NCBI RefSeq assembly: GCF_947581915.1
Contig: NZ_CANPWG010000067.1
Location: 1-64,000 of the forward strand
Direction of reading: 5' to 3'
DNA length: 64,000 nt
From: Candidatus Palauibacter scopulicola
GTDB taxonomy: Bacteria; Gemmatimonadota; Gemmatimonadetes; Palauibacterales; Palauibacteraceae
Shown here: piece after piece, positions 1 to 64,000 of the stretch
How positions within the stretch are numbered: position 1 is the stretch's first letter
Layout: each line of letters opens with the position of its first letter
The notes under the pieces: generated by a model
Databases searched by the model: none
Seen by the model: only the letters and a program-made list of their open reading frames with translations
What the model was told of the DNA's origin: nothing
Translations under genes and position numbers: made by a program

Positions 1-1
1 C

Positions 2-316
2 GGACGAGAACTAGCTAGCGTGCTGCCCTATCCCGGCTATTACGAGCCGAGACTCAAGCTTGCGGTGAAGATCGGCGGCGAAGCCCGTCTCGGATACGTC
101 CAGGTGAGGCACTGGAAACGTTTCGCCAACGAAGCGGGGCTCCCCGTCTCGGAGGTGCTCGCGTTGTGCGACACCGTCGCCGTCGGCGTAGCCGACCGGT
201 TGCATGGAATCGTCTTGGCCGCTCGCACGGAAGGCCTCGACGATGCGATCCTGGATCGCCTGGAGGAGAAGATTGGTGCGCGTGCGACGGCTTGCCTAAC
301 GATCTTGCGCGCGTGA
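2..316 (+). CDS. HipA-like kinase, C-terminal part (gene enters from left edge)
   Basis: The frame is open from the first bases of the window, so this is the 3' end of a longer gene. About 104 residues are visible. The string LPYPGYYEPRLKLAVKIGG, followed by a helix-rich tail (RHWKRFANEAGL), matches the C-terminal lobe of HipA-type serine/threonine kinases, where LPYP and KLAMKIGG are conserved. HipA toxins phosphorylate translation factors such as GltX and cause growth arrest. The P-loop-like and catalytic segments lie outside the window. A GTG at position 20 could be mistaken for a start, but it falls inside the conserved motif. It ends 13 bp before a repeat derived from tRNA-Ser. Whether the full gene is intact cannot be seen. 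Confidence 0.75.
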   Translation, partial: GRELASVLPYPGYYEPRLKLAVKIGGEARLGYVQVRHWKRFANEAGLPVSEVLALCDTVAVGVADRLHGIVLAARTEGLDDAILDRLEEKIGARATACLTILRA

Positions 317-328
317 GTCGTGGACAAG

Positions 329-589
329 GCTAAACGGACGGGGTGGGATTGGCTTCCCGCCGCTCCGCGGCGCTCCCCGAGCTCGCGCCCTGCGGGCGCT
401 CGGTTCGAACCCGCGCCGGGCGGGCATGTTCTTACTGCCTCGTGGGAACTGCTAAACGGACGGGGTGGGATTGGGTCGCCGCTGCGCGGCTCCCCGAGCT
501 CGCGCCCTGCGGGCGCTCGGTTCGAACCCGCGCCGGGCGGGCATGTTCTTACTGCCTCGTGGGAACTGCTAAACGGACGGGGTGGGATT
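329..589. repeat. Tandem ~120-bp repeat carrying the 3' end of tRNA-Ser
   Basis: A 22-bp block beginning GCTAAACGGACGGGG occurs at 329-350, 451-472 and 568-589. The last copy is the 3' end of the tRNA-Ser(GGA) gene plus 6 flanking bases. Between blocks lie two nearly identical 95-100 bp spacers (351-450 and 473-567), each ending in ...CTGCCTCGTGGGAACT. Units are therefore 122 and 117 bp, differing by about 5 bp near the start of the spacer. Each spacer contains GGTTCGAACCC, which resembles a tRNA T-loop. The layout fits repeated duplication at, or integration and excision at, a tRNA 3' end. No integrase is visible here. Confidence 0.85.
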
Positions 590-661
590 CGAACCCACGA
601 GGCAGGGTTGCTGCCCACACGCTCTCCAGGCGTGCGCCTTAGTCCGCTCGGCCACCCGTCC
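574..661 (-). tRNA. tRNA-Ser (anticodon GGA)
   Basis: Read on the minus strand, the 7-bp acceptor stem GGACGGG pairs with CCCGTCC and is followed by discriminator G. The anticodon stem-loop CACGC-CTGGAGA-GCGTG gives anticodon GGA, reading UCC and UCU. A long variable arm follows, as expected for a class II serine tRNA, then T-loop GGTTCGAATCC. Length is 88 nt with no encoded CCA. Its 3' end is copied in the tandem repeat just beyond it. Confidence 0.95.
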
Positions 662-695
662 GGAAGCCTCCGGGGGGAGGCCGGAAGCAGATAGG

Positions 696-781
696 CGGAG
701 GGGGTGGGATTCGAACCCACGAGACTCTTTCGAGTCAACGCCTTAGCAGGGCGCCGCCTTAAGCCACTCGGCCACCCCTCC
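696..781 (-). tRNA. tRNA-Ser (anticodon GCT)
   Basis: On the minus strand, acceptor GGAGGGG pairs with CCCCTCC, discriminator G. Anticodon stem-loop CGCC-CTGCTAA-GGCG gives GCT, reading AGC and AGU. A long variable arm (GACTCGAAAGAGTC) forms its own hairpin, as in class II serine tRNAs. Length is 86 nt. It lies 34 bp upstream of the GGA serine tRNA on the same strand, so the two are probably co-transcribed. Confidence 0.95.
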
Positions 782-815
782 GCAGGGTGCTGCTGTCAGG
801 TTGCTGCTGTGCTGA

Positions 816-888
816 TTGGCCCGCCAGGACTCGAACCTGGAATCTTCTGGTCCAGAGCCAGACGTGTTGCCAATTCCACCACGGGCCA
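816..888 (-). tRNA. tRNA-Gln (anticodon CTG)
   Basis: On the minus strand, acceptor TGGCCCG pairs with CGGGCCA, discriminator A. Anticodon stem-loop TCTGG-CTCTGGA-CCAGA gives CTG, reading CAG, the glutamine codon favoured in a high-GC genome. T-arm CCAGGTTCGAGTCCTGG is perfect. Length is 73 nt. It is the most upstream of the three-gene tRNA cluster Gln-Ser-Ser. Confidence 0.95.
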
Positions 889-992
889 ACGTCCCCAACA
901 TCCTGCGAGTTGGGCCGTCGATAATACTTGAGCCGGCGCGGCGCTTCAAGCGACCGATCCTCGAGCCGCGGCGGGTCCGCGGCAAAGGTGGG

Positions 993-1250
993 TCAGTCTT
1001 CGGAAACGGACGCTTCCCGGAGCTTGCGGAGGCGTTCCGCTTCGTCCGCCGCCGCCGCGATCGTTGGGAAGCCTTCTCCGGAACGGGGGGCGTCGCGGTC
1101 TCCCAACGGTACGGCGTACCAGCGGTCGGCCCGATCGTCGGGCCGATCCATGTAGTGGCCGCGTTCGAGTCGGAATCCATCGAGTTTGGCTCGGAAGCGG
1201 AGCGCTCTTACAACCACGCTGCGGTCGAATTTGGCTGGAGACACAATCAC
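993..1250 (-). CDS. Small hypothetical protein (85 aa)
   Basis: A GTG-started frame of 85 codons lies between the tRNA cluster and the GntR gene. The product is highly charged. It begins MIVSPAKFDRSVVV, has a central RADRWYAVPLGDRD stretch, and ends in an Ala/Glu/Arg-rich helix (AAADEAERLRKLREA). I recognise no family and see no signal peptide or membrane segment. Support is only frame length, plausible composition and the absence of a better gene on either strand; no strong Shine-Dalgarno precedes the GTG. It could be a chance frame in GC-rich DNA. Confidence 0.35.
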   Translation of the reverse strand: MIVSPAKFDRSVVVRALRFRAKLDGFRLERGHYMDRPDDRADRWYAVPLGDRDAPRSGEGFPTIAAAADEAERLRKLREASVSED

Positions 1251-1375
1251 AACTCGGCGTCAGAGTCCATATCAGAGTCCATAGATGTATGGAACTGCTT
1301 ACTCATAGTCCCGGCAACTCCCTGGCGGGGCGACGGCAGAACCTCGTTCAATCTAGGGGTGAAGGCGCGCATGGG

Positions 1376-2383
1376 CTACGGTTGCCCCGGGCGTGGCGGT
1401 TCGTACGAGGCGGAGCCGCCGCGGTCGCCCGCGCGCCGGTCCGTCCTGGACAGGTAGACGCGGAGCCGTTCGACCTCTTCCAGCGGGAGGAGCGTGATCG
1501 GCACCGCGGGAGCACTTCCGTGGGCATAGCGAGCCATCGGGACGAGCCGGTCGTGAAAGATGATCGTTGCCGCCGTCACGGCCCGGCGCACGGCCGGCGC
1601 GTCGCGGTCGGGGTCGAGGGCCTTGAAGCCGATTCCGAGCGCGAAGTCCCGGGCGGCGAGTTCCGCCGCGAACACGCGCACGGTCTCGCTCCGGGAGAGC
1701 AGCACGACGAATCCGCGGCGTATTCGGCGTCGGACGAGGTCACGTTCGCGGGTGCCCCCGGCGAGTGAAACGGGAACGCACTCGACGGTGCCGGACCGGC
1801 GCATGCGTGACTGCAGCTCGCGCCGCAGGATCACCGGCGAGTTTTCCGGTATCCCGCGCGCGGAGTCGACTGCCTGAACGATGAAGCCGCAGGCATGCTG
1901 GAGTTCCGCGGCGAGCACGGCCCGCAAGCCGGGTCGAGGTTCGCACAGCGTCACGAGGGGCGGCTTCGGGTTCCGGGCGCCATCCGGGCTACGGGCTCCG
2001 TCCACGATGCGCTCCAGCTCGTTGAGCAGCCGCCAGCGCGAGAGTCCCCCGGCGTGCGCGCGGCGCAGCAGGTCCAGCGCCGCGGTCCTCGGCGCCATCT
2101 CCACGGCCGGGGGCGGAGGGAGGGCGCGCGGGCGAATCGACACGCGCGGACGCTGTCCCTTCCCGACTTCGATGAGGTTTCTCCGGCGCAGCCGCGCGAA
2201 CGCGGCGCCGACCGTCCCCCGGTTTATGCCGAGGCGCCGCGCCATGTCCCTGGCCGACGGAAGCCGGGCCCCGGGCCGGACGTGTCCATCGCGAATCCCG
2301 GCTTCCAGATCCGCCGCGAGTTGCCGGCGGAGCGGAATGTGGTGTTCCCGCGAGAAGGGTGAGAGTCCGCATCCACGCGTCAT
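1376..2383 (-). CDS. GntR-family transcriptional regulator
   Basis: This 335-residue protein carries a classic N-terminal GntR winged helix at about residues 10-85: PLRRQLAADLEAGIRDGHVRPGARLPS, then RRLGINRGTVGAAFARLRRRNLIE as the recognition helix and wing. The remaining ~240 residues, rich in Arg and Ala, do not look like the FCD or UTRA effector domains. They may be a degenerate periplasmic-binding or aminotransferase-like ligand domain. It lies 80 bp beyond the stop of polX on the same strand. It may form the tail of that operon or have its own promoter; no operator is evident. Ligand and targets are unknown. Confidence 0.8.
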   Translation of the reverse strand: MTRGCGLSPFSREHHIPLRRQLAADLEAGIRDGHVRPGARLPSARDMARRLGINRGTVGAAFARLRRRNLIEVGKGQRPRVSIRPRALPPPPAVEMAPRTAALDLLRRAHAGGLSRWRLLNELERIVDGARSPDGARNPKPPLVTLCEPRPGLRAVLAAELQHACGFIVQAVDSARGIPENSPVILRRELQSRMRRSGTVECVPVSLAGGTRERDLVRRRIRRGFVVLLSRSETVRVFAAELAARDFALGIGFKALDPDRDAPAVRRAVTAATIIFHDRLVPMARYAHGSAPAVPITLLPLEEVERLRVYLSRTDRRAGDRGGSASYEPPRPGQP

Positions 2384-2463
2384 GTGTCCGAGTCTCCCTG
2401 CCGTGAGGTCCCACCTGTGGCTGCTTGTCGACGGGAGTATGGGGACGGGCTCTCAACGGGGAA

Positions 2464-4238
2464 TCAACTCGCCCGTTTTCTCCCAAGGGCCGCCAGGAAA
2501 TCGTCCACGCCACGCGTGTTGAGGACGTGTTCGGGGGTGAGCCATGCGCGGCGCGCCTGCTCGATGCCGTAGTGCGCCAGATCGAGGTCGTCCGGCCGGT
2601 GCGCGTCCGTCGCGACCACGACCGGCACGCCGAGTTCGCGGGCGCGCCAGAGGTGGCTGTCCTTCAGGTCCAGACGGTGGGGGTGGGAGTTGACTTCGAC
2701 GGCGACGCCGAACTCGGCGCAGGCGTGCAGGATATCGTCGATGTCCACATCGATCGGACCGCGCCGGTTGATGAGCCGTCCCGTCGGATGCCCGAAGATC
2801 ATCGAGCGGGGGTGCGCGAGCGCCTTCAGCACGCGCGCCGTCTGCCGCGCCCGGTCCAGCCCGAGGAAGGAATGGACCGAGATGATCACGACGTCGAGCC
2901 GCTCGAGCATCTCGTCCTCGAGGTCCAGCGATCCGTCGCGGAGGATGTCGACCTCCAGCCCGCGCAGGATCCGGATCTCGGGGTGGGCGGCCTGCACCTC
3001 CGCGATCTCGTCCCACTGGCGTCGAAGCTTGGCGGCATCGAGACCCTCGACCATCGCCAGCGCCTTCGAGTGGTCGGTGATCGCCATGTACTCGTAGCCG
3101 CGCGCCGCGCACGCCCGGACCATCTCCTCGAGTGAAGCGCGGCCATCGGACCACGTGCTGTGCATGTGGACGTCGCCGCGCAGGTCGGACGTCTCGACCA
3201 GGCGGGGCAGTTCCCCGGCATCGGAAGCTTGGAACTCTCCCCGGTCGCGACGCAGTTCCGGCGGCAGCCAGGAGAGATCGAGCGCCCGGTAGACCTCCTC
3301 TTCCGTCGCTCCCGCGACCATCTCTCCCTCGGAGGCGATGCCCCGCTCGCCAAGCGCATCGCCGAGGGACTCCTCGGGGATCGTGAACACGCCGTACTCG
3401 GACACGCGCAGCTTCCGTTCGAGCGCGCGGCGGCGCAGGCGGATGTTGTGTTCCTTCGACCCCGTGAAGTAGATGAGCGCGGCTCCCCAGCTCTCGGGCG
3501 GCACGACCCGCAGGTCGACCTGCAATCCGCTGCGGAGACGCACCGATGTCTTCGTCCCGCCGGCGCCGATCACGCTCTCCACGCCGGAGAACCCGACCAG
3601 GGCGTCGGAGGCGGCGCGCGCGTCGTCGGCGAGGACGAGGATGTCGATGTCGCCGACGGTTTCCTTCCGGCGCCGATAGCTCCCCGCGACTTCCAGGCGG
3701 GTGATGCCGGGCGTCGCCCGCAGGTGTTCGATCAGGGGCGGCAGGAGCTTGTCGACTTCCCCGAGGCGGAAGCGGGTCGTGCTCGTGCGATAGTTGCGAA
3801 TGCCGCGGAGGATGCGGTCCTGCGTCTTGACGCCGAAACCGGGGAGTTCGGCCACGCGCCCCTCGCTCGCGACCTCCTCCAGGTCGTCGATCGATTCGAC
3901 GCCCAGCTCGTCCCACAGCTTGCGCGCCTTCTTGGGACCGACCCCCGGCAGCCGCATCAACTCGACGAGTCCCGGGGGGATCTCGGCCGCCATTTCGTCG
4001 AGCATCGCGAGGCGCCCGCTCTCCACGAGTTCGCGGATGTTGTCCGCCATCCCCTTCCCGATCGACGGCAGCGCGGTGAGGTCGGCGCTTTGCTCGACGA
4101 GTTTGCGCAGGGGCGAGGCGTGCGCGTTGATCGTGCGCACCGCGTTGCGGTAGGCGCGGACGCGGAACGGGTTCGCCTGCTGGATCTCGAGCAGGTCGGC
4201 CACCTCGTTCAGGACGCGGACGATCTCGATGTTCTCCA

Positions 4239-4239
<1 letters not shown>
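2464..4239 (-). CDS. polX: DNA polymerase X family protein with PHP domain (PolX)
   Basis: At 591 residues this has the length usual for bacterial PolX (570-600). In order: an N-terminal 8-kDa-like helical domain, helix-hairpin-helix motifs near residues 58-140 (LPSIGKG, LPGVGPKKA, LPGFG), a polymerase palm with GS at 186-187, the metal pair D197/D199 in GDIDILV and a third Asp at about 242 (VDLRVV), and a C-terminal PHP domain starting DVHMHSTWSDG at 356-366. Such enzymes fill short gaps, and the Mn-dependent PHP domain gives 3'-5' exonuclease and AP-endonuclease activity in base-excision repair. Its ATG overlaps the ligA stop (TGATG), so translation of the two is coupled. It is the last of five closely packed genes. 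Confidence 0.95.
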
Positions 4240-7022
<2,783 letters not shown>

Positions 7023-7045
<23 letters not shown>

Positions 7046-10000
7046 CCCCTTCTCCGTCCCGGTTGGGCGGGGCGCCGACGCCCGCCAGATTCTGCAGCGC
7101 TTCGAGCGCATCCGCCGCGGCAGTCATCCGCGCGGACGCGGCCTCGACTGTCGCGCGAATCACCTCGAGCCGCCGCCGGTGGTCGTCGGAGGGGCCCGTC
7201 AGCGATCCAGTCGTGGAGGGACCGCCGTCGAACTTGCCTCTCAGGCCGGTCCACCAGTTGCGGATGTCGCCGTTGATCGAACGCCACTCGTCGGCGACCT
7301 CCTCGATCTCGCCCACAAGCTCCCGGGCGCGTTCGAGGTCCCCGACGGCCGCATCCTCCGTGCCTTCCAGCGCCTCGAGCGACTCGGAAGCCCGGCGCTC
7401 GATATCGTAGGCTTCGCTGCCCTGCCTGTAGGCCACCCCCTGGAGCTCGAAAAGAGCCATCGTGAACTCGTAACGCGCCAGGCGCTCCTCCGCGGACACC
7501 GGCAGTTCGGGATCGGGACGCACCTCCAGCGACTGCTCGCGCGTCTCGCCTCCCGCGGTCAGGCGTACCGTGAACGTCCCCGCCAGGACCAGCGGACCCT
7601 CGGGGCCCGCATCGAGGCTGGGCACCTCATACCGGGTGGTGTCGTGCGGCAGCGGATCGTGCCGCAGATCCCACGCGACCCGGTTGAGGCCGGCCGCCCC
7701 CGGGCCCTCGAGCCTCCGGACGTCACGGCCGGCGGCGTCCAGCACATCGATCGATACGCCGCCCGGCACCTCCGCGGCGAGCCGGTAGTCGACGTTCGCG
7801 CCGAACGCGGGGTTTTCGGCCCGGAACGTTCCCTGGCCCATCGACGGCACGTCGTTCCGGTACAGGAAGAGCGTGGCCGGACGCGGGGCGAACAGCTGCA
7901 CGGCGCCGTCGCCGGTCGCGGCGGTGGCCGACCGCTGCGACAGCGGCGTGATGTCGTCGAGAATCCAGATGGCGCGGCCGTGCGTGCCGAGGACGACGTC
8001 GTTCTCGCGCGGGTGGATCTCGACGTCGTCGACCGGAACGGCGGGGAGGCCCGAGCCGAGCGCGGCCCACATCGCCCCCCGGTCCAGTGAGGCGAAGGCG
8101 CCGTTCTCCGCGCCGACGATCAGCAGGTCCGGATTCTCCGGGTGCTCGCGGATCACGTTCACGCTCGCCATGCCGCCGCCCGTCGCCCGGCCCGTGGCCG
8201 TCACGGCCGCTGCCCCGTTCAGCCCGTCCGCAAGCGACCGCCAGGTTTCGCCGAAGTCTTCCGTCGCGACCGCGAGGGGCCCGTAGTCGTCGTCCCAGTG
8301 CCCGTCCAGGCTCACGTATGCGCGCCCCGCCTCCGCGTGCGAGGCCTCGACCCAGCTCACGTAGTACGGGAACGGCAGCCCCGCCGCCGCGGTCACCCGG
8401 TCGGTCAGATCCTCCCAGTTCTCCCCGTCGTCCCGGCTCACGCGCACCGATCCGTCATCCGCTCCGATCCACAGCACCCCCGCCTCGACCGGCGACTCCG
8501 CCACGGCCGTGATCTCCCCGTACCCGGAGGCGCCATCGTGCTTCGAGAGCGTCGTCGAGTCCGGACGCACGCCCATCAGCTCGAGGCTGTCCTGGTGAAT
8601 CTGCCGCGTGAGATCCTCCGTCGCGCGCCAGCTCTCCCCGCGGTTGTCCGAGATGAAGAGCCGGTTGCCGCCCAGGTAGACCCGGTTCGCGTCGTGCGGG
8701 GACACCAGGATCGGCGACTTCCAGTCGAAGCGATACTCGACCGTCGTGTCCGGCGGGAAGGGTTTGAGCGCCTTCCGGTCTCCGGTGGCGAGGTTCACGC
8801 GCACGATCCCGGCGTTCTGCGACGTCACGTAGACGGTGCCGAGATCGGACCAGTCCGTCTCCGTGTACATCCCGTCGCCGTAGTCGAGCACCTGCCAGTC
8901 GCGATTCATGATCCCCTGGTAGCGGCGCGTCCGGCTGGGGCCCCGGTACGAGTTGTTGTCCTGCAGTCCTCCATAGACGTGGTACGGGTCCGCCAGATCC
9001 AGGTCGATGTCGTAGAACTGGGCGATGGGGATGTTCCCGATGAACGTCCAGTGGTCGCCGTCGTCCCACGTGGAATAGAGTCCGCCGTCGTTCCCGAGGA
9101 TCATGTGGCGCGAGTCCTCGGGGTCGATCCACAGGTCGTGGTGGTCCACATGAACGCCGGTGTTGTATTCGATCTCCATGGGGAGGGCCTCGAAGGTGTC
9201 GCCGCCGTCCTCCGAGCGGTGCAGGCTGCCCGCCACCAGCCAGACCCGATCCTCATCGTTCGGGTCGATCCGGAGCTGGCTGTAGTACATCGGACGCTGG
9301 TTCAGTTCGTTGACGCGCATCCAGCTCTCGCCGCGGTCACGGGAGATGAAGATGCCGCCCTCCGCCGCCTCCACGACGGCCATGACCAGTGCCGGATCCC
9401 GCCCGGAGACGGCGAGCCCGATCCTTCCCTTGTCCCCCTCCGGCAGGCCCTCGGTCACCTCCCGCCAGGAATCTCCGCCGTCCGTCGACTTGTAGATGCC
9501 GCTTCCCGGCCCGCCGCCCGCGAACCCCCACGCGCGCCGCCGCCGCTGGTACGCGGCCGCGTAGATGACGGATGGATCCGCGGGGTTGAGGGCGAGGTCC
9601 ACGAACCCCGTGTCGTCGTCGATGTGGAGGACCTTCGTCCACGTCTCGCCGCGGTCGGTCGTCCGGTACACGCCGCGCTCGGCGTTGGGGCCGAACAGGT
9701 GCCCCAGCGCCGCCACCCACACGATGTCCGGATCGGTGGGATGGACGGCGATGCGCCCGATGTGCCGGGTCTCCGCCAGCCCCGTGAGCCGCCACGTCTT
9801 GCCGCCGTCGGAGGAGTGGTAGACGCCTTCTCCCCACGGCGTGCTGTTGCGGTTGTTCGGTTCCCCGGTCCCGACCCACACCTCCAGCGGGTCCGACGGG
9901 GCGAGCGCGATGTCCCCGACCGAGAGGTTCGCCGCGTCGTCGAAGATCGGCTCCCACGTCGTCCCGTGGTTGACGCTCTTCCACACACCGCCGGAGGCCG

Positions 10001-10238
10001 CCCCGACGTAGATGTGCGACTGCGTGCCGGGCACGACTTCGAGATCGGCGATGCGGCCGCCGGAGATTGCCGGTCCGATCAGGCGCCAGGTGAATCCTGC
10101 CGCGATTCTCTCGGGGGACTGGGCCTCCACGCGAGGGGACGCGGCCGCGAGGACCGCGTGCAGCGCCGCCGCCGTCAGCAGCGCGCGGATGGAGACCCGG
10201 TGCAGGACAGCCGGAGTACGGTCGGGACCCGGAATCAT
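7023..10238 (-). CDS. Large secreted BNR/VPS10-type beta-propeller protein
   Basis: This 1071-residue protein has a signal peptide (ALLTAAALHAVLAAASPRVEA, cleaved near residue 40) and many BNR/sortilin-type repeats with the Asp-box pattern S-x-D-x-G-x-T/S-W. Examples are SSDGGKTWRLTG, TTDRGETWTKVL, STDGGDSWREV and SEDGGDTFEAL. They probably form one or two large propellers in the first ~750 residues. The last 250 residues add a beta-sandwich and a helical tail. Such proteins, often labelled glycosyl hydrolase or sialidase, are abundant in this kind of genome, but no catalytic set is demonstrated. It starts 3 bp after the S9 peptidase stop, suggesting a shared extracellular or periplasmic protein-binding or peptide-processing role. 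A related 1085-aa protein is at 56732-59989. Confidence 0.85.
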
Positions 10239-10241
10239 GGT

Positions 10242-13067
10242 TCAGCTCACTTTCTTCTTCCTGAGGCCGTCTTTCTGTTCCAGCCAGGGGACGCCGGTGG
10301 TGATCCACTCCGGGGCCGGTTCCCCCTTCAGGTAGTGGGCGAACCACTGGAGGATGCGGCTCTGGTAGTCGCGCTGGTTCGGTTCCCTCGCGAGCCCGTG
10401 GTTCTCCCCTTCGTAGACGAGCATCACCACGTCCTTCCCCGCGCGCCGGGCCGCGTTGTAGAACTCGACGCCCTGGTTGAACTCCACGGCGCCGTCGTCC
10501 GTCCCGAACTCGATGAGGAGGGGCGTGTTGAGATTCTGAATGTGATGGAGCGGGGAGTTGTTGAAGTAGGAGTCCCAGTCCTCCCACCACGGCACCTGCA
10601 TGCGGCCCTGGCTGATCTCGAAGATCCGGGCGTCGGTTCCCCCGGAGTTCCAGTAGAAAGAGAGGTACATGCTCATGAGGTTCGTGAGCGGCGCGCCCGC
10701 CACCGCGGCCGCGAAGAGATCGTCCTGGGTGACGAAGAACGTCGTCTGGTATCCGCCCCACGAATGGCCGATGAGTCCGACGCGGTCGGCGTCGATCATC
10801 CCGGTCTCGACCGCCGCCGCCACCGCCGGGCGCAGCGTCTCCACGTTCGACTGTCCCGGGCGCCGGTCGCGATAGACGACGTCCGGCCGGAAGACGAAGT
10901 ACCCTTCGTGGCTCCAGATCTGGAGGTTGTAGTAGCTCGTGGGGTCCGGAACGACGTACTGGTGGAGATTCTGCGAGAGCAGTTCGTAGTGGTTCACGAT
11001 CATGGGATACGTTCGACCCGGATCGTAGTCGGCCGGATAGATGAGCGCGCCCTGGAGGGGGCGTCCCCATTCGTTCTCATAGTCGATGAGTTGCGTGCGG
11101 CCCCAGGCGTAGTCCTCCTGGAAGGGGTTCGTGCGCGTGACCTGCCGGGCTTCGCCGAGGTCCGGTCCGGCGACGAAGTAGTCGGGCGAGTCGTCGAACC
11201 GTTCGCGGCGGAAGGCGTACACGTCGGCGTCCTCCGCCTTGAGGAGGCCGCCCTGGAAGCGGGCGTCGGCCCAGACCAGCGGCTCGGGCGTCTCGCCGCG
11301 GCGGGCGCGGGAGAAGCCGGCCTTCTTGGTCCACTCGCCGTAGGTCGAGTAGTAGAGCGGTTCATCCGGGGCGAAGGCGTCGGCCTCCCGGTCGACCCGC
11401 ACCACGCGGTGCCGGATCGAGTCTTCCGCCCCGTTCGTGAGCCGCCTCCCGCCCGACCCGTCCGGGTTCACCTCCCACACGTCGAAGCGGTCGTTCACGA
11501 GCAGCGCCGCGTCGTCCTCCAGCCAGCCGGCGATGCCGAAGGGAGGCATCTGCTCGCGGGTCGGCGTCCGGTCGAGGTCCACGAAGGTGCCGCCGAGTCC
11601 GGAGGTCACGTTGCGGGTCTCGCCGGTGGCGAGGTCGTGCGTCCAGTAGTCGGCGTCCTCGAACCAGACGGCGTAGCGTGCGCCGGGGCTCGAGCCCATG
11701 TCGATCGTCACCCGCTCCCGGACGAGTTCGCGGCGCCCCGTTCGCGCGTCGACGGCGTAGATGTCGTGGAACTGCTGGCGGAACATCGCGTTGACGTCGT
11801 ACGGCGTCTCGTCGCGGGCCAGCACGTGGCGCCCGCCCTCCGCGATCTCGACCTGGTCCGCGTGGTCGCCCCCGAGGAGGAGGAATCCGCCGTCGGCCAG
11901 CTTCCATGCGCCGAGATCGTGTTCCTGCCGCAGCCGGTCCTCGCGCACGCGCTGCTGGGGGATCGGATCGACATCGAGGGAATGCCAGATCTCGACGCCG
12001 GGGCTCTCCTCATCGTCGCGTGCGGCCCCGTTCTCCTCTTCGGCGGCTCCGCCGTCCTCCCCTTCGCCCTCCCCTTCGCCCTCCCCTTCCGCGTCTTCGG
12101 CGGCGGTCTCGACCGGGATCCGCTCCTGCAGGCCGAGGAAGATCGTGGAGCCGTCGTCGGACCAGGAGGGGGCGCGGTGTTCGACGATCCGGGCGCCTCC
12201 GGGGAGTTCGGAGGGTTCCCGCGGGTCGAGCGCGAACGCGCGGGGGCTGTCGGAGGCCAGATCGCGCCACGCCAGAACCACGTGGGCGGTGTCCTCATGC
12301 CGTTCATCCTCGAACGTCTTGAGGACGGCGAGGTCGGGGGCATCCTCGCGCCACGACAGCTCTCGGTAGGTCGCCTCGTCGGCGTCGAGCGAGCGGATGC
12401 GACCGGACTCCGGATCGTAGAGCCGGACGCCGTTGCCGACCCGATCCTCGGCGTCGACGGTCATGGCCAGCAGGCTCCCCTCCTCCTGCCACGCGAACGC
12501 CGAGACGTTGCCGAAGCTCATCGACCCTCCCCGGGTCAGATCCCGCACGAGGACGTCGGCGCCGTCGCTCTCGCTCTCCGCGGAGCCGTAGCGGCGGAGC
12601 GCCAGGTATCTCCCGTCATCGGAGAAGGAGAACGACTGCATCGCCTCGATCTCCTCCATCTCTCCCGTCCGCAGGTTGAGGAGGCCGACGCCGTTGCGGA
12701 CGGGGTCCCCCCGCTCGCGCAGCCGGTCGCGCTCGTCCGGGGAGACGCCGATGGCGTAGGCGAGCCAGCTTCCGTCCGCGCCGAACCCCGGGCGCGCGCC
12801 TTCCGCGGCGACGACGACCGAATCGGAATCGGTGCGGTGGATCCGAAGCTCCGAGGTCTCGTCCACGCGACGGACGACGACGGCGAGCCAGAGGCCGTCC
12901 GGCGAAAGCGATGCCTGGCCCAGGCGCTCCCACTGGTCGTAGTCGTCCGCCCCGAGCGTGGGCCTGTCCTGCGCGGCCGCCCTCGATGGGAGGAACGCGA
13001 GGGTGGCGGCGAGGGCCAGGGCGAGGAGGGCGTGGAGGGTGGGGATCCCTCGGGACGTGTTCGGCAT
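10242..13067 (-). CDS. Secreted S9-family (prolyl oligopeptidase-like) serine peptidase
   Basis: This 941-residue protein has a signal peptide (HALLALALAATLAFLPSRAAAQ), a long seven-bladed-propeller region (WD40-like/PD40 repeats) and a C-terminal alpha/beta hydrolase. The catalytic triad is visible: Ser in GHSWGGYQTT, Asp in EFGTDDGAV and His in EGENHGLA. S9 enzymes cleave short peptides, with the propeller limiting access to small substrates. An acidic Gly/Glu repeat (12-bp units near 12055-12090) sits in the propeller, probably as a surface loop. It heads the five-gene minus-strand train. The start has AAGCACCC-type spacing but no strong Shine-Dalgarno; the ATG at 13067 is chosen because the signal peptide follows directly. 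Confidence 0.92.
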   Translation of the reverse strand: MPNTSRGIPTLHALLALALAATLAFLPSRAAAQDRPTLGADDYDQWERLGQASLSPDGLWLAVVVRRVDETSELRIHRTDSDSVVVAAEGARPGFGADGSWLAYAIGVSPDERDRLRERGDPVRNGVGLLNLRTGEMEEIEAMQSFSFSDDGRYLALRRYGSAESESDGADVLVRDLTRGGSMSFGNVSAFAWQEEGSLLAMTVDAEDRVGNGVRLYDPESGRIRSLDADEATYRELSWREDAPDLAVLKTFEDERHEDTAHVVLAWRDLASDSPRAFALDPREPSELPGGARIVEHRAPSWSDDGSTIFLGLQERIPVETAAEDAEGEGEGEGEGEDGGAAEEENGAARDDEESPGVEIWHSLDVDPIPQQRVREDRLRQEHDLGAWKLADGGFLLLGGDHADQVEIAEGGRHVLARDETPYDVNAMFRQQFHDIYAVDARTGRRELVRERVTIDMGSSPGARYAVWFEDADYWTHDLATGETRNVTSGLGGTFVDLDRTPTREQMPPFGIAGWLEDDAALLVNDRFDVWEVNPDGSGGRRLTNGAEDSIRHRVVRVDREADAFAPDEPLYYSTYGEWTKKAGFSRARRGETPEPLVWADARFQGGLLKAEDADVYAFRRERFDDSPDYFVAGPDLGEARQVTRTNPFQEDYAWGRTQLIDYENEWGRPLQGALIYPADYDPGRTYPMIVNHYELLSQNLHQYVVPDPTSYYNLQIWSHEGYFVFRPDVVYRDRRPGQSNVETLRPAVAAAVETGMIDADRVGLIGHSWGGYQTTFFVTQDDLFAAAVAGAPLTNLMSMYLSFYWNSGGTDARIFEISQGRMQVPWWEDWDSYFNNSPLHHIQNLNTPLLIEFGTDDGAVEFNQGVEFYNAARRAGKDVVMLVYEGENHGLAREPNQRDYQSRILQWFAHYLKGEPAPEWITTGVPWLEQKDGLRKKKVS

Positions 13068-13276
13068 GGGTGCTTTTCTCCTGACTTGCGGTGACTCCGC
13101 GGTGGCTCCTGCGCGGACGGCCGGCGCGCTGCACGGGTCCGCGTCCCCTCAAAATGCGCGGACAGCCGCCATGCTCGGCAAGGGTGTCGCTCGTGGATTG
13201 AGGAGCGATTGATGGGTCGAGCGATCAACGACGTAGCGGGAGCGGTGATCTTGACGCAGTTTTCTGGCTAGAAATA

Positions 13277-13300
13277 TGATCTAGATAGATAGATTAGACA
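13277..13300 (+). promoter_or_regulatory. AT-rich TAGA-repeat operator/promoter of the first VapC module
   Basis: Just upstream of the antitoxin start is an A+T-rich island with TAGATAGATAGATTAGA and TATGATCTAGATAGA, unlike the surrounding GC-rich DNA. It includes the palindrome ATCTAGAT. It ends 2 bp before the Shine-Dalgarno GGAGAAG (13302-13308). The position is where a Phd/YefM antitoxin would autoregulate. Operator function is inferred. Confidence 0.55.
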
Positions 13301-13312
13301 TGGAGAAGATCG

Positions 13313-13567
13313 ATGACCGAATGGCCGCTGCATGATGCCAAGAACCGATTCAGCGCCGTCGTTACCGCCGCCGTGGCGGGCGAGCCGCAGCGCGTGACCC
13401 GACACGGCAAACCGGCCGTCGTCGTGATCTCCGTCGGGGAATACGAGCGGCTCCGACGCCTGGAAGGGGCGACGGCCCCGACCTTCGCCGAACTTCTGCT
13501 CTCAATGCCCGGCGGTGGCGAAGACGTGGAGCGACTCGAGGTGGCCCCGCGACCTGTGGAGTTGTGA
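13313..13567 (+). CDS. Phd/YefM-family antitoxin
   Basis: This 84-residue protein begins MTEWPLHDAKNRFSAVVTAA and continues with a basic strand and GKPAVVVISVGEYERLRRLE, the standard Phd/YefM DNA-binding fold. It covers residues 1-52. The tail (AELLLSMPGGGEDVERLEV) should wrap the toxin. It neutralises the PIN toxin encoded next and represses the operon. ATG at 13313 has GGAGAAG 5 bp upstream. Its stop overlaps the toxin start as TGATG, as is usual for these pairs. Confidence 0.9.
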   Translation: MTEWPLHDAKNRFSAVVTAAVAGEPQRVTRHGKPAVVVISVGEYERLRRLEGATAPTFAELLLSMPGGGEDVERLEVAPRPVEL

Positions 13568-13995
13568 TGTTCCTTCTGGACACGGACGTGCTGTCCGAGC
13601 TCCGCCGGCCGGATCGCACACCGGCCATCGCGAACTGGCTCTCCAGCCGGCGAACCGTGGACCTCCATCTGAGCGTGGTCTCCATTGGCGAGATCGAGCG
13701 GGGCATCGCCCGGCAGCGCGCCCGCGACGCGGCGTTTGCCGAGGCGCTCGCCTCCTGGCTGGACCGCGTGCTCCGGCTGTACGGGGACCGCATCCTCGGC
13801 ATCGACGCTCCGACGGCGCGGCGCTGGGGCCATCTGTCGGCCTCGATCGGCCATCAGGGGGCGGATCTGCTCGCGGATCTGCTCATCGCGGCGACCGCCC
13901 TCGAACACGGTCTGACCGTGGTGACGCGCAACGTCGGCCACTACGAACCGACGGGCGTCTCCGTGCTCGACCCGACCAGGCCGCCGTCGGAATAG
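13567..13995 (+). CDS. PIN-domain toxin, VapC/FitB type
   Basis: This 142-residue PIN-domain ribonuclease has the expected acidic residues: DTDVLSELRRP near the start (FitB-like), E in VVSIGEIERGIARQ, and the Asp pair in GADLLADLLIAATALEHGLTVVTRNVGHY. Toxins of this type cleave tRNA or rRNA in a Mg2+-dependent way and stop growth when the antitoxin is degraded. The start ATG at 13567 overlaps the antitoxin stop; an in-frame GTG one codon earlier is the alternative. All PIN acidic residues are present, so it is probably active. Confidence 0.92.
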   Translation: MFLLDTDVLSELRRPDRTPAIANWLSSRRTVDLHLSVVSIGEIERGIARQRARDAAFAEALASWLDRVLRLYGDRILGIDAPTARRWGHLSASIGHQGADLLADLLIAATALEHGLTVVTRNVGHYEPTGVSVLDPTRPPSE

Positions 13996-14036
13996 TGTCC
14001 GGCGCGGCGTGGTTGCGACCCCGGAAGAGGGCCTCT

Positions 14037-14089
14037 AGGGTAGAATCACGGTGCGGCTTTCTACCCTGCCCGTGAGTGGTGTCTACCCT
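14037..14089 (+). promoter_or_regulatory. Three TTCTACCCT operator repeats, 22 bp apart
   Basis: AGGGTAGAA at 14037-14045 is the inverted copy of TTCTACCCT at 14059-14067. A third copy, GTCTACCCT, lies at 14081-14089. The start-to-start spacing is exactly 22 bp each time, or two helical turns, so the three sites lie on one face of the DNA. The array ends 19 bp before the antitoxin start and probably binds the VapB-VapC complex. Confidence 0.6.
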
Positions 14090-14108
14090 GGCGGTTGAGA
14101 GGTGGATG

Positions 14109-14366
14109 ATGAGCCTCAACATAAAGAACGAGGAGACGTGCCGGCTGGCCGACGAGCTGGCGCGGCTGACCGGAGACACGAAAACGGGAGCGATCACGAT
14201 CGCATTGAAGGAACGTCTGGAACGCGAGCAACGACGGCGCGACGCGGATGCGCTCATGCGGGAGATGCGCGCCATCGGTGAGCGGTGCTCGAAGTTGATC
14301 GGTCCGGGGGTCTCCTCCACCGACCACGGCGATCTGCTGTATGACGAGCACGGCGCGCCCAAGTGA
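14109..14366 (+). CDS. vapB: VapB-type antitoxin (PSK/Rv0623-like)
   Basis: This 85-residue protein starts MSLNIKNEETCRLADELARLTGD, then KTGAITIALKERLEREQRR. This is the ribbon-helix-helix-like N-terminus and helix of the PSK-type VapB family. The C-terminal ~30 residues are the flexible toxin-binding part. ATG at 14109 is chosen because GAGAGG lies 6-7 bp upstream and the family usually begins M-[SA]-L-N-I-K. An ATG one codon earlier is possible. Its stop overlaps the toxin GTG as GTGA. Confidence 0.9.
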   Translation: MSLNIKNEETCRLADELARLTGDTKTGAITIALKERLEREQRRRDADALMREMRAIGERCSKLIGPGVSSTDHGDLLYDEHGAPK

Positions 14367-14749
14367 TCATCGACTCATCCGCGATTCTCGCGATTCTGCT
14401 GAATGAACCCGATGGCGTTCGCTATCGGCGGGCCATCGCAGAGGCTACGTCGCGTCGCATCTCCGCCGCGACGCTCCTGGAGACGGCGATCGTGGCCGAG
14501 GGCAAGGGCGGGATCCGGGCCGGCCATGAACTCGACCGGTTCCTTGAGCGCACGCAGGTAGAGGTCGTTCCGGTCACGGCGGAGCAGGCTGCCGTCGCGC
14601 GGGATGCGTGGCGGTGCTACGGAAAGGGGAACCACCCGGCCGCGCTGAACCTGGGGGACTGCTTCGCGTACGCGCTCGCGAGGACTGCCGGCGAGCCGCT
14701 GCTGTTCAAGGGCAACGACTTCGGGCTCACGGACATTGAGGTGGCGTGA
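14363..14749 (+). CDS. vapC: VapC-type PIN-domain toxin
   Basis: This 128-residue toxin begins MIIDSSAILAILLNEPD with catalytic Asp4. Glu is in AATLLETAIVAEGKGG, and the C-terminal acidic site is in ALNLGDCFAYALARTAGEPLLFKGNDFGLTD. This pattern is the most common VapC subfamily paired with PSK VapB antitoxins. It is predicted to be a site-specific RNase. The GTG start overlaps the antitoxin stop. Its last 23 bp overlap the 3' end of the convergent UDG gene, so read-through of either gene makes antisense RNA to the other. Confidence 0.93.
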   Translation: MIIDSSAILAILLNEPDGVRYRRAIAEATSRRISAATLLETAIVAEGKGGIRAGHELDRFLERTQVEVVPVTAEQAAVARDAWRCYGKGNHPAALNLGDCFAYALARTAGEPLLFKGNDFGLTDIEVA

Positions 14750-15425
14750 CGAGTTGGGCGGCGCGGGTCCAGATGGCGTCGAACATGGGTTCGGTGAGGG
14801 TGCCGGTGAAGGTGTTCTGCTGGCTCGGGTGGTAGGAGCCGATCAGCAGGCGGCGGCCGACCTCGACCTCCACGCCGTGGCCGAAGCGGGGCGCGGGGCG
14901 CGGGACGGCTTCGTCGCGTTCGCGGAAGATCCTCAGTAGCGCGGCGAACGAGAACCCGCCCAGGGCGACGATGACGGGGGCGGCGGCGAAGAAGTCGAGT
15001 TCGCGCTCGAGGTAGCCCCGGCACCGTTCGCGCTCCCCGGCGGTGGGCTTGTTTGCGGGCGGGGCGCAGCGCACGGCGGCGGTCACCCAGGCGCCCCGGA
15101 GCACCAGCCCGTCGTGCCGGGCGGTCGAGTCGGGCTGCGAGGCGAACCCGGCGCGGTGCAGGGCGCGGTAGAGCCAGTCGCCGGACCGGTCACCGGTGAA
15201 CATGCGCCCGGTGCGGTTGGCGCCGTGCGCGGCCGGGGCGAGCCCGACGATGAGGAGGCGCGCGGCCGGATCGCCGAAGCCCGGCACCGGACGGCCCCAG
15301 TACGTGTCGTCGCGGAAGGCGGCCCGGCGTTCCCGCGCCACGCGCTCGCGCCACTCGACGAGCCGCGGGCACTTCCGGCAGGCCGTGACCTCCCGCTCGA
15401 TCGCGGCGAGGACCGGGTCCGTCAA
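14727..15425 (-). CDS. Type-5 uracil-DNA glycosylase (UdgB-like)
   Basis: This 232-residue enzyme shows the type-5 UDG signatures: motif A GLAPAAHGANRTGRMFTGD, with Ala-Ala-His where family 5 lacks the usual catalytic polar residue, and motif B HPSQQNTFTG near the C-terminus. Four Cys (CRKC near the N-terminus; CAPP and ERC further on) should hold the 4Fe-4S cluster. It removes uracil, and in family 5 also hypoxanthine and other damaged bases, starting base-excision repair. No ATG or GTG fits. A TTG at 15425 overlapping the upstream stop (TTGA) is the best start. It is the third gene of a DUF885-HAD-UDG run and could feed the LigA-PolX pair 8 kb away. Confidence 0.9.
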   Translation of the reverse strand: MTDPVLAAIEREVTACRKCPRLVEWRERVARERRAAFRDDTYWGRPVPGFGDPAARLLIVGLAPAAHGANRTGRMFTGDRSGDWLYRALHRAGFASQPDSTARHDGLVLRGAWVTAAVRCAPPANKPTAGERERCRGYLERELDFFAAAPVIVALGGFSFAALLRIFRERDEAVPRPAPRFGHGVEVEVGRRLLIGSYHPSQQNTFTGTLTEPMFDAIWTRAAQLVTPPQCP

Positions 15426-16123
15426 GCGCCGCCCGGCCGCGGAAGGCCGTGCTTCAGCCGGTAAAGCACCGCCTCGAGCCGCTGCGACCAGCGGACCGGG
15501 GCCGGGAAGCTGGCCCGGTGCAGGGTGGGCACCTTCGCGGAGCGAACGCCGGCCAGGTTCGCCGACGCGATGTCCGTGAAGTACTGGTCCCCCACCATCA
15601 GCGCCGCCTCCGGACGGTCCGCGATATCCAGCTCCTCGAGCGCGGCTCGCACGAGCCGGCGGCTCGGCTTGCGGATCGGCCGCAGCTCCCCGGGGGTCCC
15701 GTCGCCGGTGGAGGAAGCCGCCGCCGCGCCGGGGCCGCGCCACGACGCGCGCGGTCCGCGGCGGACGCGGAATGCCGCCCCGGCCCCGGTCTCGTATCCG
15801 AGCAGCACCGGGACCGCGGGGAAGATCTCCCCCAACTCGGCGAAGCGCGCCTCCTGGCAGTTGGAGACGATCGCGTGCCGCAGCCCCGGCGCCCGGAGCA
15901 GGTCCTCGAACCCGGCCGCGAGCGCCGGATCCACGCGTCCGGCGTGGTGCGCCATCAGCGTGCCGTCGACGTCCCACAGGACGGCCTCGACGCCCAGGTC
16001 GCGCACGCGCCCGGCGCTCAGGCCGTTCACCGAGTCGAGGTGGAACGTGGGCCGGATCCGGCGCGACAGGCTCGCGAGCCGCGGGAGGAGCCGTCGCGCC
16101 GTCTGCATCCACGTCGCGCTCAC
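15422..16123 (-). CDS. HAD-superfamily hydrolase (YqeG/GEP4-like)
   Basis: This 233-residue protein has motif I DVDGTL with the nucleophilic Asp (AVLWDVDGTLMAHH), motif II Ser in HAIVSNCQEARF, the motif III Lys in IRKPSRRLV and motif IV GDQYFTDI. The spacing, and GDQ followed by FTDI, resemble YqeG and the phosphatidylglycerophosphatase GEP4 group. Substrate is uncertain. An insertion of about 30 residues rich in Ala, Gly and Arg lies between motifs II and III. It starts 25 bp after the DUF885 gene stops and overlaps the UDG start by 4 bp, giving one transcript. Confidence 0.85.
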   Translation of the reverse strand: MSATWMQTARRLLPRLASLSRRIRPTFHLDSVNGLSAGRVRDLGVEAVLWDVDGTLMAHHAGRVDPALAAGFEDLLRAPGLRHAIVSNCQEARFAELGEIFPAVPVLLGYETGAGAAFRVRRGPRASWRGPGAAAASSTGDGTPGELRPIRKPSRRLVRAALEELDIADRPEAALMVGDQYFTDIASANLAGVRSAKVPTLHRASFPAPVRWSQRLEAVLYRLKHGLPRPGGA

Positions 16124-16148
16124 GGGGCGTCCCGCGCCATCGGCGGCG

Positions 16149-17825
16149 TCAGTTCGCCCCCAGGACGGGATCCTTCTCTCCGATCATCTCCCAGCGGGTG
16201 AGGACGATGGGGATGACCCCGATGTCGTAGAAGGCATCGAAGAACCGCTTCACGCTGAAGTCGCCGCCCTCCTGGATGGCGTACTCCGAGAGCAGTTCCT
16301 CGATCTGGATCTTCCCGGTCACGTAGCTCGTCCCGTACCCCGGCTGCCGCAGGTAGAGGCTCTGCTCGCCGCGCACGAGGGCGCCGTCCGGCAGCCAGCC
16401 CCGCGGCGTCCATTTCATGGCATGGGCCACGGCCTCCTCCATGTCGAACACCTCGCCGTGCAGGTAGAGGCCGCTCAGCGCCCGCGCCGCCCGCTGGGCC
16501 AGCATGATCCAAGTGAGTTCGCGCGACCGTGGCGAACCCTCGAGCAGCCCGAGGTGCATGAACATCTCCTCCACCCCCGTGGCGAGTCCCTCCGAGCGGG
16601 AGTCGAAGATGTTGTAGAGGGATGGCGTGGCCCGGATCGGGCTCGCGTGCGGGTCCACCCGCATCTGCGCGAGTTCGATCCAGTGGTGCATGTGCGGCCG
16701 GAAGGCGTCCGGGTCGCGGTAGTTCACCTCGGAGAAGAAGTTCCGGATCTCGCCGGGTTCGGCGGGCGTGAAGCTCCCGTTCACGGCGCGGAGGGCCGGC
16801 GCCATCCACTCCTCCGTCGTCTGCACCTCCTCCTCGTCCAGGAAGCGCATGTAGCGGTCGACGGATTCGTTCAGCCTCCGGTCGTATTCCTCCGCCGAGG
16901 CGATGCGCTCGAGTTCCGGCAGGTGCCGGTTGCGGTTCTCTTCCAACCGCATGGAAGAGTGGGCGCGGGCGAGTTCGCGCCGCATGATCGTGACCTGTTC
17001 CTCCCACGAATACGGGACGAGGTGCACGTTCTGCATGTACCACGTGTAGTTCTCCCGTCCCACGCCGGAGGGTCCGGTGCGGGAGGGCGCCTCCTCCTCC
17101 AGCCAGGCGATGAACGCCTCCGAGGCGGCGCGGGCGTCGGCGATGGACCGGTCGAGCGCGGCGCTCGTCCCGGCCACCCGCGCCGCGAGGTCGTCGAGGT
17201 CCCGCACCTGGCCCCGAAAGGCCCGCGGGCCGGCAAGCCAGAGGTCGCGCGCGTTCGAGTCCGCGAGGTTTTCGCGCGCCTGCTCGAGGAGCGCGGGCGT
17301 CGCGCCGATGCGGCCCGCGAGTTCGGCGGCATCCGCCTCCGAGAGCGGGTAGTCGTAGGTCCAGAGGTCGATCCAACCGTGGATGACCGCCCCTTCGTGG
17401 GCCGGCACGTCGCTCTCCGCCGCGAAGATCGTCACGTAGAAACCGGGGTCGCGCGCCCATGGACGGCGCACGCGGTGATCGAAGTCGAGCCCGTTCATCT
17501 CGGCGCGGACCAGGTGCCAGTCGATCTGCTCCGGCACGGACCAGCCCTCGGGGGCGCCGCTGCCCAGCCGCGCCTGCCACCGTGGAAGTGCCTGCCGCTG
17601 GCGCGCCATCGCCGGCGCCGAGTAGTCGGGCACGCCATCCGTGAACGCGGGGCGCTCGAATTCCCGCCATTCGTCGAATAACGCGACGAGGTCCGCGTGC
17701 GAGTCAGGGCCTCCCATCGCTCCCGAACCCTCCCGCTCCGGCGCCACCTGCACGAGAAGGTAGGCGACGGCGAGAACCGCGATTCCCGCAAGGATGAACG
17801 AGGGACGGAGTCGGCTGCGTGCCAT
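16149..17825 (-). CDS. DUF885-family secreted or membrane-anchored protein
   Basis: This 558-residue protein has an N-terminal hydrophobic segment (PSFILAGIAVLAVAYLLVQVA) that is a signal anchor or uncleaved signal. The rest is helical, with the DUF885 landmarks: LPRWQARL, NYTWYMQNVHL, HMHHWIELAQM, SEGLATGVEEMFMHLG, and a C-terminal PGYGTSYVTGKIQIEEL. The HxxxE-like helix and the late YGTSYxxGK motif are typical of DUF885, whose members resemble carboxypeptidase-like metalloenzymes but are mostly uncharacterised. ATG at 17825 has GGGAGG 5-6 bp upstream; a longer frame lacks support. It heads the DUF885-HAD-UDG operon and diverges from the TonB receptor gene, consistent with peptide use at the envelope. 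Confidence 0.85.
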   Translation of the reverse strand: MARSRLRPSFILAGIAVLAVAYLLVQVAPEREGSGAMGGPDSHADLVALFDEWREFERPAFTDGVPDYSAPAMARQRQALPRWQARLGSGAPEGWSVPEQIDWHLVRAEMNGLDFDHRVRRPWARDPGFYVTIFAAESDVPAHEGAVIHGWIDLWTYDYPLSEADAAELAGRIGATPALLEQARENLADSNARDLWLAGPRAFRGQVRDLDDLAARVAGTSAALDRSIADARAASEAFIAWLEEEAPSRTGPSGVGRENYTWYMQNVHLVPYSWEEQVTIMRRELARAHSSMRLEENRNRHLPELERIASAEEYDRRLNESVDRYMRFLDEEEVQTTEEWMAPALRAVNGSFTPAEPGEIRNFFSEVNYRDPDAFRPHMHHWIELAQMRVDPHASPIRATPSLYNIFDSRSEGLATGVEEMFMHLGLLEGSPRSRELTWIMLAQRAARALSGLYLHGEVFDMEEAVAHAMKWTPRGWLPDGALVRGEQSLYLRQPGYGTSYVTGKIQIEELLSEYAIQEGGDFSVKRFFDAFYDIGVIPIVLTRWEMIGEKDPVLGAN

Positions 17826-17962
17826 GGTGCCTCCCTGGGGGTGTAACCCCCGGATCGTTTGATGCATAATGACACGTTGTGTGGTGTCTCAGAAATCGGT
17901 GAGCCTGCGGCGGGTGTCGCGGCGCCGTGTCCCGGAGGGTGCCTGGACGGGGGAGAATGACC

Positions 17963-20443
17963 ATGAAAACTCAAACTTCGTTCCTCGCTGCGGCGGTCTT
18001 CGCAGTCCTTGCTTCGACGGGCCCGGCCTCCGCCCAGGAACCGCCGGACACGGTGGTCGTGGTCCAGGAACTCGAGGTCGTGGTGGGGTCGCGGGCCGGG
18101 GTCGCGGATCCCGCCACGCTTGCCGTTCCCGTGGACATCTACGGCGCCGAGGAAATCGCGCGCATGGGAGAAATCGACCTTGCGGAGGTGCTCGGCCGCA
18201 TCGCGCCCTCCTTCAACTCCACGCGGTTGTCCGCCGGCGACGGCGCGGCGCTCCACGTCGCCACGTTGCGCGGCATGAACGGCGACTAGGTGCTCGTCCT
18301 CGTCAACGGCAAGCGGCGGCACGGCGTCGCCTTCGCGAAGCTGCTCGCGGCGGCCGGGCAGGGGACGACGGGCACGGATCTGCGCGCGATTCCGGTCCAC
18401 GCCATCGAACGGATCGAAGTCCTGCGCGAGGGCGCGGCTTCGCAGTACGGCTCCGACGCGATCGCCGGCGTGATCAACATCGTGCTCAAGGACGACGCGA
18501 GCGGGGTGAGCGCGGCCACCTTCCTCGGTCGAACCTCGCGGGGCGACGGATTGCGGCTGTTCACGTCGGCCAACGCCGGGGTGCCGCTCGGCGACGGCTT
18601 CTTCAACATCACGATGGAGGTCGCGCGGCAGGAGGTCACGAACCGGGCGGGCGTGGCTCCCACCTGCTTCGGCCCCGATCCGTCCTACGGTCCCTGCGCG
18701 GATGGCGGGAAGGTCATCCAGTTGCAGCGAAACGGCGAGCCGGACTACCGGGGCGCGGCGTTCATGGCCAACGCCGCCGTCCCGGTCGGAGAATCGGCCG
18801 AGTTCTACGCGTTCGGGGGATACTCCGCGCGCGAAGCGGTCTCGGACGGCCTGTACCGCAAGGCGGACTGGGTGCCCCGTTCGGTCAGCTACGTCTATCC
18901 GGACGGCTTCTTCCCCGTCGAGGAGTCGGACCTCATGGACAAGTCCGCCGTGGCGGGGCTGCGGGGCGACGTGGGCGAGTGGTCGGGAGACCTCAGTCTC
19001 GGGTTCGGGCACGGCCGGTTCGCCTTCGGCGCCGAGAACTCGATCAACCCGTCGTACGCGGCCGAGTTCCTGGCCATGAATCCCGGCGCCGACGGAGCCT
19101 CCATCGCGGCCAACGCCGGACCGAGGAACACGTTCAGCGGCGGACTCAACGTGCGGCAGTGGACGCTGAACGCCGACGCGACGCGGGAGCTCGAGGTGGG
19201 TTCGACCCCGGCGTTTCTGGCCGTCGGCGGCGCCTTCCGGAGGGATTCGTACTGGATGGAAGCGGGCGACCGGGCCTCGTGGGCGTGCGGGCCGAGCGAT
19301 ACGCCCGGCAGCTTCCCGGCGGCTCATCATCAGAACGACGGGACGGCCTACGCGAGCTGCGGGATGCAGGGCTACCCCGGATACAGCACAACCTCGGCTT
19401 CGCTGAGCGAACAGGACCGCAACAGCGTCGGAGCGTACGCCGACATGGAGTTGCGCTCGCCGAGCGGTCGCACGCTGGGCGGCGCGCTCCGTTTCGAGCA
19501 CTACACGGACGCCGGAAGCTCGGTGACCGGCAAGCTGGCCGGCCGCGTGGGACTGGGCGAAACGGGCGCCGCGCTCCGCGCCGCCGTCTCCACCGGCTTC
19601 CGGGCGCCGCGACTCCCGCAGCGGGGGTTCAACACGATCGGCTTCGTGGGCGGCAGCGAGGGCCTGGTGAGCGCCGGATTCCTGCCCGAGGGCGATCCGA
19701 TCGCGTGTTCCGATTTCGGGGCCTGCTCGCTGGACCACGAGACGTCGCTCAGCTTTACGGGCGGACTCGTCTATTCCAACGACGCCGGTCTGCTGGTGAC
19801 GGCGGACTACTACCGCGTCGCCGTCAGCGACGCGATCGCCCTGACCCGGAGCCTCGATCCGAGCCACGGGCTGCGGCCCGGCGCGCAGTTCCAGGGTCGG
19901 CCGGTGGACGCCGTGGCGTTCTGGACCAACGCGATCGACACGCGCACGCAGGGGTTCGACGTGGCGGCGACCTGGCGCTTCCGCGGCATGGACTGGGGGG
20001 CCGCGGACCTGGGGGCCAGCCTGCACCGGAACAGCACGAAGATCACCGCGAACCGCAACGAGGACTTCATCGGAGACACCCAGCGCACGCTGATCGAGGA
20101 CGCCCAACCCGGGCAGCGGATCGGCGTCAGCGCCGACATCCGGTTCGCTCAGGGTCTCGGCGCGAGGTTCGGCCTGAACCGGATCGGCTCCGTCACGACC
20201 CCGTTCATCTTCGAGGAGAACGTCACGATCGACGCGGCGACCATCGCCGACCTGGAAGTCAGCTTCCGGGTGGGCGACCGCATCCGGGTGGGCGTCGGCG
20301 CGAACAACCTGCTCGACCGCCTGCCGAACCGCCTCCCGGACGACGCCGTGGCCCAACTCTGGACGATGGAGTACCCCTCCGAGTCCCCCTACGGCGTGGC
20401 GGGCCGCCTCTGGTACGTGCGAGTGAACCTGACCGGCAACTGA
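17963..20443 (+). pseudogene. TonB-dependent outer-membrane receptor, interrupted by one in-frame TAG
   Basis: The reading frame encodes an 826-codon receptor: signal peptide (SFLAAAVFAVLASTGPASAQ), plug domain (VDIYGAEEIARMGEIDLAEVL ... IERIEVLREGAASQYGSDAIAGVINIVLKD) and a 22-strand-type barrel. At 18287-18289, codon 109, a TAG stands between GMNGD and VLVLVNGKRRH. Related receptors have GPDQVLVLVNGKRRH there, so a single C-to-T change of CAG would explain it. Frame and sequence are intact on both sides. As written, only a 108-aa plug fragment would be made. A re-start at 18290 (GTG) would lack the signal peptide. It may be a recent nonsense mutation, a population variant, an assembly error or amber suppression. 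TAG ends several normal genes here, so recoding is unlikely. GGGGGAG precedes the ATG at 17963. Confidence 0.85.
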
Positions 20444-20467
20444 ACGCGGTGATGGGCTGGTCAGCGT

Positions 20468-20746
20468 TCACTGGTTGGACGGGGGCGCTCCGAAGGCTTC
20501 GAGCTGAGGCCCTCGTTGCACCAGTGCAGCATCTCCCGCGATGATCCCCGCGATGTGAGTACCGTGCCCAGCGTAATCGTCGAGACCGCGGGTAAGCCCG
20601 TAGTTCTTGCTTGCGTCCAGATCGATCCTGCCGTCGAGATCAGGGTGTGTCGCATCCACGCCCGTATCGATTACGGCGACGCGAACTCCCTTACCCGAAA
20701 CAGAGATGTCTTCAGGTATGCCGAGGGCGGCGCGGACGCGATCCAC
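20468..20746 (-). pseudogene. Truncated subtilisin-like (S8) serine protease
   Basis: The 92-residue product carries the first two catalytic motifs of a subtilase: GVRVAVIDTGVDATHPDL with Asp, and GHGTHIAGIIAG with His. The frame ends about 20 residues later, and no block with the catalytic Ser (GTSMA) follows, because the TonB gene begins 25 bp beyond. The last residues (LVQRGPQLEAFGAPPSNQ) do not look like subtilase. There is no propeptide in frame; an in-frame TGA at 20777-20779 stops it upstream, and the first possible start is the GTG at 20746. It is most likely the remnant of a protease cut off by rearrangement. The preceding gene encodes an I9-like propeptide. Confidence 0.85.
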
Positions 20747-20758
20747 CCCTAGAAGGAA

Positions 20759-20795
20759 ACGAGCCCGGGTCGGCGGTCAGCGCCCCCGGGCTCGT
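20759..20795 (-). terminator. 11-bp perfect hairpin, candidate terminator/attenuator
   Basis: ACGAGCCCGGG (20759-20769) pairs with CCCGGGCTCGT (20785-20795) around a 15-nt loop. Read on the minus strand it is followed by TTTCCTTCT. It lies between the I9-like gene and the subtilase fragment, so it could end the I9-like transcript or reduce read-through into the protease. Confidence 0.6.
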
Positions 20796-20822
20796 CGAAC
20801 CCATCGCGGCCGCGGAACTGGA

Positions 20823-21101
20823 TCAGCACGTAGCGTGCTTGACCTCGACAGGTTGGGCCATTTCGAGTCCGATCACGAGATCGGATTCCATGAAGCTCCG
20901 AAGACGGCCCACCGCTACCCAAGCCGACAGCGCGTGCAGTCGATCCAATGAGCTACGAATCTGCTTTTGCTTGAGCTTCGCACGCACCAACGCGAGAGCG
21001 TCCGGTCCGCTCGTGTAGATGATCACAGGAACCTGCTCGGCAGGATCGAGGATCTCGATGATCCTCGCGAGTTCCGAGTCAAGCCGGACAGGATCAATCA
21101 T
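20823..21101 (-). CDS. Small protein resembling a stand-alone I9 subtilase propeptide
   Basis: This 92-residue protein begins with a short helix (DSELARIIEIL), then VPVIIYTSGPDALALVRAKL, then LHALSAWVAVGRLRSFMESDLVIGLEMAQPVEV. The order strand, helix, strand-turn (hALSAwV), helix, strand ending in V-x-x-[LV]-E matches the inhibitor I9 propeptide, which folds and inhibits the adjoining subtilase. Here it is a separate gene with AGGGGGA before ATG 21101, 76 bp upstream of the truncated subtilase on the same strand. The family call is by pattern only. It could be a trans-acting chaperone or inhibitor, or the surviving first piece of a broken locus. No signal peptide is seen, so the pair may have been cytoplasmic. 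Confidence 0.6.
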   Translation of the reverse strand: MIDPVRLDSELARIIEILDPAEQVPVIIYTSGPDALALVRAKLKQKQIRSSLDRLHALSAWVAVGRLRSFMESDLVIGLEMAQPVEVKHATC

Positions 21102-21363
21102 GGTTCCCCCTTCGGTCCTCGGCGCCCCCGCCCCGTCCCCCACAGCAACAAGTCTGACACTTCCCGCGGCTCGCCGGTTTCCCGGCGACCTCACCTCTGG
21201 AGAGTTACAGGCAATCGAAAGGTCGTGCCCTCACCCTGCAACGCCGCCGGTAGCCTGGTTGTGACGTGGGATCACGTTAACAACGAGAATCATGTGGATC
21301 TCGACGTCAACTGCCGACCTGGAACGCCTGCCGGATCGGCCATCCGACGGGCGTGCCTGAGAG

Positions 21364-21437
21364 TGACCCCGGCTGGACTCGAACCAGCGGCCTCGGGATT
21401 AGGAATCCCGCGCTCTATCCGCCTGAGCTACGGGGCC
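21364..21437 (-). tRNA. tRNA-Arg (anticodon CCT)
   Basis: On the minus strand, acceptor GGCCCCG pairs with CGGGGTC (one G-T), discriminator A. D-arm GCTC-AGGCGGATA-GAGC. Anticodon stem-loop CGGGA-TTCCTAA-TCCCG gives CCT, reading AGG. T-arm CTGGTTCGAGTCCAG is perfect. Length is 74 nt. It stands alone, 50 bp from the divergently transcribed amidohydrolase. Confidence 0.95.
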
Positions 21438-21487
21438 GTGCCGGAAAACTAGCGGGCGGGCCGGAGGGCGGCCAAGATTGCCGTCCC

Positions 21488-22819
21488 ATGGAACCTGTAG
21501 ACACGCTCATCCTCGGCCCGCTCGTCGTCACGATGGACGCCGGGGAACGGATTCTCGACACCGGCGCGGTCGCGGTGCGGGAGGGGGAGATCGCCGCCGT
21601 CGGGACCCGCGAGGAACTCGCGGGCTGCGAGGCCGCCGAAACGATCGACGCGACCGGGCGCCTCCTCATGCCGGGGCTCGTGAACGCGCATACGCACCTG
21701 GGCGATTCCCTCTTCCGGAGCCTGGTGGAGGAGTTGCCGCTCGAGGCGTGGCTGGAGCGTCTCTGGATCTCCGAGCGCGAGTTCGTCAGCCGCGAGAGCG
21801 TCGAACTGGGCGCGCGGCTCTCGCTGGCGGAGATGATCCGGAGCGGGACGACGTGCGCGCTCGACATGTTCTGGTTCCCGGAGGCCGCCGCCGACGCGGC
21901 GCTGGGGGCCGGCTTCCGGCTCGTCACCGGGCCGATCTTCTTCGACTTCGACGGACCCGACGGCGTCTCCGTGGAGGACAGGATCGCGACGGGCGAGCGC
22001 TGGCTGGACCGCTACGCCGAGGAGCCGCTGATCACACCGTGCGTGCAGCCGCACAACGCGCTCACGGTGTCGCCGGACGGCATGCGGGCGGCGCGCGGCC
22101 TCGCCGACCGCGACGGGATCCTCTTTCACACGCACTGCTCCGAGACGGCCACCGAGGTGCGGCAGACGATCGAACGTTTCGGGCGTACGCCGGTCGCGCA
22201 CCTCGACGAACTCGGCATCCTCGACGCGCGCACGGTGCTCGCGCATTGCGTCCACCTGGACGACGACGATTTCGTGCGCCTGCGGCGGGCGGGGGCGGCG
22301 GTCCTTCACAATCCGCTCTCGAACCTGAAGCTCGGGTCTGGGATCGCGCCGGTCGCGCGCATGCTGGAGGAGGGCATCCCGGTGGCGCTCGGCACGGACG
22401 GGCCGGTGAGTTCGAACGATCTCGACATGTGGACCGCGATGCGCTTCGCGGGGCTGTTGCAGCGGGGCGTTCACATGGATCCGGTCATCACGCCCGCGCT
22501 TGAAATCGTCCGCATGGCGACGACGGTCGGGGCGGAGGCGCTGGGGCTGGGCAACCGCGTCGGGCAGCTCGCGGAAGGCTACCGGGCCGACCTCATCCTG
22601 ATCGACCTCGACCGCCCGCACCTGACGCCGATGTACGACGTGTACGGACATCTCGTCTACACGGTGGGCCGCGACGACGTCCGCTCGGTGATGGTCGACG
22701 GCCGCTGGGCGATGCGAGACCGCGCGTTGGAAACGATCGACGAAACCACCGTCCTCGCCAAGATGGAGCAACTGGCCGCCGAGATCGAGCGCCACGCCGC
22801 CCGCCTCGAACCCGCCTGA
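21488..22819 (+). CDS. Amidohydrolase of the MtaD/SsnA/TRZ-ATZ group
   Basis: This 443-residue cytoplasmic enzyme has the metal-dependent deaminase layout: small beta domain at both ends and a TIM barrel. Its metal ligands are in NAHTHLGD, HTHCSET and a late catalytic Asp in ALGTDGPVSSND, with a QPHN motif between. This matches S-adenosylhomocysteine/5'-methylthioadenosine deaminases and chlorohydrolase-type enzymes that hydrolyse C-N bonds on rings or guanidines. The substrate cannot be fixed from sequence alone. The ATG at 21488 is 50 bp after tRNA-Arg. It is convergent with the serine hydrolase gene; the two stops are 7 bp apart and each sits in one arm of a 5-bp inverted repeat (22815-22819/22827-22831). 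Confidence 0.9.
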   Translation: MEPVDTLILGPLVVTMDAGERILDTGAVAVREGEIAAVGTREELAGCEAAETIDATGRLLMPGLVNAHTHLGDSLFRSLVEELPLEAWLERLWISEREFVSRESVELGARLSLAEMIRSGTTCALDMFWFPEAAADAALGAGFRLVTGPIFFDFDGPDGVSVEDRIATGERWLDRYAEEPLITPCVQPHNALTVSPDGMRAARGLADRDGILFHTHCSETATEVRQTIERFGRTPVAHLDELGILDARTVLAHCVHLDDDDFVRLRRAGAAVLHNPLSNLKLGSGIAPVARMLEEGIPVALGTDGPVSSNDLDMWTAMRFAGLLQRGVHMDPVITPALEIVRMATTVGAEALGLGNRVGQLAEGYRADLILIDLDRPHLTPMYDVYGHLVYTVGRDDVRSVMVDGRWAMRDRALETIDETTVLAKMEQLAAEIERHAARLEPA

Positions 22820-22826
22820 GCCGCGT

Positions 22827-24032
22827 TCAGGGGGAGGCGTCGTCCGCGGGGACGATGGCGGGGAGGATGCGGTCCTGGAGGGCGGTCCAGCTGAAGAGTT
22901 CGGGCTGCTCGTGGAGCGTCCAGCCGTTGAAGACGGAGATGAGGTCGTGTTCGGGCACGATGTGGATGAACTGGCCTCCGTAGCCGTTCCCCGCGAATAC
23001 GCGCGTTTCGCCGTCCTCGTGCACCGGCACCCACCACTGGTATCCGTAGCCCGTGTCGGGCCGGTCGTTGTCGGGGGCGACGTCGGGCACGACGGGTGAG
23101 GTCGAGGTCTCGACCCATTGCCGGGAGACGACCTGCCGGCCGTCCCATTCCCCGCCCCGGAGCATGAGGTAGCCGACGCGGGCGAGGTCGTGGGTGGACA
23201 GGTAGAGGCCGCCCTCGCTGTCGACTTCGCCGTCGGGGGCGATCTTCCAGTAGTACTCGTCGATCCCGATGGGACGGAAGAGGCGTTCCTCCGCCCACGC
23301 GTCGAGCCGCTGCCCGCTGGCCTCGCGCACGACCTTCCCCAGCAGGACGCTCACGCCGTCGTTGTAGTCGAAGCGGGTGCCGGGATCCGTCCCCACGGGT
23401 TGCGCGACGACGTAGTCGATCCACCGGTCGCTCGCCTCCAGTACGACTGTGGGGTGGGTACCGTCGTCGTACGTCTGGCCGGGGACGGCCCAGTCGATCC
23501 CGCTCCGCATGGTGAGGAAGTCCTCGAGCGTGGTGGCGGCGCGGCGAGGGTCGGCGAGATCGACGCCGTACGCCTCGAAATACGGCCAGGCCGACGCTTC
23601 CGCGCCCGGGATGTGGCCCTCGTCCACGGCGATGCCGAACGCGACCGAGGTCACGCTCTTGGTCACGGACTGGAGCGAGTGCAGGTCCGTGTCCCGGTAG
23701 TACGGGTGCCATGAGGGGTGATCGTAGTTGTACTGGTGGTCGGCCGTGTCCTCCTGCGCGGTGAGAAGTTCGGCGTAGCGCGCGCCGTGGTCCCAGCGGC
23801 GGTCCGCGATCACGCGCCCGTTGCGGATGAGGAGAAACTGGTCGATGAGGCCGTACCGCCCGGCGTCGATGTCGGCGATCAGCGAGTCGATCGCGACCGG
23901 GTCCACGCCCTCCGCCTCCGCCGTGGAAACGGGCCACGTCTCGCCCGGCCAGCCGGGCCCCTCCGCCTGCGGCGCGCAGGCGGCGAGGACGATGCATGTC
24001 GCAAGCGGGACAACTCGGCCGAGGAGCTTCAT
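22827..24032 (-). CDS. Lipoprotein serine hydrolase, class C beta-lactamase/esterase fold
   Basis: This 401-residue protein has a lipobox (ATCIVLAAC) placing Cys near residue 19, so it is probably anchored in an envelope membrane. The beta-lactamase-type core shows S-x-x-K in HSLQSVTKSVTS, the Tyr motif in FDYNDGVSVLLG and a late GNGYGGQ, where class C enzymes have K-T-G. That pattern suits penicillin-binding-like esterases, D-peptidases or 6-aminohexanoate-dimer hydrolases rather than true beta-lactamases. AAAGGAC precedes the ATG. It lies 23 bp downstream of the aldolase-dehydrogenase gene, so the two may be co-transcribed. Substrate unknown. Confidence 0.88.
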   Translation of the reverse strand: MKLLGRVVPLATCIVLAACAPQAEGPGWPGETWPVSTAEAEGVDPVAIDSLIADIDAGRYGLIDQFLLIRNGRVIADRRWDHGARYAELLTAQEDTADHQYNYDHPSWHPYYRDTDLHSLQSVTKSVTSVAFGIAVDEGHIPGAEASAWPYFEAYGVDLADPRRAATTLEDFLTMRSGIDWAVPGQTYDDGTHPTVVLEASDRWIDYVVAQPVGTDPGTRFDYNDGVSVLLGKVVREASGQRLDAWAEERLFRPIGIDEYYWKIAPDGEVDSEGGLYLSTHDLARVGYLMLRGGEWDGRQVVSRQWVETSTSPVVPDVAPDNDRPDTGYGYQWWVPVHEDGETRVFAGNGYGGQFIHIVPEHDLISVFNGWTLHEQPELFSWTALQDRILPAIVPADDASP

Positions 24033-24055
24033 GCCCGGTCCTTTGCGTTTCGCGG

Positions 24056-26125
24056 TCAGCGGAGGGCGGCGGCGACGTTGCCGCCGTCCACGGTGAGGAT
24101 CGCGCCCGTCGTCGCGCGGGCGAGGGCGAGGGAGACGAAGGCCCCGGCAACATCCTCGGCTCGGACCTCGCGGCCGAGGAGGTTGCCGCGCATGTAGGCG
24201 TCCTCGGTCACGCCGCGCGCCTCGGAGCGGGCCGCGATCATCTCGTCGGTGAGCACGCCGCTCCGGATGCGGTCGGCGTTGACCCCGTTCGACCGGATGC
24301 CCTCCCAGCCGTGTTCGATGGCGTACTGGCGCACGAGTCCGAGGGTCGCCGCCTTCGGCAGTCCGTAGGGGCCGAAGTCCGGGCCCGGGTTGACGGCCTG
24401 CTTGGAGACGTTGAAGAGGAGGCAGCCGCCCGTCCCCTGGGCGCGCATGGTGCGCACGGCCGCGCGGGTGACGCGCTGGTGGGCGAAGAAGTTCAGCTCG
24501 AAGCTCTCCCGCAGCACGTCGTCCGTCACGTCGGCGATGGGGCCGCGCCAGGCTGCCCCGGCGTTCGAGACGAGGATGTCGACGCCTCCGAAGCGGGCGG
24601 CGACGATGCCGAACGCGCGGTCGACGGACGCGTCGTCCGTCACGTCGCATGGGACGGCGAGCCCCGCTCCGGCCTCACCGGCGGCGTCGAGCGCGGGGCC
24701 CGGGAGGTCGAAGAGGGCGACCTCGGCGCCGGCGGCCCGGAACCCGGCGGCCGTGGCCCGGCCGATCGCGCCCGCGCCGCCCGTGACGACCACGACGTGA
24801 CGGGCCAGCGCCTTCTCCTTCGCGCCGGCCAGCTTCGCCTGTTCGAGCGACCAGTACTCGATGTCGAACAGTTCCGCCTCGGTGATGCTCTCGAAGCGGT
24901 CCATGCTCTCCGCGTCCGTGATGACGTCGACCGTGGTCTCGGCGAGGTCGGCCGCCGCGGCCGCCCCGCCTGCGTCACGGCCGCTCGCGAAGAGGCCGAC
25001 GCCCGGCACGAGGACCACGCGCGGGCTCGGGTCGAGCATGCGCTTCGTCCCGTCGTAGCGCGGGTTGTGGCGCTCGAAGTAGGCCGTGTACGCCGTTCGG
25101 TAGGCTTCGACCGCGGCCCGCGCCTCCCGGGTCCAGGCGGCGAGGTCGCCGGCGGGCGGCGCGGGGAGCACGACGGGCAGCGGCTTCGTGCGGATCGCGT
25201 GGTCGGGCGTCACCGTGCCGACCTGGCTGTAGCGCGACAGCTCCGAGCCGCCGACGTAGGCGAGGATGGCCGGGCTTGTGCGGTGTTCCAGAATGAAGCG
25301 CTCGAACGCAGCCGTCTCACCCTCATGCGCCTCGCCGCGCTGCCGGTTCGTCAGCATGCCGCGGATGGCAGGCGCGATCTCGCTCGCGGAGGCGACCGCC
25401 CCGGGCATCGCGGCAGCGGCAAACACGCTCCCACGCCCGCGCTCGATGCGGGCTTCGGCGAGGCTCACCCACTCGATCATGAGTTCGTACGCCTCCTGCG
25501 CCGTGTCCCCAAACGTGAACAGCCCGTGCTTGAGGAGGACGAGTCCTTCCGCCTCCGGGTGGGCGTCCGCCGCCGCCTTCGCGGCCTTCGCGAGGTCGAA
25601 GCCGGGCATGATGTAGGGCACGATCGCGGCGCGGTCGCCGTAGACCTCGCGGCAGATCTCTTCGCCGTGCGGCTGGTCCGTGAGGACGAGCGCCGCGTTC
25701 GCGTGCGTGTGGTCGATGAACGTGCGCGGCACCCACGCGTGCAGGAGCGTCTCCACGGACGGGTTTGGCGCCTTCGAGTCGAGCAGGTTGCGGCGCTGCA
25801 GGTTCACCATGTCCTCGTCGGACAGGGCGTCGATCTCCGCCAGCCCCAGAAGGGGATCGAGTTGCACCGCGGGGAGGCCGGGCGGCTCGATCGTCCCCAT
25901 GTCCCACCCGCTCCCCTTCACGTACAGCACGTCCAGGTCGGTCCCGGTCACGTCGCGCGCGCGGCCCTTGACCGACGTGTTGCCCCCGCCGTGCATCACG
26001 AGCCGCGGCTCGGACCCCAGGAGCCGCGTCGTGTACACCCGCAGCGCGAGATCCTCCCCGATGCCGTCGGCGGCGTACCGTTCGACGAACTCCGCCGCCT
26101 CGCGCTCGCTCCACGCGCTTTTCAT
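24056..26125 (-). CDS. Bifunctional rhamnulose-1-phosphate aldolase/alcohol dehydrogenase
   Basis: This 689-residue two-domain enzyme resembles RhaE/YuxG. Residues ~1-400 are a class II aldolase with HGGGNTSVKG, the metal-binding DHTHANAAL and KHGLFTFGDT. Residues ~425-689 are a short-chain dehydrogenase with TGGAGAIGRATA (NAD-binding), VSNAGAAW and the catalytic Y-G-L-P-K. It would split L-rhamnulose-1-phosphate (or fuculose-1-phosphate) into dihydroxyacetone phosphate and L-lactaldehyde, and oxidise the lactaldehyde to lactate. No rhamnose isomerase or kinase is nearby, so substrate range is inferred from family. Length is typical for the fusion. Confidence 0.93.
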   Translation of the reverse strand: MKSAWSEREAAEFVERYAADGIGEDLALRVYTTRLLGSEPRLVMHGGGNTSVKGRARDVTGTDLDVLYVKGSGWDMGTIEPPGLPAVQLDPLLGLAEIDALSDEDMVNLQRRNLLDSKAPNPSVETLLHAWVPRTFIDHTHANAALVLTDQPHGEEICREVYGDRAAIVPYIMPGFDLAKAAKAAADAHPEAEGLVLLKHGLFTFGDTAQEAYELMIEWVSLAEARIERGRGSVFAAAAMPGAVASASEIAPAIRGMLTNRQRGEAHEGETAAFERFILEHRTSPAILAYVGGSELSRYSQVGTVTPDHAIRTKPLPVVLPAPPAGDLAAWTREARAAVEAYRTAYTAYFERHNPRYDGTKRMLDPSPRVVLVPGVGLFASGRDAGGAAAAADLAETTVDVITDAESMDRFESITEAELFDIEYWSLEQAKLAGAKEKALARHVVVVTGGAGAIGRATAAGFRAAGAEVALFDLPGPALDAAGEAGAGLAVPCDVTDDASVDRAFGIVAARFGGVDILVSNAGAAWRGPIADVTDDVLRESFELNFFAHQRVTRAAVRTMRAQGTGGCLLFNVSKQAVNPGPDFGPYGLPKAATLGLVRQYAIEHGWEGIRSNGVNADRIRSGVLTDEMIAARSEARGVTEDAYMRGNLLGREVRAEDVAGAFVSLALARATTGAILTVDGGNVAAALR

Positions 26126-26210
26126 CTCATGATTCCCCTTGTCGAGCCCTGCCGGACAGCCGGCGAAGACGGTACCGACCTCGCGGCAAGCCGTCCAGCA
26201 CCCGAGATGG

Positions 26211-26597
26211 TCACCAGAGGACGGGAGCCGGATACGAGGAGATCGCCTCGTCGGGCGTGACGATCGTCAATCCGTTCACGATCGCCTGCGAGACGAGACC
26301 GCGGTCGAAGGGGTCCGCATGGAGCACCGGCAGGAGCACTTCGGGGACCGCCGACGCCTCATCGAAGGGGAGCGGTTCGAGTTCCAGCCACTCGCGCCGG
26401 CTCGAGACGTAGCGGACGGGCGACTCCGGGAGCGGCAACCGTCCGAGGCGGTGCTTGATCGCGATTTCCCAGGCCGAGAGAGCGCTCAGGTACACGGTGT
26501 TGCCCGGATCCCGGCACGCCGCCTCCGCCGCCCGCGAAAGCCGGGAGTCCGCCGCCGCCAGCCACAGGAACGTACACGTGTCGACGAGCAGCCTCAC
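26211..26597 (-). CDS. vapC: PIN-domain toxin (VapC type)
   Basis: This 128-residue toxin begins MRLLVDTCTFLWLAAADSRLS, with catalytic Asp6 in the LLDTHTFLW-type motif. Glu is in LSAWEIAIKHRLGRL, and the acidic site DPFDRGLVSQAIVNGLTIVTPDEAI follows. This is the type II toxin subgroup often paired with Phd/YefM antitoxins. All acidic positions are present. The GTG start overlaps the antitoxin stop as GTGA. It sits between two unrelated metabolic genes on the same strand, as acquired modules often do. Confidence 0.93.
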   Translation of the reverse strand: MRLLVDTCTFLWLAAADSRLSRAAEAACRDPGNTVYLSALSAWEIAIKHRLGRLPLPESPVRYVSSRREWLELEPLPFDEASAVPEVLLPVLHADPFDRGLVSQAIVNGLTIVTPDEAISSYPAPVLW

Positions 26598-26842
26598 GGC
26601 TCGTCGCCGACTCCTCCGAAGGCTCGGAGCAGGTCGTCCGGGAGAGGCTCAAAGAAACTCTCCGGCACCTTCATGCCTCGGTCGATGCCGATCGGCCGTT
26701 CCCGGACCGGCGTCGAGGGCAGGGGGCGGATCTCCGCGATAGGCACGTTGCGCCGGCACAGCGTGACGGTCTCGCCGCGCTCCACGCGGGCGAGATACCG
26801 AGCCAGATCGGCCCGGGCGGCGGCAACGTTGACCCTGATCAT
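26594..26842 (-). CDS. Phd/YefM-type antitoxin
   Basis: This 82-residue protein begins MIRVNVAAARADLARYLARVERGETVTLCRRNVPIAEIRPL, a Phd/YefM DNA-binding domain. The tail (PESFFEPLPDDLLRAFGG) is the likely toxin clamp. The ATG at 26842 has no Shine-Dalgarno. Instead a TATAGG-like -10 box lies about 9 bp before it, so the message may be leaderless. The ATG itself is part of an inverted repeat. It is paired with the PIN toxin encoded next. Confidence 0.88.
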   Translation of the reverse strand: MIRVNVAAARADLARYLARVERGETVTLCRRNVPIAEIRPLPSTPVRERPIGIDRGMKVPESFFEPLPDDLLRAFGGVGDEP

Positions 26843-26871
26843 GTACAAGAACCTATACAACTACTTGTACA
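26842..26871 (-). promoter_or_regulatory. Palindromic operator/promoter over the antitoxin start
   Basis: TGTACAAG (26842-26849) is the inverted copy of CTTGTACA (26864-26871), with TATACAAC between. On the minus strand this reads as TTGAAT, a 15-bp gap, then TATAGG, then nine bases to the ATG. A promoter and an autorepressor site would therefore overlap. The low G+C stands out from its surroundings. Confidence 0.6.
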
Positions 26872-26932
26872 GATTCAAGGTCCTTCCGCCCGGGCTGCCC
26901 GCCGGCTCCTCGGCTGCCCGCTGGCCCCCAGG

Positions 26933-28987
26933 CTATCCGCCAGCGGTGGTAACGGCCGCTTTCCCGTCGGGGTGGACGGGGGAGGTCTCCCACTCGTATT
27001 CCTCGCCCAGCACCCAGCGGTAGTACCAGTCCAGTTCGACGTTCGCCTTGAACAGGCGCTGTTGCAGTTCGACCCAGCCGTGTCCCTGCTCGGGCGCCAC
27101 GTAGAGGTGTGTCGGGACGCCGTTGTGCTTCAGCCCCTGGTACAGTTCGACGGACTGCGGCATCGGCACGCGCTCGTCGTTCTCCCCGACGAGCACGAGG
27201 GTCGGGGTCACGACCTTGTGGAGGTCGAAGAGCGGCGAGTCCGCCATGTACTGCTCGATCGGGGCGTCCTCGGACCAGGGCGTGCCGCCGAACCACGGCG
27301 TGCGGTAGATGCGGACATCGGACTGCGCGTACATCGACATCCAGTTCACGGCCCCCGCGCCCGAGGACGCGGCTTTGAAGCGGTCCGTGTACGTGATGAT
27401 CTTGTTCGTCATGTGGCCGCCGGCGCTCCAGCCCATCTTCGCCATGCGGTCGCCGTCCACGAGTCCGCGCTCGACGAGATAGTCCACGCCGGCCATCACG
27501 TCCTTGTGGGCCTGGTCGAAGTAGTTGCCGATCATGTTGCGCAGGAAGTCGTCGCCGTATCCGGTGGACCCGCGATAGTTGGGCTTGAAGACGAACCAGC
27601 CGCGGGCGGCGAGCACGGTTTCGTAGTTGCTCGAGCGCGCGAAGCGGAACTTGTCGGAGGACGGGGGGCCGCCGTGCGTCTGCACGACGAGCGGATAGCG
27701 CTCGCCTTCCCGGTAGTCGATGGGATAGAAGATGAGACCCTCCACCTCGACGCCGTCGTCGCCCGCGTACTGAACGGCCTCCATGCGCGGCAGGAGGAAC
27801 TCCTCGGCGAGGTAGTCGAAGAGATGGGTGACCTGCCGTGGCTGGCCGGATCCCGCGTTCGCCCACAGGTCCCCCGCGTTGGTCGAACTGCTGACGGAAT
27901 AGAGGTGTGCGCCGGATGAGGGGTGGTAGTCCCAGGCGCCGACCGAGTGGTCTCCCTCGGTGACCGCTTCGGCCCGCCCCGCATCCGAGGCATCGGCGGG
28001 CACGCGGTAGATCTGCTGGCGGACGCCGGTGTTCGCGCGGAAATAGATCGAGCGGCCGTCGCGGGACCACACGGCCGCGTTCACGTCGAAGCTTCCGCCG
28101 GGCACTACCGAGACGGGGTCGCCGCCAGCGGTCGGGACGACGAACAGGCGCTGGTTGAAATAGAAGTCGCTCAGTTCGTCGTTGGTGTTCGCGACGAAGA
28201 GCACGTGGCCGTTGTCGGGGGAGAGCGAGGCTCCCACCTCCCCCACGTGATTGTCGGTGATCCGGCGCGGGCCCGTCCCATCGGGGCCCATCACCCACAG
28301 CTCCGAGTTGAGCAGGTCGTCGAACATCGGAGTGGGCGCCAGCTGCACGAGGAGGAGCGTCCCGTCGCGGGAGACCGAATACCCCCGGACCATCAGGCCG
28401 GGCTCCGTCACGCGCTCCGCCGCCCCGCCCTCGCTCGAAACGCGCCACAGTCCGGTCGGGAGCTTGTCCTCCTCATAGCGGAACACGTTGTCGTTGACCG
28501 CTTCGCGCGCCTTCTCGGCCTCGGACTTCTCATCGACCGCCGTGAAGTAGATCCAGTCGCCATTGCCGGACCACGAGATCGAACTCACGGGCGTCGGGTG
28601 TTCGCTCACGGCGCCGGCCTCGCCGCCGCCAGCCGGCATCACGAACACCTGGTTGTGTTCCGTGTCGTGCCGGTTCGCGACGAAGGCGATGCGCGAGCCG
28701 CCGGGCGACCACCGCGGGCTCGATTCGCCGCCCTCCCCGTTCGTCATGCGCGTCGTGCCGGAGCCGTCCATCGCGACGCGCCAGATGTGGGAAACGGTGC
28801 CGTTGGCTTCCCAGTCGGTGTCCGTCCTCACGTAGAGCACCTCCGATCCGTCGGGCGATATCCGGGGGTCGGCGAGGCCGGGGATGTCGATGAGATCCAC
28901 GATCGTCATCGCGCGGCGCTGGCCGGAGGCGGGGACGGCGGAGACGAGAACGGCGAGGATTCCGAGTCCGAGGATGCGGCGAGACAT
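26933..28987 (-). CDS. Secreted S9-family serine peptidase (acylaminoacyl/dipeptidyl-peptidase-like)
   Basis: This 684-residue protein has a signal peptide (RILGLGILAVLVSAVPASGQ), a propeller built of WD40-like TolB repeats (SPRWSPGGSRIAFVANR, SRDGTLLLVQLAP, SRDGRSIYFRANT) and a C-terminal alpha/beta hydrolase. The triad is Ser in GWSAGGHMTN, Asp in VGENDERV and His in EQGHGWVE. It should cleave short peptides in the periplasm or outside the cell. AGGAG lies 7 bp before ATG 28987. It differs in length and motifs from the 941-aa S9 peptidase at 10.2-13.1 kb (GHSWGGY), so the two are not recent copies. Confidence 0.93.
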   Translation of the reverse strand: MSRRILGLGILAVLVSAVPASGQRRAMTIVDLIDIPGLADPRISPDGSEVLYVRTDTDWEANGTVSHIWRVAMDGSGTTRMTNGEGGESSPRWSPGGSRIAFVANRHDTEHNQVFVMPAGGGEAGAVSEHPTPVSSISWSGNGDWIYFTAVDEKSEAEKAREAVNDNVFRYEEDKLPTGLWRVSSEGGAAERVTEPGLMVRGYSVSRDGTLLLVQLAPTPMFDDLLNSELWVMGPDGTGPRRITDNHVGEVGASLSPDNGHVLFVANTNDELSDFYFNQRLFVVPTAGGDPVSVVPGGSFDVNAAVWSRDGRSIYFRANTGVRQQIYRVPADASDAGRAEAVTEGDHSVGAWDYHPSSGAHLYSVSSSTNAGDLWANAGSGQPRQVTHLFDYLAEEFLLPRMEAVQYAGDDGVEVEGLIFYPIDYREGERYPLVVQTHGGPPSSDKFRFARSSNYETVLAARGWFVFKPNYRGSTGYGDDFLRNMIGNYFDQAHKDVMAGVDYLVERGLVDGDRMAKMGWSAGGHMTNKIITYTDRFKAASSGAGAVNWMSMYAQSDVRIYRTPWFGGTPWSEDAPIEQYMADSPLFDLHKVVTPTLVLVGENDERVPMPQSVELYQGLKHNGVPTHLYVAPEQGHGWVELQQRLFKANVELDWYYRWVLGEEYEWETSPVHPDGKAAVTTAGG

Positions 28988-29088
28988 GGCAGACTCCTGC
29001 GGTTGGCGGTGGCCCGTCGCGGTCCATCGATGTTGGTGGGCTCGTCCCCGGCGGACAAGAGCCCGATGCGGGGCCCTTGCGCGGACTG

Positions 29089-30201
29089 CTACGTCGTGGC
29101 GTCGCGGAGGGCGGCGAGGTGTTCGTCGGTGAGGCCGTCCATCTCGAACGTCGACACGCCGGCGGCGCCCGCCTCGCGCGCGGTCGCGACGGCCTCCGCC
29201 AGCGCGGCGGGATCGAGCGCGGGCAGGTAGAGTCCGGCGTTCAGCGGCGGGGCGTCGCGCGTGCCCGCCGTGGAAGCCGCCGCCTCGAGGGCCGCGATCC
29301 CCTCGCGCACGCCGGCGCCGATCCAGGGGATGTCCTCCAGGTAGAAACTCTGGTAGAGCATCGGGAAGAAGCGGTCCAGGGGCCACCGGTCCCAGTCCTG
29401 GCGGACCAGCGTGCGGGCGATGGAGGGGGTCGGGAAGACGGCGGCCGTGATGGGCTTCCCGTGCTCGTGGGCCGCCTCGGCGAGTTCGCGCACGGCGCCG
29501 GTCACGGAGTCCCACCGGAAGCGGCGCCAGGCCTCGTCGGCGGGCGGATCGGGGATCTCCAGCGGATCCCGCCCGTCCCGGGCGCGAAACTGCTCGCGGC
29601 AGACGTCGCAGTAGCAGAAGTCGAACTCCGGGTGCTCGACATCCTGCACGAGGTCATAGGTCTCCCAGAGGGCGCGGGGGAGGATGACGTCGCAGTGGCG
29701 CACGTAGTCGAGGTGGACGCCGTCCACCGCCGGGTCGGCGGCGAGCTCCGCGATGCGTCCGCGGAGGTATTCGCGCACGGGGCCGCGCGAAGGGCAGACC
29801 CACTTGTAGTACCCGACGTACGGGGGATGATCGAGCGAACTCTCCAGGTTGCGGCTCACCGTGAACCACTCCGGATGGTTCTCCTGCACCCACGCGTCGC
29901 CGTTGCGGTTCATCGTCCAGAACCAGCGGTGATACTCGAGTCCCTCGGCGCGGGCGGCTCCCGAGACGAGATCGATATCGCCGCCACCCACGAGGACGGC
30001 GTGGAAGCCGGCCTCGCGCAGCCGGGCGAACCGTTCGCGCCAGCCGGCGGCGTCGCGGTCGCGGTCGCCGTGCACCCACGTCCACAGCGTGAAGGACGCT
30101 TCGGGGGGCGTCTCCCGGTCGGGCGGGAACGCGCAGGCGGGGAGCGCCGCCCCCAGCGCCGCCGCGCCGCCGGCGGCCCGGACGAACTCCCTGCGCCTCA
30201 C
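29089..30201 (-). CDS. Tat-exported glycoside-hydrolase-like protein
   Basis: This 370-residue protein starts with a Tat-type signal (RRREFVRAAGGAAALGAALPACA) that may also be lipidated at the Cys. The rest looks like a TIM barrel of the GH10-like/DUF187 type: FTLWTWVHGDR, GFHAVLVGGG, VDGVHLDYVRHCD (a possible catalytic Asp strand), a Cys cluster FCYCDVC and FFPMLYQSFYLEDIPW. The substrate is unknown; a glycan is inferred from fold and from the CBM9-like protein encoded just upstream. The GTG start at 30201 overlaps the preceding stop by 4 bp. A longer upstream frame exists but would run into the partner gene. Confidence 0.75.
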   Translation of the reverse strand: MRRREFVRAAGGAAALGAALPACAFPPDRETPPEASFTLWTWVHGDRDRDAAGWRERFARLREAGFHAVLVGGGDIDLVSGAARAEGLEYHRWFWTMNRNGDAWVQENHPEWFTVSRNLESSLDHPPYVGYYKWVCPSRGPVREYLRGRIAELAADPAVDGVHLDYVRHCDVILPRALWETYDLVQDVEHPEFDFCYCDVCREQFRARDGRDPLEIPDPPADEAWRRFRWDSVTGAVRELAEAAHEHGKPITAAVFPTPSIARTLVRQDWDRWPLDRFFPMLYQSFYLEDIPWIGAGVREGIAALEAAASTAGTRDAPPLNAGLYLPALDPAALAEAVATAREAGAAGVSTFEMDGLTDEHLAALRDATT

Positions 30202-31064
30202 GGGGACGCGTCCCGGTCGGTGACGAAGCGCACGACGCCCCACCTCTCGGGTATGTGCATGTCGATCTCACCCTGCGGCGACCACACCCAGTTGTCTTCG
30301 GGATGGTCGCTCCAGTCCGCGGGCTCCCGCAACTTCCGGTATCGCCCGTCCTCGACCCCGAGCGGCCACTGCACGCGCGAGAAGTTCACGCGCCAGACAT
30401 CGCCGGGGTGCGGGGCCGCGACCGCCGCCTCCGCGGGGGCGCCGGGCGGACGCAGCGCCGACCAGGGAATGGCGATCTCGACCGACCAGCCGGTGTCTTC
30501 GTCGGAGGGGTCGTTCAGCGTGCCGTCGAGGCGCACCGCGGTGCGCAGCCCCTCGATGTCCCAGGCGATGTCCGCGCTTCCCTTTCGGCGGTACGGTTTA
30601 TCGAGGAAGAGGTCGAACTCGGTCCCGAGCGCGTTGATCTCGAGTTCGTAGTAGGCGAGACCGTCGCCGTCCGGATCCAGGAAGACCTCGAAGTCGTGTT
30701 CCCGGTAGAGGATGGCGTCGCGCTCGGCCAGCGTGGCCCAGAGGTGCGGTTCCTCGAGTTCGGCACCCACGTAGAGGAAGCGTTCATCCCAGACGATCTT
30801 CGCGCGCGTCGCCAGGTGGGGTTCGGGCCAGCCCTCGCCCCGGATGTCGACGAAGGGCTCCGTCCACGGGACAGCCCGCCAGGCCGCGTCATCGAGCGCT
30901 CCGTCGATCGCAGGCGGTGAGACGGCGGCCAGCGCATGGTATTCATGCGGCGCGGCCGGCGCCTGGCCCGCCGAAGGCGCGGCCGCCGGGAGCCCCGCCG
31001 CGGCGAGCGCGAACAGGAGCGCTCGCGACGGGTGGGCGCGAAGCAGGCCGGCCGGGTTTGCCAC
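30198..31064 (-). CDS. Secreted CBM9-like (DOMON-type) carbohydrate-binding protein
   Basis: About 288 residues with a signal peptide (RALLFALAAAGLPAAAPSAGQA). After it comes the typical CBM9_2 start PPAIDGALDDAAWRAVPWTEPFVDIRG, then AKIVWDERFLYVGAELEEPHLWATL, a DHDFEVFLDPDGD-like calcium-site segment and WSVEIAIPWSALRPPG. Proteins of this kind bind sugars or haem; no catalytic domain is attached. GTG at 31064 is chosen because GGAG lies 9 bp upstream; GTG at 31070 is the alternative. It overlaps the glycosidase-like gene by 4 bp, suggesting a two-protein binding and cleavage unit. Confidence 0.8.
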   Translation of the reverse strand: MANPAGLLRAHPSRALLFALAAAGLPAAAPSAGQAPAAPHEYHALAAVSPPAIDGALDDAAWRAVPWTEPFVDIRGEGWPEPHLATRAKIVWDERFLYVGAELEEPHLWATLAERDAILYREHDFEVFLDPDGDGLAYYELEINALGTEFDLFLDKPYRRKGSADIAWDIEGLRTAVRLDGTLNDPSDEDTGWSVEIAIPWSALRPPGAPAEAAVAAPHPGDVWRVNFSRVQWPLGVEDGRYRKLREPADWSDHPEDNWVWSPQGEIDMHIPERWGVVRFVTDRDASP

Positions 31065-31070
31065 GGGCAC

Positions 31071-31556
31071 CTACTCCCCTACGGAGGGGAAGACCTGGAA
31101 GATCCCGCTCGCCGCCGGAGTGTCGACCGCGAGGTCCCCTTCCGCATCCAGCAGCCACACGTTCACGCGATACCAGCCCTGGAAGGAGAAGAACGGGAGC
31201 GTCACGGTCTCCCGCGTCGAGGCGCCGGGTTCGAGTTCGACCATGTGCTCGAGGATGTCGGCGCGGGTGGCTCCTCGGCCGCAGTGCAGCGTGGGGTTGT
31301 AGAACGCCTCGAACTCCACTTCGAGGTTGGTCACGCCCACGGGCTTGGTCGCGCACGAGTCCTTGAAGATTCGGGCGCCGGACACGTTGCGTGTGGTGAC
31401 GGTGATCGACTCCCTGGGTTCGTATTCGGACCGGTCCACGCAGACCTCGAGGCCATGCTGGGTCGCGCAGAGCGAGCCCACGGGGCCGGTGGCGTCCTCA
31501 CCGCACGACAGCGCGAAAAGGGCGACCGAAAGGGAGAGGAGCAACCCGCGCGACAA
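31071..31556 (-). CDS. Small lipoprotein, paralogue 1
   Basis: This 161-residue protein has a lipoprotein signal (SLSVALFALSC). A single beta-rich domain follows, with four conserved Cys (LCATQHGLEVCVDR, FKDSC, LHCGRG), a strand pair ESITVTTRNVSGARIFKD and ASTRETVTLPFFSFQGWYRVNVWLLD. The layout recalls BsuPI-like or other Ig-type domains, but I do not claim the family. No ATG or GTG fits; a TTG at 31556 with GGAG 7 bp upstream gives a product one residue longer than its neighbour. It is a tandem duplicate of the next gene upstream. Confidence 0.75.
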   Translation of the reverse strand: MSRGLLLSLSVALFALSCGEDATGPVGSLCATQHGLEVCVDRSEYEPRESITVTTRNVSGARIFKDSCATKPVGVTNLEVEFEAFYNPTLHCGRGATRADILEHMVELEPGASTRETVTLPFFSFQGWYRVNVWLLDAEGDLAVDTPAASGIFQVFPSVGE

Positions 31557-31588
31557 CTTCGGTCTCCGGAGGCTCAGGGGTTCCTGGT

Positions 31589-32071
31589 TCAGTTGTTCGC
31601 TCCCGGGAAGATGACGAACACGCCGCTCGTCGCCGGCGTGTCGAAAGCCAGCTCCCCATCCAGCGTCAGCAGCCATACGGTCACATGAAAGAAGTCCTGC
31701 GGGGAGTAACCCAACCGGAGGGTCTCCCGGGTCGATGCTCCAGGTTCGAGTCTCACCATGCGCTCCACGATTTCGGTTCGCGTGACCGTCGCACCGCAGC
31801 GCCGTCGCGGATTGTAGGCCGGCCTGAACTCGTCCTCGGAGTCCGGCGCGGGGACGGCGGTCGTACCGCAATCCTTGAAGATCGAACCGTTGGACACGTT
31901 GCGCGTGGTGATGACGATGGCCTCGCCGGACCGGTACTCGGGCCGGTCCACGCACACCTCGGTCCCATGCCGCGTGTCGCACAGGCTGCCCCGAGGGCCG
32001 GTCGCCCCACCGCCACACGACATGACGGACGCCATCGCCGCCGTCAGTACCGCCAGACCTCGAAGCTTCAT
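31589..32071 (-). CDS. Small lipoprotein, paralogue 2
   Basis: This 160-residue protein has a lipoprotein signal (LAVLTAAMASVMSC). The mature part mirrors the downstream neighbour: GSLCDTRHGTEVCVDRPEY, EAIVITTRNVSNGSIFKDC, ERMVRLEPGASTRETLRLGYS and SGVFVIFPG. Order, spacing and the four Cys are kept while about half the residues differ, so the duplication is not recent. GGGAG precedes ATG 32071. Function unknown; probably an envelope protein. The gap between the two genes is 32 bp. Confidence 0.82.
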   Translation of the reverse strand: MKLRGLAVLTAAMASVMSCGGGATGPRGSLCDTRHGTEVCVDRPEYRSGEAIVITTRNVSNGSIFKDCGTTAVPAPDSEDEFRPAYNPRRRCGATVTRTEIVERMVRLEPGASTRETLRLGYSPQDFFHVTVWLLTLDGELAFDTPATSGVFVIFPGANN

Positions 32072-32257
32072 GGATCTCCCGTGCTTCCGACGGCGCGAAA
32101 TCTAGTGTCGTGTCCCGGGAATCCGCGAGCTTTCGGCCGAGCTGTCGAGACGGGCGAAGTGTTGCCCGCCGGAGCGTCGCATCGGACTGTAGGGCGTTGC
32201 CGGAGAAAGCCCCGGGGGTCGCTTGGAGCTTCGCACACGTCACGCGGAGTGGAACGG

Positions 32258-34213
32258 ATGAAGGGAAGCCACAGGTGTTTCAGCCTGGTCCTGCTCGGCA
32301 TGGGGCTCGGCATGGGGCTCGGCGCCGGGCCTTCGGCGCTGGCCGCGCAGTCCGGTACGACGGACGGAGAATGGCGCTACTGGGCCGGGGACGCCGGGTC
32401 CACGCGCTACGCGCCGCTCGCCCAGATCGACGCCTCGAATGTCGCTGACCTGGAGATCGCGTGGCGCTGGCAGGCGCGCAACTTCGGTCGGACCCCCGAG
32501 GGCTACTACCGCGTGACCCCGCTGTACGCGAACGGGGTCCTCTATGCGACGGCGGGATTCCGGCGGGCGGCGGTGGCGATCGACCCGGAGACGGGCGAGA
32601 CGCTCTGGATGTATCGGCTCGACGAGGGCGAACGCGGCCGGAACGCCCCGCGCGGCAACTCCGGGCGCGGCGTCGGCTACTGGACGGATGGCGCCGAGGA
32701 ACGGGTGCTTCTCATCACCCCCGCCTATCACATGGTCTCGCTGGACGCGAAGACCGGCCTCCCCGACCCGGCCTTCGGCGAGGACGGAATCGTGGACCTC
32801 AAGCTCGGACTCGGGCGGGAAGTGGACCTGGTGAACGACCGCATCGGATCGAGTTCTCCCCCGGTCGTCGTCGGAGACGTGATCGTCGTCGGCGCCGCGC
32901 TCCCGCAGGGGGGACGTCCTCCGACCAAGGAGATGCCGCCGGGCCACGTGCGGGGCTTCGACGCGCGGACGGGCGAGCAACTGTGGACCTTCCACACCAT
33001 CCCCCAGCCGGGCGATCCCGGCCACGAGACGTGGGAAGAGGGATCCTGGGACTACACGGGGAACGCGGCGGTGTGGACGCCGTTCACGGCGGACCTCGAC
33101 CTGGGCTACGTCTATCTGCCGGTGGAGGCGGGGACGGGCGACTACTACGGGGGCCACCGCCCCGGCGACAACCTCTACTCCCAGAGCCTCGTGTGCGTGG
33201 ACGCGAGCACGGGCGAAGTCGTGTGGTACTTCCAGACCGTGCACCACGGGATCTGGGACTTCGATCCGCCGGCGGCGCCGGTCCTCATGGACATCACGGT
33301 GGATGGGCGGGAGATCCCGGCCGTCGCGCAGGTGACGAAGCAGGCCTTCACGTACGTATTCGACCGCGTGACGGGCGAGCCCGTGTGGCCGATCGAGGAA
33401 CGGCCCGTGCCGGCCGGCGACGTGCCGGGGGAATGGTACGCACCCACGCAGCCCTTTCCGACGCTCCCCGTACCGTTCGACATGCAGGGCGCGACCGAGG
33501 ACGACCTGATCGACCTCACGCCGGAACTGAAGGCGGCGGCGCTCGAGATCGCGAAGAACCTCACGCTCGGCGAGTTGTTCACGCCGCCGACCGTGCTCGT
33601 CGAGGGCGGGAACCAGGGGACCCTCATCACGCCCGGCAGCCTGGGCGGGGCGAACTGGCCGGGCGCGGCGTACGACCCGGAGACGCAGCGGCTCTTCGTG
33701 GGGTCCGCGACGCGCGGCACGGTGATCGGGCTCGTGAATGATCCCGAATCGTCGAACATGCGCTACATCGCCGGACGGCCCCGCGGCGTCGGCGGCCCGC
33801 AGGGACTGCCGATCCTGAAGCCGCCGTGGGGACGGATCTCGGCGCTCGACATGAATACGGGACAAATGGTGTGGCAGGTCGCGAACGACCACACGCCGTC
33901 GTTCGTGGAGGAGCACCCGGCGCTGGAAGGCGTCGACGTCCCGCGCACCGGGCGGCCCAGCCGGGCGGGACTCCTCGCCACGCGCACGCTGCTCTTCGCG
34001 GGAACGGGCGGGGGGACGATGTCGGCGGACCTCACCGGCCTCCTGCGCGCGCACGACAAGGAGACGGGCGAGATCCTGGCCGAGATCGAACTGCCGTCGC
34101 ACCAGACCGGCGTCCCGATGACGTACATGCACGATGGTCGTCAGTACATCGTCGCGGCGATCGCGGGGCGCGGCGTGCCGGCGGAGCTCGTCGCCCTGCG
34201 ACTCCCGGGCTAG
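32258..34213 (+). CDS. PQQ-dependent (quinoprotein) dehydrogenase
   Basis: This 651-residue protein has a signal peptide and an eight-bladed propeller with tryptophan-docking repeats typical of quinoprotein alcohol/glucose dehydrogenases: DPETGETLWMYRLDEG, DARTGEQLWTFHTI, DASTGEVVWYFQTVHHGIWDFD, DRVTGEPVWPIEERP and DMNTGQMVWQVAND. No cytochrome c motif (CxxCH) or membrane domain is attached, so electrons would pass to a separate carrier. Oxidises an alcohol or sugar in the periplasm; substrate not predictable. A 12-bp duplication in the signal peptide region gives MGLGMGLG. It lies 40 bp before the GcvT-like gene and may head that operon. Confidence 0.9.
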   Translation: MKGSHRCFSLVLLGMGLGMGLGAGPSALAAQSGTTDGEWRYWAGDAGSTRYAPLAQIDASNVADLEIAWRWQARNFGRTPEGYYRVTPLYANGVLYATAGFRRAAVAIDPETGETLWMYRLDEGERGRNAPRGNSGRGVGYWTDGAEERVLLITPAYHMVSLDAKTGLPDPAFGEDGIVDLKLGLGREVDLVNDRIGSSSPPVVVGDVIVVGAALPQGGRPPTKEMPPGHVRGFDARTGEQLWTFHTIPQPGDPGHETWEEGSWDYTGNAAVWTPFTADLDLGYVYLPVEAGTGDYYGGHRPGDNLYSQSLVCVDASTGEVVWYFQTVHHGIWDFDPPAAPVLMDITVDGREIPAVAQVTKQAFTYVFDRVTGEPVWPIEERPVPAGDVPGEWYAPTQPFPTLPVPFDMQGATEDDLIDLTPELKAAALEIAKNLTLGELFTPPTVLVEGGNQGTLITPGSLGGANWPGAAYDPETQRLFVGSATRGTVIGLVNDPESSNMRYIAGRPRGVGGPQGLPILKPPWGRISALDMNTGQMVWQVANDHTPSFVEEHPALEGVDVPRTGRPSRAGLLATRTLLFAGTGGGTMSADLTGLLRAHDKETGEILAEIELPSHQTGVPMTYMHDGRQYIVAAIAGRGVPAELVALRLPG

Positions 34214-34253
34214 CCAGCCGATCCCGCGGCCGGCCACCCGCGTCAACACCACG

Positions 34254-35462
34254 GTGCCAGCGCCTTCCGTCGTCCGGGGCACGCCCTTTCACGAGCGGAC
34301 CGGCCCGCTCTGCCAGGCCGGCAACTGGCGGCGCTGGGCCGGGCATCTCTCGGCGGGCTCTTACGAGCCGACCCACGAGCACGAGTACCAGGCCATCCGC
34401 TCGGCGTGCGCGCTCATCGATGTCTCGCCGCTCTACAAGTACCGGCTCTCTGGCCCTGGCGCGGCGGCGCTCGCGAACCGGGTCGTCACGCGGGATGTCG
34501 ACCGGCAGGACGTGGGGCAGGTGTACTACACGCCGTGGTGCGACGCGGCGGGGAAGGTGCGGGACGACGGTACCCTGCACCGGCTCGGCGCGTCCGACTT
34601 TCGCCTCACGTCGGCCGAACCGACGCTGAAGTGGCTGCACGAGAACGCCCGCGGACTCGACGTGACCATCGAGGAGGAGACGGAGCGGGTGGCCGCGCTC
34701 GCCCTCCAGGGGCCCCGTTCGCGCGATCTGCTCAAGCGGATCACCGACGGCGACGTGGCGGGACTCGGCTATTTCCGGGTGGTGCCGGCGCGGATCGCGG
34801 GGGTCGCCGCGGACATCTCGCGCACGGGGTACACCGGCGACCTCGGGTATGAGATCTGGGTCGGCGCCGCGGACGCGATTCCGCTGTGGGACGCGCTCAC
34901 GGCGGCGGGTGAGCCGTTCGGCCTCGCCCCGGCGGGCATGCTCGCCCTGGACATGGCGCGCCTCGAGGCCGGCCTGCTCCTCGTCGACGTCGACTTCGTC
35001 CCGGCCCACCGTACGGTCATCGAGGACCAGAAGTCGTCTCCGTACGAACTCGGCCTGGGCTGGACCGTGTCGCTCGAGGCGTCGAACTTCGTGGGCCGGG
35101 CGGCGCTCCGCGCCGAACGGGCCCGCCCGCCCGCCTGGCGCTTCCGGGGCATCGCCCTCGACTGGGAGTCGCTCGAGGCGGCGTACGCGGCGGTCGGCCT
35201 CCCGCCGCAACTGCCGGGCACGACGCTGCGCGACAGCGTGCCGCTGTACGCCGGCGGACGGCAGGTGGGATACGCCACGAGCCGCGGCTGGTCGCCGACC
35301 CTCAAGACCTACCTGGGACTGGCCCACCTCGAAGCGGAGTCCGCGGCCGTCGGCACCGAACTCGAAATCGAGGTGACGGTCGAGCACAGGCGGCGCCGGG
35401 CCCGGGCCACGGTGGCGAAGACGCCGTTCTTCGACCCGGACAGGAAGCGGGCGACCCCGTGA
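34254..35462 (+). CDS. GcvT-like aminomethyltransferase family protein
   Basis: This 402-residue protein belongs to the glycine-cleavage T-protein/YgfZ fold. Visible marks are ACALIDVSPLYKYRLSGPGA (N-terminal), AGKVRDDGTLHRL where T-proteins have GGxxDD, the folate-site segment GYTGDLGYEIW, ALDMARLEAGL and the C-terminal LGLGWTVSLEASNFVGRAAL with the late beta-barrel domain. These proteins move one-carbon units to or from tetrahydrofolate. No other glycine-cleavage genes are here. The GTG at 34254 is the only start after the PQQ gene and has no clear Shine-Dalgarno. It overlaps the first flavoprotein by 4 bp, so a folate-coupled oxidative demethylation is a reasonable hypothesis. Confidence 0.88.
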   Translation: MPAPSVVRGTPFHERTGPLCQAGNWRRWAGHLSAGSYEPTHEHEYQAIRSACALIDVSPLYKYRLSGPGAAALANRVVTRDVDRQDVGQVYYTPWCDAAGKVRDDGTLHRLGASDFRLTSAEPTLKWLHENARGLDVTIEEETERVAALALQGPRSRDLLKRITDGDVAGLGYFRVVPARIAGVAADISRTGYTGDLGYEIWVGAADAIPLWDALTAAGEPFGLAPAGMLALDMARLEAGLLLVDVDFVPAHRTVIEDQKSSPYELGLGWTVSLEASNFVGRAALRAERARPPAWRFRGIALDWESLEAAYAAVGLPPQLPGTTLRDSVPLYAGGRQVGYATSRGWSPTLKTYLGLAHLEAESAAVGTELEIEVTVEHRRRRARATVAKTPFFDPDRKRATP

Positions 35463-37066
35463 GCGGGACGAACGCGTACGACGCGATCATCGTCGGGGGC
35501 GGGCACAACGGCCTCATCAACGCCGCCTACCTCGCCCGGGCGGGCCTTCGCGTGGTCGTGCTCGAGCGCCGGCACCTGGTGGGTGGCGCCGCGGTCACGG
35601 AGGAGATCTTTCCCGGCTTCAAGTATTCCGTCGCCTCCTACGTGGTGAGCCTGCTGAGACCCGAGATCATCCGCGACCTGCAACTCGCGCGGCACGGACT
35701 GGAGATCCTTCCCCTCGAGAGCACGGTCACGCCGCTCCCGAACGGCGACTACCTCGGGCGCTGGGCGGACCACGATCAGACGCGGCGCGACCTCTATCGC
35801 CATTCCCCGAAGGACGCCGAGGCGTACGACGATTTCGCGACGCTCATGTACCGGCTCGCGTGGGCGGTGAAACCCCTCCTCGGCATCGTGCCGCCCGACC
35901 CGCTCTCTCCCGGGCTGCGGGACCTGAAGACGCTGGTCATGCTGGGGCGGCACGCGCGCGGCCTCGACGAGCAGCAGTTCCACGCGCTCTTCAAGCTGGG
36001 GACGATGAGCGCGGCCGACTATCTCGACGAGTGGTTCGAGTCGGATCCGCTCAAGGCGACGATGTCGGCGAGCGGAATCATCGGGACCTTCCTCGGCCCC
36101 CGGTCTCCGGGGACGGCGTACGTCCTTCTCCATCACTACATGGGCGAGATCGACGGCGTGTTCCGGGCGTGGGGATTCGCGCGGGGCGGGAACGGGATGG
36201 TCAGCGAGTCCATCGCGTCGGCGGCCAGGTCCCACGGGGCGGAGATCCGGACGGGGGCCACGGTGGAGCGGGTACTCACAAGGAACGGGCGGGCGACGGG
36301 CGTCGTCCTCGAGGGCGGCGAGGAGCTCACGGCGAAGACGGTCGTGTCGGGGGTCGATCCGAAGCGCACCTTCCTCGGCCTGCTCGACCCTGAGGAGCTG
36401 CCGGACGATCTCGTGGAGGCGATCCGGCGCTTCCGGATCCGCGGATCCTCCGGCAAGGTCAACCTGTCGCTCTCGGAGGCGCCGGAGTTCTCCTGCCTGC
36501 CGGGCGGGGGGCCGCACCTGCGGGGCGCCTTCTCCATCAGTCCGGGCATGGACTACCTGGAGCGCGCCTACGACGACGCGAAGTACGGAGGATTCTCGCG
36601 GCAGCCGTACATGGACATCGTGATTCCATCCATGATCGACCCGGGGATGGCGCCGCCGGGACGGCACGTGATGTCGATCTTCGTCCAGTATGCCGCCTTC
36701 GACATCGAGGGCGGCTGGGACGACGCGAAACGGGAGGCGTTCGGAGACGCGGTGGTCGACACGCTCTCGGAGTACGTGCCGAACCTCAAGGACTCCATCC
36801 TCCACCGGCAGGTGCTCACCCCGCTGGACATGCAGGAGCAGTTGGGGCTCACGGAGGGCAACATCTTCCACGGCGAGCTGACGCCGCAGCAACTCTTCTT
36901 CTTCCGTCCCTCGCCCGCGTGGGCCGACTACCGGACGCCGGTGCGCGGGTTCTACCAGTGCGGCTCCGGGACGCATCCGGGGGGAGGCGTGTGCGGGGCG
37001 TCGGGGCGGCTCGCCGCGCTCGAGATCCTCCGGGACCTGCGGCGGCGGCCGCGGGGGGGGCCGTGA
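35459..37066 (+). CDS. PYROXD2/phytoene-desaturase-like FAD oxidoreductase, paralogue 1
   Basis: This 535-residue flavoprotein has a Rossmann FAD motif YDAIIVGGGHNGLINAAYLARAG, then GGAAVTEEIFPGFKYS. The second FAD-contact region at the C-terminus is GFYQCGSGTHPGGGVCGASGRLAAL. Middle marks are DEWFESDPLKATMSASGI and YLERAYDDAKYGG. These define the COG1233/PYROXD2 group rather than carotenoid desaturases. Substrate is unknown. GTG at 35459 overlaps the GcvT-like stop (GTGA) and the gene ends overlapping its paralogue the same way. Confidence 0.9.
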   Translation: MSGTNAYDAIIVGGGHNGLINAAYLARAGLRVVVLERRHLVGGAAVTEEIFPGFKYSVASYVVSLLRPEIIRDLQLARHGLEILPLESTVTPLPNGDYLGRWADHDQTRRDLYRHSPKDAEAYDDFATLMYRLAWAVKPLLGIVPPDPLSPGLRDLKTLVMLGRHARGLDEQQFHALFKLGTMSAADYLDEWFESDPLKATMSASGIIGTFLGPRSPGTAYVLLHHYMGEIDGVFRAWGFARGGNGMVSESIASAARSHGAEIRTGATVERVLTRNGRATGVVLEGGEELTAKTVVSGVDPKRTFLGLLDPEELPDDLVEAIRRFRIRGSSGKVNLSLSEAPEFSCLPGGGPHLRGAFSISPGMDYLERAYDDAKYGGFSRQPYMDIVIPSMIDPGMAPPGRHVMSIFVQYAAFDIEGGWDDAKREAFGDAVVDTLSEYVPNLKDSILHRQVLTPLDMQEQLGLTEGNIFHGELTPQQLFFFRPSPAWADYRTPVRGFYQCGSGTHPGGGVCGASGRLAALEILRDLRRRPRGGP

Positions 37067-38649
37067 GCGCCGTCGACGCGGTCGTCATCGGGGCGGGCCA
37101 CAACGGTCTCGTCGCGGCCGCGTACCTGGCGCGGGCCGGGCTCCAGGTGATCGTCGTCGAGCGGGGCGAGGTCGCGGGGGGATGCGCCACCACGGAGGAG
37201 TTGTGGCCCGGGGTTCGCGTGGACACCAGCGCGCACAGCCTGACCGGGATCGATCCGCGCGTCATGAAGGAGCTGGATCTCGCGGGCGCGGGCCTCGAGT
37301 TCCTGTCCCCCGACCCGTGCGTCGTGTCGCCGCAGCCGGACGGGGGAGCGCTCGTCCTGGAGAGGGATCCGGCCCGGACGGCGGACCTGATCCGGCCCTT
37401 CTCCGCGCGGGACGCCGCCCGCTGGCCGGAGTTCGTGGCCGCGATGTCGCGGGCGAGCCGGGCCCTCGCCGTCTTGTACAGCGCGCTGCCGCCGCGGATC
37501 GCGGGCGCGGACCGTGGCGACCTGTGGGAACTCGTTCGCCTCGGCGCGAAGCTGAACCGCCTCGGACGGCGGGACGCCCTCGAGCTGATGCGGCTCATCC
37601 CGATGACGGTGGAGGAACTGCTCTACGAGTGGTTCGAGAGCGAGGCGCTCAAGGGTGTGCTCGCGGCGGACGGCGTGCGGGGGATCTGTCAGGGGCCGCT
37701 GGCCTCGGGCACCGGCTACATGTTCCTCCACCACATGGTGGGCGCGGGCGGCGTTGTGCGGCGAAGGCGCCAGGTGCGCGGCGGGATGGGCGCGCTCGGC
37801 GCCGCTCTTCAGCGCGTCGCCGTGGCGGCGGGGGCGGAGGTCCGCCTCGGCCACGAGGTGGCCTCGATCCGCGTCGAGGACGGGCGCGCGACGGGCATCA
37901 CGCTCGCCGGGGGCGGCGAGATCGCGGCGTCCCGCGTCGTCTCGTCCGCGGATCCCGGCCGCACGCTGCTCGGCCTCGTCGACCCCGGCGAACTGGCCCC
38001 CGAGTTCGTCCGCGCGCTCGACAACATCAAGTACCGGGGCGTCGTCGCGAAGGTGCACCTCGCGCTGGGCGAGCCCCCGCGCCTGCGGGCCGGGGATGAC
38101 GCGGCCCAAGCCGCCGTGCTTGCCGGCGCCGCGATCACGGTCGCCCCGAGCATCCACTACATCGAGCGCGCGTACGACGACGCGAAGTACGGCCGTCCGT
38201 CCGCGCGGCCGGTCCTGGACGCCGTCCTCACGACCGCGCTCGATCCGTCGCTCGCGCCGGAAGGGCGTCACCTCCTGTCCGTAGCGGCCCAGTACGCGCC
38301 CTTCCGACTGGCCGACGGATCATGGAACGACGAGCGCCGCGACGCGCTGGGGGACGCGGTCGTCGCGACGCTGGCCGAGCACATCCCCAACCTCGAAGCG
38401 GCGATCCTGCACCGGCATGTGCTAACGCCAGCCGACCTCGCCGACCGGTTCGCGTTGCCGGAGGGGAACATCCACCATGGCGAGATGACGCTCGACCAGG
38501 TCTTCTTCGGGCGCCCCGTCGCCGGCTGGGCCCGATACCGGACCCCGGTCGACGGACTCTACCTGTGCGGCGCCGGCACCCACCCCGGCGGCGGCCTCAA
38601 CGGCCGCCCCGGCGCCCTCGCCGCCACCCGCATCCTCCGCGACGGCTAG
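37063..38649 (+). CDS. PYROXD2/phytoene-desaturase-like FAD oxidoreductase, paralogue 2
   Basis: This 528-residue flavoprotein matches its upstream neighbour along its length: DAVVIGAGHNGLVAAAYLARAG, GGCATTEELWPG, YEWFESEALKGVLAADGV, YIERAYDDAKYG and LYLCGAGTHPGGGLNGRPGALAA. The pair arose by tandem duplication and has clearly diverged. Tandem retention suggests a heterodimer or two sequential oxidations. GTG at 37063 overlaps the previous stop (GTGA). No terminator hairpin is obvious after the stop. Confidence 0.9.
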   Translation: MSAVDAVVIGAGHNGLVAAAYLARAGLQVIVVERGEVAGGCATTEELWPGVRVDTSAHSLTGIDPRVMKELDLAGAGLEFLSPDPCVVSPQPDGGALVLERDPARTADLIRPFSARDAARWPEFVAAMSRASRALAVLYSALPPRIAGADRGDLWELVRLGAKLNRLGRRDALELMRLIPMTVEELLYEWFESEALKGVLAADGVRGICQGPLASGTGYMFLHHMVGAGGVVRRRRQVRGGMGALGAALQRVAVAAGAEVRLGHEVASIRVEDGRATGITLAGGGEIAASRVVSSADPGRTLLGLVDPGELAPEFVRALDNIKYRGVVAKVHLALGEPPRLRAGDDAAQAAVLAGAAITVAPSIHYIERAYDDAKYGRPSARPVLDAVLTTALDPSLAPEGRHLLSVAAQYAPFRLADGSWNDERRDALGDAVVATLAEHIPNLEAAILHRHVLTPADLADRFALPEGNIHHGEMTLDQVFFGRPVAGWARYRTPVDGLYLCGAGTHPGGGLNGRPGALAATRILRDG

Positions 38650-38744
38650 CCCAACGCCCGAACCGGCTACGCCGTTCCGACGAGACCCCACTGAGGGCGG
38701 CATGACGGCAGCCTGAGGGTCGCCGACGCACCCGGTATCTACAG

Positions 38745-39167
38745 CTAGTCCAGGTCGACGCCCCGGCTGACGCGGAAGACGTGGCCGTCGGGGTGGCGGA
38801 CGTGCATTTCGCGCACGCCCCACGGCATGTTCGTGGGGGGCCATGTGACGTCGAGTCGCTGTTCGACGCACCGCGCATGCACGGCGTCGACGTCGTCCAC
38901 CCAGATCGACATCCAGACGCCCTTGTCGGCGCCGTCATCGCCCCCCGGGCCGAACGTCCTCTCTACCTCGCTGCGGCCCCGGCCGCCCTGCGCGTTCTGA
39001 CACAGGAAGATCTGGCAGTCGCCGGAGACGACGCCGCCGAAGTCCGGCGGATCGCCCCATTCCCAGCTCTTGCTCCAGCCCCAGCGCTCGAACCAGGCGA
39101 AACTCTCCTGCAGGTCCGAGACGTTCAGGATCGGCGTCAGCCCCTTCGCGAATCCGTCGGCGTTCAC
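38745..39167 (-). CDS. VOC-family (glyoxalase/bleomycin-resistance-like) protein
   Basis: This 140-residue protein has one vicinal-oxygen-chelate module pair: LTPILNVSDLQESFAWFERWGWSKSWEWG, then GDCQIFLCQN, and a second half VWMSIWVDDVDAVHARCVEQ ending VREMHVRHPDGHVFRVSRG. The late HPDGHVFR strand carries the usual metal-site position. Role unknown; members are isomerases, dioxygenases or drug-binding proteins. The GTG at 39167 lies 2 bp after the malate dehydrogenase stop, so it is translated from the mdh message. Confidence 0.85.
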   Translation of the reverse strand: MNADGFAKGLTPILNVSDLQESFAWFERWGWSKSWEWGDPPDFGGVVSGDCQIFLCQNAQGGRGRSEVERTFGPGGDDGADKGVWMSIWVDDVDAVHARCVEQRLDVTWPPTNMPWGVREMHVRHPDGHVFRVSRGVDLD

Positions 39168-39169
39168 GG

Positions 39170-40150
39170 CTACCCGAGGAGGTCGGCGACGGCGTCGCGT
39201 TCGGAGCGCAGTTCCGCGTCGGTGATCTGCATGCGCTCGCGGCTGAAGTCGCTCGGGTCGAGGCCGTCCACGACGGAGTAATCGCCGTCCGCGCACGTCA
39301 CGGGGTGCGAGTAGACGACGCCCTCGGCGACGCCGTAGCGCCCGTCCGCGTGAACGGCCATGCTCGTCCAGTCGCCCTCCGGCGTGCCGTGCACCCACGT
39401 CCGCACGTGGTCGATCGCGGCCGAGGCCGCCGACGCCGCCGAGGAGGCGCCGCGCGCCCCGATGATCTCGGCTCCCCGATTCTGGACCTTCGGGATGAAG
39501 GTGTCCCGGTACCACGCTTCGTCGACGAGGTCGGCGGCCGGAGCGCCCGCCACCGTGCACTGGCTGATGTCGGGGTACTGCGTCGCAGAGTGGTTGCCCC
39601 AGATCGTCATGCGCCGGATTCCCGTCGCGTGCGTCCCCGTCTTCTCGGCGAGTTGGCTGATCGCGCGGTTGTGGTCGAGACGGGTCATGGCCGCGAACTG
39701 CCGGCGGTCGAGCTTCGGGGCGTTCGCGGCGGCGATGAGGCAGTTCGTGTTCGCCGGGTTTCCGACCACGAGGACGCGCACGTCGGGCGACGCGCGGTCG
39801 CTGAGCGCGCGACCCTGCGGGCCGAAGATCCTCCCGTTGTCGGCCAGCAGGTCGCCCCGCTCCATCCCCGGCCCCCGCGGCTTGGCGCCCACGAGCAGCG
39901 CGTAGTCGACGCCCTCGAAGCCCTCGTTCACATCCGCGGTTCCGACCACCCCGTGCAGGAGCGGAAAGGCACAGTCGTTGAGTTCCATCTCGACGCCGCG
40001 CAGGGCGTCGAGCGCGGGCGGGATCTCCAGCAGTTGAAGCGTGACCGGCCGGTCCGGCCCGAGCATGTCCCCGGCCGCGATCCTGAAGGCAAGGGCGTAT
40101 CCGATATTTCCTGCGGCCCCCGTGATGGCGACCCGCGCTGGTGCAGTCAT
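39170..40150 (-). CDS. mdh: Malate dehydrogenase
   Basis: This 326-residue enzyme has NAD-binding [19 protein letters not shown], the active-site loop [25 protein letters not shown], the catalytic Asp-His pair in [13 protein letters not shown] and [14 protein letters not shown], and a C-terminal helix. GAAGNIGY and the length place it in the cytosolic/MDH type 2 group rather than the lactate-dehydrogenase-like group. It interconverts malate and oxaloacetate in the TCA cycle. GGAG lies 5 bp before ATG 40150. A short Ser/Ala repeat ([10 protein letters not shown]) sits near residue 240. Confidence 0.95.
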
Positions 40151-40373
40151 GTCGTCTCCGCGCTTTGTGTGGGAACGTCGTGTGCGAACGTTGGTTGAAT
40201 GGGAGGCGCCAAACTCACAGGAGCGACCCCTCAAGTCCAGCGGGGATCCGGACGGGCGCGGCGGAAGCGGCGCGGCGGAAGCGGCATGGCGCGGTCTCGC
40301 GCCGGGGTTCACGGCGTGGCAGACTTCGGCCCTGCTTGAACCCGAGGGGAGACCCATCCGCGACAACGCTCAC

Positions 40374-40910
40374 ATGACCCGCCTGATGGCGGTGCTGCTC
40401 GCGCTCTGCGCCGCCCTGCTCGGCTTGCTCCTGGTGGCGGCCGCAACCGGGGCCGGCCGCGCCACGCCACTGCCCCACGCGGAGCACGCGCCGATGCTGG
40501 TGGGGGTCGACGCGGGCGAACTCGGGGCACCGACATGGGCGGCGTACGTCGCGGGCATCGCCATGCTCGGGACCATGTGGGTCGCGATGCTGATCGGGTT
40601 CCGCGAGGGACACTGGATCCGGCGGGCGGTCAACGCGTGGATGGTGGGCTACGTCCTCCTCTTCGTGGTCCTCATGTGGTCCTTCGACGCCTATGCCGCA
40701 GGGCACACGACGATCATCCTCGGGTTCACGGCACCGACTTCCCTGCTGGTGTACGGGCTCACGCTCGCGCCGTGGGTCCCGCTGGCCGCCATCACGTGGG
40801 CGTTCGAGAACGCCTACTTCGGCCCCCGTGAGCAGATCCGTTTCGACGAGATCGTCGCGGAATCGAGGGGGAGCGGCGACTCCGACGCCACCCGCGGCGG
40901 CGAGGGATAG
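40374..40910 (+). CDS. Small integral membrane protein, probable partner of the symporter
   Basis: This 178-residue protein has about four hydrophobic segments: LMAVLLALCAALLGLLLVAAA, WAAYVAGIAMLGTMWVAMLIG, VGYVLLFVVLMWSF and SLLVYGLTLAPWVPLAAITWA. The tail is charged and acidic. It lies 6 bp upstream of a sodium/solute symporter gene on the same strand. Many such symporters are encoded with a small membrane protein (DUF4212, DUF485), but this one is longer and I do not recognise its family. The ATG at 40374 lacks a strong Shine-Dalgarno; an ATG at 40386 is possible. Confidence 0.7.
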   Translation: MTRLMAVLLALCAALLGLLLVAAATGAGRATPLPHAEHAPMLVGVDAGELGAPTWAAYVAGIAMLGTMWVAMLIGFREGHWIRRAVNAWMVGYVLLFVVLMWSFDAYAAGHTTIILGFTAPTSLLVYGLTLAPWVPLAAITWAFENAYFGPREQIRFDEIVAESRGSGDSDATRGGEG

Positions 40911-40916
40911 CGGTCG

Positions 40917-42413
40917 GTGGAGGCGAATCGCGCCCTGATCACGCTGCTCGCCGTGATCGCATACCTCGCGCTCTGCGTCGGCGTCGGACTCTGGTCGCTC
41001 CGCCGCACGAAATCGGCGAGCGACTTCTTCGTGGCCGGCCGCAATCTGGGGATGTTCGTGACCGCATTCGCGATCTTCTCGAGCACGATGAGCGGGTTCG
41101 GGTTCGTGGGCGGTCCCGGCCTCATGTACTCGATGGGGACGAGTTCGATCTGGATTCTCGGGACGATCGTCATCTCCAACATCATCGTCCTCAACCTGGT
41201 GGCGAAACGCCTCCGCCTCGTGTCGGAGCTTCGCGAATGCGTGTCGCTGCCGGACATCGCCGCGGCCCGGTACGGCTCGGAGTCGGTGCGGGCCTCCGTG
41301 GCCGTCGTGATCCTGCTCGGCGTGCTGGGCTACCTCGCGACGCAGATCCTCGCCATGTCGATCGTACTGCAGGGGGTGCTCGCGGACGCGGGGGTGATCG
41401 CAAACCCGAGCCTGGCCCTCTGCGTCGCCATCTCGTGTTCCGTCCTGATCTTCTACTCGGTGACCGGCGGGATCGTGGCCTCCGTCTACACCGACGTGAT
41501 CCAGGGCGCCATCATGGTCGTCGCTTCCGTCTTCGTCTTCGTCACCGTGCTCGGGACGTTCGACGGCGGGCTGACCGAGATCAGCCGGATCGTGGCGGCC
41601 GACGACCGCGCGGCGAGCGGGCCGTGGGGAACGATCGGGCTGATGGGAGGGCTCGCCTGGTTCTTCGTGTTCGGCATCGGCGTGGCCGGGCAGCCGCACA
41701 TCATCACCAAGTTCATGATGCTGCGGCGCATGAAGGAACTGCGCTACGTGATACCGGTCGGCGTCATCGCCTACAGCTTCGCGGCGCTGCTCTGGATCGG
41801 GATCGGCTTCGCGATGCGGGCGCTGGTCATCACGGGCGGGCACCCCGCGCTCGCCACGCCGGACGCGGCCTCGCCGGAGTTCCTCCAGACCTTCACGCAC
41901 CCGCTGCTCGCCGGCGTCGTGTTCGCCGCGCTGCTCGCCGCCATCATGTCCACCGCCGACGCGTTCCTGAACATCGGGACCGCCGCCATCATGCACGATC
42001 TGCCCAACGCGATCCGCGGCCGGTCGCTGGGCAACGAACTCGCGTGGGCGCGAATCATCACGGTCCTGCTGGCGATCTCGGCCGCGCTGGTGGCGCTGTA
42101 TTCCGGCGATCTCGTGGCGCTGCTCGGCGTGTTCGGCTGGGGCACGTTCGCCGCGGGTCTCGTCCCCGTCATCGCGATCGGACTCAACTGGAAACGGGCC
42201 AACGTCCTCGCGGCCAACGTCGCCGTCGCCAGCAGCCTGCTCGTCAACTTCGGGCTCCGGTCCGGCTTCGGGTTCGGCACCGTGCGTCTCCCGTACGGCG
42301 TCGACCACGGCGCCGCGGCGCTCCTCGTCTCCCTCGTCCTCTTCCTCTCCATCTCCTTCCTCACGAAACCCGACCCCATCGACCGCGACATCCAACGCGT
42401 GATGGAACTCTGA
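40917..42413 (+). CDS. Sodium:solute symporter (SSS family)
   Basis: This 498-residue protein has about 13 membrane segments. The N-terminal SSS marks are LCVGVGLWSLRRTKSASDFFVAGRNLG, followed by SSTMSGFGFVGGPGLMY, GGIVASVYTDVIQGAIM, GQPHIITKFMMLRRMKELRY and LAAIMSTADAFLNIGTAAI. This matches the PutP/PanF-like branch driven by Na+. Substrate cannot be fixed; an organic acid or amino acid is likely. The GTG at 40917 has GAGGG upstream and follows the small membrane protein by 6 bp. Confidence 0.93.
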   Translation: MEANRALITLLAVIAYLALCVGVGLWSLRRTKSASDFFVAGRNLGMFVTAFAIFSSTMSGFGFVGGPGLMYSMGTSSIWILGTIVISNIIVLNLVAKRLRLVSELRECVSLPDIAAARYGSESVRASVAVVILLGVLGYLATQILAMSIVLQGVLADAGVIANPSLALCVAISCSVLIFYSVTGGIVASVYTDVIQGAIMVVASVFVFVTVLGTFDGGLTEISRIVAADDRAASGPWGTIGLMGGLAWFFVFGIGVAGQPHIITKFMMLRRMKELRYVIPVGVIAYSFAALLWIGIGFAMRALVITGGHPALATPDAASPEFLQTFTHPLLAGVVFAALLAAIMSTADAFLNIGTAAIMHDLPNAIRGRSLGNELAWARIITVLLAISAALVALYSGDLVALLGVFGWGTFAAGLVPVIAIGLNWKRANVLAANVAVASSLLVNFGLRSGFGFGTVRLPYGVDHGAAALLVSLVLFLSISFLTKPDPIDRDIQRVMEL

Positions 42414-42492
42414 CCCCGAGACCTGATCCGCGAGGAGGGCCGGAGCGCGTTGAATCGGCGGTTTGCACATGGCGCGAGACGAGAACATAATC

Positions 42493-42540
42493 TGGACATA
42501 TCGTTGGACATATCGTTGGACATATCGTTGGACAAAATCG
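42493..42540 (+). repeat. 12-bp direct repeat array upstream of fic
   Basis: TGGACATATCGT is repeated head to tail at 42493, 42505 and 42517, followed by a degenerate copy TGGACAAAATCG at 42529. ACATAATCT flanks the array on both sides (about 42485 and 42544). The block is A+T-richer than its surroundings and ends 37 bp before the Fic start. It is probably a regulator-binding array; it has no spacers and is not CRISPR. Confidence 0.8.
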
Positions 42541-42577
42541 ACACATAATCTCCACACGACATGGGCAGGAAGGCAGG

Positions 42578-43774
42578 ATGACAGACGAGCGTCCGTACGA
42601 ACGGAGTCACGCGTGGATCAGTTTTCGCGCGCGTCTGGAGCGGGCCACGCCGCAGTTGTGGTCCCTGCTCGGACAGGTGGCGGCTCGCTGCGAGCAGGTC
42701 GCCCGGGCGGTTCTGCCCCCCGCCGCAGCAGCGGAGATGCACAAGCTCTACCTCATCAAGGGGGCCCGCGCGACGACGGCCATCGAAGGGAACACGCTTA
42801 CCGAAGCACAGGTTCGGGACAGACTCGACGGACAACTCGAACTTCCAATCTCGCAGGAGTACCTGGGTCGGGAAGTCGACAACGTCCTTCGTGCCTGCGA
42901 GGACATTTTTCGAAGGATCACCGCCGGCGAACCGCCACGCCTCACTCCGGACTGGATCCGGGAAGCGAACCGTCTCGTCCTCGCGGGGTTGGAAGAGCAC
43001 CTTGAAGAAGGAGTCGTTCCGGGAGAGGTGCCCACGTTCTCCGTTGGCGTGGGAAGATATTCGGGTGCGCCGCGGGAAGACTGCCTGTTTCTCCTCGAAC
43101 GGCTGTGTGAATGGCTGGAGGAAGACGTAGTCTGGCCGGACATCGAGGAGCACCTGGACAGTGCGATCGCAGTGGCGGTTCTGCGGGCGGTCCTCGCACA
43201 CCTGTACATCGCCTGGATCCACCCCTTCGGCGATGGGAACGGTCGCACGGCGCGGCTCACCGAGTTCCTCATCCTGGCCCGCGCCGGAGTCCCCTCGCCC
43301 GCCACGCATCTCCTGAGCAACCACTACAATCTCACGCGCGCGGAATACTACCGGCAGCTCGATCGTTCGAGCCGCGCCAACGCGGGCCGCGGGGACGCGC
43401 TCGGGTTCATCGTCTATTCGCTTCAGGGGTTTCTGGACGGCCTCGAAGAACAGTGTCGTTACGTGGAAGGGGTCCAGTCATGGCTGGCATGGGAACACTA
43501 CGTGTATTGGACGTTCGGACAGCGGCGTCGCTCACCCGCCATGAACCGTCGCCGGGAGGTGGTCCTCGTCCTGGGCCGGCACGCGGAGCCGGCGAGGAAG
43601 CGCGACATTCCCGACCTCGCTCCCGCCCTGGCGCGTCTCTATTCCACGAAGACGACGAAGACCCTCACACGGGACCTGAACTGGCTCCTGGCCAATGATC
43701 TGCTCGAGAAGGACGGGGGCGAATACCGCGCGCCCGTCCACAGGATGCAGCAGCTTCTTCCCGTCCGGGCCTAG
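42578..43774 (+). CDS. Fic-family AMP-transferase with built-in inhibitory motif
   Basis: This 398-residue protein has the active Fic motif HPFGDGNGRTAR, with catalytic His215, and an N-terminal inhibitory helix TTAIEGN at 66-72 (T-x3-E-G). It is therefore a class II Fic with intramolecular autoinhibition. The C-terminal ~100 residues look like a winged helix (RKRDIPDLAPALARLYSTKTTKTLTRDLNWL). Fic enzymes attach AMP to Ser, Thr or Tyr of targets such as GyrB or GTPases. No separate antitoxin is encoded. GGAAGGCAGG precedes the ATG, and a 12-bp repeat array lies just upstream. The winged helix could let it bind that array and control its own synthesis. Confidence 0.93.
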   Translation: MTDERPYERSHAWISFRARLERATPQLWSLLGQVAARCEQVARAVLPPAAAAEMHKLYLIKGARATTAIEGNTLTEAQVRDRLDGQLELPISQEYLGREVDNVLRACEDIFRRITAGEPPRLTPDWIREANRLVLAGLEEHLEEGVVPGEVPTFSVGVGRYSGAPREDCLFLLERLCEWLEEDVVWPDIEEHLDSAIAVAVLRAVLAHLYIAWIHPFGDGNGRTARLTEFLILARAGVPSPATHLLSNHYNLTRAEYYRQLDRSSRANAGRGDALGFIVYSLQGFLDGLEEQCRYVEGVQSWLAWEHYVYWTFGQRRRSPAMNRRREVVLVLGRHAEPARKRDIPDLAPALARLYSTKTTKTLTRDLNWLLANDLLEKDGGEYRAPVHRMQQLLPVRA

Positions 43775-43877
43775 CGCCGCCGCGCAACCCGAAACCTCCG
43801 GCGGCGGGGTGCGTACGCTCCGCTGAGAGTCCGGCCCGTTGCGCCGTCCCCAACCCCCTGCGCCATCTCTGACGAGG

Positions 43878-44786
43878 ATGCCTGAAGAAGCCGTCGCCCG
43901 ACTGTCGGGCGTGACTCATCGATACGGACCTGTCGTCGCGTTGGAGGAGGTGGACCTGGAGGTCCGGCGCGGCGAGGTACTGGCGGTGCTGGGTCCCAAC
44001 GGGGCCGGCAAGACCACCGCGATCAGTCTGCTGCTGGGGAGCGTGGCCGTGCAGACCGGAGAAGCGACCGTCTTCGGGCAGCGACCGGGCGCTCCCGGGG
44101 TTCGAGCGCGCCGGGGCGCGATGCTCCAGATCTCCGGCGTACCTAATACGCTGACGGTGGGCGAGCACATCGACCTCTTCCGAGCCTACTATCCCGCGCC
44201 GGCGCCGGCTTCCCGTCTGCTCGCCATGGCGGGGCTCGAGGGACTGGAGCGACGCAGGTTCGGCAAGCTTTCCGGGGGACAGAAGCAGCGGGTGATGTTC
44301 GCGCTCGCTCTGTGTGGCGACCCGCAGCTTGTGTTCCTCGATGAACCCACGGCGGGCCTGGACGTGGAAGCGCGGCGCGGGCTGTGGGAGGAGATTCGCG
44401 CACTCAGCGAGTCGGGGCGGACCACGGTTCTGACGACCCACTATCTCGAGGAGGCGGACGCGCTCGCGGATCGAATCGTCGTCCTACATCGCGGGCGGGT
44501 CATCGCGGAGGGCTCGCCGGCGACCATCAAGTCGCATACGGCCGCCCGCCGGGTCCGTTGCGTCACCGGGGTTCACCGCGACCGCGTGGCCTCCCTTCCG
44601 GGCGTCGTGAGGTCCGAGGCCCGGGGCCGGTACCTGGAAATCCTGACCTCACGACCGGAGGATCTTGTGCGCGCCCTCCTCGACCTGGACCCGGACCTGC
44701 ACGACCTGACCGTCGTCGGCGCCGGACTCGAAGAGGCCTTCCTCGCCCTGACGCGAGCACCCGACGCCTCGGAGCCTGTCTCATGA
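43878..44786 (+). CDS. ABC transporter ATP-binding protein (ABC-2/drug-export type)
   Basis: This 302-residue ATPase has Walker A GPNGAGKTTA, the Q-loop in MLQISGVPNTLTV, signature LSGGQKQRV, Walker B LVFLDEPTAGLD and H-loop TTHYLEEAD. A ~90-residue C-terminal extension follows, typical of DrrA/NodI-like exporters. It powers the permease encoded next, whose ATG overlaps its stop (ATGA). The ATG at 43878 is preferred because the conserved domain begins at once. It is separated from fic by 103 bp and probably has its own promoter. Confidence 0.93.
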   Translation: MPEEAVARLSGVTHRYGPVVALEEVDLEVRRGEVLAVLGPNGAGKTTAISLLLGSVAVQTGEATVFGQRPGAPGVRARRGAMLQISGVPNTLTVGEHIDLFRAYYPAPAPASRLLAMAGLEGLERRRFGKLSGGQKQRVMFALALCGDPQLVFLDEPTAGLDVEARRGLWEEIRALSESGRTTVLTTHYLEEADALADRIVVLHRGRVIAEGSPATIKSHTAARRVRCVTGVHRDRVASLPGVVRSEARGRYLEILTSRPEDLVRALLDLDPDLHDLTVVGAGLEEAFLALTRAPDASEPVS

Positions 44787-45580
44787 CGACGGCAACACTC
44801 GCCAGACGCGGGCGCATCTACGTGCTGGAGGCCCGGTATCAGTTCCTGATGGTGCTGCGAGAGCCCGCCTTCGCGATCCCGACGCTGCTCTTCCCGCTGA
44901 TCTTCTACCTGTTTTTCGGCGTGGTCATGGGCGGGAGAGGCTTTTCGGTCGCGGCACCCACGTACATGCTGGCGACCTACAGCGTCTTCGGCGTCCTGGG
45001 ACCCTCGCTGTTCGGCTTCGGGGCCGGACTGGCGACGGAACGCGACTCCGGCGCTCTGCTGCTCAAGCGTACCACGCCGATGCCCGCGGCGGCCTACCTG
45101 CTCGCCAAGGTGGGGATGGCGTTGACCTTCGGGGCGGCCGTCGTCCTGGGGATCTTCTTTACCGGCGCCTACGGGGCCGGCGTGATGCTGTACCGCTGGC
45201 AGTGGTTCGCTCTGGCCGGGGTCGTACTCGCCGGGGTGATCCCTTTCTGCGCGCTCGGGTTGGCCGTTGGAGCGTGGTCGAAGAGTCGCGCCGCGGTGGC
45301 CATCACGAATCTGGTCTTCCTGCCCATGGCCATGCTGTCGGGGCTCTGGATCCCGATCACGATGTTTCCGGCGGCCCTGCAGGACTTCGCCAACGTGTTG
45401 CCCGCCTATCACCACGCGCAGCTCGCACTTAAGGTCATCGCGATGGACGGTGGACAGGCGACGGCCCTGCACGTCGCCGTGCTTGCCGTGCAATCGATCG
45501 CCTTTCTCGTCGTCGCCGCGGTCGGGTTCCGGCGGGCGGAGAGCGGCGCCGTCTCGATCCGTGGGGGAGGGATGTCATGA
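44783..45580 (+). CDS. ABC-2-type transporter permease
   Basis: This 265-residue membrane protein has six hydrophobic segments with the ABC-2 order: FAIPTLLFPLIFYLFFGVVMG, then LATERDSGALLLKRTTPMPAAAYLLAK (the conserved elbow), GALLL-linked helices and SGLWIPITMFPAALQDFANVLPAYH near the end. It forms the channel of an exporter with the upstream ATPase. Cargo unknown; a small hydrophobic molecule or lipid is possible. Its stop overlaps the start of the amidohydrolase by 4 bp. Confidence 0.92.
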   Translation: MTTATLARRGRIYVLEARYQFLMVLREPAFAIPTLLFPLIFYLFFGVVMGGRGFSVAAPTYMLATYSVFGVLGPSLFGFGAGLATERDSGALLLKRTTPMPAAAYLLAKVGMALTFGAAVVLGIFFTGAYGAGVMLYRWQWFALAGVVLAGVIPFCALGLAVGAWSKSRAAVAITNLVFLPMAMLSGLWIPITMFPAALQDFANVLPAYHHAQLALKVIAMDGGQATALHVAVLAVQSIAFLVVAAVGFRRAESGAVSIRGGGMS

Positions 45581-47397
45581 ACACGGAGAACCGCACCGCC
45601 CTGCGAAGCGTGTGGATTCTCCTTGTCGCGGTGGCGGGATTCATCGGCGCGCTGGCGACGCTCCCGGTCCCGGGTGACGCGGCCGCCCCGGAACAGGAGG
45701 CGCCGGAGGAGAGCTTCGCGATCGTGGACGTGACGTTGTTCGACGGCGAGGCCTTCAGGCCAAACCAGGATGTGTGGGTGGAGGACGGACGGGTGCGGCG
45801 GGTGGGCGCGAAGCTCCGGCTGCCGGACGACCTGCCTCGCGTCGATGGCCGCGGACATACGCTGCTCCCGGGCCTCATCGACGGCCACGTCCACACGTTC
45901 GGCGGGACGCTGGGCGATGCGCTTCGCTTCGGCGTGACAGCCGTGCTCGACCAGTTCACGGACCCCGGCCTCGCGGCCGCCGCGCGGACGGCCCGAGACG
46001 AAATCGCGCGGACGGCCGAAGCCGATCTCTTCTCCGCCGGCATGCTGGCGACGGCGCCCGGCGGTCACGGCACGCAGTTCGGGCTGGCGGTGGAGCCGCT
46101 CACGGGCCCGGAAGGCGCCGACGCCTGGGTGCGGGCGCGGAAGGCGGAAGGTTCCGACTGGATCAAGATCGTCTCCGAGGATGGAGCCGCGTACCGCGGG
46201 GATATCCCTTCTCTGGAGCGCGAGACGATTGCGGCGCTCATCGGGGCCGCCCACGCCGAGGGGCTGCTGGCCGTCGTCCACGTCAGCGACCTTGAGGCGG
46301 CGCTTGAGGCGGTCTCGCTGGGAGCCGACGGCCTGGTCCACACCTGGTTCGACGCCGCGATTTCCGAGGAGGGCGCTCGCAGCTTCGCGGAGGCGGGCGT
46401 CTTCGTCGTCCCCACCCTTTCCGTGATCATGGGACTGTTCGGCGACTCCACCGGTCTGCGCATCCTCCACGAGACGGAGGAAGCGCTGGTCTCGCCGATG
46501 CAGCGGCAGACGCTGAGCAACCGGTTCGAGATGCCCGAGGGGCCGGACTCCGAGGTCGCGCTGGAGAACGTGCGGCGGCTCCATGCGGCGGGCGTGCGGA
46601 TCGTCGCGGGCACGGATGCGCCGAACCCCGGGACGGCGACCGGCCTCTCGATGCACGGGGAGCTTCGGCTCCTCGCGCGGGCCGGCCTGGAGAGCCACGA
46701 GGTGCTCGCCGCGGCGACCTCCGTTGCCGCGGATGCATTCGCCGTCCCCGAGCGCGGCCGCATTGCCGAGGGCACCATCGCCGATCTCCTGCTGGTGCGG
46801 GGCGACGTGGAGGAGGACCTCGCGCGCACCGCCGACATCGTCACGATCTGGAAGGACGGCTATCCCGTCGTCCGTGAAACCGCCTCGACCGCCTCGTCGC
46901 CCGAGATCCCACCGGCGCCCGAGGGGCCGGTCATCGTCGACTTCGAGGACGGGCTCGACTCGGGCTTCGGGTTCGGCTGGCAGGTGACGACGGACGCGAT
47001 GAACGGGGGCGCCTCCACCGCGGACCTGGCCGTGGAGGACGGGGCGCTCGTCGTGCGGGGAGAGATCCGGGCAGGGTTCGCCTTCCCCTGGGCAGGCGCG
47101 ATCTGGTTCACCGGCGCCCAACCGATGCAGGCGGTCGATTTCTCCGGCCGCAGCGTCCTGCGCTTCCGCACCCGCGGAGACGGCCGGAGCTACACCGTGA
47201 TGCTGTTCGGCGCGGGAGCCGCGGCCGCCGTGCCGCCCACGGTCCCCTTCGTCGCCGGACCGGAATGGGCCGTGGTCGAGATCCCGCTCGAGAGCTTCGC
47301 CACCGCCGACCCGTCGGTCATCGCCGCCCTCGCCTTCGTGGCCCAGGCCCCCCTCGGATCGTTCACCTTCGAACTCGACGACGTAGAAATCCGCTAG
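45577..47397 (+). CDS. Amidohydrolase fused to a C-terminal CIA30-like domain
   Basis: This 606-residue protein has an N-terminal hydrophobic segment (SVWILLVAVAGFIGALATLPV), so it is exported or anchored. Residues ~45-425 are an amidohydrolase of the imidazolonepropionase-like group, with ligands in GLIDGHVHTFGG, K in DWIKIVSED, H in AVVHVSDLEA, H in GLVHTWFDA and D in IVAGTDAPNPG. Residues ~445-606 are a CIA30/galactose-binding-like sandwich (VDFEDGLDSGFGFGWQ, RFRTRGDGRSYTVMLF, FELDDVEIR). Its ATG overlaps the ABC-2 permease stop, so a transport link is likely. The fusion of these two domains is unusual. Confidence 0.88.
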   Translation: MNTENRTALRSVWILLVAVAGFIGALATLPVPGDAAAPEQEAPEESFAIVDVTLFDGEAFRPNQDVWVEDGRVRRVGAKLRLPDDLPRVDGRGHTLLPGLIDGHVHTFGGTLGDALRFGVTAVLDQFTDPGLAAAARTARDEIARTAEADLFSAGMLATAPGGHGTQFGLAVEPLTGPEGADAWVRARKAEGSDWIKIVSEDGAAYRGDIPSLERETIAALIGAAHAEGLLAVVHVSDLEAALEAVSLGADGLVHTWFDAAISEEGARSFAEAGVFVVPTLSVIMGLFGDSTGLRILHETEEALVSPMQRQTLSNRFEMPEGPDSEVALENVRRLHAAGVRIVAGTDAPNPGTATGLSMHGELRLLARAGLESHEVLAAATSVAADAFAVPERGRIAEGTIADLLLVRGDVEEDLARTADIVTIWKDGYPVVRETASTASSPEIPPAPEGPVIVDFEDGLDSGFGFGWQVTTDAMNGGASTADLAVEDGALVVRGEIRAGFAFPWAGAIWFTGAQPMQAVDFSGRSVLRFRTRGDGRSYTVMLFGAGAAAAVPPTVPFVAGPEWAVVEIPLESFATADPSVIAALAFVAQAPLGSFTFELDDVEIR

Positions 47398-47407
47398 CGG
47401 TGGGGGG

Positions 47408-48874
47408 TCAGCGGACGCCGACCTGGCCGGCGACGGCGGCGGTCAAGCTGTCCGGGTCGTAGCCGAGGCCGTCCTTGAAGACGATGCGGACATTGCGGAT
47501 GTCCGAGGGCCGGAGTTCGATGTCGCCCTCGATCACGATCAGGTCGGCGAGTTTGCCGGTGGCGACGGTCCCGAGTTCGCCGTCGAGGCCGAGAATCTGC
47601 GCTCCGTTCGCGCTCACGATCCGTACGGCGTCGGCCGGCTCGAAGCCCGCTTCGACCAGAATCTCGAAGTTCCGCTGGTCGCCGTAGCCAGGTAGCGCGC
47701 CCCAGGCCGGGTCCACTCCCGCCGCCAGCACGCCTCCCGCCTCCACGAACGCGAGTTCGAACTCGAGCATGTTCTCGAACAGGTCGATCATCCACGGCAT
47801 CTCCGTCGTCCGGAAGATCGACCGCCGCTCCATCTCGGCCTCCACGACGTGATCCGGGAGCGCCGCCAGGTCGCGCTCCGTCAGGTCCGGCACGAGCGGC
47901 GTGGCCTGCTCGGCGACCGCCAGCGTGGAGGTCATGGCGACATCGGCGGCGACCATCTCGGAGATCGTCTCGGCCACGCGGGGGTCGTCCATGTCCAGTT
48001 CGGCGATGCTGCGCTGATAGTTGGGACTGCACCGGTCCGGCTCACGCGTGGTGTCGTACTCGGAGTTGGCCCACAGGCCGTGTTCGAGGTTGTCGATCCC
48101 CATCGCCGTGGCCTCGCGAAAGCCCACCGAGCAGAGGTGCGCGGTCACCTTCATCCCCTGGCGGTGCGCCTCGTCGATGATCGTGGCGAGCGCCTCGCGC
48201 GTGATCTGCGTGTAGGCCTTGATCCACTCCGCTCCCTCCGCGGCCCAGTAGCGCACGTACCGGCGCGCCGCTTCCTCGTCCCGGATCGCGTACATGCCGA
48301 GGTCCCTGAGCCGCTCGTCGGGACCGGGGCTGATGACGTACGGGGCGGTGATGAGGAGCCGCGGGCCCGGCGTCTCGCCGCGCTCGATGGCGCCCTTGAG
48401 TGAGAGATCCTGATACGGGGCCACGCTCCCCGTCGTCCGCACCGTGGTGACGCCGGCTCCCAGATAGAGCCGGGGACCCGAGTACTGCATCTGCGAGGCG
48501 CGCGGCGTGGACTGGTAGTAGAACATGTGGTTGTGGAGCCCGACCATGCCGGGCATGACCGAGTGGCCCTCGAGGTCCAGCCGCTCCGCCCCCGAGGGGA
48601 TCTCGACCTCGCCCGCCGCGCCGACGCTCTCGATCCGGTTCCCGCGGATGACGATGGTCTGCCCCGCGCGCGCGGGTCCGCCGGTGCCGTCGAACAGGAG
48701 GACGTTCTCGAGCGCCACGACCGGCGCGGAGACGCTGAGATGGGACCGGACGTCGTCGGAGAGGGCGTCGCGGTCCTGCGCCGCGGCCTGGCCGAGGCTG
48801 CACAGGGGCGCCGCGAGCGCCGCCAGGAATCCGCGACGAAGCCATGCGCCGCGAAGAGACGCGCCTTCGGGCAT
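47408..48874 (-). CDS. Secreted amidohydrolase (imidazolonepropionase/prolidase-like)
   Basis: This 488-residue protein has a signal peptide (GFLAALAAPLCSLGQAAAQ). An amidohydrolase core follows, with metal ligands in GMVGLHNHMFYY, an Ile-Lys carboxylated Lys in EWIKAYTQI, H in KVTAHLCSVG and DNLEHGLWAN, and D in LAAGVDPAWGA. The C-terminal GKLADLIVIEGDIELRPSDIRNV closes the small beta domain. AAGGAG precedes ATG 48874 with good spacing. It is transcribed divergently from another amidohydrolase 108 bp away and is convergent with the CIA30 fusion. Likely substrates are peptides or cyclic amides. Confidence 0.92.
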   Translation of the reverse strand: MPEGASLRGAWLRRGFLAALAAPLCSLGQAAAQDRDALSDDVRSHLSVSAPVVALENVLLFDGTGGPARAGQTIVIRGNRIESVGAAGEVEIPSGAERLDLEGHSVMPGMVGLHNHMFYYQSTPRASQMQYSGPRLYLGAGVTTVRTTGSVAPYQDLSLKGAIERGETPGPRLLITAPYVISPGPDERLRDLGMYAIRDEEAARRYVRYWAAEGAEWIKAYTQITREALATIIDEAHRQGMKVTAHLCSVGFREATAMGIDNLEHGLWANSEYDTTREPDRCSPNYQRSIAELDMDDPRVAETISEMVAADVAMTSTLAVAEQATPLVPDLTERDLAALPDHVVEAEMERRSIFRTTEMPWMIDLFENMLEFELAFVEAGGVLAAGVDPAWGALPGYGDQRNFEILVEAGFEPADAVRIVSANGAQILGLDGELGTVATGKLADLIVIEGDIELRPSDIRNVRIVFKDGLGYDPDSLTAAVAGQVGVR

Positions 48875-48982
48875 GATGTTCTCCTTGTGCCGGGTCGTGA
48901 TCTTCCTCAGCGTAGATGCGGGCGCCGGGGCCGGAAAGACCCGTATCCCCTCGAGAGTCCTCCCGACCACAGGAGCTTCGCC

Positions 48983-50305
48983 GTGCGCGTTGCCAGAGCT
49001 TCGTTCGTTCTCTGCGGGATGTTGGCGGGAGCCGCTTCACTTCAAGCCCAGGAACGGTGGCTGGCGATCGAGGGAGGCACGGTTTTCGATGGCACGGGCG
49101 CCGTTCACGAGAACGCGACCGTCCTCGTCCGGGGGGACCGGGTCGAGCGCATCGGACCGGCGGGGCAGGTCGAGATCCCGGCCGGGGCCCAGCGCATCGA
49201 TGCGAGCGGCAAGTTCCTCACGCCGGGGTTCATCGACCTCCACTTCCACTACTCCCCGGGTCCGCATGCCTCGATCGACGGGACGGGGACCGACGCGAAC
49301 CCGGAACTTCCGCTCCTCTTCCTGGCCAACGGCGTCACCACGCTGCGGGAGATGGGGCAGTGGATCGCGGACAACGAGGACTGGCTCGGCACCGTGGAGG
49401 CGAGGGAGCTCCCGGCGCCGCGGCTTCTCTATTCCGGGCCGATCCTCGACGGGTTCAACACGGCCTATCCCACGATTTCGCGCGTCCTGCTGGACGAGGC
49501 GGACGCCCGGATGGCGGCGAACGAACTGATGGATCGGGGCGCGACGTCGCTGAAGGTGTATTTCCGGCTCTCGCTCGCGCAGGTGGCGGCCGTCATCGAG
49601 GAGGCGGACCGCCGCAAGGTGCCGGTCCACGGCCATCTCGAGATCGTCGACCCCGTGGCCGCGATCCGGCTGGGGCTGGACGGCATCGAGCACACGAGAT
49701 CCCTCGGCCGGTCCCTCGTCGCGCCGAAGCAGGCGGAGGAGTTCCGGCAGGCGGTACTGCGCGAGAGCATCCACCGGGGCGAGGGGGGATTCGCGCTGTG
49801 GGCGGCGCTGGACCCCGCCGGGCCGCGCGCTGACGCGCTCATCGAACTCATGCTCGAACGGAACGTTAACCTCGATGGCACGCTGGCCGTCTTCGAGCCG
49901 GAGTTCAGCGAGGAGGGCCGCGACGTGCAGTGGGCGGCGATGCGGAACATGGCCGCGTTAACGGTGCGCTACGCGAAGGCCGGCGGTCCGGTCACCATGG
50001 GGTCGCACGGCCTGGTCGCGAACGCACCGCCGGGGCTCGCCTTCCAGCGCGAGATGGAGTCTCACGTGGAGGCCGGCATGACGCCGTCGGAGACGCTGAT
50101 TGCCGCGACCCGGGCGGGCGCCGAAGCGCTCCGGCTGTCCGACAGGGGCACGCTGGCGCACGGCATGCTGGCCGACATCGTGCTGTTCGACGCCAGCCCA
50201 CTCGAGGACATCGCCAACGCCCGCCGCGTCCACGCCGTCATCCTCGGCGGCGAGTTGCTCGACCGCGACCGGCTGCTCGCCACCGCGGACGGCCTCGTCC
50301 CCTGA
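48983..50305 (+). CDS. Secreted amidohydrolase
   Basis: This 440-residue protein has a signal peptide (ASFVLCGMLAGAASLQAQ). Metal ligands are visible in GFIDLHFHYSPG, K in TSLKVYFRL, H in VPVHGHLEI, H in DGIEHTRSL and a late S-H-G (MGSHGLVAN) where relatives have an Asp. That late substitution may alter or abolish activity. The start is a GTG at 48983, with AGGAG 7 bp upstream; no ATG fits. It shares a 108-bp divergent promoter region with the neighbouring amidohydrolase. Substrate unknown. Confidence 0.88.
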   Translation: MRVARASFVLCGMLAGAASLQAQERWLAIEGGTVFDGTGAVHENATVLVRGDRVERIGPAGQVEIPAGAQRIDASGKFLTPGFIDLHFHYSPGPHASIDGTGTDANPELPLLFLANGVTTLREMGQWIADNEDWLGTVEARELPAPRLLYSGPILDGFNTAYPTISRVLLDEADARMAANELMDRGATSLKVYFRLSLAQVAAVIEEADRRKVPVHGHLEIVDPVAAIRLGLDGIEHTRSLGRSLVAPKQAEEFRQAVLRESIHRGEGGFALWAALDPAGPRADALIELMLERNVNLDGTLAVFEPEFSEEGRDVQWAAMRNMAALTVRYAKAGGPVTMGSHGLVANAPPGLAFQREMESHVEAGMTPSETLIAATRAGAEALRLSDRGTLAHGMLADIVLFDASPLEDIANARRVHAVILGGELLDRDRLLATADGLVP

Positions 50306-50323
50306 TCCAGTGTCGCGTCGCAG

Positions 50324-52087
50324 CTAGTCTCCGCCGCCTCCGCGCGCGGGGCCTTCGATGTGGACCGTGACGATGTCGGCGTCGTGGTACTTCTGGTGCC
50401 TCACGGACGTGGCCAGGTGCTGCAGAATGCGGAGCGAGATCTCGTGCTCCTGCGGTTCCGCCGTGCCGTGGCTGGCCAGGACGGCGATCTGATCCTCGAT
50501 GTTCCCGGCGCCGCCAGCCGAGATGAACTCCAGTTCGGCCCCGTTCTCCCATTTGCGGGCCACGACGCGCAGGCGCCGATCTTCGGCGTCTTCCCCCTCC
50601 TTCGCCTTCTCCAACAGGAGCAGCAGCGTCTCCTCCGCCGCCTGCAGCAGCCGGTCGCTCATCTCCATCGGCCACTTGCGCCGGATCGAGAACTTGTCGA
50701 GGAAGTTCCGGATGGTGGGGAGCGCCTCCACGTTCAGCGTCGTCTCGACGCGCAGGGGCCGCGAGCCCGTGAGCTCGAGCAGCGCCGTGAGGAGGATCGC
50801 GACCAGGCCGCCCGCCGTCATCCCGTTCTCGAGCAGCGGCGCCAGCCCGGGGCTCAGGTACTCGTTGAAGAGCGCACCCTCCTGGAAGGCGACGCCGGCC
50901 CAGAACGACACGCCGACGATCGCCGCCTTGCGATAGTCGATGCCGTCCTGGATGACGACGCGCGCTCCGATGACGAACAGGATCGAGATCAGCACGAACC
51001 CGTAGGCGGCCAGCACGGGGTCCGGGATGGCGAGCACGACCGCCGCGATCTTGGGCAGGAACGCCAGCACGACGAAGGTCAGGCCGATGCACACGCCCAC
51101 GCGGCGCGCGGCCACGCCGGTGATCTCGGCCAGCGAGATGCTCGACGAATAGGTCGTGTTGGGGACGGTGCTCAGCAGCCCCGAGAGCAGGTTGCCGAGC
51201 CCATCGGCGGCGACCGCGCCCTGCACCGCTCCGAAGTCGGTGGCTCGGCTGCGCCGCCAGGAGACGCGCTGAATGGCCACCGCGTCGCCCACCGTCTCGA
51301 TCGCGCCGATCAGCGTCACGAACACGAACGTCGGCAGCAGCGCCCAGAAGGCGGGGCCGAAGCTGAAGCCGAAGCCCGGCCAGCCGGCCGCGGGGAGACC
51401 GACCCAATCCGCGGCCGCCACGCGCTCGAAGTCGTAGATGCCGAACGAGACCGCCGCCACGCACCCGACGAGGATGCCGATCACCGGACCCCACAGCCGC
51501 ATGACACCGCTGGCCCGGAGCACGATGAGCAGCGTCGCGACGACGGTCGCGCCCGCCGTCACCGGCGCCGCCAGCGACCAGGCGCCCTCGGGGACCTGGC
51601 GCAGGAGGTCGAACAGGAGGGGCATGATCGTGACGGCGATCAGCATGATCACGGTCCCCGCCACCACGGGCGTGATGATCCGCCTGAGGAGCGCGAGGTG
51701 CCGCGAGAGCCCGAACTGGAAGAGGGATGAAGCGATGACCAGCGACGCGAGGAGGGCGGGACCGCCTTGGACGAGCGCCGTCACGGAGGCCGCGATGAAC
51801 GCGCCCGATGTCCCCATGAGGAGGACGTACCCCGCCCCGATGCGCCCGATGCGCGCGGCCTGCACGGCCGTGGTCAGGCCGCTCACGATCAGGACCGCGA
51901 AGCTCCCCCACGACAGGTAGTCCTCGGAGCCGCCGGCCGCCCGCACCACGATCGCCACCGTGATGACGATGGCCGCGATGGTGAGCACGACGTACTGGAG
52001 CGCGAGACCGATGGCGATCCGGTACGGCGGAGTCTCGTCGGGCTCGTACTGGATCGCGTGGTTGAAGTCGCGGGGTTCTGACGCCAT
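50324..52087 (-). CDS. NCS2-type nucleobase permease with C-terminal GHKL/RsbW-like cytosolic domain
   Basis: This 587-residue protein has about 14 membrane segments up to residue ~440. NCS2 marks include MGTSGAFIAASVTAL, GAIETVGDAVAIQRVSWRRSRATD and ADGLGNLLSGLLSTVPNTTYSSSISL. The last ~140 residues are cytosolic and look like a degenerate histidine-kinase-type ATPase: helix MSDRLLQAAEETLLLLLEKAK (N-box-like), strand LRVVARKWENGAELEFIS, and ISLRILQHLATSVRHQ then TVHIEG. NCS2 proteins carry uracil, xanthine or urate with H+ or Na+. The tail is unusual and may sense a nucleotide or bind a regulator. ATG at 52087. It is convergent with the amidohydrolase gene. Confidence 0.85.
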   Translation of the reverse strand: MASEPRDFNHAIQYEPDETPPYRIAIGLALQYVVLTIAAIVITVAIVVRAAGGSEDYLSWGSFAVLIVSGLTTAVQAARIGRIGAGYVLLMGTSGAFIAASVTALVQGGPALLASLVIASSLFQFGLSRHLALLRRIITPVVAGTVIMLIAVTIMPLLFDLLRQVPEGAWSLAAPVTAGATVVATLLIVLRASGVMRLWGPVIGILVGCVAAVSFGIYDFERVAAADWVGLPAAGWPGFGFSFGPAFWALLPTFVFVTLIGAIETVGDAVAIQRVSWRRSRATDFGAVQGAVAADGLGNLLSGLLSTVPNTTYSSSISLAEITGVAARRVGVCIGLTFVVLAFLPKIAAVVLAIPDPVLAAYGFVLISILFVIGARVVIQDGIDYRKAAIVGVSFWAGVAFQEGALFNEYLSPGLAPLLENGMTAGGLVAILLTALLELTGSRPLRVETTLNVEALPTIRNFLDKFSIRRKWPMEMSDRLLQAAEETLLLLLEKAKEGEDAEDRRLRVVARKWENGAELEFISAGGAGNIEDQIAVLASHGTAEPQEHEISLRILQHLATSVRHQKYHDADIVTVHIEGPARGGGGD

Positions 52088-52201
52088 CGGTCACATCCAT
52101 CGTTGGGGAACGGAGATGCCGAACGCACGCGCTCGAAGCTCAAGCCAACGGCAGCAACCCGCAAGACGGTAGCACGCGCCACCCGGAGCGCGAAGTCGTC
52201 C

Positions 52202-53497
52202 TTACGAACCCGTGGATTTCCCGCTGAGCCGGTCGGCTCCGGCGGCGGTCGACGCCATGCATCGCTCGGCGCGGGCGGTGACCGTGCGGCGGAATCGCGA
52301 GAGCGCCTCCGAATCCAGCCCCGGAATCGATAGCTCCTCCGCCACGTCCCGTGCCTTCCGGATCACTGACTCCCCGAGTTCGGCGACCCTCCTCCGGATG
52401 AGCGGGAGTCCGACCGTCGTTTCTTCGGCAAAGGCCACCCAGTGGCGAGCGTCCATGTCGGCAAGCCTGCCGCACCCCCCGAGGGGCATGGCGAGCGCCG
52501 TTGCCAACTCCGGGTAGGCGGCCGTCATGACGAGGTCGTAGAGCGGCGCAAGGCGAGGTCGGGCGGTGTCGTACAGGAGTGAGAAGTTCTTCCCGTGCGC
52601 GTCGGCGTTGCCGACGATCAGGTTGAAGATCGTGGCGTCGAGGAGCTTGAGAACGTCGACGGCGGGGCGGAGGGCAACCCGCCGCAGGAGTTCGAAGCCA
52701 TCCTTCAGACCCGGACCGCCCTCACCTGCGTATTTGACTTCGGGCGGTATCCCGAGCGCCTGGCAGAAATCCTCCTGATGGACACGGCGGACCCGACCGT
52801 CCGGACCCGTGGATCGATCATACCGCGCGACCAGCAGGAACGTTCGGTCCCCGACTCTTCGCGGCTCCACGGATGCGACGTCCAGGCCCACTGACCGCGC
52901 GAGCCGCATCGCGAAGGCTTCGTTCTCCGTCGTGTGGGGGAAGTCGGGGATCGCCGGTTTCAGGATGTGGGTCGTGGGCTGCCCCGGCGCCGGAAGAGCG
53001 ATCCGACCGTCGACCGTGACGACGGGCAGTTTCGACTGAGCGCCGGCGAGCGACAGGCGAAGGCCTGCCTCGCCGGCGAGCAGGGGACGCCACGGCAGCT
53101 TGTCGAGCACCTCGATCAGTGCCGCGTCGTCAAGCGGTTGAGGCGAATAGTCCGATTCGAGATCGGTCGGCGATTCTCCGGGCGACAGGAGCTGGAGGGC
53201 TCCCGCCACGTCGCCGCCGAGCCGATCGAGAAGGGCGAAGTCGTTCAGGGGAGAGACGCCCAGCGACCGTGCCACCCGGTCCCGCTGGATCTCCTCAGGC
53301 AGGAGGCCGGCAAAGAAGGGGCGGCATTCGCGGCGGGGGTACGGTTCCGCACGCCTGGGGAGCGATGCGGACAGCGCCGGGGCCCGGTCGTCCCGCAGCC
53401 AGTCCTCCGCGTACGCGAACTCCAGGGCGGCGGGCCGGGGCTGCCTCAAACGGCCGACGAGCCGCCCATCCCACCAGATGTCGAGGACGCGGTTCAT
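52202..53497 (-). CDS. hipA: HipA-type serine/threonine kinase toxin
   Basis: This 431-residue protein has the whole HipA pattern: N-terminal HipA-N1 domain (LDIWWDGRLVGRLRQ), SLAGAQSKLPV near 149-158, THILKPAI with ATP-binding Lys180, TENEAFAMRLARSVGLDV, the catalytic NADAHGKNFS with Asp299, and PLYDLV with Mg-binding Asp321. HipA phosphorylates translation components and induces dormancy; HipB blocks it. The ATG overlaps the hipB stop (ATGA). Length and motifs look intact. A second, partial hipA is at the left edge of the window. Confidence 0.95.
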   Translation of the reverse strand: MNRVLDIWWDGRLVGRLRQPRPAALEFAYAEDWLRDDRAPALSASLPRRAEPYPRRECRPFFAGLLPEEIQRDRVARSLGVSPLNDFALLDRLGGDVAGALQLLSPGESPTDLESDYSPQPLDDAALIEVLDKLPWRPLLAGEAGLRLSLAGAQSKLPVVTVDGRIALPAPGQPTTHILKPAIPDFPHTTENEAFAMRLARSVGLDVASVEPRRVGDRTFLLVARYDRSTGPDGRVRRVHQEDFCQALGIPPEVKYAGEGGPGLKDGFELLRRVALRPAVDVLKLLDATIFNLIVGNADAHGKNFSLLYDTARPRLAPLYDLVMTAAYPELATALAMPLGGCGRLADMDARHWVAFAEETTVGLPLIRRRVAELGESVIRKARDVAEELSIPGLDSEALSRFRRTVTARAERCMASTAAGADRLSGKSTGS

Positions 53498-53751
53498 GTA
53501 TCGCGAACGCTGGCGGGTGCGGTCGCGTCAGCTTCGGGTGGGGGAACGATCTCGACGGAACAGCCGAGCGCCGCCAGCACCTGAAGGACCTTTCCGATCT
53601 GCGCGGTCGGTTTTCCCGCTTCAAGATCTACGATGAAGCGCAGACCCACTCCCGCGACACCCGCAAGCTCATGCTGGCGCAGCCCCGCGCTCTTGCGCGC
53701 GTTGCGGACGATTTCGCCGATATCTGAAGGCGTGACGGTTCGTTTTCTCAT
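53494..53751 (-). CDS. hipB: HipB-type antitoxin/repressor
   Basis: This 85-residue protein has an N-terminal Cro/C1 helix-turn-helix (IGEIVRNARKSAGLRQHELAGVAGVGLRFIVDLEAGKPTAQIGKVLQVLAALG). It ends in a strand and flexible tail (CSVEIVPPPEADATAP). It should bind HipA and the palindromes just upstream. The ATG at 53751 lies only 2 bp from the first palindrome, so repressor and ribosome would compete. No Shine-Dalgarno is obvious. Confidence 0.92.
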   Translation of the reverse strand: MRKRTVTPSDIGEIVRNARKSAGLRQHELAGVAGVGLRFIVDLEAGKPTAQIGKVLQVLAALGCSVEIVPPPEADATAPASVRDT

Positions 53752-53752
53752 G

Positions 53753-53870
53753 ATATTCCCGATCGGGAATATCGGGCGTCTTCAAGCCGCTTGTCAACCT
53801 TATTTTTCCCGATCGGGAATATTTGCGGGCATTCGGAACCGGCGTGAAGCAGAATTTCCCGATCGGGAAC
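53753..53870 (-). promoter_or_regulatory. Three identical 14-bp palindromes, 50 bp apart (hip operators)
   Basis: TTCCCGATCGGGAA occurs at 53756-53769, 53806-53819 and 53856-53869. The core start sites are exactly 50 bp apart. The first is extended to a perfect 20-bp palindrome (53753-53772). Known HipB operators are also palindromes in multiple copies upstream of hipBA. The array lies between hipB and tRNA-Gly; the third site is 41 bp from the tRNA. Confidence 0.85.
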
Positions 53871-53909
53871 ACGGAGGAGAAAAAGCGTCGCAGATTTCGT
53901 AATGCGAAA

Positions 53910-53982
53910 AGCGGGCGACCGGGGTCGAACCGGCGACCTTCAGCTTGGAAGGCTGACGCTCTGCCAACTGAGCTACGCCCGC
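53910..53982 (-). tRNA. tRNA-Gly (anticodon TCC)
   Basis: On the minus strand, acceptor GCGGGCG pairs with CGCCCGC, discriminator T. D-arm GCTC-AGTTGGCA-GAGC. Anticodon stem-loop TCAGC-CTTCCAA-GCTGA gives TCC, reading GGA and GGG. T-arm CCGGTTCGACCCCGG (one T-G type mismatch). Length is 73 nt. hipBA lies just downstream on the same strand. Confidence 0.93.
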
Positions 53983-54077
53983 GAGGCCGTCGAATCTGGC
54001 GACCGGGCCCCGCGGCGGGCAAGTTTTCGGGCACACGCAACGACCGCACGGGACGACGAATCCAGGAGGATGATCGA

Positions 54078-54434
54078 GTGAGCGTTCGACATGTGTCGGA
54101 GTTCGGGCTGACGCCGGTCGCCGCCGGGTCGGGGACCGAAACGCAGGTTCTCATCGGGCCGGACCAGGGGCCGAACTTCGCGCTGCGGCGCTTCGTGATG
54201 CAGCCGGGCGGGGGGATGCCGCGGCACACGAACGCGGTCGAACACGAGCAGTATGTCCTCCGGGGACGGGCCCGGGTGTCGATCGGGGACGAGACGCACG
54301 ACGTGAAGGCCGGAGACGTCGTCTACATTCCCGCGGGAACGCCGCACTCCTACGACGCCCTGGGGGATGAGCCCTTCGAGTTCCTGTGCGCCGTGCCCAA
54401 CCGGCCCGACAAGATCGAGATCGTCGACTGCTGA
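54078..54434 (+). CDS. Small cupin-domain protein
   Basis: This 118-residue single-domain cupin has motif 1 with metal-binding residues in MPRHTNAVEHEQYVLRGRARV and motif 2 in VKAGDVVYIPAGTPHSYDALGD. The His/Glu set (H, H, E, and H in TPHSY) is complete, so it likely binds a metal. Function cannot be fixed; members are isomerases, dioxygenases or binding proteins. AGGAGG lies 8-9 bp before the GTG at 54078. It stands alone, convergent with the alcohol dehydrogenase. Confidence 0.88.
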   Translation: MSVRHVSEFGLTPVAAGSGTETQVLIGPDQGPNFALRRFVMQPGGGMPRHTNAVEHEQYVLRGRARVSIGDETHDVKAGDVVYIPAGTPHSYDALGDEPFEFLCAVPNRPDKIEIVDC

Positions 54435-54488
54435 TCTCGGGACAGGTCCCTCCGTTCTCGACGCTCACGCGGAGTTTGCCGCGGGCTG

Positions 54489-55535
54489 CTAGACGGTAAG
54501 GACGACCCTCCCGACCACCCGGCCCGCCTCCAAGTCGCGCAGACTCGCCTCGGCTTCAGCCATGGGCCGCGTCGCGTAGGGAATCGGGTCGACGCGGCCG
54601 GCGCGGACGAGTTCCATCAACTCCGCCATCTCGGCGAGGCTCCCGAGATCGGACCCCTGGACGGCGAGATCCTTGAGGACGAGCAGGGGGATAGGGACGG
54701 AGAGCGAGCCCCCGAGCAGACCGACCACCACGAGGCTTCCGCTCTTGGCGACCGTCCGGAAACCGAGCGCGGCGGACGCCGAGGAACCGGCGAAGTCGAC
54801 GACCGCGGCGCAGCCGCCGTTCGTGAGCTTCTTCAACTGCCGGGGCGCGTCGTCCTCGCGGGCGTCCACCACATGCGCGGCCCCCGCGCGCCGCGCCACA
54901 TCGAGCTTCGCGTCGTCGACCTCGACCACGATGAGTTCGACGTCGAAGAGCGCCTTCGCGAGCTGGATGCCGGCGAACCCGACGCCGCCGGCCCCGATGA
55001 TGACGAGCTGGTCCTCGAGCCGACGTTCCGCCTTGCGGAGCGCGCTGTAGGCGGTGAGGCCGGAGCAGGCGTACGTACCGGCCAGTTCGGGCGCGACGTC
55101 TCCGAAGTCGAAGAGATAGCGCGGGTGCGGGACGACGACGTGATCCGCGAAGCCGCCGTCGAGGTGCGTGCCGAGGGCGCGCGGGCGGTGGCACAGATGC
55201 TCCCGGTCGGCGTCGCAGAACTCACACGCGGTGCACCCGATCCACGGGAAGACGACGCGGCGGTCGCCGATGGAGACGCCATCGGCATCCGGCCCGGCCG
55301 CAGCGACTTCGCCGACGATCTCGTGGCCGAGCGTGAAGGGGAGTTCGCGTACGGCCCGGACGTCCAGCTTTCGGCCGCCGCCCATCTCGAAGTAGCCCTG
55401 CCACAGGTGCAGGTCGCTGTGGCAGAGGCCACAGGCGTGGACGCGGACGAGCACCTCGGTGCCCGTCGGGTCGGGGGTCGGCCGCTCCGCTCGTTCGAGT
55501 GGGCCACCGTACTCGCGGAACTGGTAGCTCTTCAT
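54489..55535 (-). CDS. Zinc-dependent alcohol dehydrogenase (MDR family)
   Basis: This 348-residue enzyme has catalytic-zinc ligands in HACGLCHSDLH and LGHEIVG, the structural-zinc Cys set in GCTACEFCDADREHLC, and NAD-binding IIGAGGVGFAGIQLA. An Asp/Glu after the second strand (VVEVDDAKL) suggests NAD rather than NADP. It oxidises alcohols or reduces aldehydes. Length is typical. ATG at 55535 has GAAGGCGAT upstream. It starts 19 bp after the DegT gene stops, on the same strand, so they may form one operon. Confidence 0.93.
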   Translation of the reverse strand: MKSYQFREYGGPLERAERPTPDPTGTEVLVRVHACGLCHSDLHLWQGYFEMGGGRKLDVRAVRELPFTLGHEIVGEVAAAGPDADGVSIGDRRVVFPWIGCTACEFCDADREHLCHRPRALGTHLDGGFADHVVVPHPRYLFDFGDVAPELAGTYACSGLTAYSALRKAERRLEDQLVIIGAGGVGFAGIQLAKALFDVELIVVEVDDAKLDVARRAGAAHVVDAREDDAPRQLKKLTNGGCAAVVDFAGSSASAALGFRTVAKSGSLVVVGLLGGSLSVPIPLLVLKDLAVQGSDLGSLAEMAELMELVRAGRVDPIPYATRPMAEAEASLRDLEAGRVVGRVVLTV

Positions 55536-55554
55536 CGCCTTCCTCGGTGTGGTT

Positions 55555-56709
55555 TCAGAAGCGGGGTGTCAGAACTTTCGCGAACGCGTCCACGACATCC
55601 TGCATCTGGGCAGCCCCCGCCAGCAGCACCTCGTGCTTGATCCAGACCGTCGTGCGGCACAGCACCTCGCACACGGGCAGCCCGGGCTGGAGCGGCTTGC
55701 CGTAGCCGTGGTGTGCCGGGATTCCCTCAGCCCGCAACGCCTCGATCATCCAGCTCTTGTCCCGGCCGTCGCTCGAGCCTGCCCCGAGCCGGGATTCGTC
55801 GATCCGGACCATGAAGACGTGGCAGCCGTGCGCGGTGATGCGCGGGTCCGGGTCCGGCGTGCGCAGGCCGTCGATGTCGGCGAGACCCTTCGCGAGCGCG
55901 TCCATGGCCTGCCGGCGGATGGCCTGCTCGGCGGGGAGGCGTTCCAGTCCGGCGAGGAGCAACGCCGCCTGGAACTCGGTCATGCGGAGGTTGAGTCCCA
56001 CGTCGGCGTGCTCGTGCCGGCTTCCCTCCGGATCGCGGCCGCAGTCGTGCCACGACCACGCCCGCCGATAGAGCGCCTCGTCGCTGGTGAGGACCATTCC
56101 GCCCTCGCCGGCCGTGAGGTTCTTGCTCGACTGGAAGCTGAACGCGCCCGCGTCGCCCAGGGTGCCGACCGCGCGGCCGCGCCAGCTGGCGAGCCACGCC
56201 TGCGCGGCATCCTCGATGACCCGGAGGCCCCGGCGGGCGGCGATCTCGTTCACGCGATCCATGTCCACCGGGCGTCCGCCGATATGAACGGGCAGGATGG
56301 CCGTCGTGCGCTCCGTGATCGCATCCTCGATCCGCGCCGGATCCAGGTTGTGCGTGCCGGCCGCCACGTCGGCGAAGGCGGGAACCGCGCCCAGCGACCG
56401 GATCGCGTGGGCCGTCGCCACGAAGCTGTACGGGCTCGTGACGACTTCGTCGCCGGGCTGCACGCCGGCGGCGACGAGCGCGGCCTGAAGCGCCATTGTG
56501 CCGTTGCAGCAGGCCACGGCGTACCGGGCGCCGTGCAGCGCGGCGAAGCGGGCCTCGAGCTCCGGGACGGCCCCGCCGCCCAGCCCCCAGCGGCCGGACT
56601 CGAGCACCTCCGTCAGGGCGCGCCGCTCCGCCGCCCCGGAGCGCGGCCACGCGGGCCACGGCGCCGTGCGGACCGGGGTGCCGCCGTCGATCGCCAGCCG
56701 GCCGGTCAT
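55555..56709 (-). CDS. DegT/DnrJ/EryC1-family PLP-dependent aminotransferase
   Basis: This 384-residue enzyme has PLP Lys196 in SFQSSKNLTAGEGG. Other marks are CNGTMALQAALVAAGVQPGDEVVTSPYSFVAT, VIEDAAQAWLASWRG and LNLRMTEFQAALLLAGLERL. Members aminate keto-sugars for cell-surface glycans or antibiotics; some act on keto-inositols. Length is normal. No other sugar-nucleotide genes are nearby, so the substrate is open. It lies 22 bp after the BNR propeller gene and before the alcohol dehydrogenase. Confidence 0.92.
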   Translation of the reverse strand: MTGRLAIDGGTPVRTAPWPAWPRSGAAERRALTEVLESGRWGLGGGAVPELEARFAALHGARYAVACCNGTMALQAALVAAGVQPGDEVVTSPYSFVATAHAIRSLGAVPAFADVAAGTHNLDPARIEDAITERTTAILPVHIGGRPVDMDRVNEIAARRGLRVIEDAAQAWLASWRGRAVGTLGDAGAFSFQSSKNLTAGEGGMVLTSDEALYRRAWSWHDCGRDPEGSRHEHADVGLNLRMTEFQAALLLAGLERLPAEQAIRRQAMDALAKGLADIDGLRTPDPDPRITAHGCHVFMVRIDESRLGAGSSDGRDKSWMIEALRAEGIPAHHGYGKPLQPGLPVCEVLCRTTVWIKHEVLLAGAAQMQDVVDAFAKVLTPRF

Positions 56710-56731
56710 GCGCCAGGAAACCGCGCGCGGC

Positions 56732-59700
56732 CTACGAGACGGCGCGCGGCCGGCTCCGTGCGATGATCGCCGGGACGCCCGAGTCCCGCGCGAGCTGGTT
56801 GAACGCGTCGAGCATCTCTCCGAGCACCCGCGAGAGGGCGGCCTCCTCCACCACCCACTCGGCCTCCAGGTCGCCCCAGCGCTCCAGCACGCCGGCGCGG
56901 GGAGGCAGGTCGGAGCCATCCACCTCACCCATGAGCGCCGCCAACTGCATGTTCAGCAGCCCTTCGTAGGCGACCATGTCCTGCTGCGCCGCCCGCCGCT
57001 TCTGGAACAGACGGTCTTCCAGCACGGTGATCGAATCGGCGAGCGCGGCGCCCGCCGCTCCGAGCGCCTCCGCCCCGGAGAGGCCGGCCTCGGACGCCTG
57101 CCCGACTACCGCGTTCACCTGCGCGCGCACGTCCCGGATGTCGTTCAGACCGGTGTGGAGGTCCACGATCGCCCCGAACACCGACTCCAGGAAGCGCCCG
57201 TTCGCGGCGAAATCCGTCTCGGAAATCGCGATCCGCGGATCCCCGCGCACCTCGAAGGGCCGGGTCTGTGCCGGCGCGTCGCCCACCGTCAGGCGGGCGC
57301 TGTACGCCCCCGGCATGACGCGGTAACCGGGCGCGTCTCCGAAGAAGGCGTACGACTCCGCAACCCGCGGCCCACTCTCCACGCGCAGGTCCCAGTACAC
57401 CCGATTGTGCCCCGGCGCGGCGGGCGCGCGCGAGTGCCGGACGCCCAAGGCCGTCGTTGCCGTATCGGTGGTGAACGTGCGGATCACCGCGCCCCCCGCG
57501 TCGAGGATCTCCAGCACGAGCGAAGAGCCCGGCGAGTCCGGCGCTTCCCCGGCTCCCGGCTCCCGCGGCGGGGCGTCCACGACGTAGTCGATCGCCACGC
57601 CCGGCGTCTTGTTCTGTCCCGATGTCGTCGGGCCCACGGGGCCCCCGAGCCCCGCGCTCACGCGGTACGCCGTGGAGGGCGTGTAGAGGTAGTGCCCATC
57701 CGCCGCCTCGGCCTCGGCGTGCTGCCGCAGCGGAGCGAGGTCGTCGAGCACCCAGAAGCCGCGCCCCTGCGTCGCCACGGCGAGATCCCCCGCCTGCACC
57801 TGCAGGTCGGTGATCTGCGTGAGGGGCATGTTCAGGTCCAGGCTCCGCCACGAGGCCCCGTCATCGAAGCTCACGTACATCCCGAGTTCGGTCCCGGCGT
57901 AGAGCAGCCCGCGGCGCGCGGGATCCTCGCGCACGACCCGGGCCCAGGCGTCGGAGCGGTCCGCCCCGATCCCGGCGTCGATGCGCTCCCAGCTCTCGCC
58001 GTAATCCGCGGTCGTGTAGATGTAGGGCGCGAAGTCGTCGAACTTGTAGCGGGCGAGCGTGATGTAGGCGCCACCCGGCTCGTGCGGCGACGGGTCGAGG
58101 GAATTCACCATCCCCTCCGGCATCCCGTCCGGCGTGACGTCCATCCACGTCTCTCCGTTGTCGCGCGTCACGTGGACGAGGCCGTCGTCCGCTCCCACCC
58201 AGATCGTCCCCGCCTCCAGCGGCGACTCCGCCATCGCCATGATCGTGTTGTAGACCTCGCCTCCCGCGGCCTCGTTCGTGAACGGCCCGCCCGCCGCCAC
58301 GTGCTTCTCCGGCTCGTTCCGCGTGAGGTCGGGCGAGATCTCCTCCCACGTCACCCCGCGGTCGCTCGACCGCAACAGGTGCTGCGCCCCGTGGTAGATC
58401 ACGCTCGGGTCGTGCGGCGACACGACGACCGGACCGTTCCAGTTCCAGCGGTAGCGCATGTCCTCGGCATCCATCCCGAGCTGGAACTGCGGGTACGCCT
58501 GCACGCTGCGCGCGGAGCCGAGTTCCGTGTCCAGCTCCGTGATGATCCCCTGGATCGACGTCGCGTACAGGTAGCGCGGGTCGTCGGGATCGAAGGCGAC
58601 CCAGGCCGATTCCCCGCCCCCCGCGTCGATCCAGTCCTTCCAGCCCAGCCCGCCGGCGTGCGTCGCCCAGCCCAGCATGCCCACGCTCGTGTTGTCCTGC
58701 TGTCCCCCGTACATGCGGTACGGGAACCGGTTGTCCACCGCGAGCCGGTAGATCTGCGCCGTGGGCTGGTTCTCCTGCGTGGACCAGGTCTCGCCGCCGT
58801 TGAAGGTGACCGTCCCTCCCCCGTCGTTGGCGGAGAGCATGACCTCGCTATCGAACGGGTTGATCCACAGGTCGTGGTGATCGACGTGCGGCGTCTGGAT
58901 CGTCTCCCAGCTCCGCCCGCCATCGATCGACTTGAGGAAGGGCGAGTTCATCACGTAGACGGTCTCGCGGTCCAGCGGGTCCGCGTACAGCTCGATGTAG
59001 TACCAGGCTCGCCCGCGCAGCTGGCGCTCCGAGCTCGTCAGCGACCAGGTGTTCCCGCCGTCGTCCGAGCGGTAGACGCCGTCCACGTCCTCGTCCGCCT
59101 CGATCAGCGCCCACACCCGGTCGGGGTCGGCCGGAGACACGTCGATCGCCGTCTTCCCCATGAGATCGGGCAGGCCCGCGTTGATCTCCTCCCACGTGTC
59201 TCCGCCGTCCGTCGACTTCCAGAAGCCCGAGCCGGGCCCGCCGCTCCGGATGTACCACGGCTCGCGGTCGTGGTCCCACATGGAGGCGTAGAGGATGCGC
59301 GGGTTCGTGCGGTCCATCGCGAGGTCCGAGGCGCCCGTGTTCTCGTCCACGTGGAGGACGAGTTCCCAGTTCTCGCCGCCATCCGCCGAGCGATAGATCC
59401 CCCGATCCGGCGACGGCGCGAAGGGCGACCCCTGGGCGGCGACGTAGACGAGATCCGGATCCCGGGGATGCACGCGGATGCGGGAGATGACGCGGGTGGG
59501 GGCGAGGCCCATGTGCCTCCATGTGCGGCCCGCATCCGTCGAGCGGTAGACGCCGTCGCCGTGCGAGGTCGTGACGCCGCGGATCGAGTGCTCGCCCATC
59601 CCGACGTACACGACGTTCGGGTCGGATTCGGAGACGGCCACCGCGCCCACGGACGAGGTGCCCACGAAGCCGTCCGTCACCGGATGCCAGCTGATGCCGG

Positions 59701-59989
59701 CATCGGACGTCTTCCATACGCCGCCGCCCGCCGTCCCCATGTAGTACGTGAGACGGTCGCCGGGGACCCCCGCCGCGGCGACGGCCCGCCCGCCGCGGAA
59801 CGGCCCCACGTTGCGCCACCGCATCGACTGGTAGAGCGCGGTCTCGGCCTCCGCATCGCCGGCCGGCTCCTGGATCGGGGCTGTCGCGCGCGCCTCCGCC
59901 GCCGGCGCCGCAAGGATCAGCGCCACGAGGAAGCCGCGCGCGCGTCGCGAGAGGTCGGGGAGAGGGATTCTCAAGTCGATCGAGCACAT
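56732..59989 (-). CDS. Large secreted BNR/VPS10-type beta-propeller protein
   Basis: This 1085-residue protein has a signal segment (GFLVALILAAPAAEARA) and many Asp-box repeats: TSDAGISWHPV, STDAGRTWRHM, SADGGENWELV, STDGGDTWEEI, SDDGGNTWSLT, SIDGGRSWETI and SSDRGVTWEEI. A beta-sandwich near 780-930 and a helical tail follow. Layout parallels the 1071-aa protein at 7-10 kb: propeller, the QDNTSVG/QDNNSYRG motif, beta domain and helices. They are distant paralogues. No catalytic residues are identified. ATG 59989 has GGAGG upstream. It heads a possible operon with DegT and the alcohol dehydrogenase. Confidence 0.85.
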   Translation of the reverse strand: MCSIDLRIPLPDLSRRARGFLVALILAAPAAEARATAPIQEPAGDAEAETALYQSMRWRNVGPFRGGRAVAAAGVPGDRLTYYMGTAGGGVWKTSDAGISWHPVTDGFVGTSSVGAVAVSESDPNVVYVGMGEHSIRGVTTSHGDGVYRSTDAGRTWRHMGLAPTRVISRIRVHPRDPDLVYVAAQGSPFAPSPDRGIYRSADGGENWELVLHVDENTGASDLAMDRTNPRILYASMWDHDREPWYIRSGGPGSGFWKSTDGGDTWEEINAGLPDLMGKTAIDVSPADPDRVWALIEADEDVDGVYRSDDGGNTWSLTSSERQLRGRAWYYIELYADPLDRETVYVMNSPFLKSIDGGRSWETIQTPHVDHHDLWINPFDSEVMLSANDGGGTVTFNGGETWSTQENQPTAQIYRLAVDNRFPYRMYGGQQDNTSVGMLGWATHAGGLGWKDWIDAGGGESAWVAFDPDDPRYLYATSIQGIITELDTELGSARSVQAYPQFQLGMDAEDMRYRWNWNGPVVVSPHDPSVIYHGAQHLLRSSDRGVTWEEISPDLTRNEPEKHVAAGGPFTNEAAGGEVYNTIMAMAESPLEAGTIWVGADDGLVHVTRDNGETWMDVTPDGMPEGMVNSLDPSPHEPGGAYITLARYKFDDFAPYIYTTADYGESWERIDAGIGADRSDAWARVVREDPARRGLLYAGTELGMYVSFDDGASWRSLDLNMPLTQITDLQVQAGDLAVATQGRGFWVLDDLAPLRQHAEAEAADGHYLYTPSTAYRVSAGLGGPVGPTTSGQNKTPGVAIDYVVDAPPREPGAGEAPDSPGSSLVLEILDAGGAVIRTFTTDTATTALGVRHSRAPAAPGHNRVYWDLRVESGPRVAESYAFFGDAPGYRVMPGAYSARLTVGDAPAQTRPFEVRGDPRIAISETDFAANGRFLESVFGAIVDLHTGLNDIRDVRAQVNAVVGQASEAGLSGAEALGAAGAALADSITVLEDRLFQKRRAAQQDMVAYEGLLNMQLAALMGEVDGSDLPPRAGVLERWGDLEAEWVVEEAALSRVLGEMLDAFNQLARDSGVPAIIARSRPRAVS

Positions 59990-60109
59990 GGGAGCGGACC
60001 TCCGAGGTTGGCGTGTCGGCACCGGGGCCGACCCCGTTTCATATTGGGCGCGAAGAATAAGCGGTTCCGCAGCGCCGCCGACAGAATCCCCAGCCCAGGC
60101 AGAGGTCGC

Positions 60110-60967
60110 ATGGACGTACTGCTGAAGCGTTTCGCCGGGCGTCTCACGCTCACGCTCTCGCTGGTCGTGCTGGAGTCCGCCGGCTGGCTGCTCTTCCCGC
60201 TCGTCATCGGCCGCGCCATCGACGGCGTTCTCGCGGGCTCAACGCGGGGTCTGTACGAACTCGCCGGACTCGGGATCGGGACGATCTTCATCGCGATCGG
60301 CCGCCGGGTCGTCGACAGCCGCGCCTATGCCGGCATCTACGTCCGGCTGGGCGAGGAGATGGTCGCCTCCACCGCCGAGCGCAGCACGTCGACCCGGACG
60401 GCGCGGCTCGGGATGCTCCGGGAGATCGTCGAGTTCTTCGAGCACTCCCTCCCCCAGCTCATCACGAGCGCCATCGGGCTCGCCGGCACCGTCGTGATCC
60501 TCTCGACGTTGAACGTTCCCGTGTTTCTGGGCTGCCTCGCCGTCGCCGTCGCCACGGGCATCCTGTACGCGCTCACGGGAAAGTTGACGACGCGCTACAA
60601 CGAGGGGCTCAACGATGAGCACGAGCGGCAGGTCGACGCCGTCGACAGCGGCGATCCCGTCCGCCTCGGCGAGCACCTGCGCGCCATGACGCGGTGGAAT
60701 ATCCGGCTCTCCGACCTCGAGGCCGGCACCTTCGGCATCAACTGGGTGCTCATGATGGGCCTGCTGGTGTTCGCGGTCGGCATCTCGGCGGAGCGCACCG
60801 TCGAGTACGGCGCCGTGTTCGCCATCGTCATGTACGTCTTCCAGTTCGTGGAATCGCTGATGGCCCTCCCCTTCTACTACCAGCAGTGGCTGCGGCTGCG
60901 GGAGATCTCGGGCCGGCTGGCACGCGTCGGCGCCGAGGCCGGCACCGAGGCCGGCGCCACGCCGTGA
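60110..60967 (+). CDS. ABC-transporter transmembrane domain protein lacking an ATPase domain
   Basis: This 285-residue protein has six membrane segments with ABC-exporter type-I features (VVLESAGWLLFPLVIGRAIDGVLAG, a coupling-helix-like stretch, EIVEFFEHSLPQLITSAIG, MALPFYYQQWLRLREISGRLARV). It stops before any Walker A. It fits the ABC_membrane_3 type of stand-alone six-TM proteins. No ATPase gene lies beside it. Role unknown; it could pair with a distant ATPase or act alone. AGAGG precedes ATG 60110. It is divergent from the BNR gene and convergent with the D-aminoacylase-like gene. Confidence 0.85.
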   Translation: MDVLLKRFAGRLTLTLSLVVLESAGWLLFPLVIGRAIDGVLAGSTRGLYELAGLGIGTIFIAIGRRVVDSRAYAGIYVRLGEEMVASTAERSTSTRTARLGMLREIVEFFEHSLPQLITSAIGLAGTVVILSTLNVPVFLGCLAVAVATGILYALTGKLTTRYNEGLNDEHERQVDAVDSGDPVRLGEHLRAMTRWNIRLSDLEAGTFGINWVLMMGLLVFAVGISAERTVEYGAVFAIVMYVFQFVESLMALPFYYQQWLRLREISGRLARVGAEAGTEAGATP

Positions 60968-60976
60968 CCGCCGGAC

Positions 60977-62407
60977 TCAGTCGCGGCGGATGGCCTGGCC
61001 GGGGAGGGCGGTCTCGATGAGTTCCGCGTCGCGGACCACGAAGGTGCCCGCGACGAGCACGTGCTCGATCCCGGACGACGGCTCCGTGGGCGACTGGAAG
61101 GTCGCGTTGTCGATGACGGTGGCGGGGTCGAAGACGGTGATGTCGGCGTCCGCCCCGACCCGGATCCGGCCCTTGTTCGCCATCTGCGGCACATAGGCGT
61201 CCAGCCGCTGCGCCGGCATCAGCGTCATCTTCCGGAGCGCGTCCATGAGGGTGAGGAGACCCTCCTCGCGCACGTAGCGGCCGAGCACGCGGGCGAAGGT
61301 CCCCGCCCCGCGCGGATGTCCCTGGCCGTTGACGAACGGAACCCCATCGCTCGCCACCATCACGAGCGGGTGGGCGAGCGCCAGTTCGAACATCTCCTCG
61401 GGAATGATGTGGGCGATGATCCGGCCGCCGGCCTCTCGCCGCTCGTTGAACGTCTCCTCCGTCAGACGTTCGCCCGTCGCGTCCCACTCGATGTCGCTGA
61501 AGTCGCCCCCGAGCCGCTCCCGCCAGCCCGGATCGAAGATCGCGGCCCGGATGTCGGTGGAGGCCGCCGTGTAGGGATAGACCTCGGTCGTCACGTCCAG
61601 CCCGCTCGCCTGCGCCCCCTCGATCATGGTGAGGAGCGTCGGCACCTGTCCGAGGCCGCTCGATCCGATGTGGACGATGTGGACCCCGCCCCCCGTCGAC
61701 GCCGCGTTCGCGATCATCTCGTGCACGGCCTCGATCGAGCTTCCGGGTTCGACGAGTCCGGCGTAGCGGACGTGGACGAAGCTCGTCACGCCCTCTTCCG
61801 CCGCGAGCTGGAACAGGCGGTGGATCTCCTCGCGCCGGGCCCCGGGCGTGTACTCGATGCCGAAGCCGAGGCCGAGCGCGCCGCGTCCGAGTTCATCGCG
61901 CAGCCGGCTCTCCATGACCGCCACCTGCTCGAGGTCGGCGGCGAGCCGGACCGCTTGCCTCTGCCCGCCGAGGGCGAGTCGGCGGGCCGCCCCGTGCGAG
62001 GCGGTGGCGCCGTAGTGGATGGCGGCCTGCCCTTCCCGGCTCGCGTACCACTCCTCCACGTCGCCGGTGCCGCCCTCCAGTTCGAGCGCGGTCGTGACCC
62101 CGTCCTGCGCCTGCAACTGGCTCGAGAAGAGGTCCTGGCCGTGGGCGTGGAGGTCGATGAACCCCGGCGCGACGACGAGACCGGACACGTCGACCACGGT
62201 CTCACCCTCCAGCGGAGACTCTGAAATCGCGGCGATCGTCCCGTCGCGGATCCCGACGTGGCGCACCGCGTCGAGACCGGACTCGGGGTCCATCACGCGC
62301 CCGCCCGCAAGGACGAGGTCGTAGCTCTGAGCCGCCGCGCCGGAAACGGTCGAGGCGAGGGCCGAGACGAGGGCGGCGGCGATGGCGGTCAGCGTTCGGA
62401 ACTGCAT
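60977..62407 (-). CDS. Secreted amidohydrolase, D-aminoacylase/dihydroorotase-like
   Basis: This 476-residue protein has a signal peptide (TAIAAALVSALASTVSGAAAQ). Metal ligands are in GFIDLHAHGQD, E in ALELEGGTGD, H in FVHVRYAG and VHIVHIGSSG, and D in VMVASDGVPFV. The GHPRGAGTFARVLGRYVRE loop and KMTLMPAQRL are typical of N-acyl-D-amino-acid deacylases. GGAGGG lies 8 bp before ATG 62407. It follows the DUF819 transporter by 46 bp, suggesting uptake and hydrolysis of an N-acylated or D-amino-acid compound, with ProC further upstream. Confidence 0.9.
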   Translation of the reverse strand: MQFRTLTAIAAALVSALASTVSGAAAQSYDLVLAGGRVMDPESGLDAVRHVGIRDGTIAAISESPLEGETVVDVSGLVVAPGFIDLHAHGQDLFSSQLQAQDGVTTALELEGGTGDVEEWYASREGQAAIHYGATASHGAARRLALGGQRQAVRLAADLEQVAVMESRLRDELGRGALGLGFGIEYTPGARREEIHRLFQLAAEEGVTSFVHVRYAGLVEPGSSIEAVHEMIANAASTGGGVHIVHIGSSGLGQVPTLLTMIEGAQASGLDVTTEVYPYTAASTDIRAAIFDPGWRERLGGDFSDIEWDATGERLTEETFNERREAGGRIIAHIIPEEMFELALAHPLVMVASDGVPFVNGQGHPRGAGTFARVLGRYVREEGLLTLMDALRKMTLMPAQRLDAYVPQMANKGRIRVGADADITVFDPATVIDNATFQSPTEPSSGIEHVLVAGTFVVRDAELIETALPGQAIRRD

Positions 62408-62453
62408 GGGGAGGGCCCTCCGTTCCTGGTTCCGTATCATCAGGGCAACGGCT

Positions 62454-63656
62454 TCATCCGAGCAGCGCAGGGAGCACGCGCGCGACCGTCAGTCCGAGGA
62501 AGGTGCCGGCGGCGTTGCCCAGCGACCCGATCAGGACGGCCGGGAGCACGAGATCGCCGCGCCCGAGGCTGCGCGCCAGCGCGAGCGCGGAGGTGCCGCC
62601 GCCCACGTTGGCCTGCGACGCCACGGCCGCGATGTCCACGTCCAGCCGGAGGAGTCGGGCCGCGCCGAAGGTGATGAACCCGTGCACGACGACGATCGTG
62701 AGGGTGAAGACGAGGAGGGCCAGGCCGAGCGGGCCGATGTCGGCGAGCGCCCGCACGTCGCAGTGGGCGCCGATCACGCACAGGAAGAGGTAGACGGAGA
62801 ACAGGCCCAGCGTGCGGCTGCCGGCGAGATCCGCGATGGCCCGGAACTGGGCGAGGATGAGAGCGATCACCGTGAGGATCAGGATGTCGGGGATCGGGAA
62901 GCCCATGGCCGCGGTCCAGGCCTCCAGCCGCTGCGAGGCCCACAGCGTCCCGAAACCGATCGCGAGGACGAGGGCGAGATCGACCGGGTGCACGCGCTCG
63001 GTGTCCTCGTCGACTCCGAGGTCCGGGGCCCGGTCGGCGGAACCCGGCGCCGCGTCCGCCGGCCCGACCCAACTCCGGACGGACTTCGGCCAGTGCGGCC
63101 GCAGCCAGCGCGGAATCGCGATCGTCGCGGCCATCCACACGGTCGTCATGATCGAGTCCACGGCCGACGCGCCGCCGAACAACACGCCCTCGCGCATGAC
63201 GTCGTATCTGAGCGCGACCGCGTTGAAGTTCACGCTGCCGCCCGTGTAGGTGCCCGTGAACATCCCCCCCAGCGGCCCGAACAGGGGACCGATCCGCTCC
63301 GGCCCGTCCACGAGGGCCATGCCCGCGATCACCCCGGCCACGGTCCCCAGCGACCCGATGAGGAAGAGCGTGATGATCGGCAATCCGGCGCGGAGGATGT
63401 CGCGCAGGTTGACCTTCAGGAGGAGCCACACGATCGCGAGTGGGGCAACGGTACGGAAAATCGCGTCGTACGCCGGTACCGGGTTCGTATCGGTCGAGGA
63501 GGTCGGAAGCAGGCCGAAGTTCGCGATGATCGCGGTGAAGATGATGACCATCAGCGCGGTGCCGCCGTGCCGCAGGAAGCTCCGGCGCACGAGCCATTCC
63601 GTCCCCGCGATGACGAGGCACAGGACGGCGACGATGTAGAGCGTCTGCGCGGTCAC
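62454..63656 (-). CDS. DUF819-family membrane transporter
   Basis: This 400-residue protein has about 11 membrane segments. DUF819 marks are GPLGGMFTGTYTGGSVNFNAVALRYDV, ASAVDSIMTTVWMA, SVYLFLCVIGAHCDVRAL and VASQANVGGGTSALALA. The family is thought to move organic acids or dipeptides, but few are characterised. The start is a GTG at 63656 with a weak Shine-Dalgarno. It lies 19 bp after the proC stop and 46 bp before the D-aminoacylase-like gene; the three look like one operon. Confidence 0.9.
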   Translation of the reverse strand: MTAQTLYIVAVLCLVIAGTEWLVRRSFLRHGGTALMVIIFTAIIANFGLLPTSSTDTNPVPAYDAIFRTVAPLAIVWLLLKVNLRDILRAGLPIITLFLIGSLGTVAGVIAGMALVDGPERIGPLFGPLGGMFTGTYTGGSVNFNAVALRYDVMREGVLFGGASAVDSIMTTVWMAATIAIPRWLRPHWPKSVRSWVGPADAAPGSADRAPDLGVDEDTERVHPVDLALVLAIGFGTLWASQRLEAWTAAMGFPIPDILILTVIALILAQFRAIADLAGSRTLGLFSVYLFLCVIGAHCDVRALADIGPLGLALLVFTLTIVVVHGFITFGAARLLRLDVDIAAVASQANVGGGTSALALARSLGRGDLVLPAVLIGSLGNAAGTFLGLTVARVLPALLG

Positions 63657-63675
63657 GGCGGGCCCCGATCAGTCA

Positions 63676-64000
63676 TCAGTCATCGGCATAGAGCGACTCG
63701 GCCTTCACGGCGGAGGTCGTGATCCCCTTGATGAAGGCGGAGGAGAAGCCGCGGTGCTCCATTTCGTTGAGGCCGGCGATCGTGCAGCCGCGCGGCGTCG
63801 TCACGCTGTCGATCTCGCGCTCGGGGTGACGGCCCTGATCCCGGACGAGGGCCGCGGCGCCGAGCGCGGTCTGGGCCGCCATCCGGAGCGCTTCGTCGGG
63901 GTGGAAGCCGATCTCGATGCCGCCCTGGCAGGCGGCGCGCACCGCCCGCAGGAAGAACGCCACGCCGCAGGCGCAGAGGGCCGTGGCGGGCACCATGTGC
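63676..64000 (-). CDS. proC: Pyrroline-5-carboxylate reductase, C-terminal part (gene leaves right edge)
   Basis: The frame is open to the window edge, so the N-terminal NADP-binding half is missing. The visible ~107 residues hold TALCACGVAFFLRAVRAACQGGIEIGF, then ALRMAAQTALGAAAL, HPEREIDSVTTPRGCTIAGLNEMEHRGFSSAFIKGI, which is the ProC dimer and substrate domain. It makes proline from pyrroline-5-carboxylate. The usual SGSGPA turn reads CACGVA, as in the Bacteroidetes-type ProC I recall. It is the first visible gene of an operon with DUF819 and the amidohydrolase. Confidence 0.9.
   Translation of the reverse strand, partial: HMVPATALCACGVAFFLRAVRAACQGGIEIGFHPDEALRMAAQTALGAAALVRDQGRHPEREIDSVTTPRGCTIAGLNEMEHRGFSSAFIKGITTSAVKAESLYADD

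Follow-up and report, generated by a model that had tools for sequence, protein, structure and literature searches.

What reads a set of identical, equally spaced palindromes ahead of a toxin-antitoxin operon, and why should the distance between them be kept? Among persistence toxin-antitoxin systems HipBA is the founding one, and a locus of Candidatus Palauibacter scopulicola (Gemmatimonadota) bears on why hipBA has several operators and may bear on its natural trigger. The locus lies in the window analysed here (the whole stretch of 64,000 nucleotides, positions 1 to 64,000 of contig NZ_CANPWG010000067.1), where three copies of one palindrome stand between a hipBA operon and a tRNA-Gly gene.

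The hipBA operon and its three palindromes

The gene hipB (53494..53751, minus strand) encodes an 85-aa helix-turn-helix antitoxin and repressor of the Y4mF family, which scores 80.9 bits against TIGR03070 (curated cut-off 71.65), matches the HTH_3 domain and finds a structure match in HipB(Lp) (8ezt, E 2e-8). It overlaps by 4 bp with hipA (52202..53497, minus strand), the gene of a 431-aa Ser/Thr kinase toxin that is full length in one frame, with an N-terminal Couple_hipA domain followed by HipA_C, and is identical to E. coli HipA at 121 of 384 aligned positions. LSLAGAQSK (at 148, aligning with the ISVAGAQEK region of the E. coli protein), NADAHGKNFS (297) and LYDLV (319) are all present; we take these to be kinase core motifs with catalytic roles. 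By family, domains and kinase motifs, hipBA is here a predicted type II toxin-antitoxin system of the Y4mF type.

Upstream of hipB, the 14-bp palindrome TTCCCGATCGGGAA occurs in exact copies that start at 53756, 53806 and 53856, with start-to-start distances of 50 and 50. These three unstranded sites are O1 (53756..53769), which overlaps the -10 hexamer and ends 4 bp short of the hipB ATG; O2 (53806..53819), upstream of the -35 hexamer; and O3 (53856..53869), the most upstream palindrome, an exact copy whose position is conserved in relatives. The hexamers belong to a sigma-70-like promoter, TTGACA-N18-GATATT (53768..53797, minus strand, 10/12 match), which sits between O2 and O1 and is the sole promoter match within 53480-54120. 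Elsewhere in the window there is no further site with up to two mismatches to TTCCCGATCGGGAA, and shuffled windows contained a mean of 0.50 such sites, reaching three in 0 of 100 shuffles. Across the genome (3,616,708 bases, 79 contigs) there are three exact copies, all at hipB, and four copies with one mismatch, every one within a long reading frame. As in a hip array, several palindromes surround the hipB promoter and are specific to hip in this genome. An earlier note on this DNA had described three identical palindromes at exact 50-bp spacing, which the window and genome scans bear out; it had also proposed a genome-wide search for the palindrome and named a common genomic repeat as what would refute it, and with all three exact copies at this array such a repeat is ruled out in this genome. 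Recent tandem duplication of a 50-bp unit was considered as an origin of the array and is likewise ruled out, since no in-register repeat exceeds 17 bp and the 36-bp spacers between the sites are, by eye, unlike each other.

The same genome holds three other HipA_C loci above the cut-off, on contigs C14, C60 and C16. No operator array was found at the C14 and C60 loci within the first 2300 bases scanned. The C16 locus (G000:C16:11320-12593, L373) comprises another couple_hipB-like gene, the second in this genome, beside a hipA truncated by the contig end, and a different palindrome is repeated there at 28 and 27 bp.

A 49-50-bp lattice across phyla

Relatives of the operon were collected through HipA (the best 80 of 241, from named genomes) and, within the phylum, through HipB (found in 67 of 395 genomes; 30 loci). 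With the HipA set taken as the best 80 of 241, the collection yields 92 distinct upstream regions, of which 60 contain three sites with up to three mismatches, 15 two, 8 more than three, 7 one and 2 none. In these regions 148 of 161 adjacent pairs are spaced at 48-51 bp (4 at 48, 73 at 49, 59 at 50 and 12 at 51), the off-lattice intervals being 30 bp (four), 41 bp (one) and 64-66 bp (eight, at Gemmatimonadota loci). Control windows inside hipA contained 4 sites and 0 pairs in 86 windows (6 of the 92 loci gave no window). The lattice rows of the HipA tree that carry names fall in eight phyla: Pseudomonadota, Gemmatimonadota, Acidobacteriota, Lentisphaerota, Kiritimatiellota, Verrucomicrobiota, Planctomycetota and, with a variant palindrome, Melainabacteria. 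The suggestion that the window sites are hip operators under strong selection is upheld by the recurrence, in one phylum after another, of this palindrome and spacing ahead of hipB. A scan of 240 Rhizobium-class genomes found the pair pattern in 5, and six of six pairs adjoin matches to both hipB and hipA (at L646 the latter is short).

The two intervals of the array are not alike in content. Among 50 nonredundant triples, chosen for spacings of 48-51 bp, the O2-O1 interval averages 49.56 bp at a spacer identity of 31%, and is enriched for a TTGACA-like box and TAT, whereas the O3-O2 interval has no marked feature besides the A/T-rich bases flanking the palindromes. Between O3 and O2 it is distance, more than sequence, that is conserved, as the mean is held at 49.36 bp despite a spacer identity of 27%. 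A spacing kept within about 1 bp over eight named phyla, around a spacer that is nearly free, indicates that it is the distance as such that has a function, and offers a direct way into the higher-order HipBA-DNA complex.

A further sample was drawn by HipA_C (PF07804), blind to operators, and comprised 200 loci from 142 Rhizobium-class, 229 Allopusillimonas-class, 145 Lentisphaerae-phylum and 194 Caenarcanales-phylum genomes. It is important to note that this sample was centred on four genomes themselves holding relatives of the window HipA, and that 80 of the 200 loci were hand-picked from score-ordered tables. Removal of 49 loci without a HipA-model match and 4 that were too short left 147, or 130 nonredundant loci, in whose upstream regions a dyad scan detected 89 pairs scoring at least 6; when every region was shuffled three times, 1 such pair appeared. 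Other arrays in this sample are spaced at 27-28 and 40-41 bp and use different palindromes. At five loci of the Caenarcanales-centred sample (L351, L352, L353, L358 and L364) an AT-rich palindrome is repeated at 41 bp.

In a FastTree phylogeny of 155 HipA proteins, reduced from 191, a single bipartition of 86 rows, with low support (47), encloses 78 of the 81 lattice rows and leaves E. coli HipA outside. Counting the operator-blind sample alone, 16 of the 19 tree rows that fall within this bipartition have the lattice, as do 3 of the 68 outside it. The lattice rows outside are L181, a GC-rich 24/48 repeat; L319, which is weak; and L336, which the dyad scan missed.

Among 115 non-identical lattice HipBs, residue 35, which lies where the recognition helix starts, is V in 96 and T in 15. 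Base 3 of the half-site is A in 105 and C in 462 instances at V loci, and A in 46 and C in 37 at T loci (Fisher p 0.002 for V versus not V over 107 loci, uncorrected for relatedness and with the 8 of 115 loci where A = C omitted). There are 11 A-rich exceptions among the V loci, 9 of them related and sharing the identical helix NVGVRFLVDLENGK, and 2 others. To judge from these alignments, the HipB recognition helix appears partly to covary with the half-site.

Proposed occupancy and geometry of the array

We consider it probable, with good though not full confidence, that the window palindromes are autoregulatory HipBA operators at which repression is cooperative, neighbouring complexes making contact in a fixed register. 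A HipB dimer, together with HipA as HipB2HipA2, would sit on each palindrome; with O1 covering the -10 and start region and O2 just upstream of the -35, occupancy would silence the promoter between them, and O3 would accommodate a third complex further upstream. The 49-50-bp spacing is probably kept because adjacent complexes have to come together at a constant rotational offset of about 4.7 turns, the contact most likely being made by HipA with HipA, as in E. coli, and the outcome would be cooperative repression with HipA held inactive on DNA. For the window array itself we infer HipB binding, HipA bridging and repression. Contacts of HipA with HipA between DNA-bound complexes have reportedly been observed in E. 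coli. Against an E. coli-like contact, Gly22 of E. coli HipA (on what we take to be its numbering and its role in that contact) aligns with Ala in the window HipA, so the E. coli contact may not transfer. HipA-HipA contacts in the higher-order E. coli complex are cited in a passage of PMC7029023.

Another arrangement would have HipB repress from independent sites, with no contact between complexes and a spacing that follows only from the flanked promoter. O1 and O2 do flank the -10 and -35 hexamers, and the O2-O1 distance would in part be promoter geometry; between O3 and O2, however, promoter scores are not enriched (mean 7.0, against 8.80 for O2-O1, over 56 triples), and yet with 27% identity that interval averages 49.4 bp among triples chosen at 48-51 bp. 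Viral pairs described below also hold the spacing without promoter enrichment. We regard independent sites as unlikely, if the best placed of the alternatives.

Slightly less likely again is a mechanism in which in-phase sites allow HipB to loop or bend the intervening DNA; looping or bending is what the earlier note took identical cores and equal spacing to imply. Equal spacing is what such a mechanism would have in its favour, and a non-integer phase could be offset by a local bend. However, at 10.5 bp per turn the mean spacings of 49.36-49.56 bp amount to about 4.7 turns, a non-integer number that leaves neighbouring sites about 100 degrees apart, and looping DNA between sites 50 bp apart is mechanically costly. 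With about 4.7 turns between sites, looping is thus unsupported in the form in which it was put.

The rotational register of neighbouring sites may be general. At 10.5 bp per turn, spacings of 28, 39, 49-50 and 71 bp correspond to 2.67, 3.71, 4.7 and 6.76 turns, from which it is tempting to suggest, post hoc, that hip arrays use one rotational register of n+0.7 turns. Phase coherence is R 0.92 and 0.93, values that are also post hoc and arise mostly from one dominant spacing per set. Exceptions are the 64-66-bp intervals of some Gemmatimonadota and viral spacings of 21 bp (one) and 36 bp (one).

Orphan palindrome pairs in viral contigs

Viral contigs were scanned for the Y4mF-type palindrome at spacings of 19-123 bp with the exact palindrome and 34-64 bp with degenerate patterns. 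Two exact palindromes with 20-50 bases between them were found in 8 contigs, all at 49-51 bp; gaps of 48-78 bases added 2 contigs (72 bp), gaps of 5-35 gave one that had already been found, and gaps of 79-109 gave none. A TTACCG half-site pattern matched 16 contigs, against 0 for a permuted palindrome of equal degeneracy, and a mixed degenerate pattern produced at least 120 matches. Among the matches listed, which occupy 142 viral stretches (L378-L519), 137 of 144 pairs lie at 48-52 bp (48 bp in 1, 49 in 54, 50 in 63, 51 in 18 and 52 in 1), the others at 21 (1), 39 (3), 60 (1) and 72 bp (2). Many of the 142 listed stretches are near-copies, and they reduce to 91 distinct arrays, 85 of them at 48-52 bp. 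Models of hipB and hipA match 2 of the 142 listed stretches, L395 and L452; viral stretches are often contig parts, so that a hipB elsewhere in the virus could escape. Both L395 and L452 look like ordinary hipBA loci, with a degenerate site at -48/-49 as the third.

The genomic settings of the viral pairs are varied. The first 103 stretches comprise 73 distinct arrays, of which 35 are between co-directional genes, 9 between divergent and 8 between convergent genes, 6 at edges, and 15 inside ORFs of more than 200 aa, some of them probably spurious. Neighbouring proteins (93 of 98 listed) matched 144 PHROG families, for example clamp loader, polymerase, ribonucleotide reductase, endolysin and tail. 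A common neighbour gene for the 50-bp pairs is rejected, no PHROG family occurring in more than two members among the 93 neighbours, and so is a promoter function, 67 distinct pairs (48-51 bp) scoring 7.54 against 7.48 with shuffled spacers (viral scores cover both strands and hip scores one, and each is to be compared with its own control only). Searches for named phages carrying five Y4mF-type loci returned short or remote similarity only. The paired sites of two stretches (L411:5705-5768 and L472:3253-3316) enclose a hairpin-like sequence that by eye resembles a terminator.

Pairs of the E. coli type, which serve as an independent test, are also present. A scan for two copies of TATCCN8GGATA separated by 5-35 bases (a spacing range of 23-53 bp) gave at least 120 matches, and among those listed (120 stretches, L520-L639) 116 of 126 pairs are at 27-28 bp (88 at 28 and 28 at 27), the rest being at 30 (1), 31 (2), 36 (1), 38 (1), 39 (1), 50 (1) and 51 bp (3). 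Among the matches listed, then, these viral pairs mostly share the 28-bp spacing of the E. coli K-12 hip operators themselves; the 120 stretches correspond to 71 distinct arrays, 64 at 27-28 bp. Matches to hip genes occur in 6 of the 120 listed stretches: the hipB model in L522, L630 and L636, E. coli HipB in L581, L615 and L636, and hipA in L636 (model) and L555 (fragment). No near match to the L522 array stretch was found in E. coli genomes, and the pair is absent from the stretch compared in four phage records (L640-L643) close to E. coli-type loci. Promoter scores of 40 E. coli-type arrays show no enrichment (7.95 against 7.97 in the control). Their neighbour proteins (87 of 148) include endolysins (7), Rz-like spanins (6), terminase small subunits (6) and HNH families (4); the L571 pair is 175 bp ahead of the terminase small subunit. 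Two Klebsiella phage records (L650:1796-1841 and L651:596-641) carry an E. coli-type pair at 28 bp, that of L650 by lysis genes.

The viral pairs without a detected hipB show that hip promoters are not the only places to have the palindrome pair, which speaks against the explanation we prefer for the window. It could be that some other regulator, common to host and phage, reads the pair and that hip promoters merely use it, a reading favoured by the 140 of 142 listed viral stretches (many of them contig parts) that have no hipB or hipA model match. Nevertheless, every pair in the 240 Rhizobium-class genomes is at hipBA, the HipB helix appears partly to covary with the half-site, and E. coli-type viral pairs adopt the E. 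coli hip spacing; we judge such a regulator improbable, a shade more so than looping.

The viral pairs look like HipB(A)-binding DNA without promoters, possibly decoys, since palindrome and spacing are proper to each HipB type and promoters are not enriched, which points to DNA that binds the host HipB(A). We tentatively hypothesize, and would put the chances at well under even, that phages of many kinds carry orphan host hip operator pairs as scaffolds or decoys that capture HipB2HipA2 and leave HipA inactive during infection, with a spacing that matches the HipB type (48-52 bp for Y4mF, 27-28 bp for E. coli) and with all hip spacings (28, 39, 49-50, 60, 71-72 bp) near n+0.7 turns. Capture could be useful, for example, when breakdown of the host chromosome removes the host operators. 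If true, this would be a protein-free counter-defence, implying that HipBA acts against phage, and stand-alone phage pairs, spaced as befits each HipB type, would tie hipBA to phage infection. A search of open-access full texts, a body of literature outside which most subscription journals fall, found no paper on viral hip operator pairs.

The neighbouring tRNA-Gly

The tRNA-Gly gene (TCC; 53910..53982, minus strand) shares the strand of hipB and lies upstream of it, as a neighbour and not as part of the system; the 41 bp that the earlier note gave between O3 and its 3' end is correct. The segment comprising hipBA and all operators (52133..53903, unstranded) is present or absent as a unit. In two genus relatives, G055 and G071, window base 52132 is joined straight to 53904, with 4 aligned bases common at the junction, and these genomes keep tRNA-Gly but have neither hipBA nor any of the three sites. 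Matching DNA for tRNA-Gly and/or the cupin gene beyond was found in 17 of 17 genus genomes searched, and the presence/absence comparison leaves out the four most distant genomes (G321, G324, G334 and G088). Sister genomes also contain hip cassettes in decay (L012, L013 and L129): G162 and G200 retain hipB, O1 and O2 with most of hipA deleted, and in G042 the cassette is reduced to fragments.

ARAGORN identified tRNA-Gly upstream of hipB at 14 of 14 genus loci scanned, representing 10 genomes (4 loci are duplicates), with the tRNA some 370-480 bp away from hipB in L011-L013. At 17 loci of other lineages it detected tRNA-Gly in 0 and any tRNA in 2 (Ala and Met). One hairpin-like match was found, at O3, which is about expectation (shuffle mean 0.7). 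The tRNA-Gly is a bystander of the hipBA array, since it is kept without hipBA in G055 and G071 and relatives occur without it. The earlier note had suggested that HipB binding may affect read-through from the tRNA into hipBA. Regulation of tRNA-Gly by the cluster of sites, or a dependence of the cluster on tRNA read-through, might be argued from the 41-bp gap, the shared strand and the 14 of 14 genus loci, but is very improbable given G055 and G071, the distant tRNA of L011-L013, the 0 of 17 loci in other lineages, an O3 hairpin at shuffle expectation and the operon's own promoter match.

Comparison with known systems

New here are the 49-50-bp lattice in eight named phyla, the partial covariation between HipB and its half-site, and the viral orphan pairs. 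For hipBA of E. coli K-12, HipB2HipA2 complexes on DNA were reportedly described by Schumacher in 2015. The hip operators of this strain, TATCCN8GGATA, have been measured as four sites at 28, 39 and 28 bp, and in passages of PMC3376134 HipB represses by cooperative binding at several palindromic operators, in which the window array resembles it. The window differs from the E. coli type in its palindrome and in a spacing of 50/50 rather than 28/39/28, and E. coli HipA falls outside the bipartition that holds the lattice. The hipBST operon of Legionella pneumophila, as described in passages of PMC10653801, has three evenly spaced operators that are bound by HipB in gel shifts; these are 18 nt long with 53-bp gaps, which by arithmetic is about 71 bp start to start. 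Three evenly spaced operators are thus common to hipBST and the window, whereas the operator sequence is another, the spacing longer and the toxin split.

In Caulobacter, hipBA1 and hipBA2 have three operator sites each (PMC8545095), and PMC7029023 describes the inverted repeats of the hip promoters as identical and placed 'in intervals consistent with' the higher-order complex of E. coli. The passages on Caulobacter in these two papers cover neither phylum-wide distribution nor viral copies. As far as those passages go, the likeness of hipBA1 and hipBA2 of Caulobacter crescentus to the window lies in three palindromic operators per promoter, identical and at regular intervals (PMC7029023, PMC8545095), and the Caulobacter operators may be the same array as that of the window. 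The feature studied here is, by that comparison, a probable autoregulatory array and an ordinary-looking member of the kind that had been noted before in Caulobacter.
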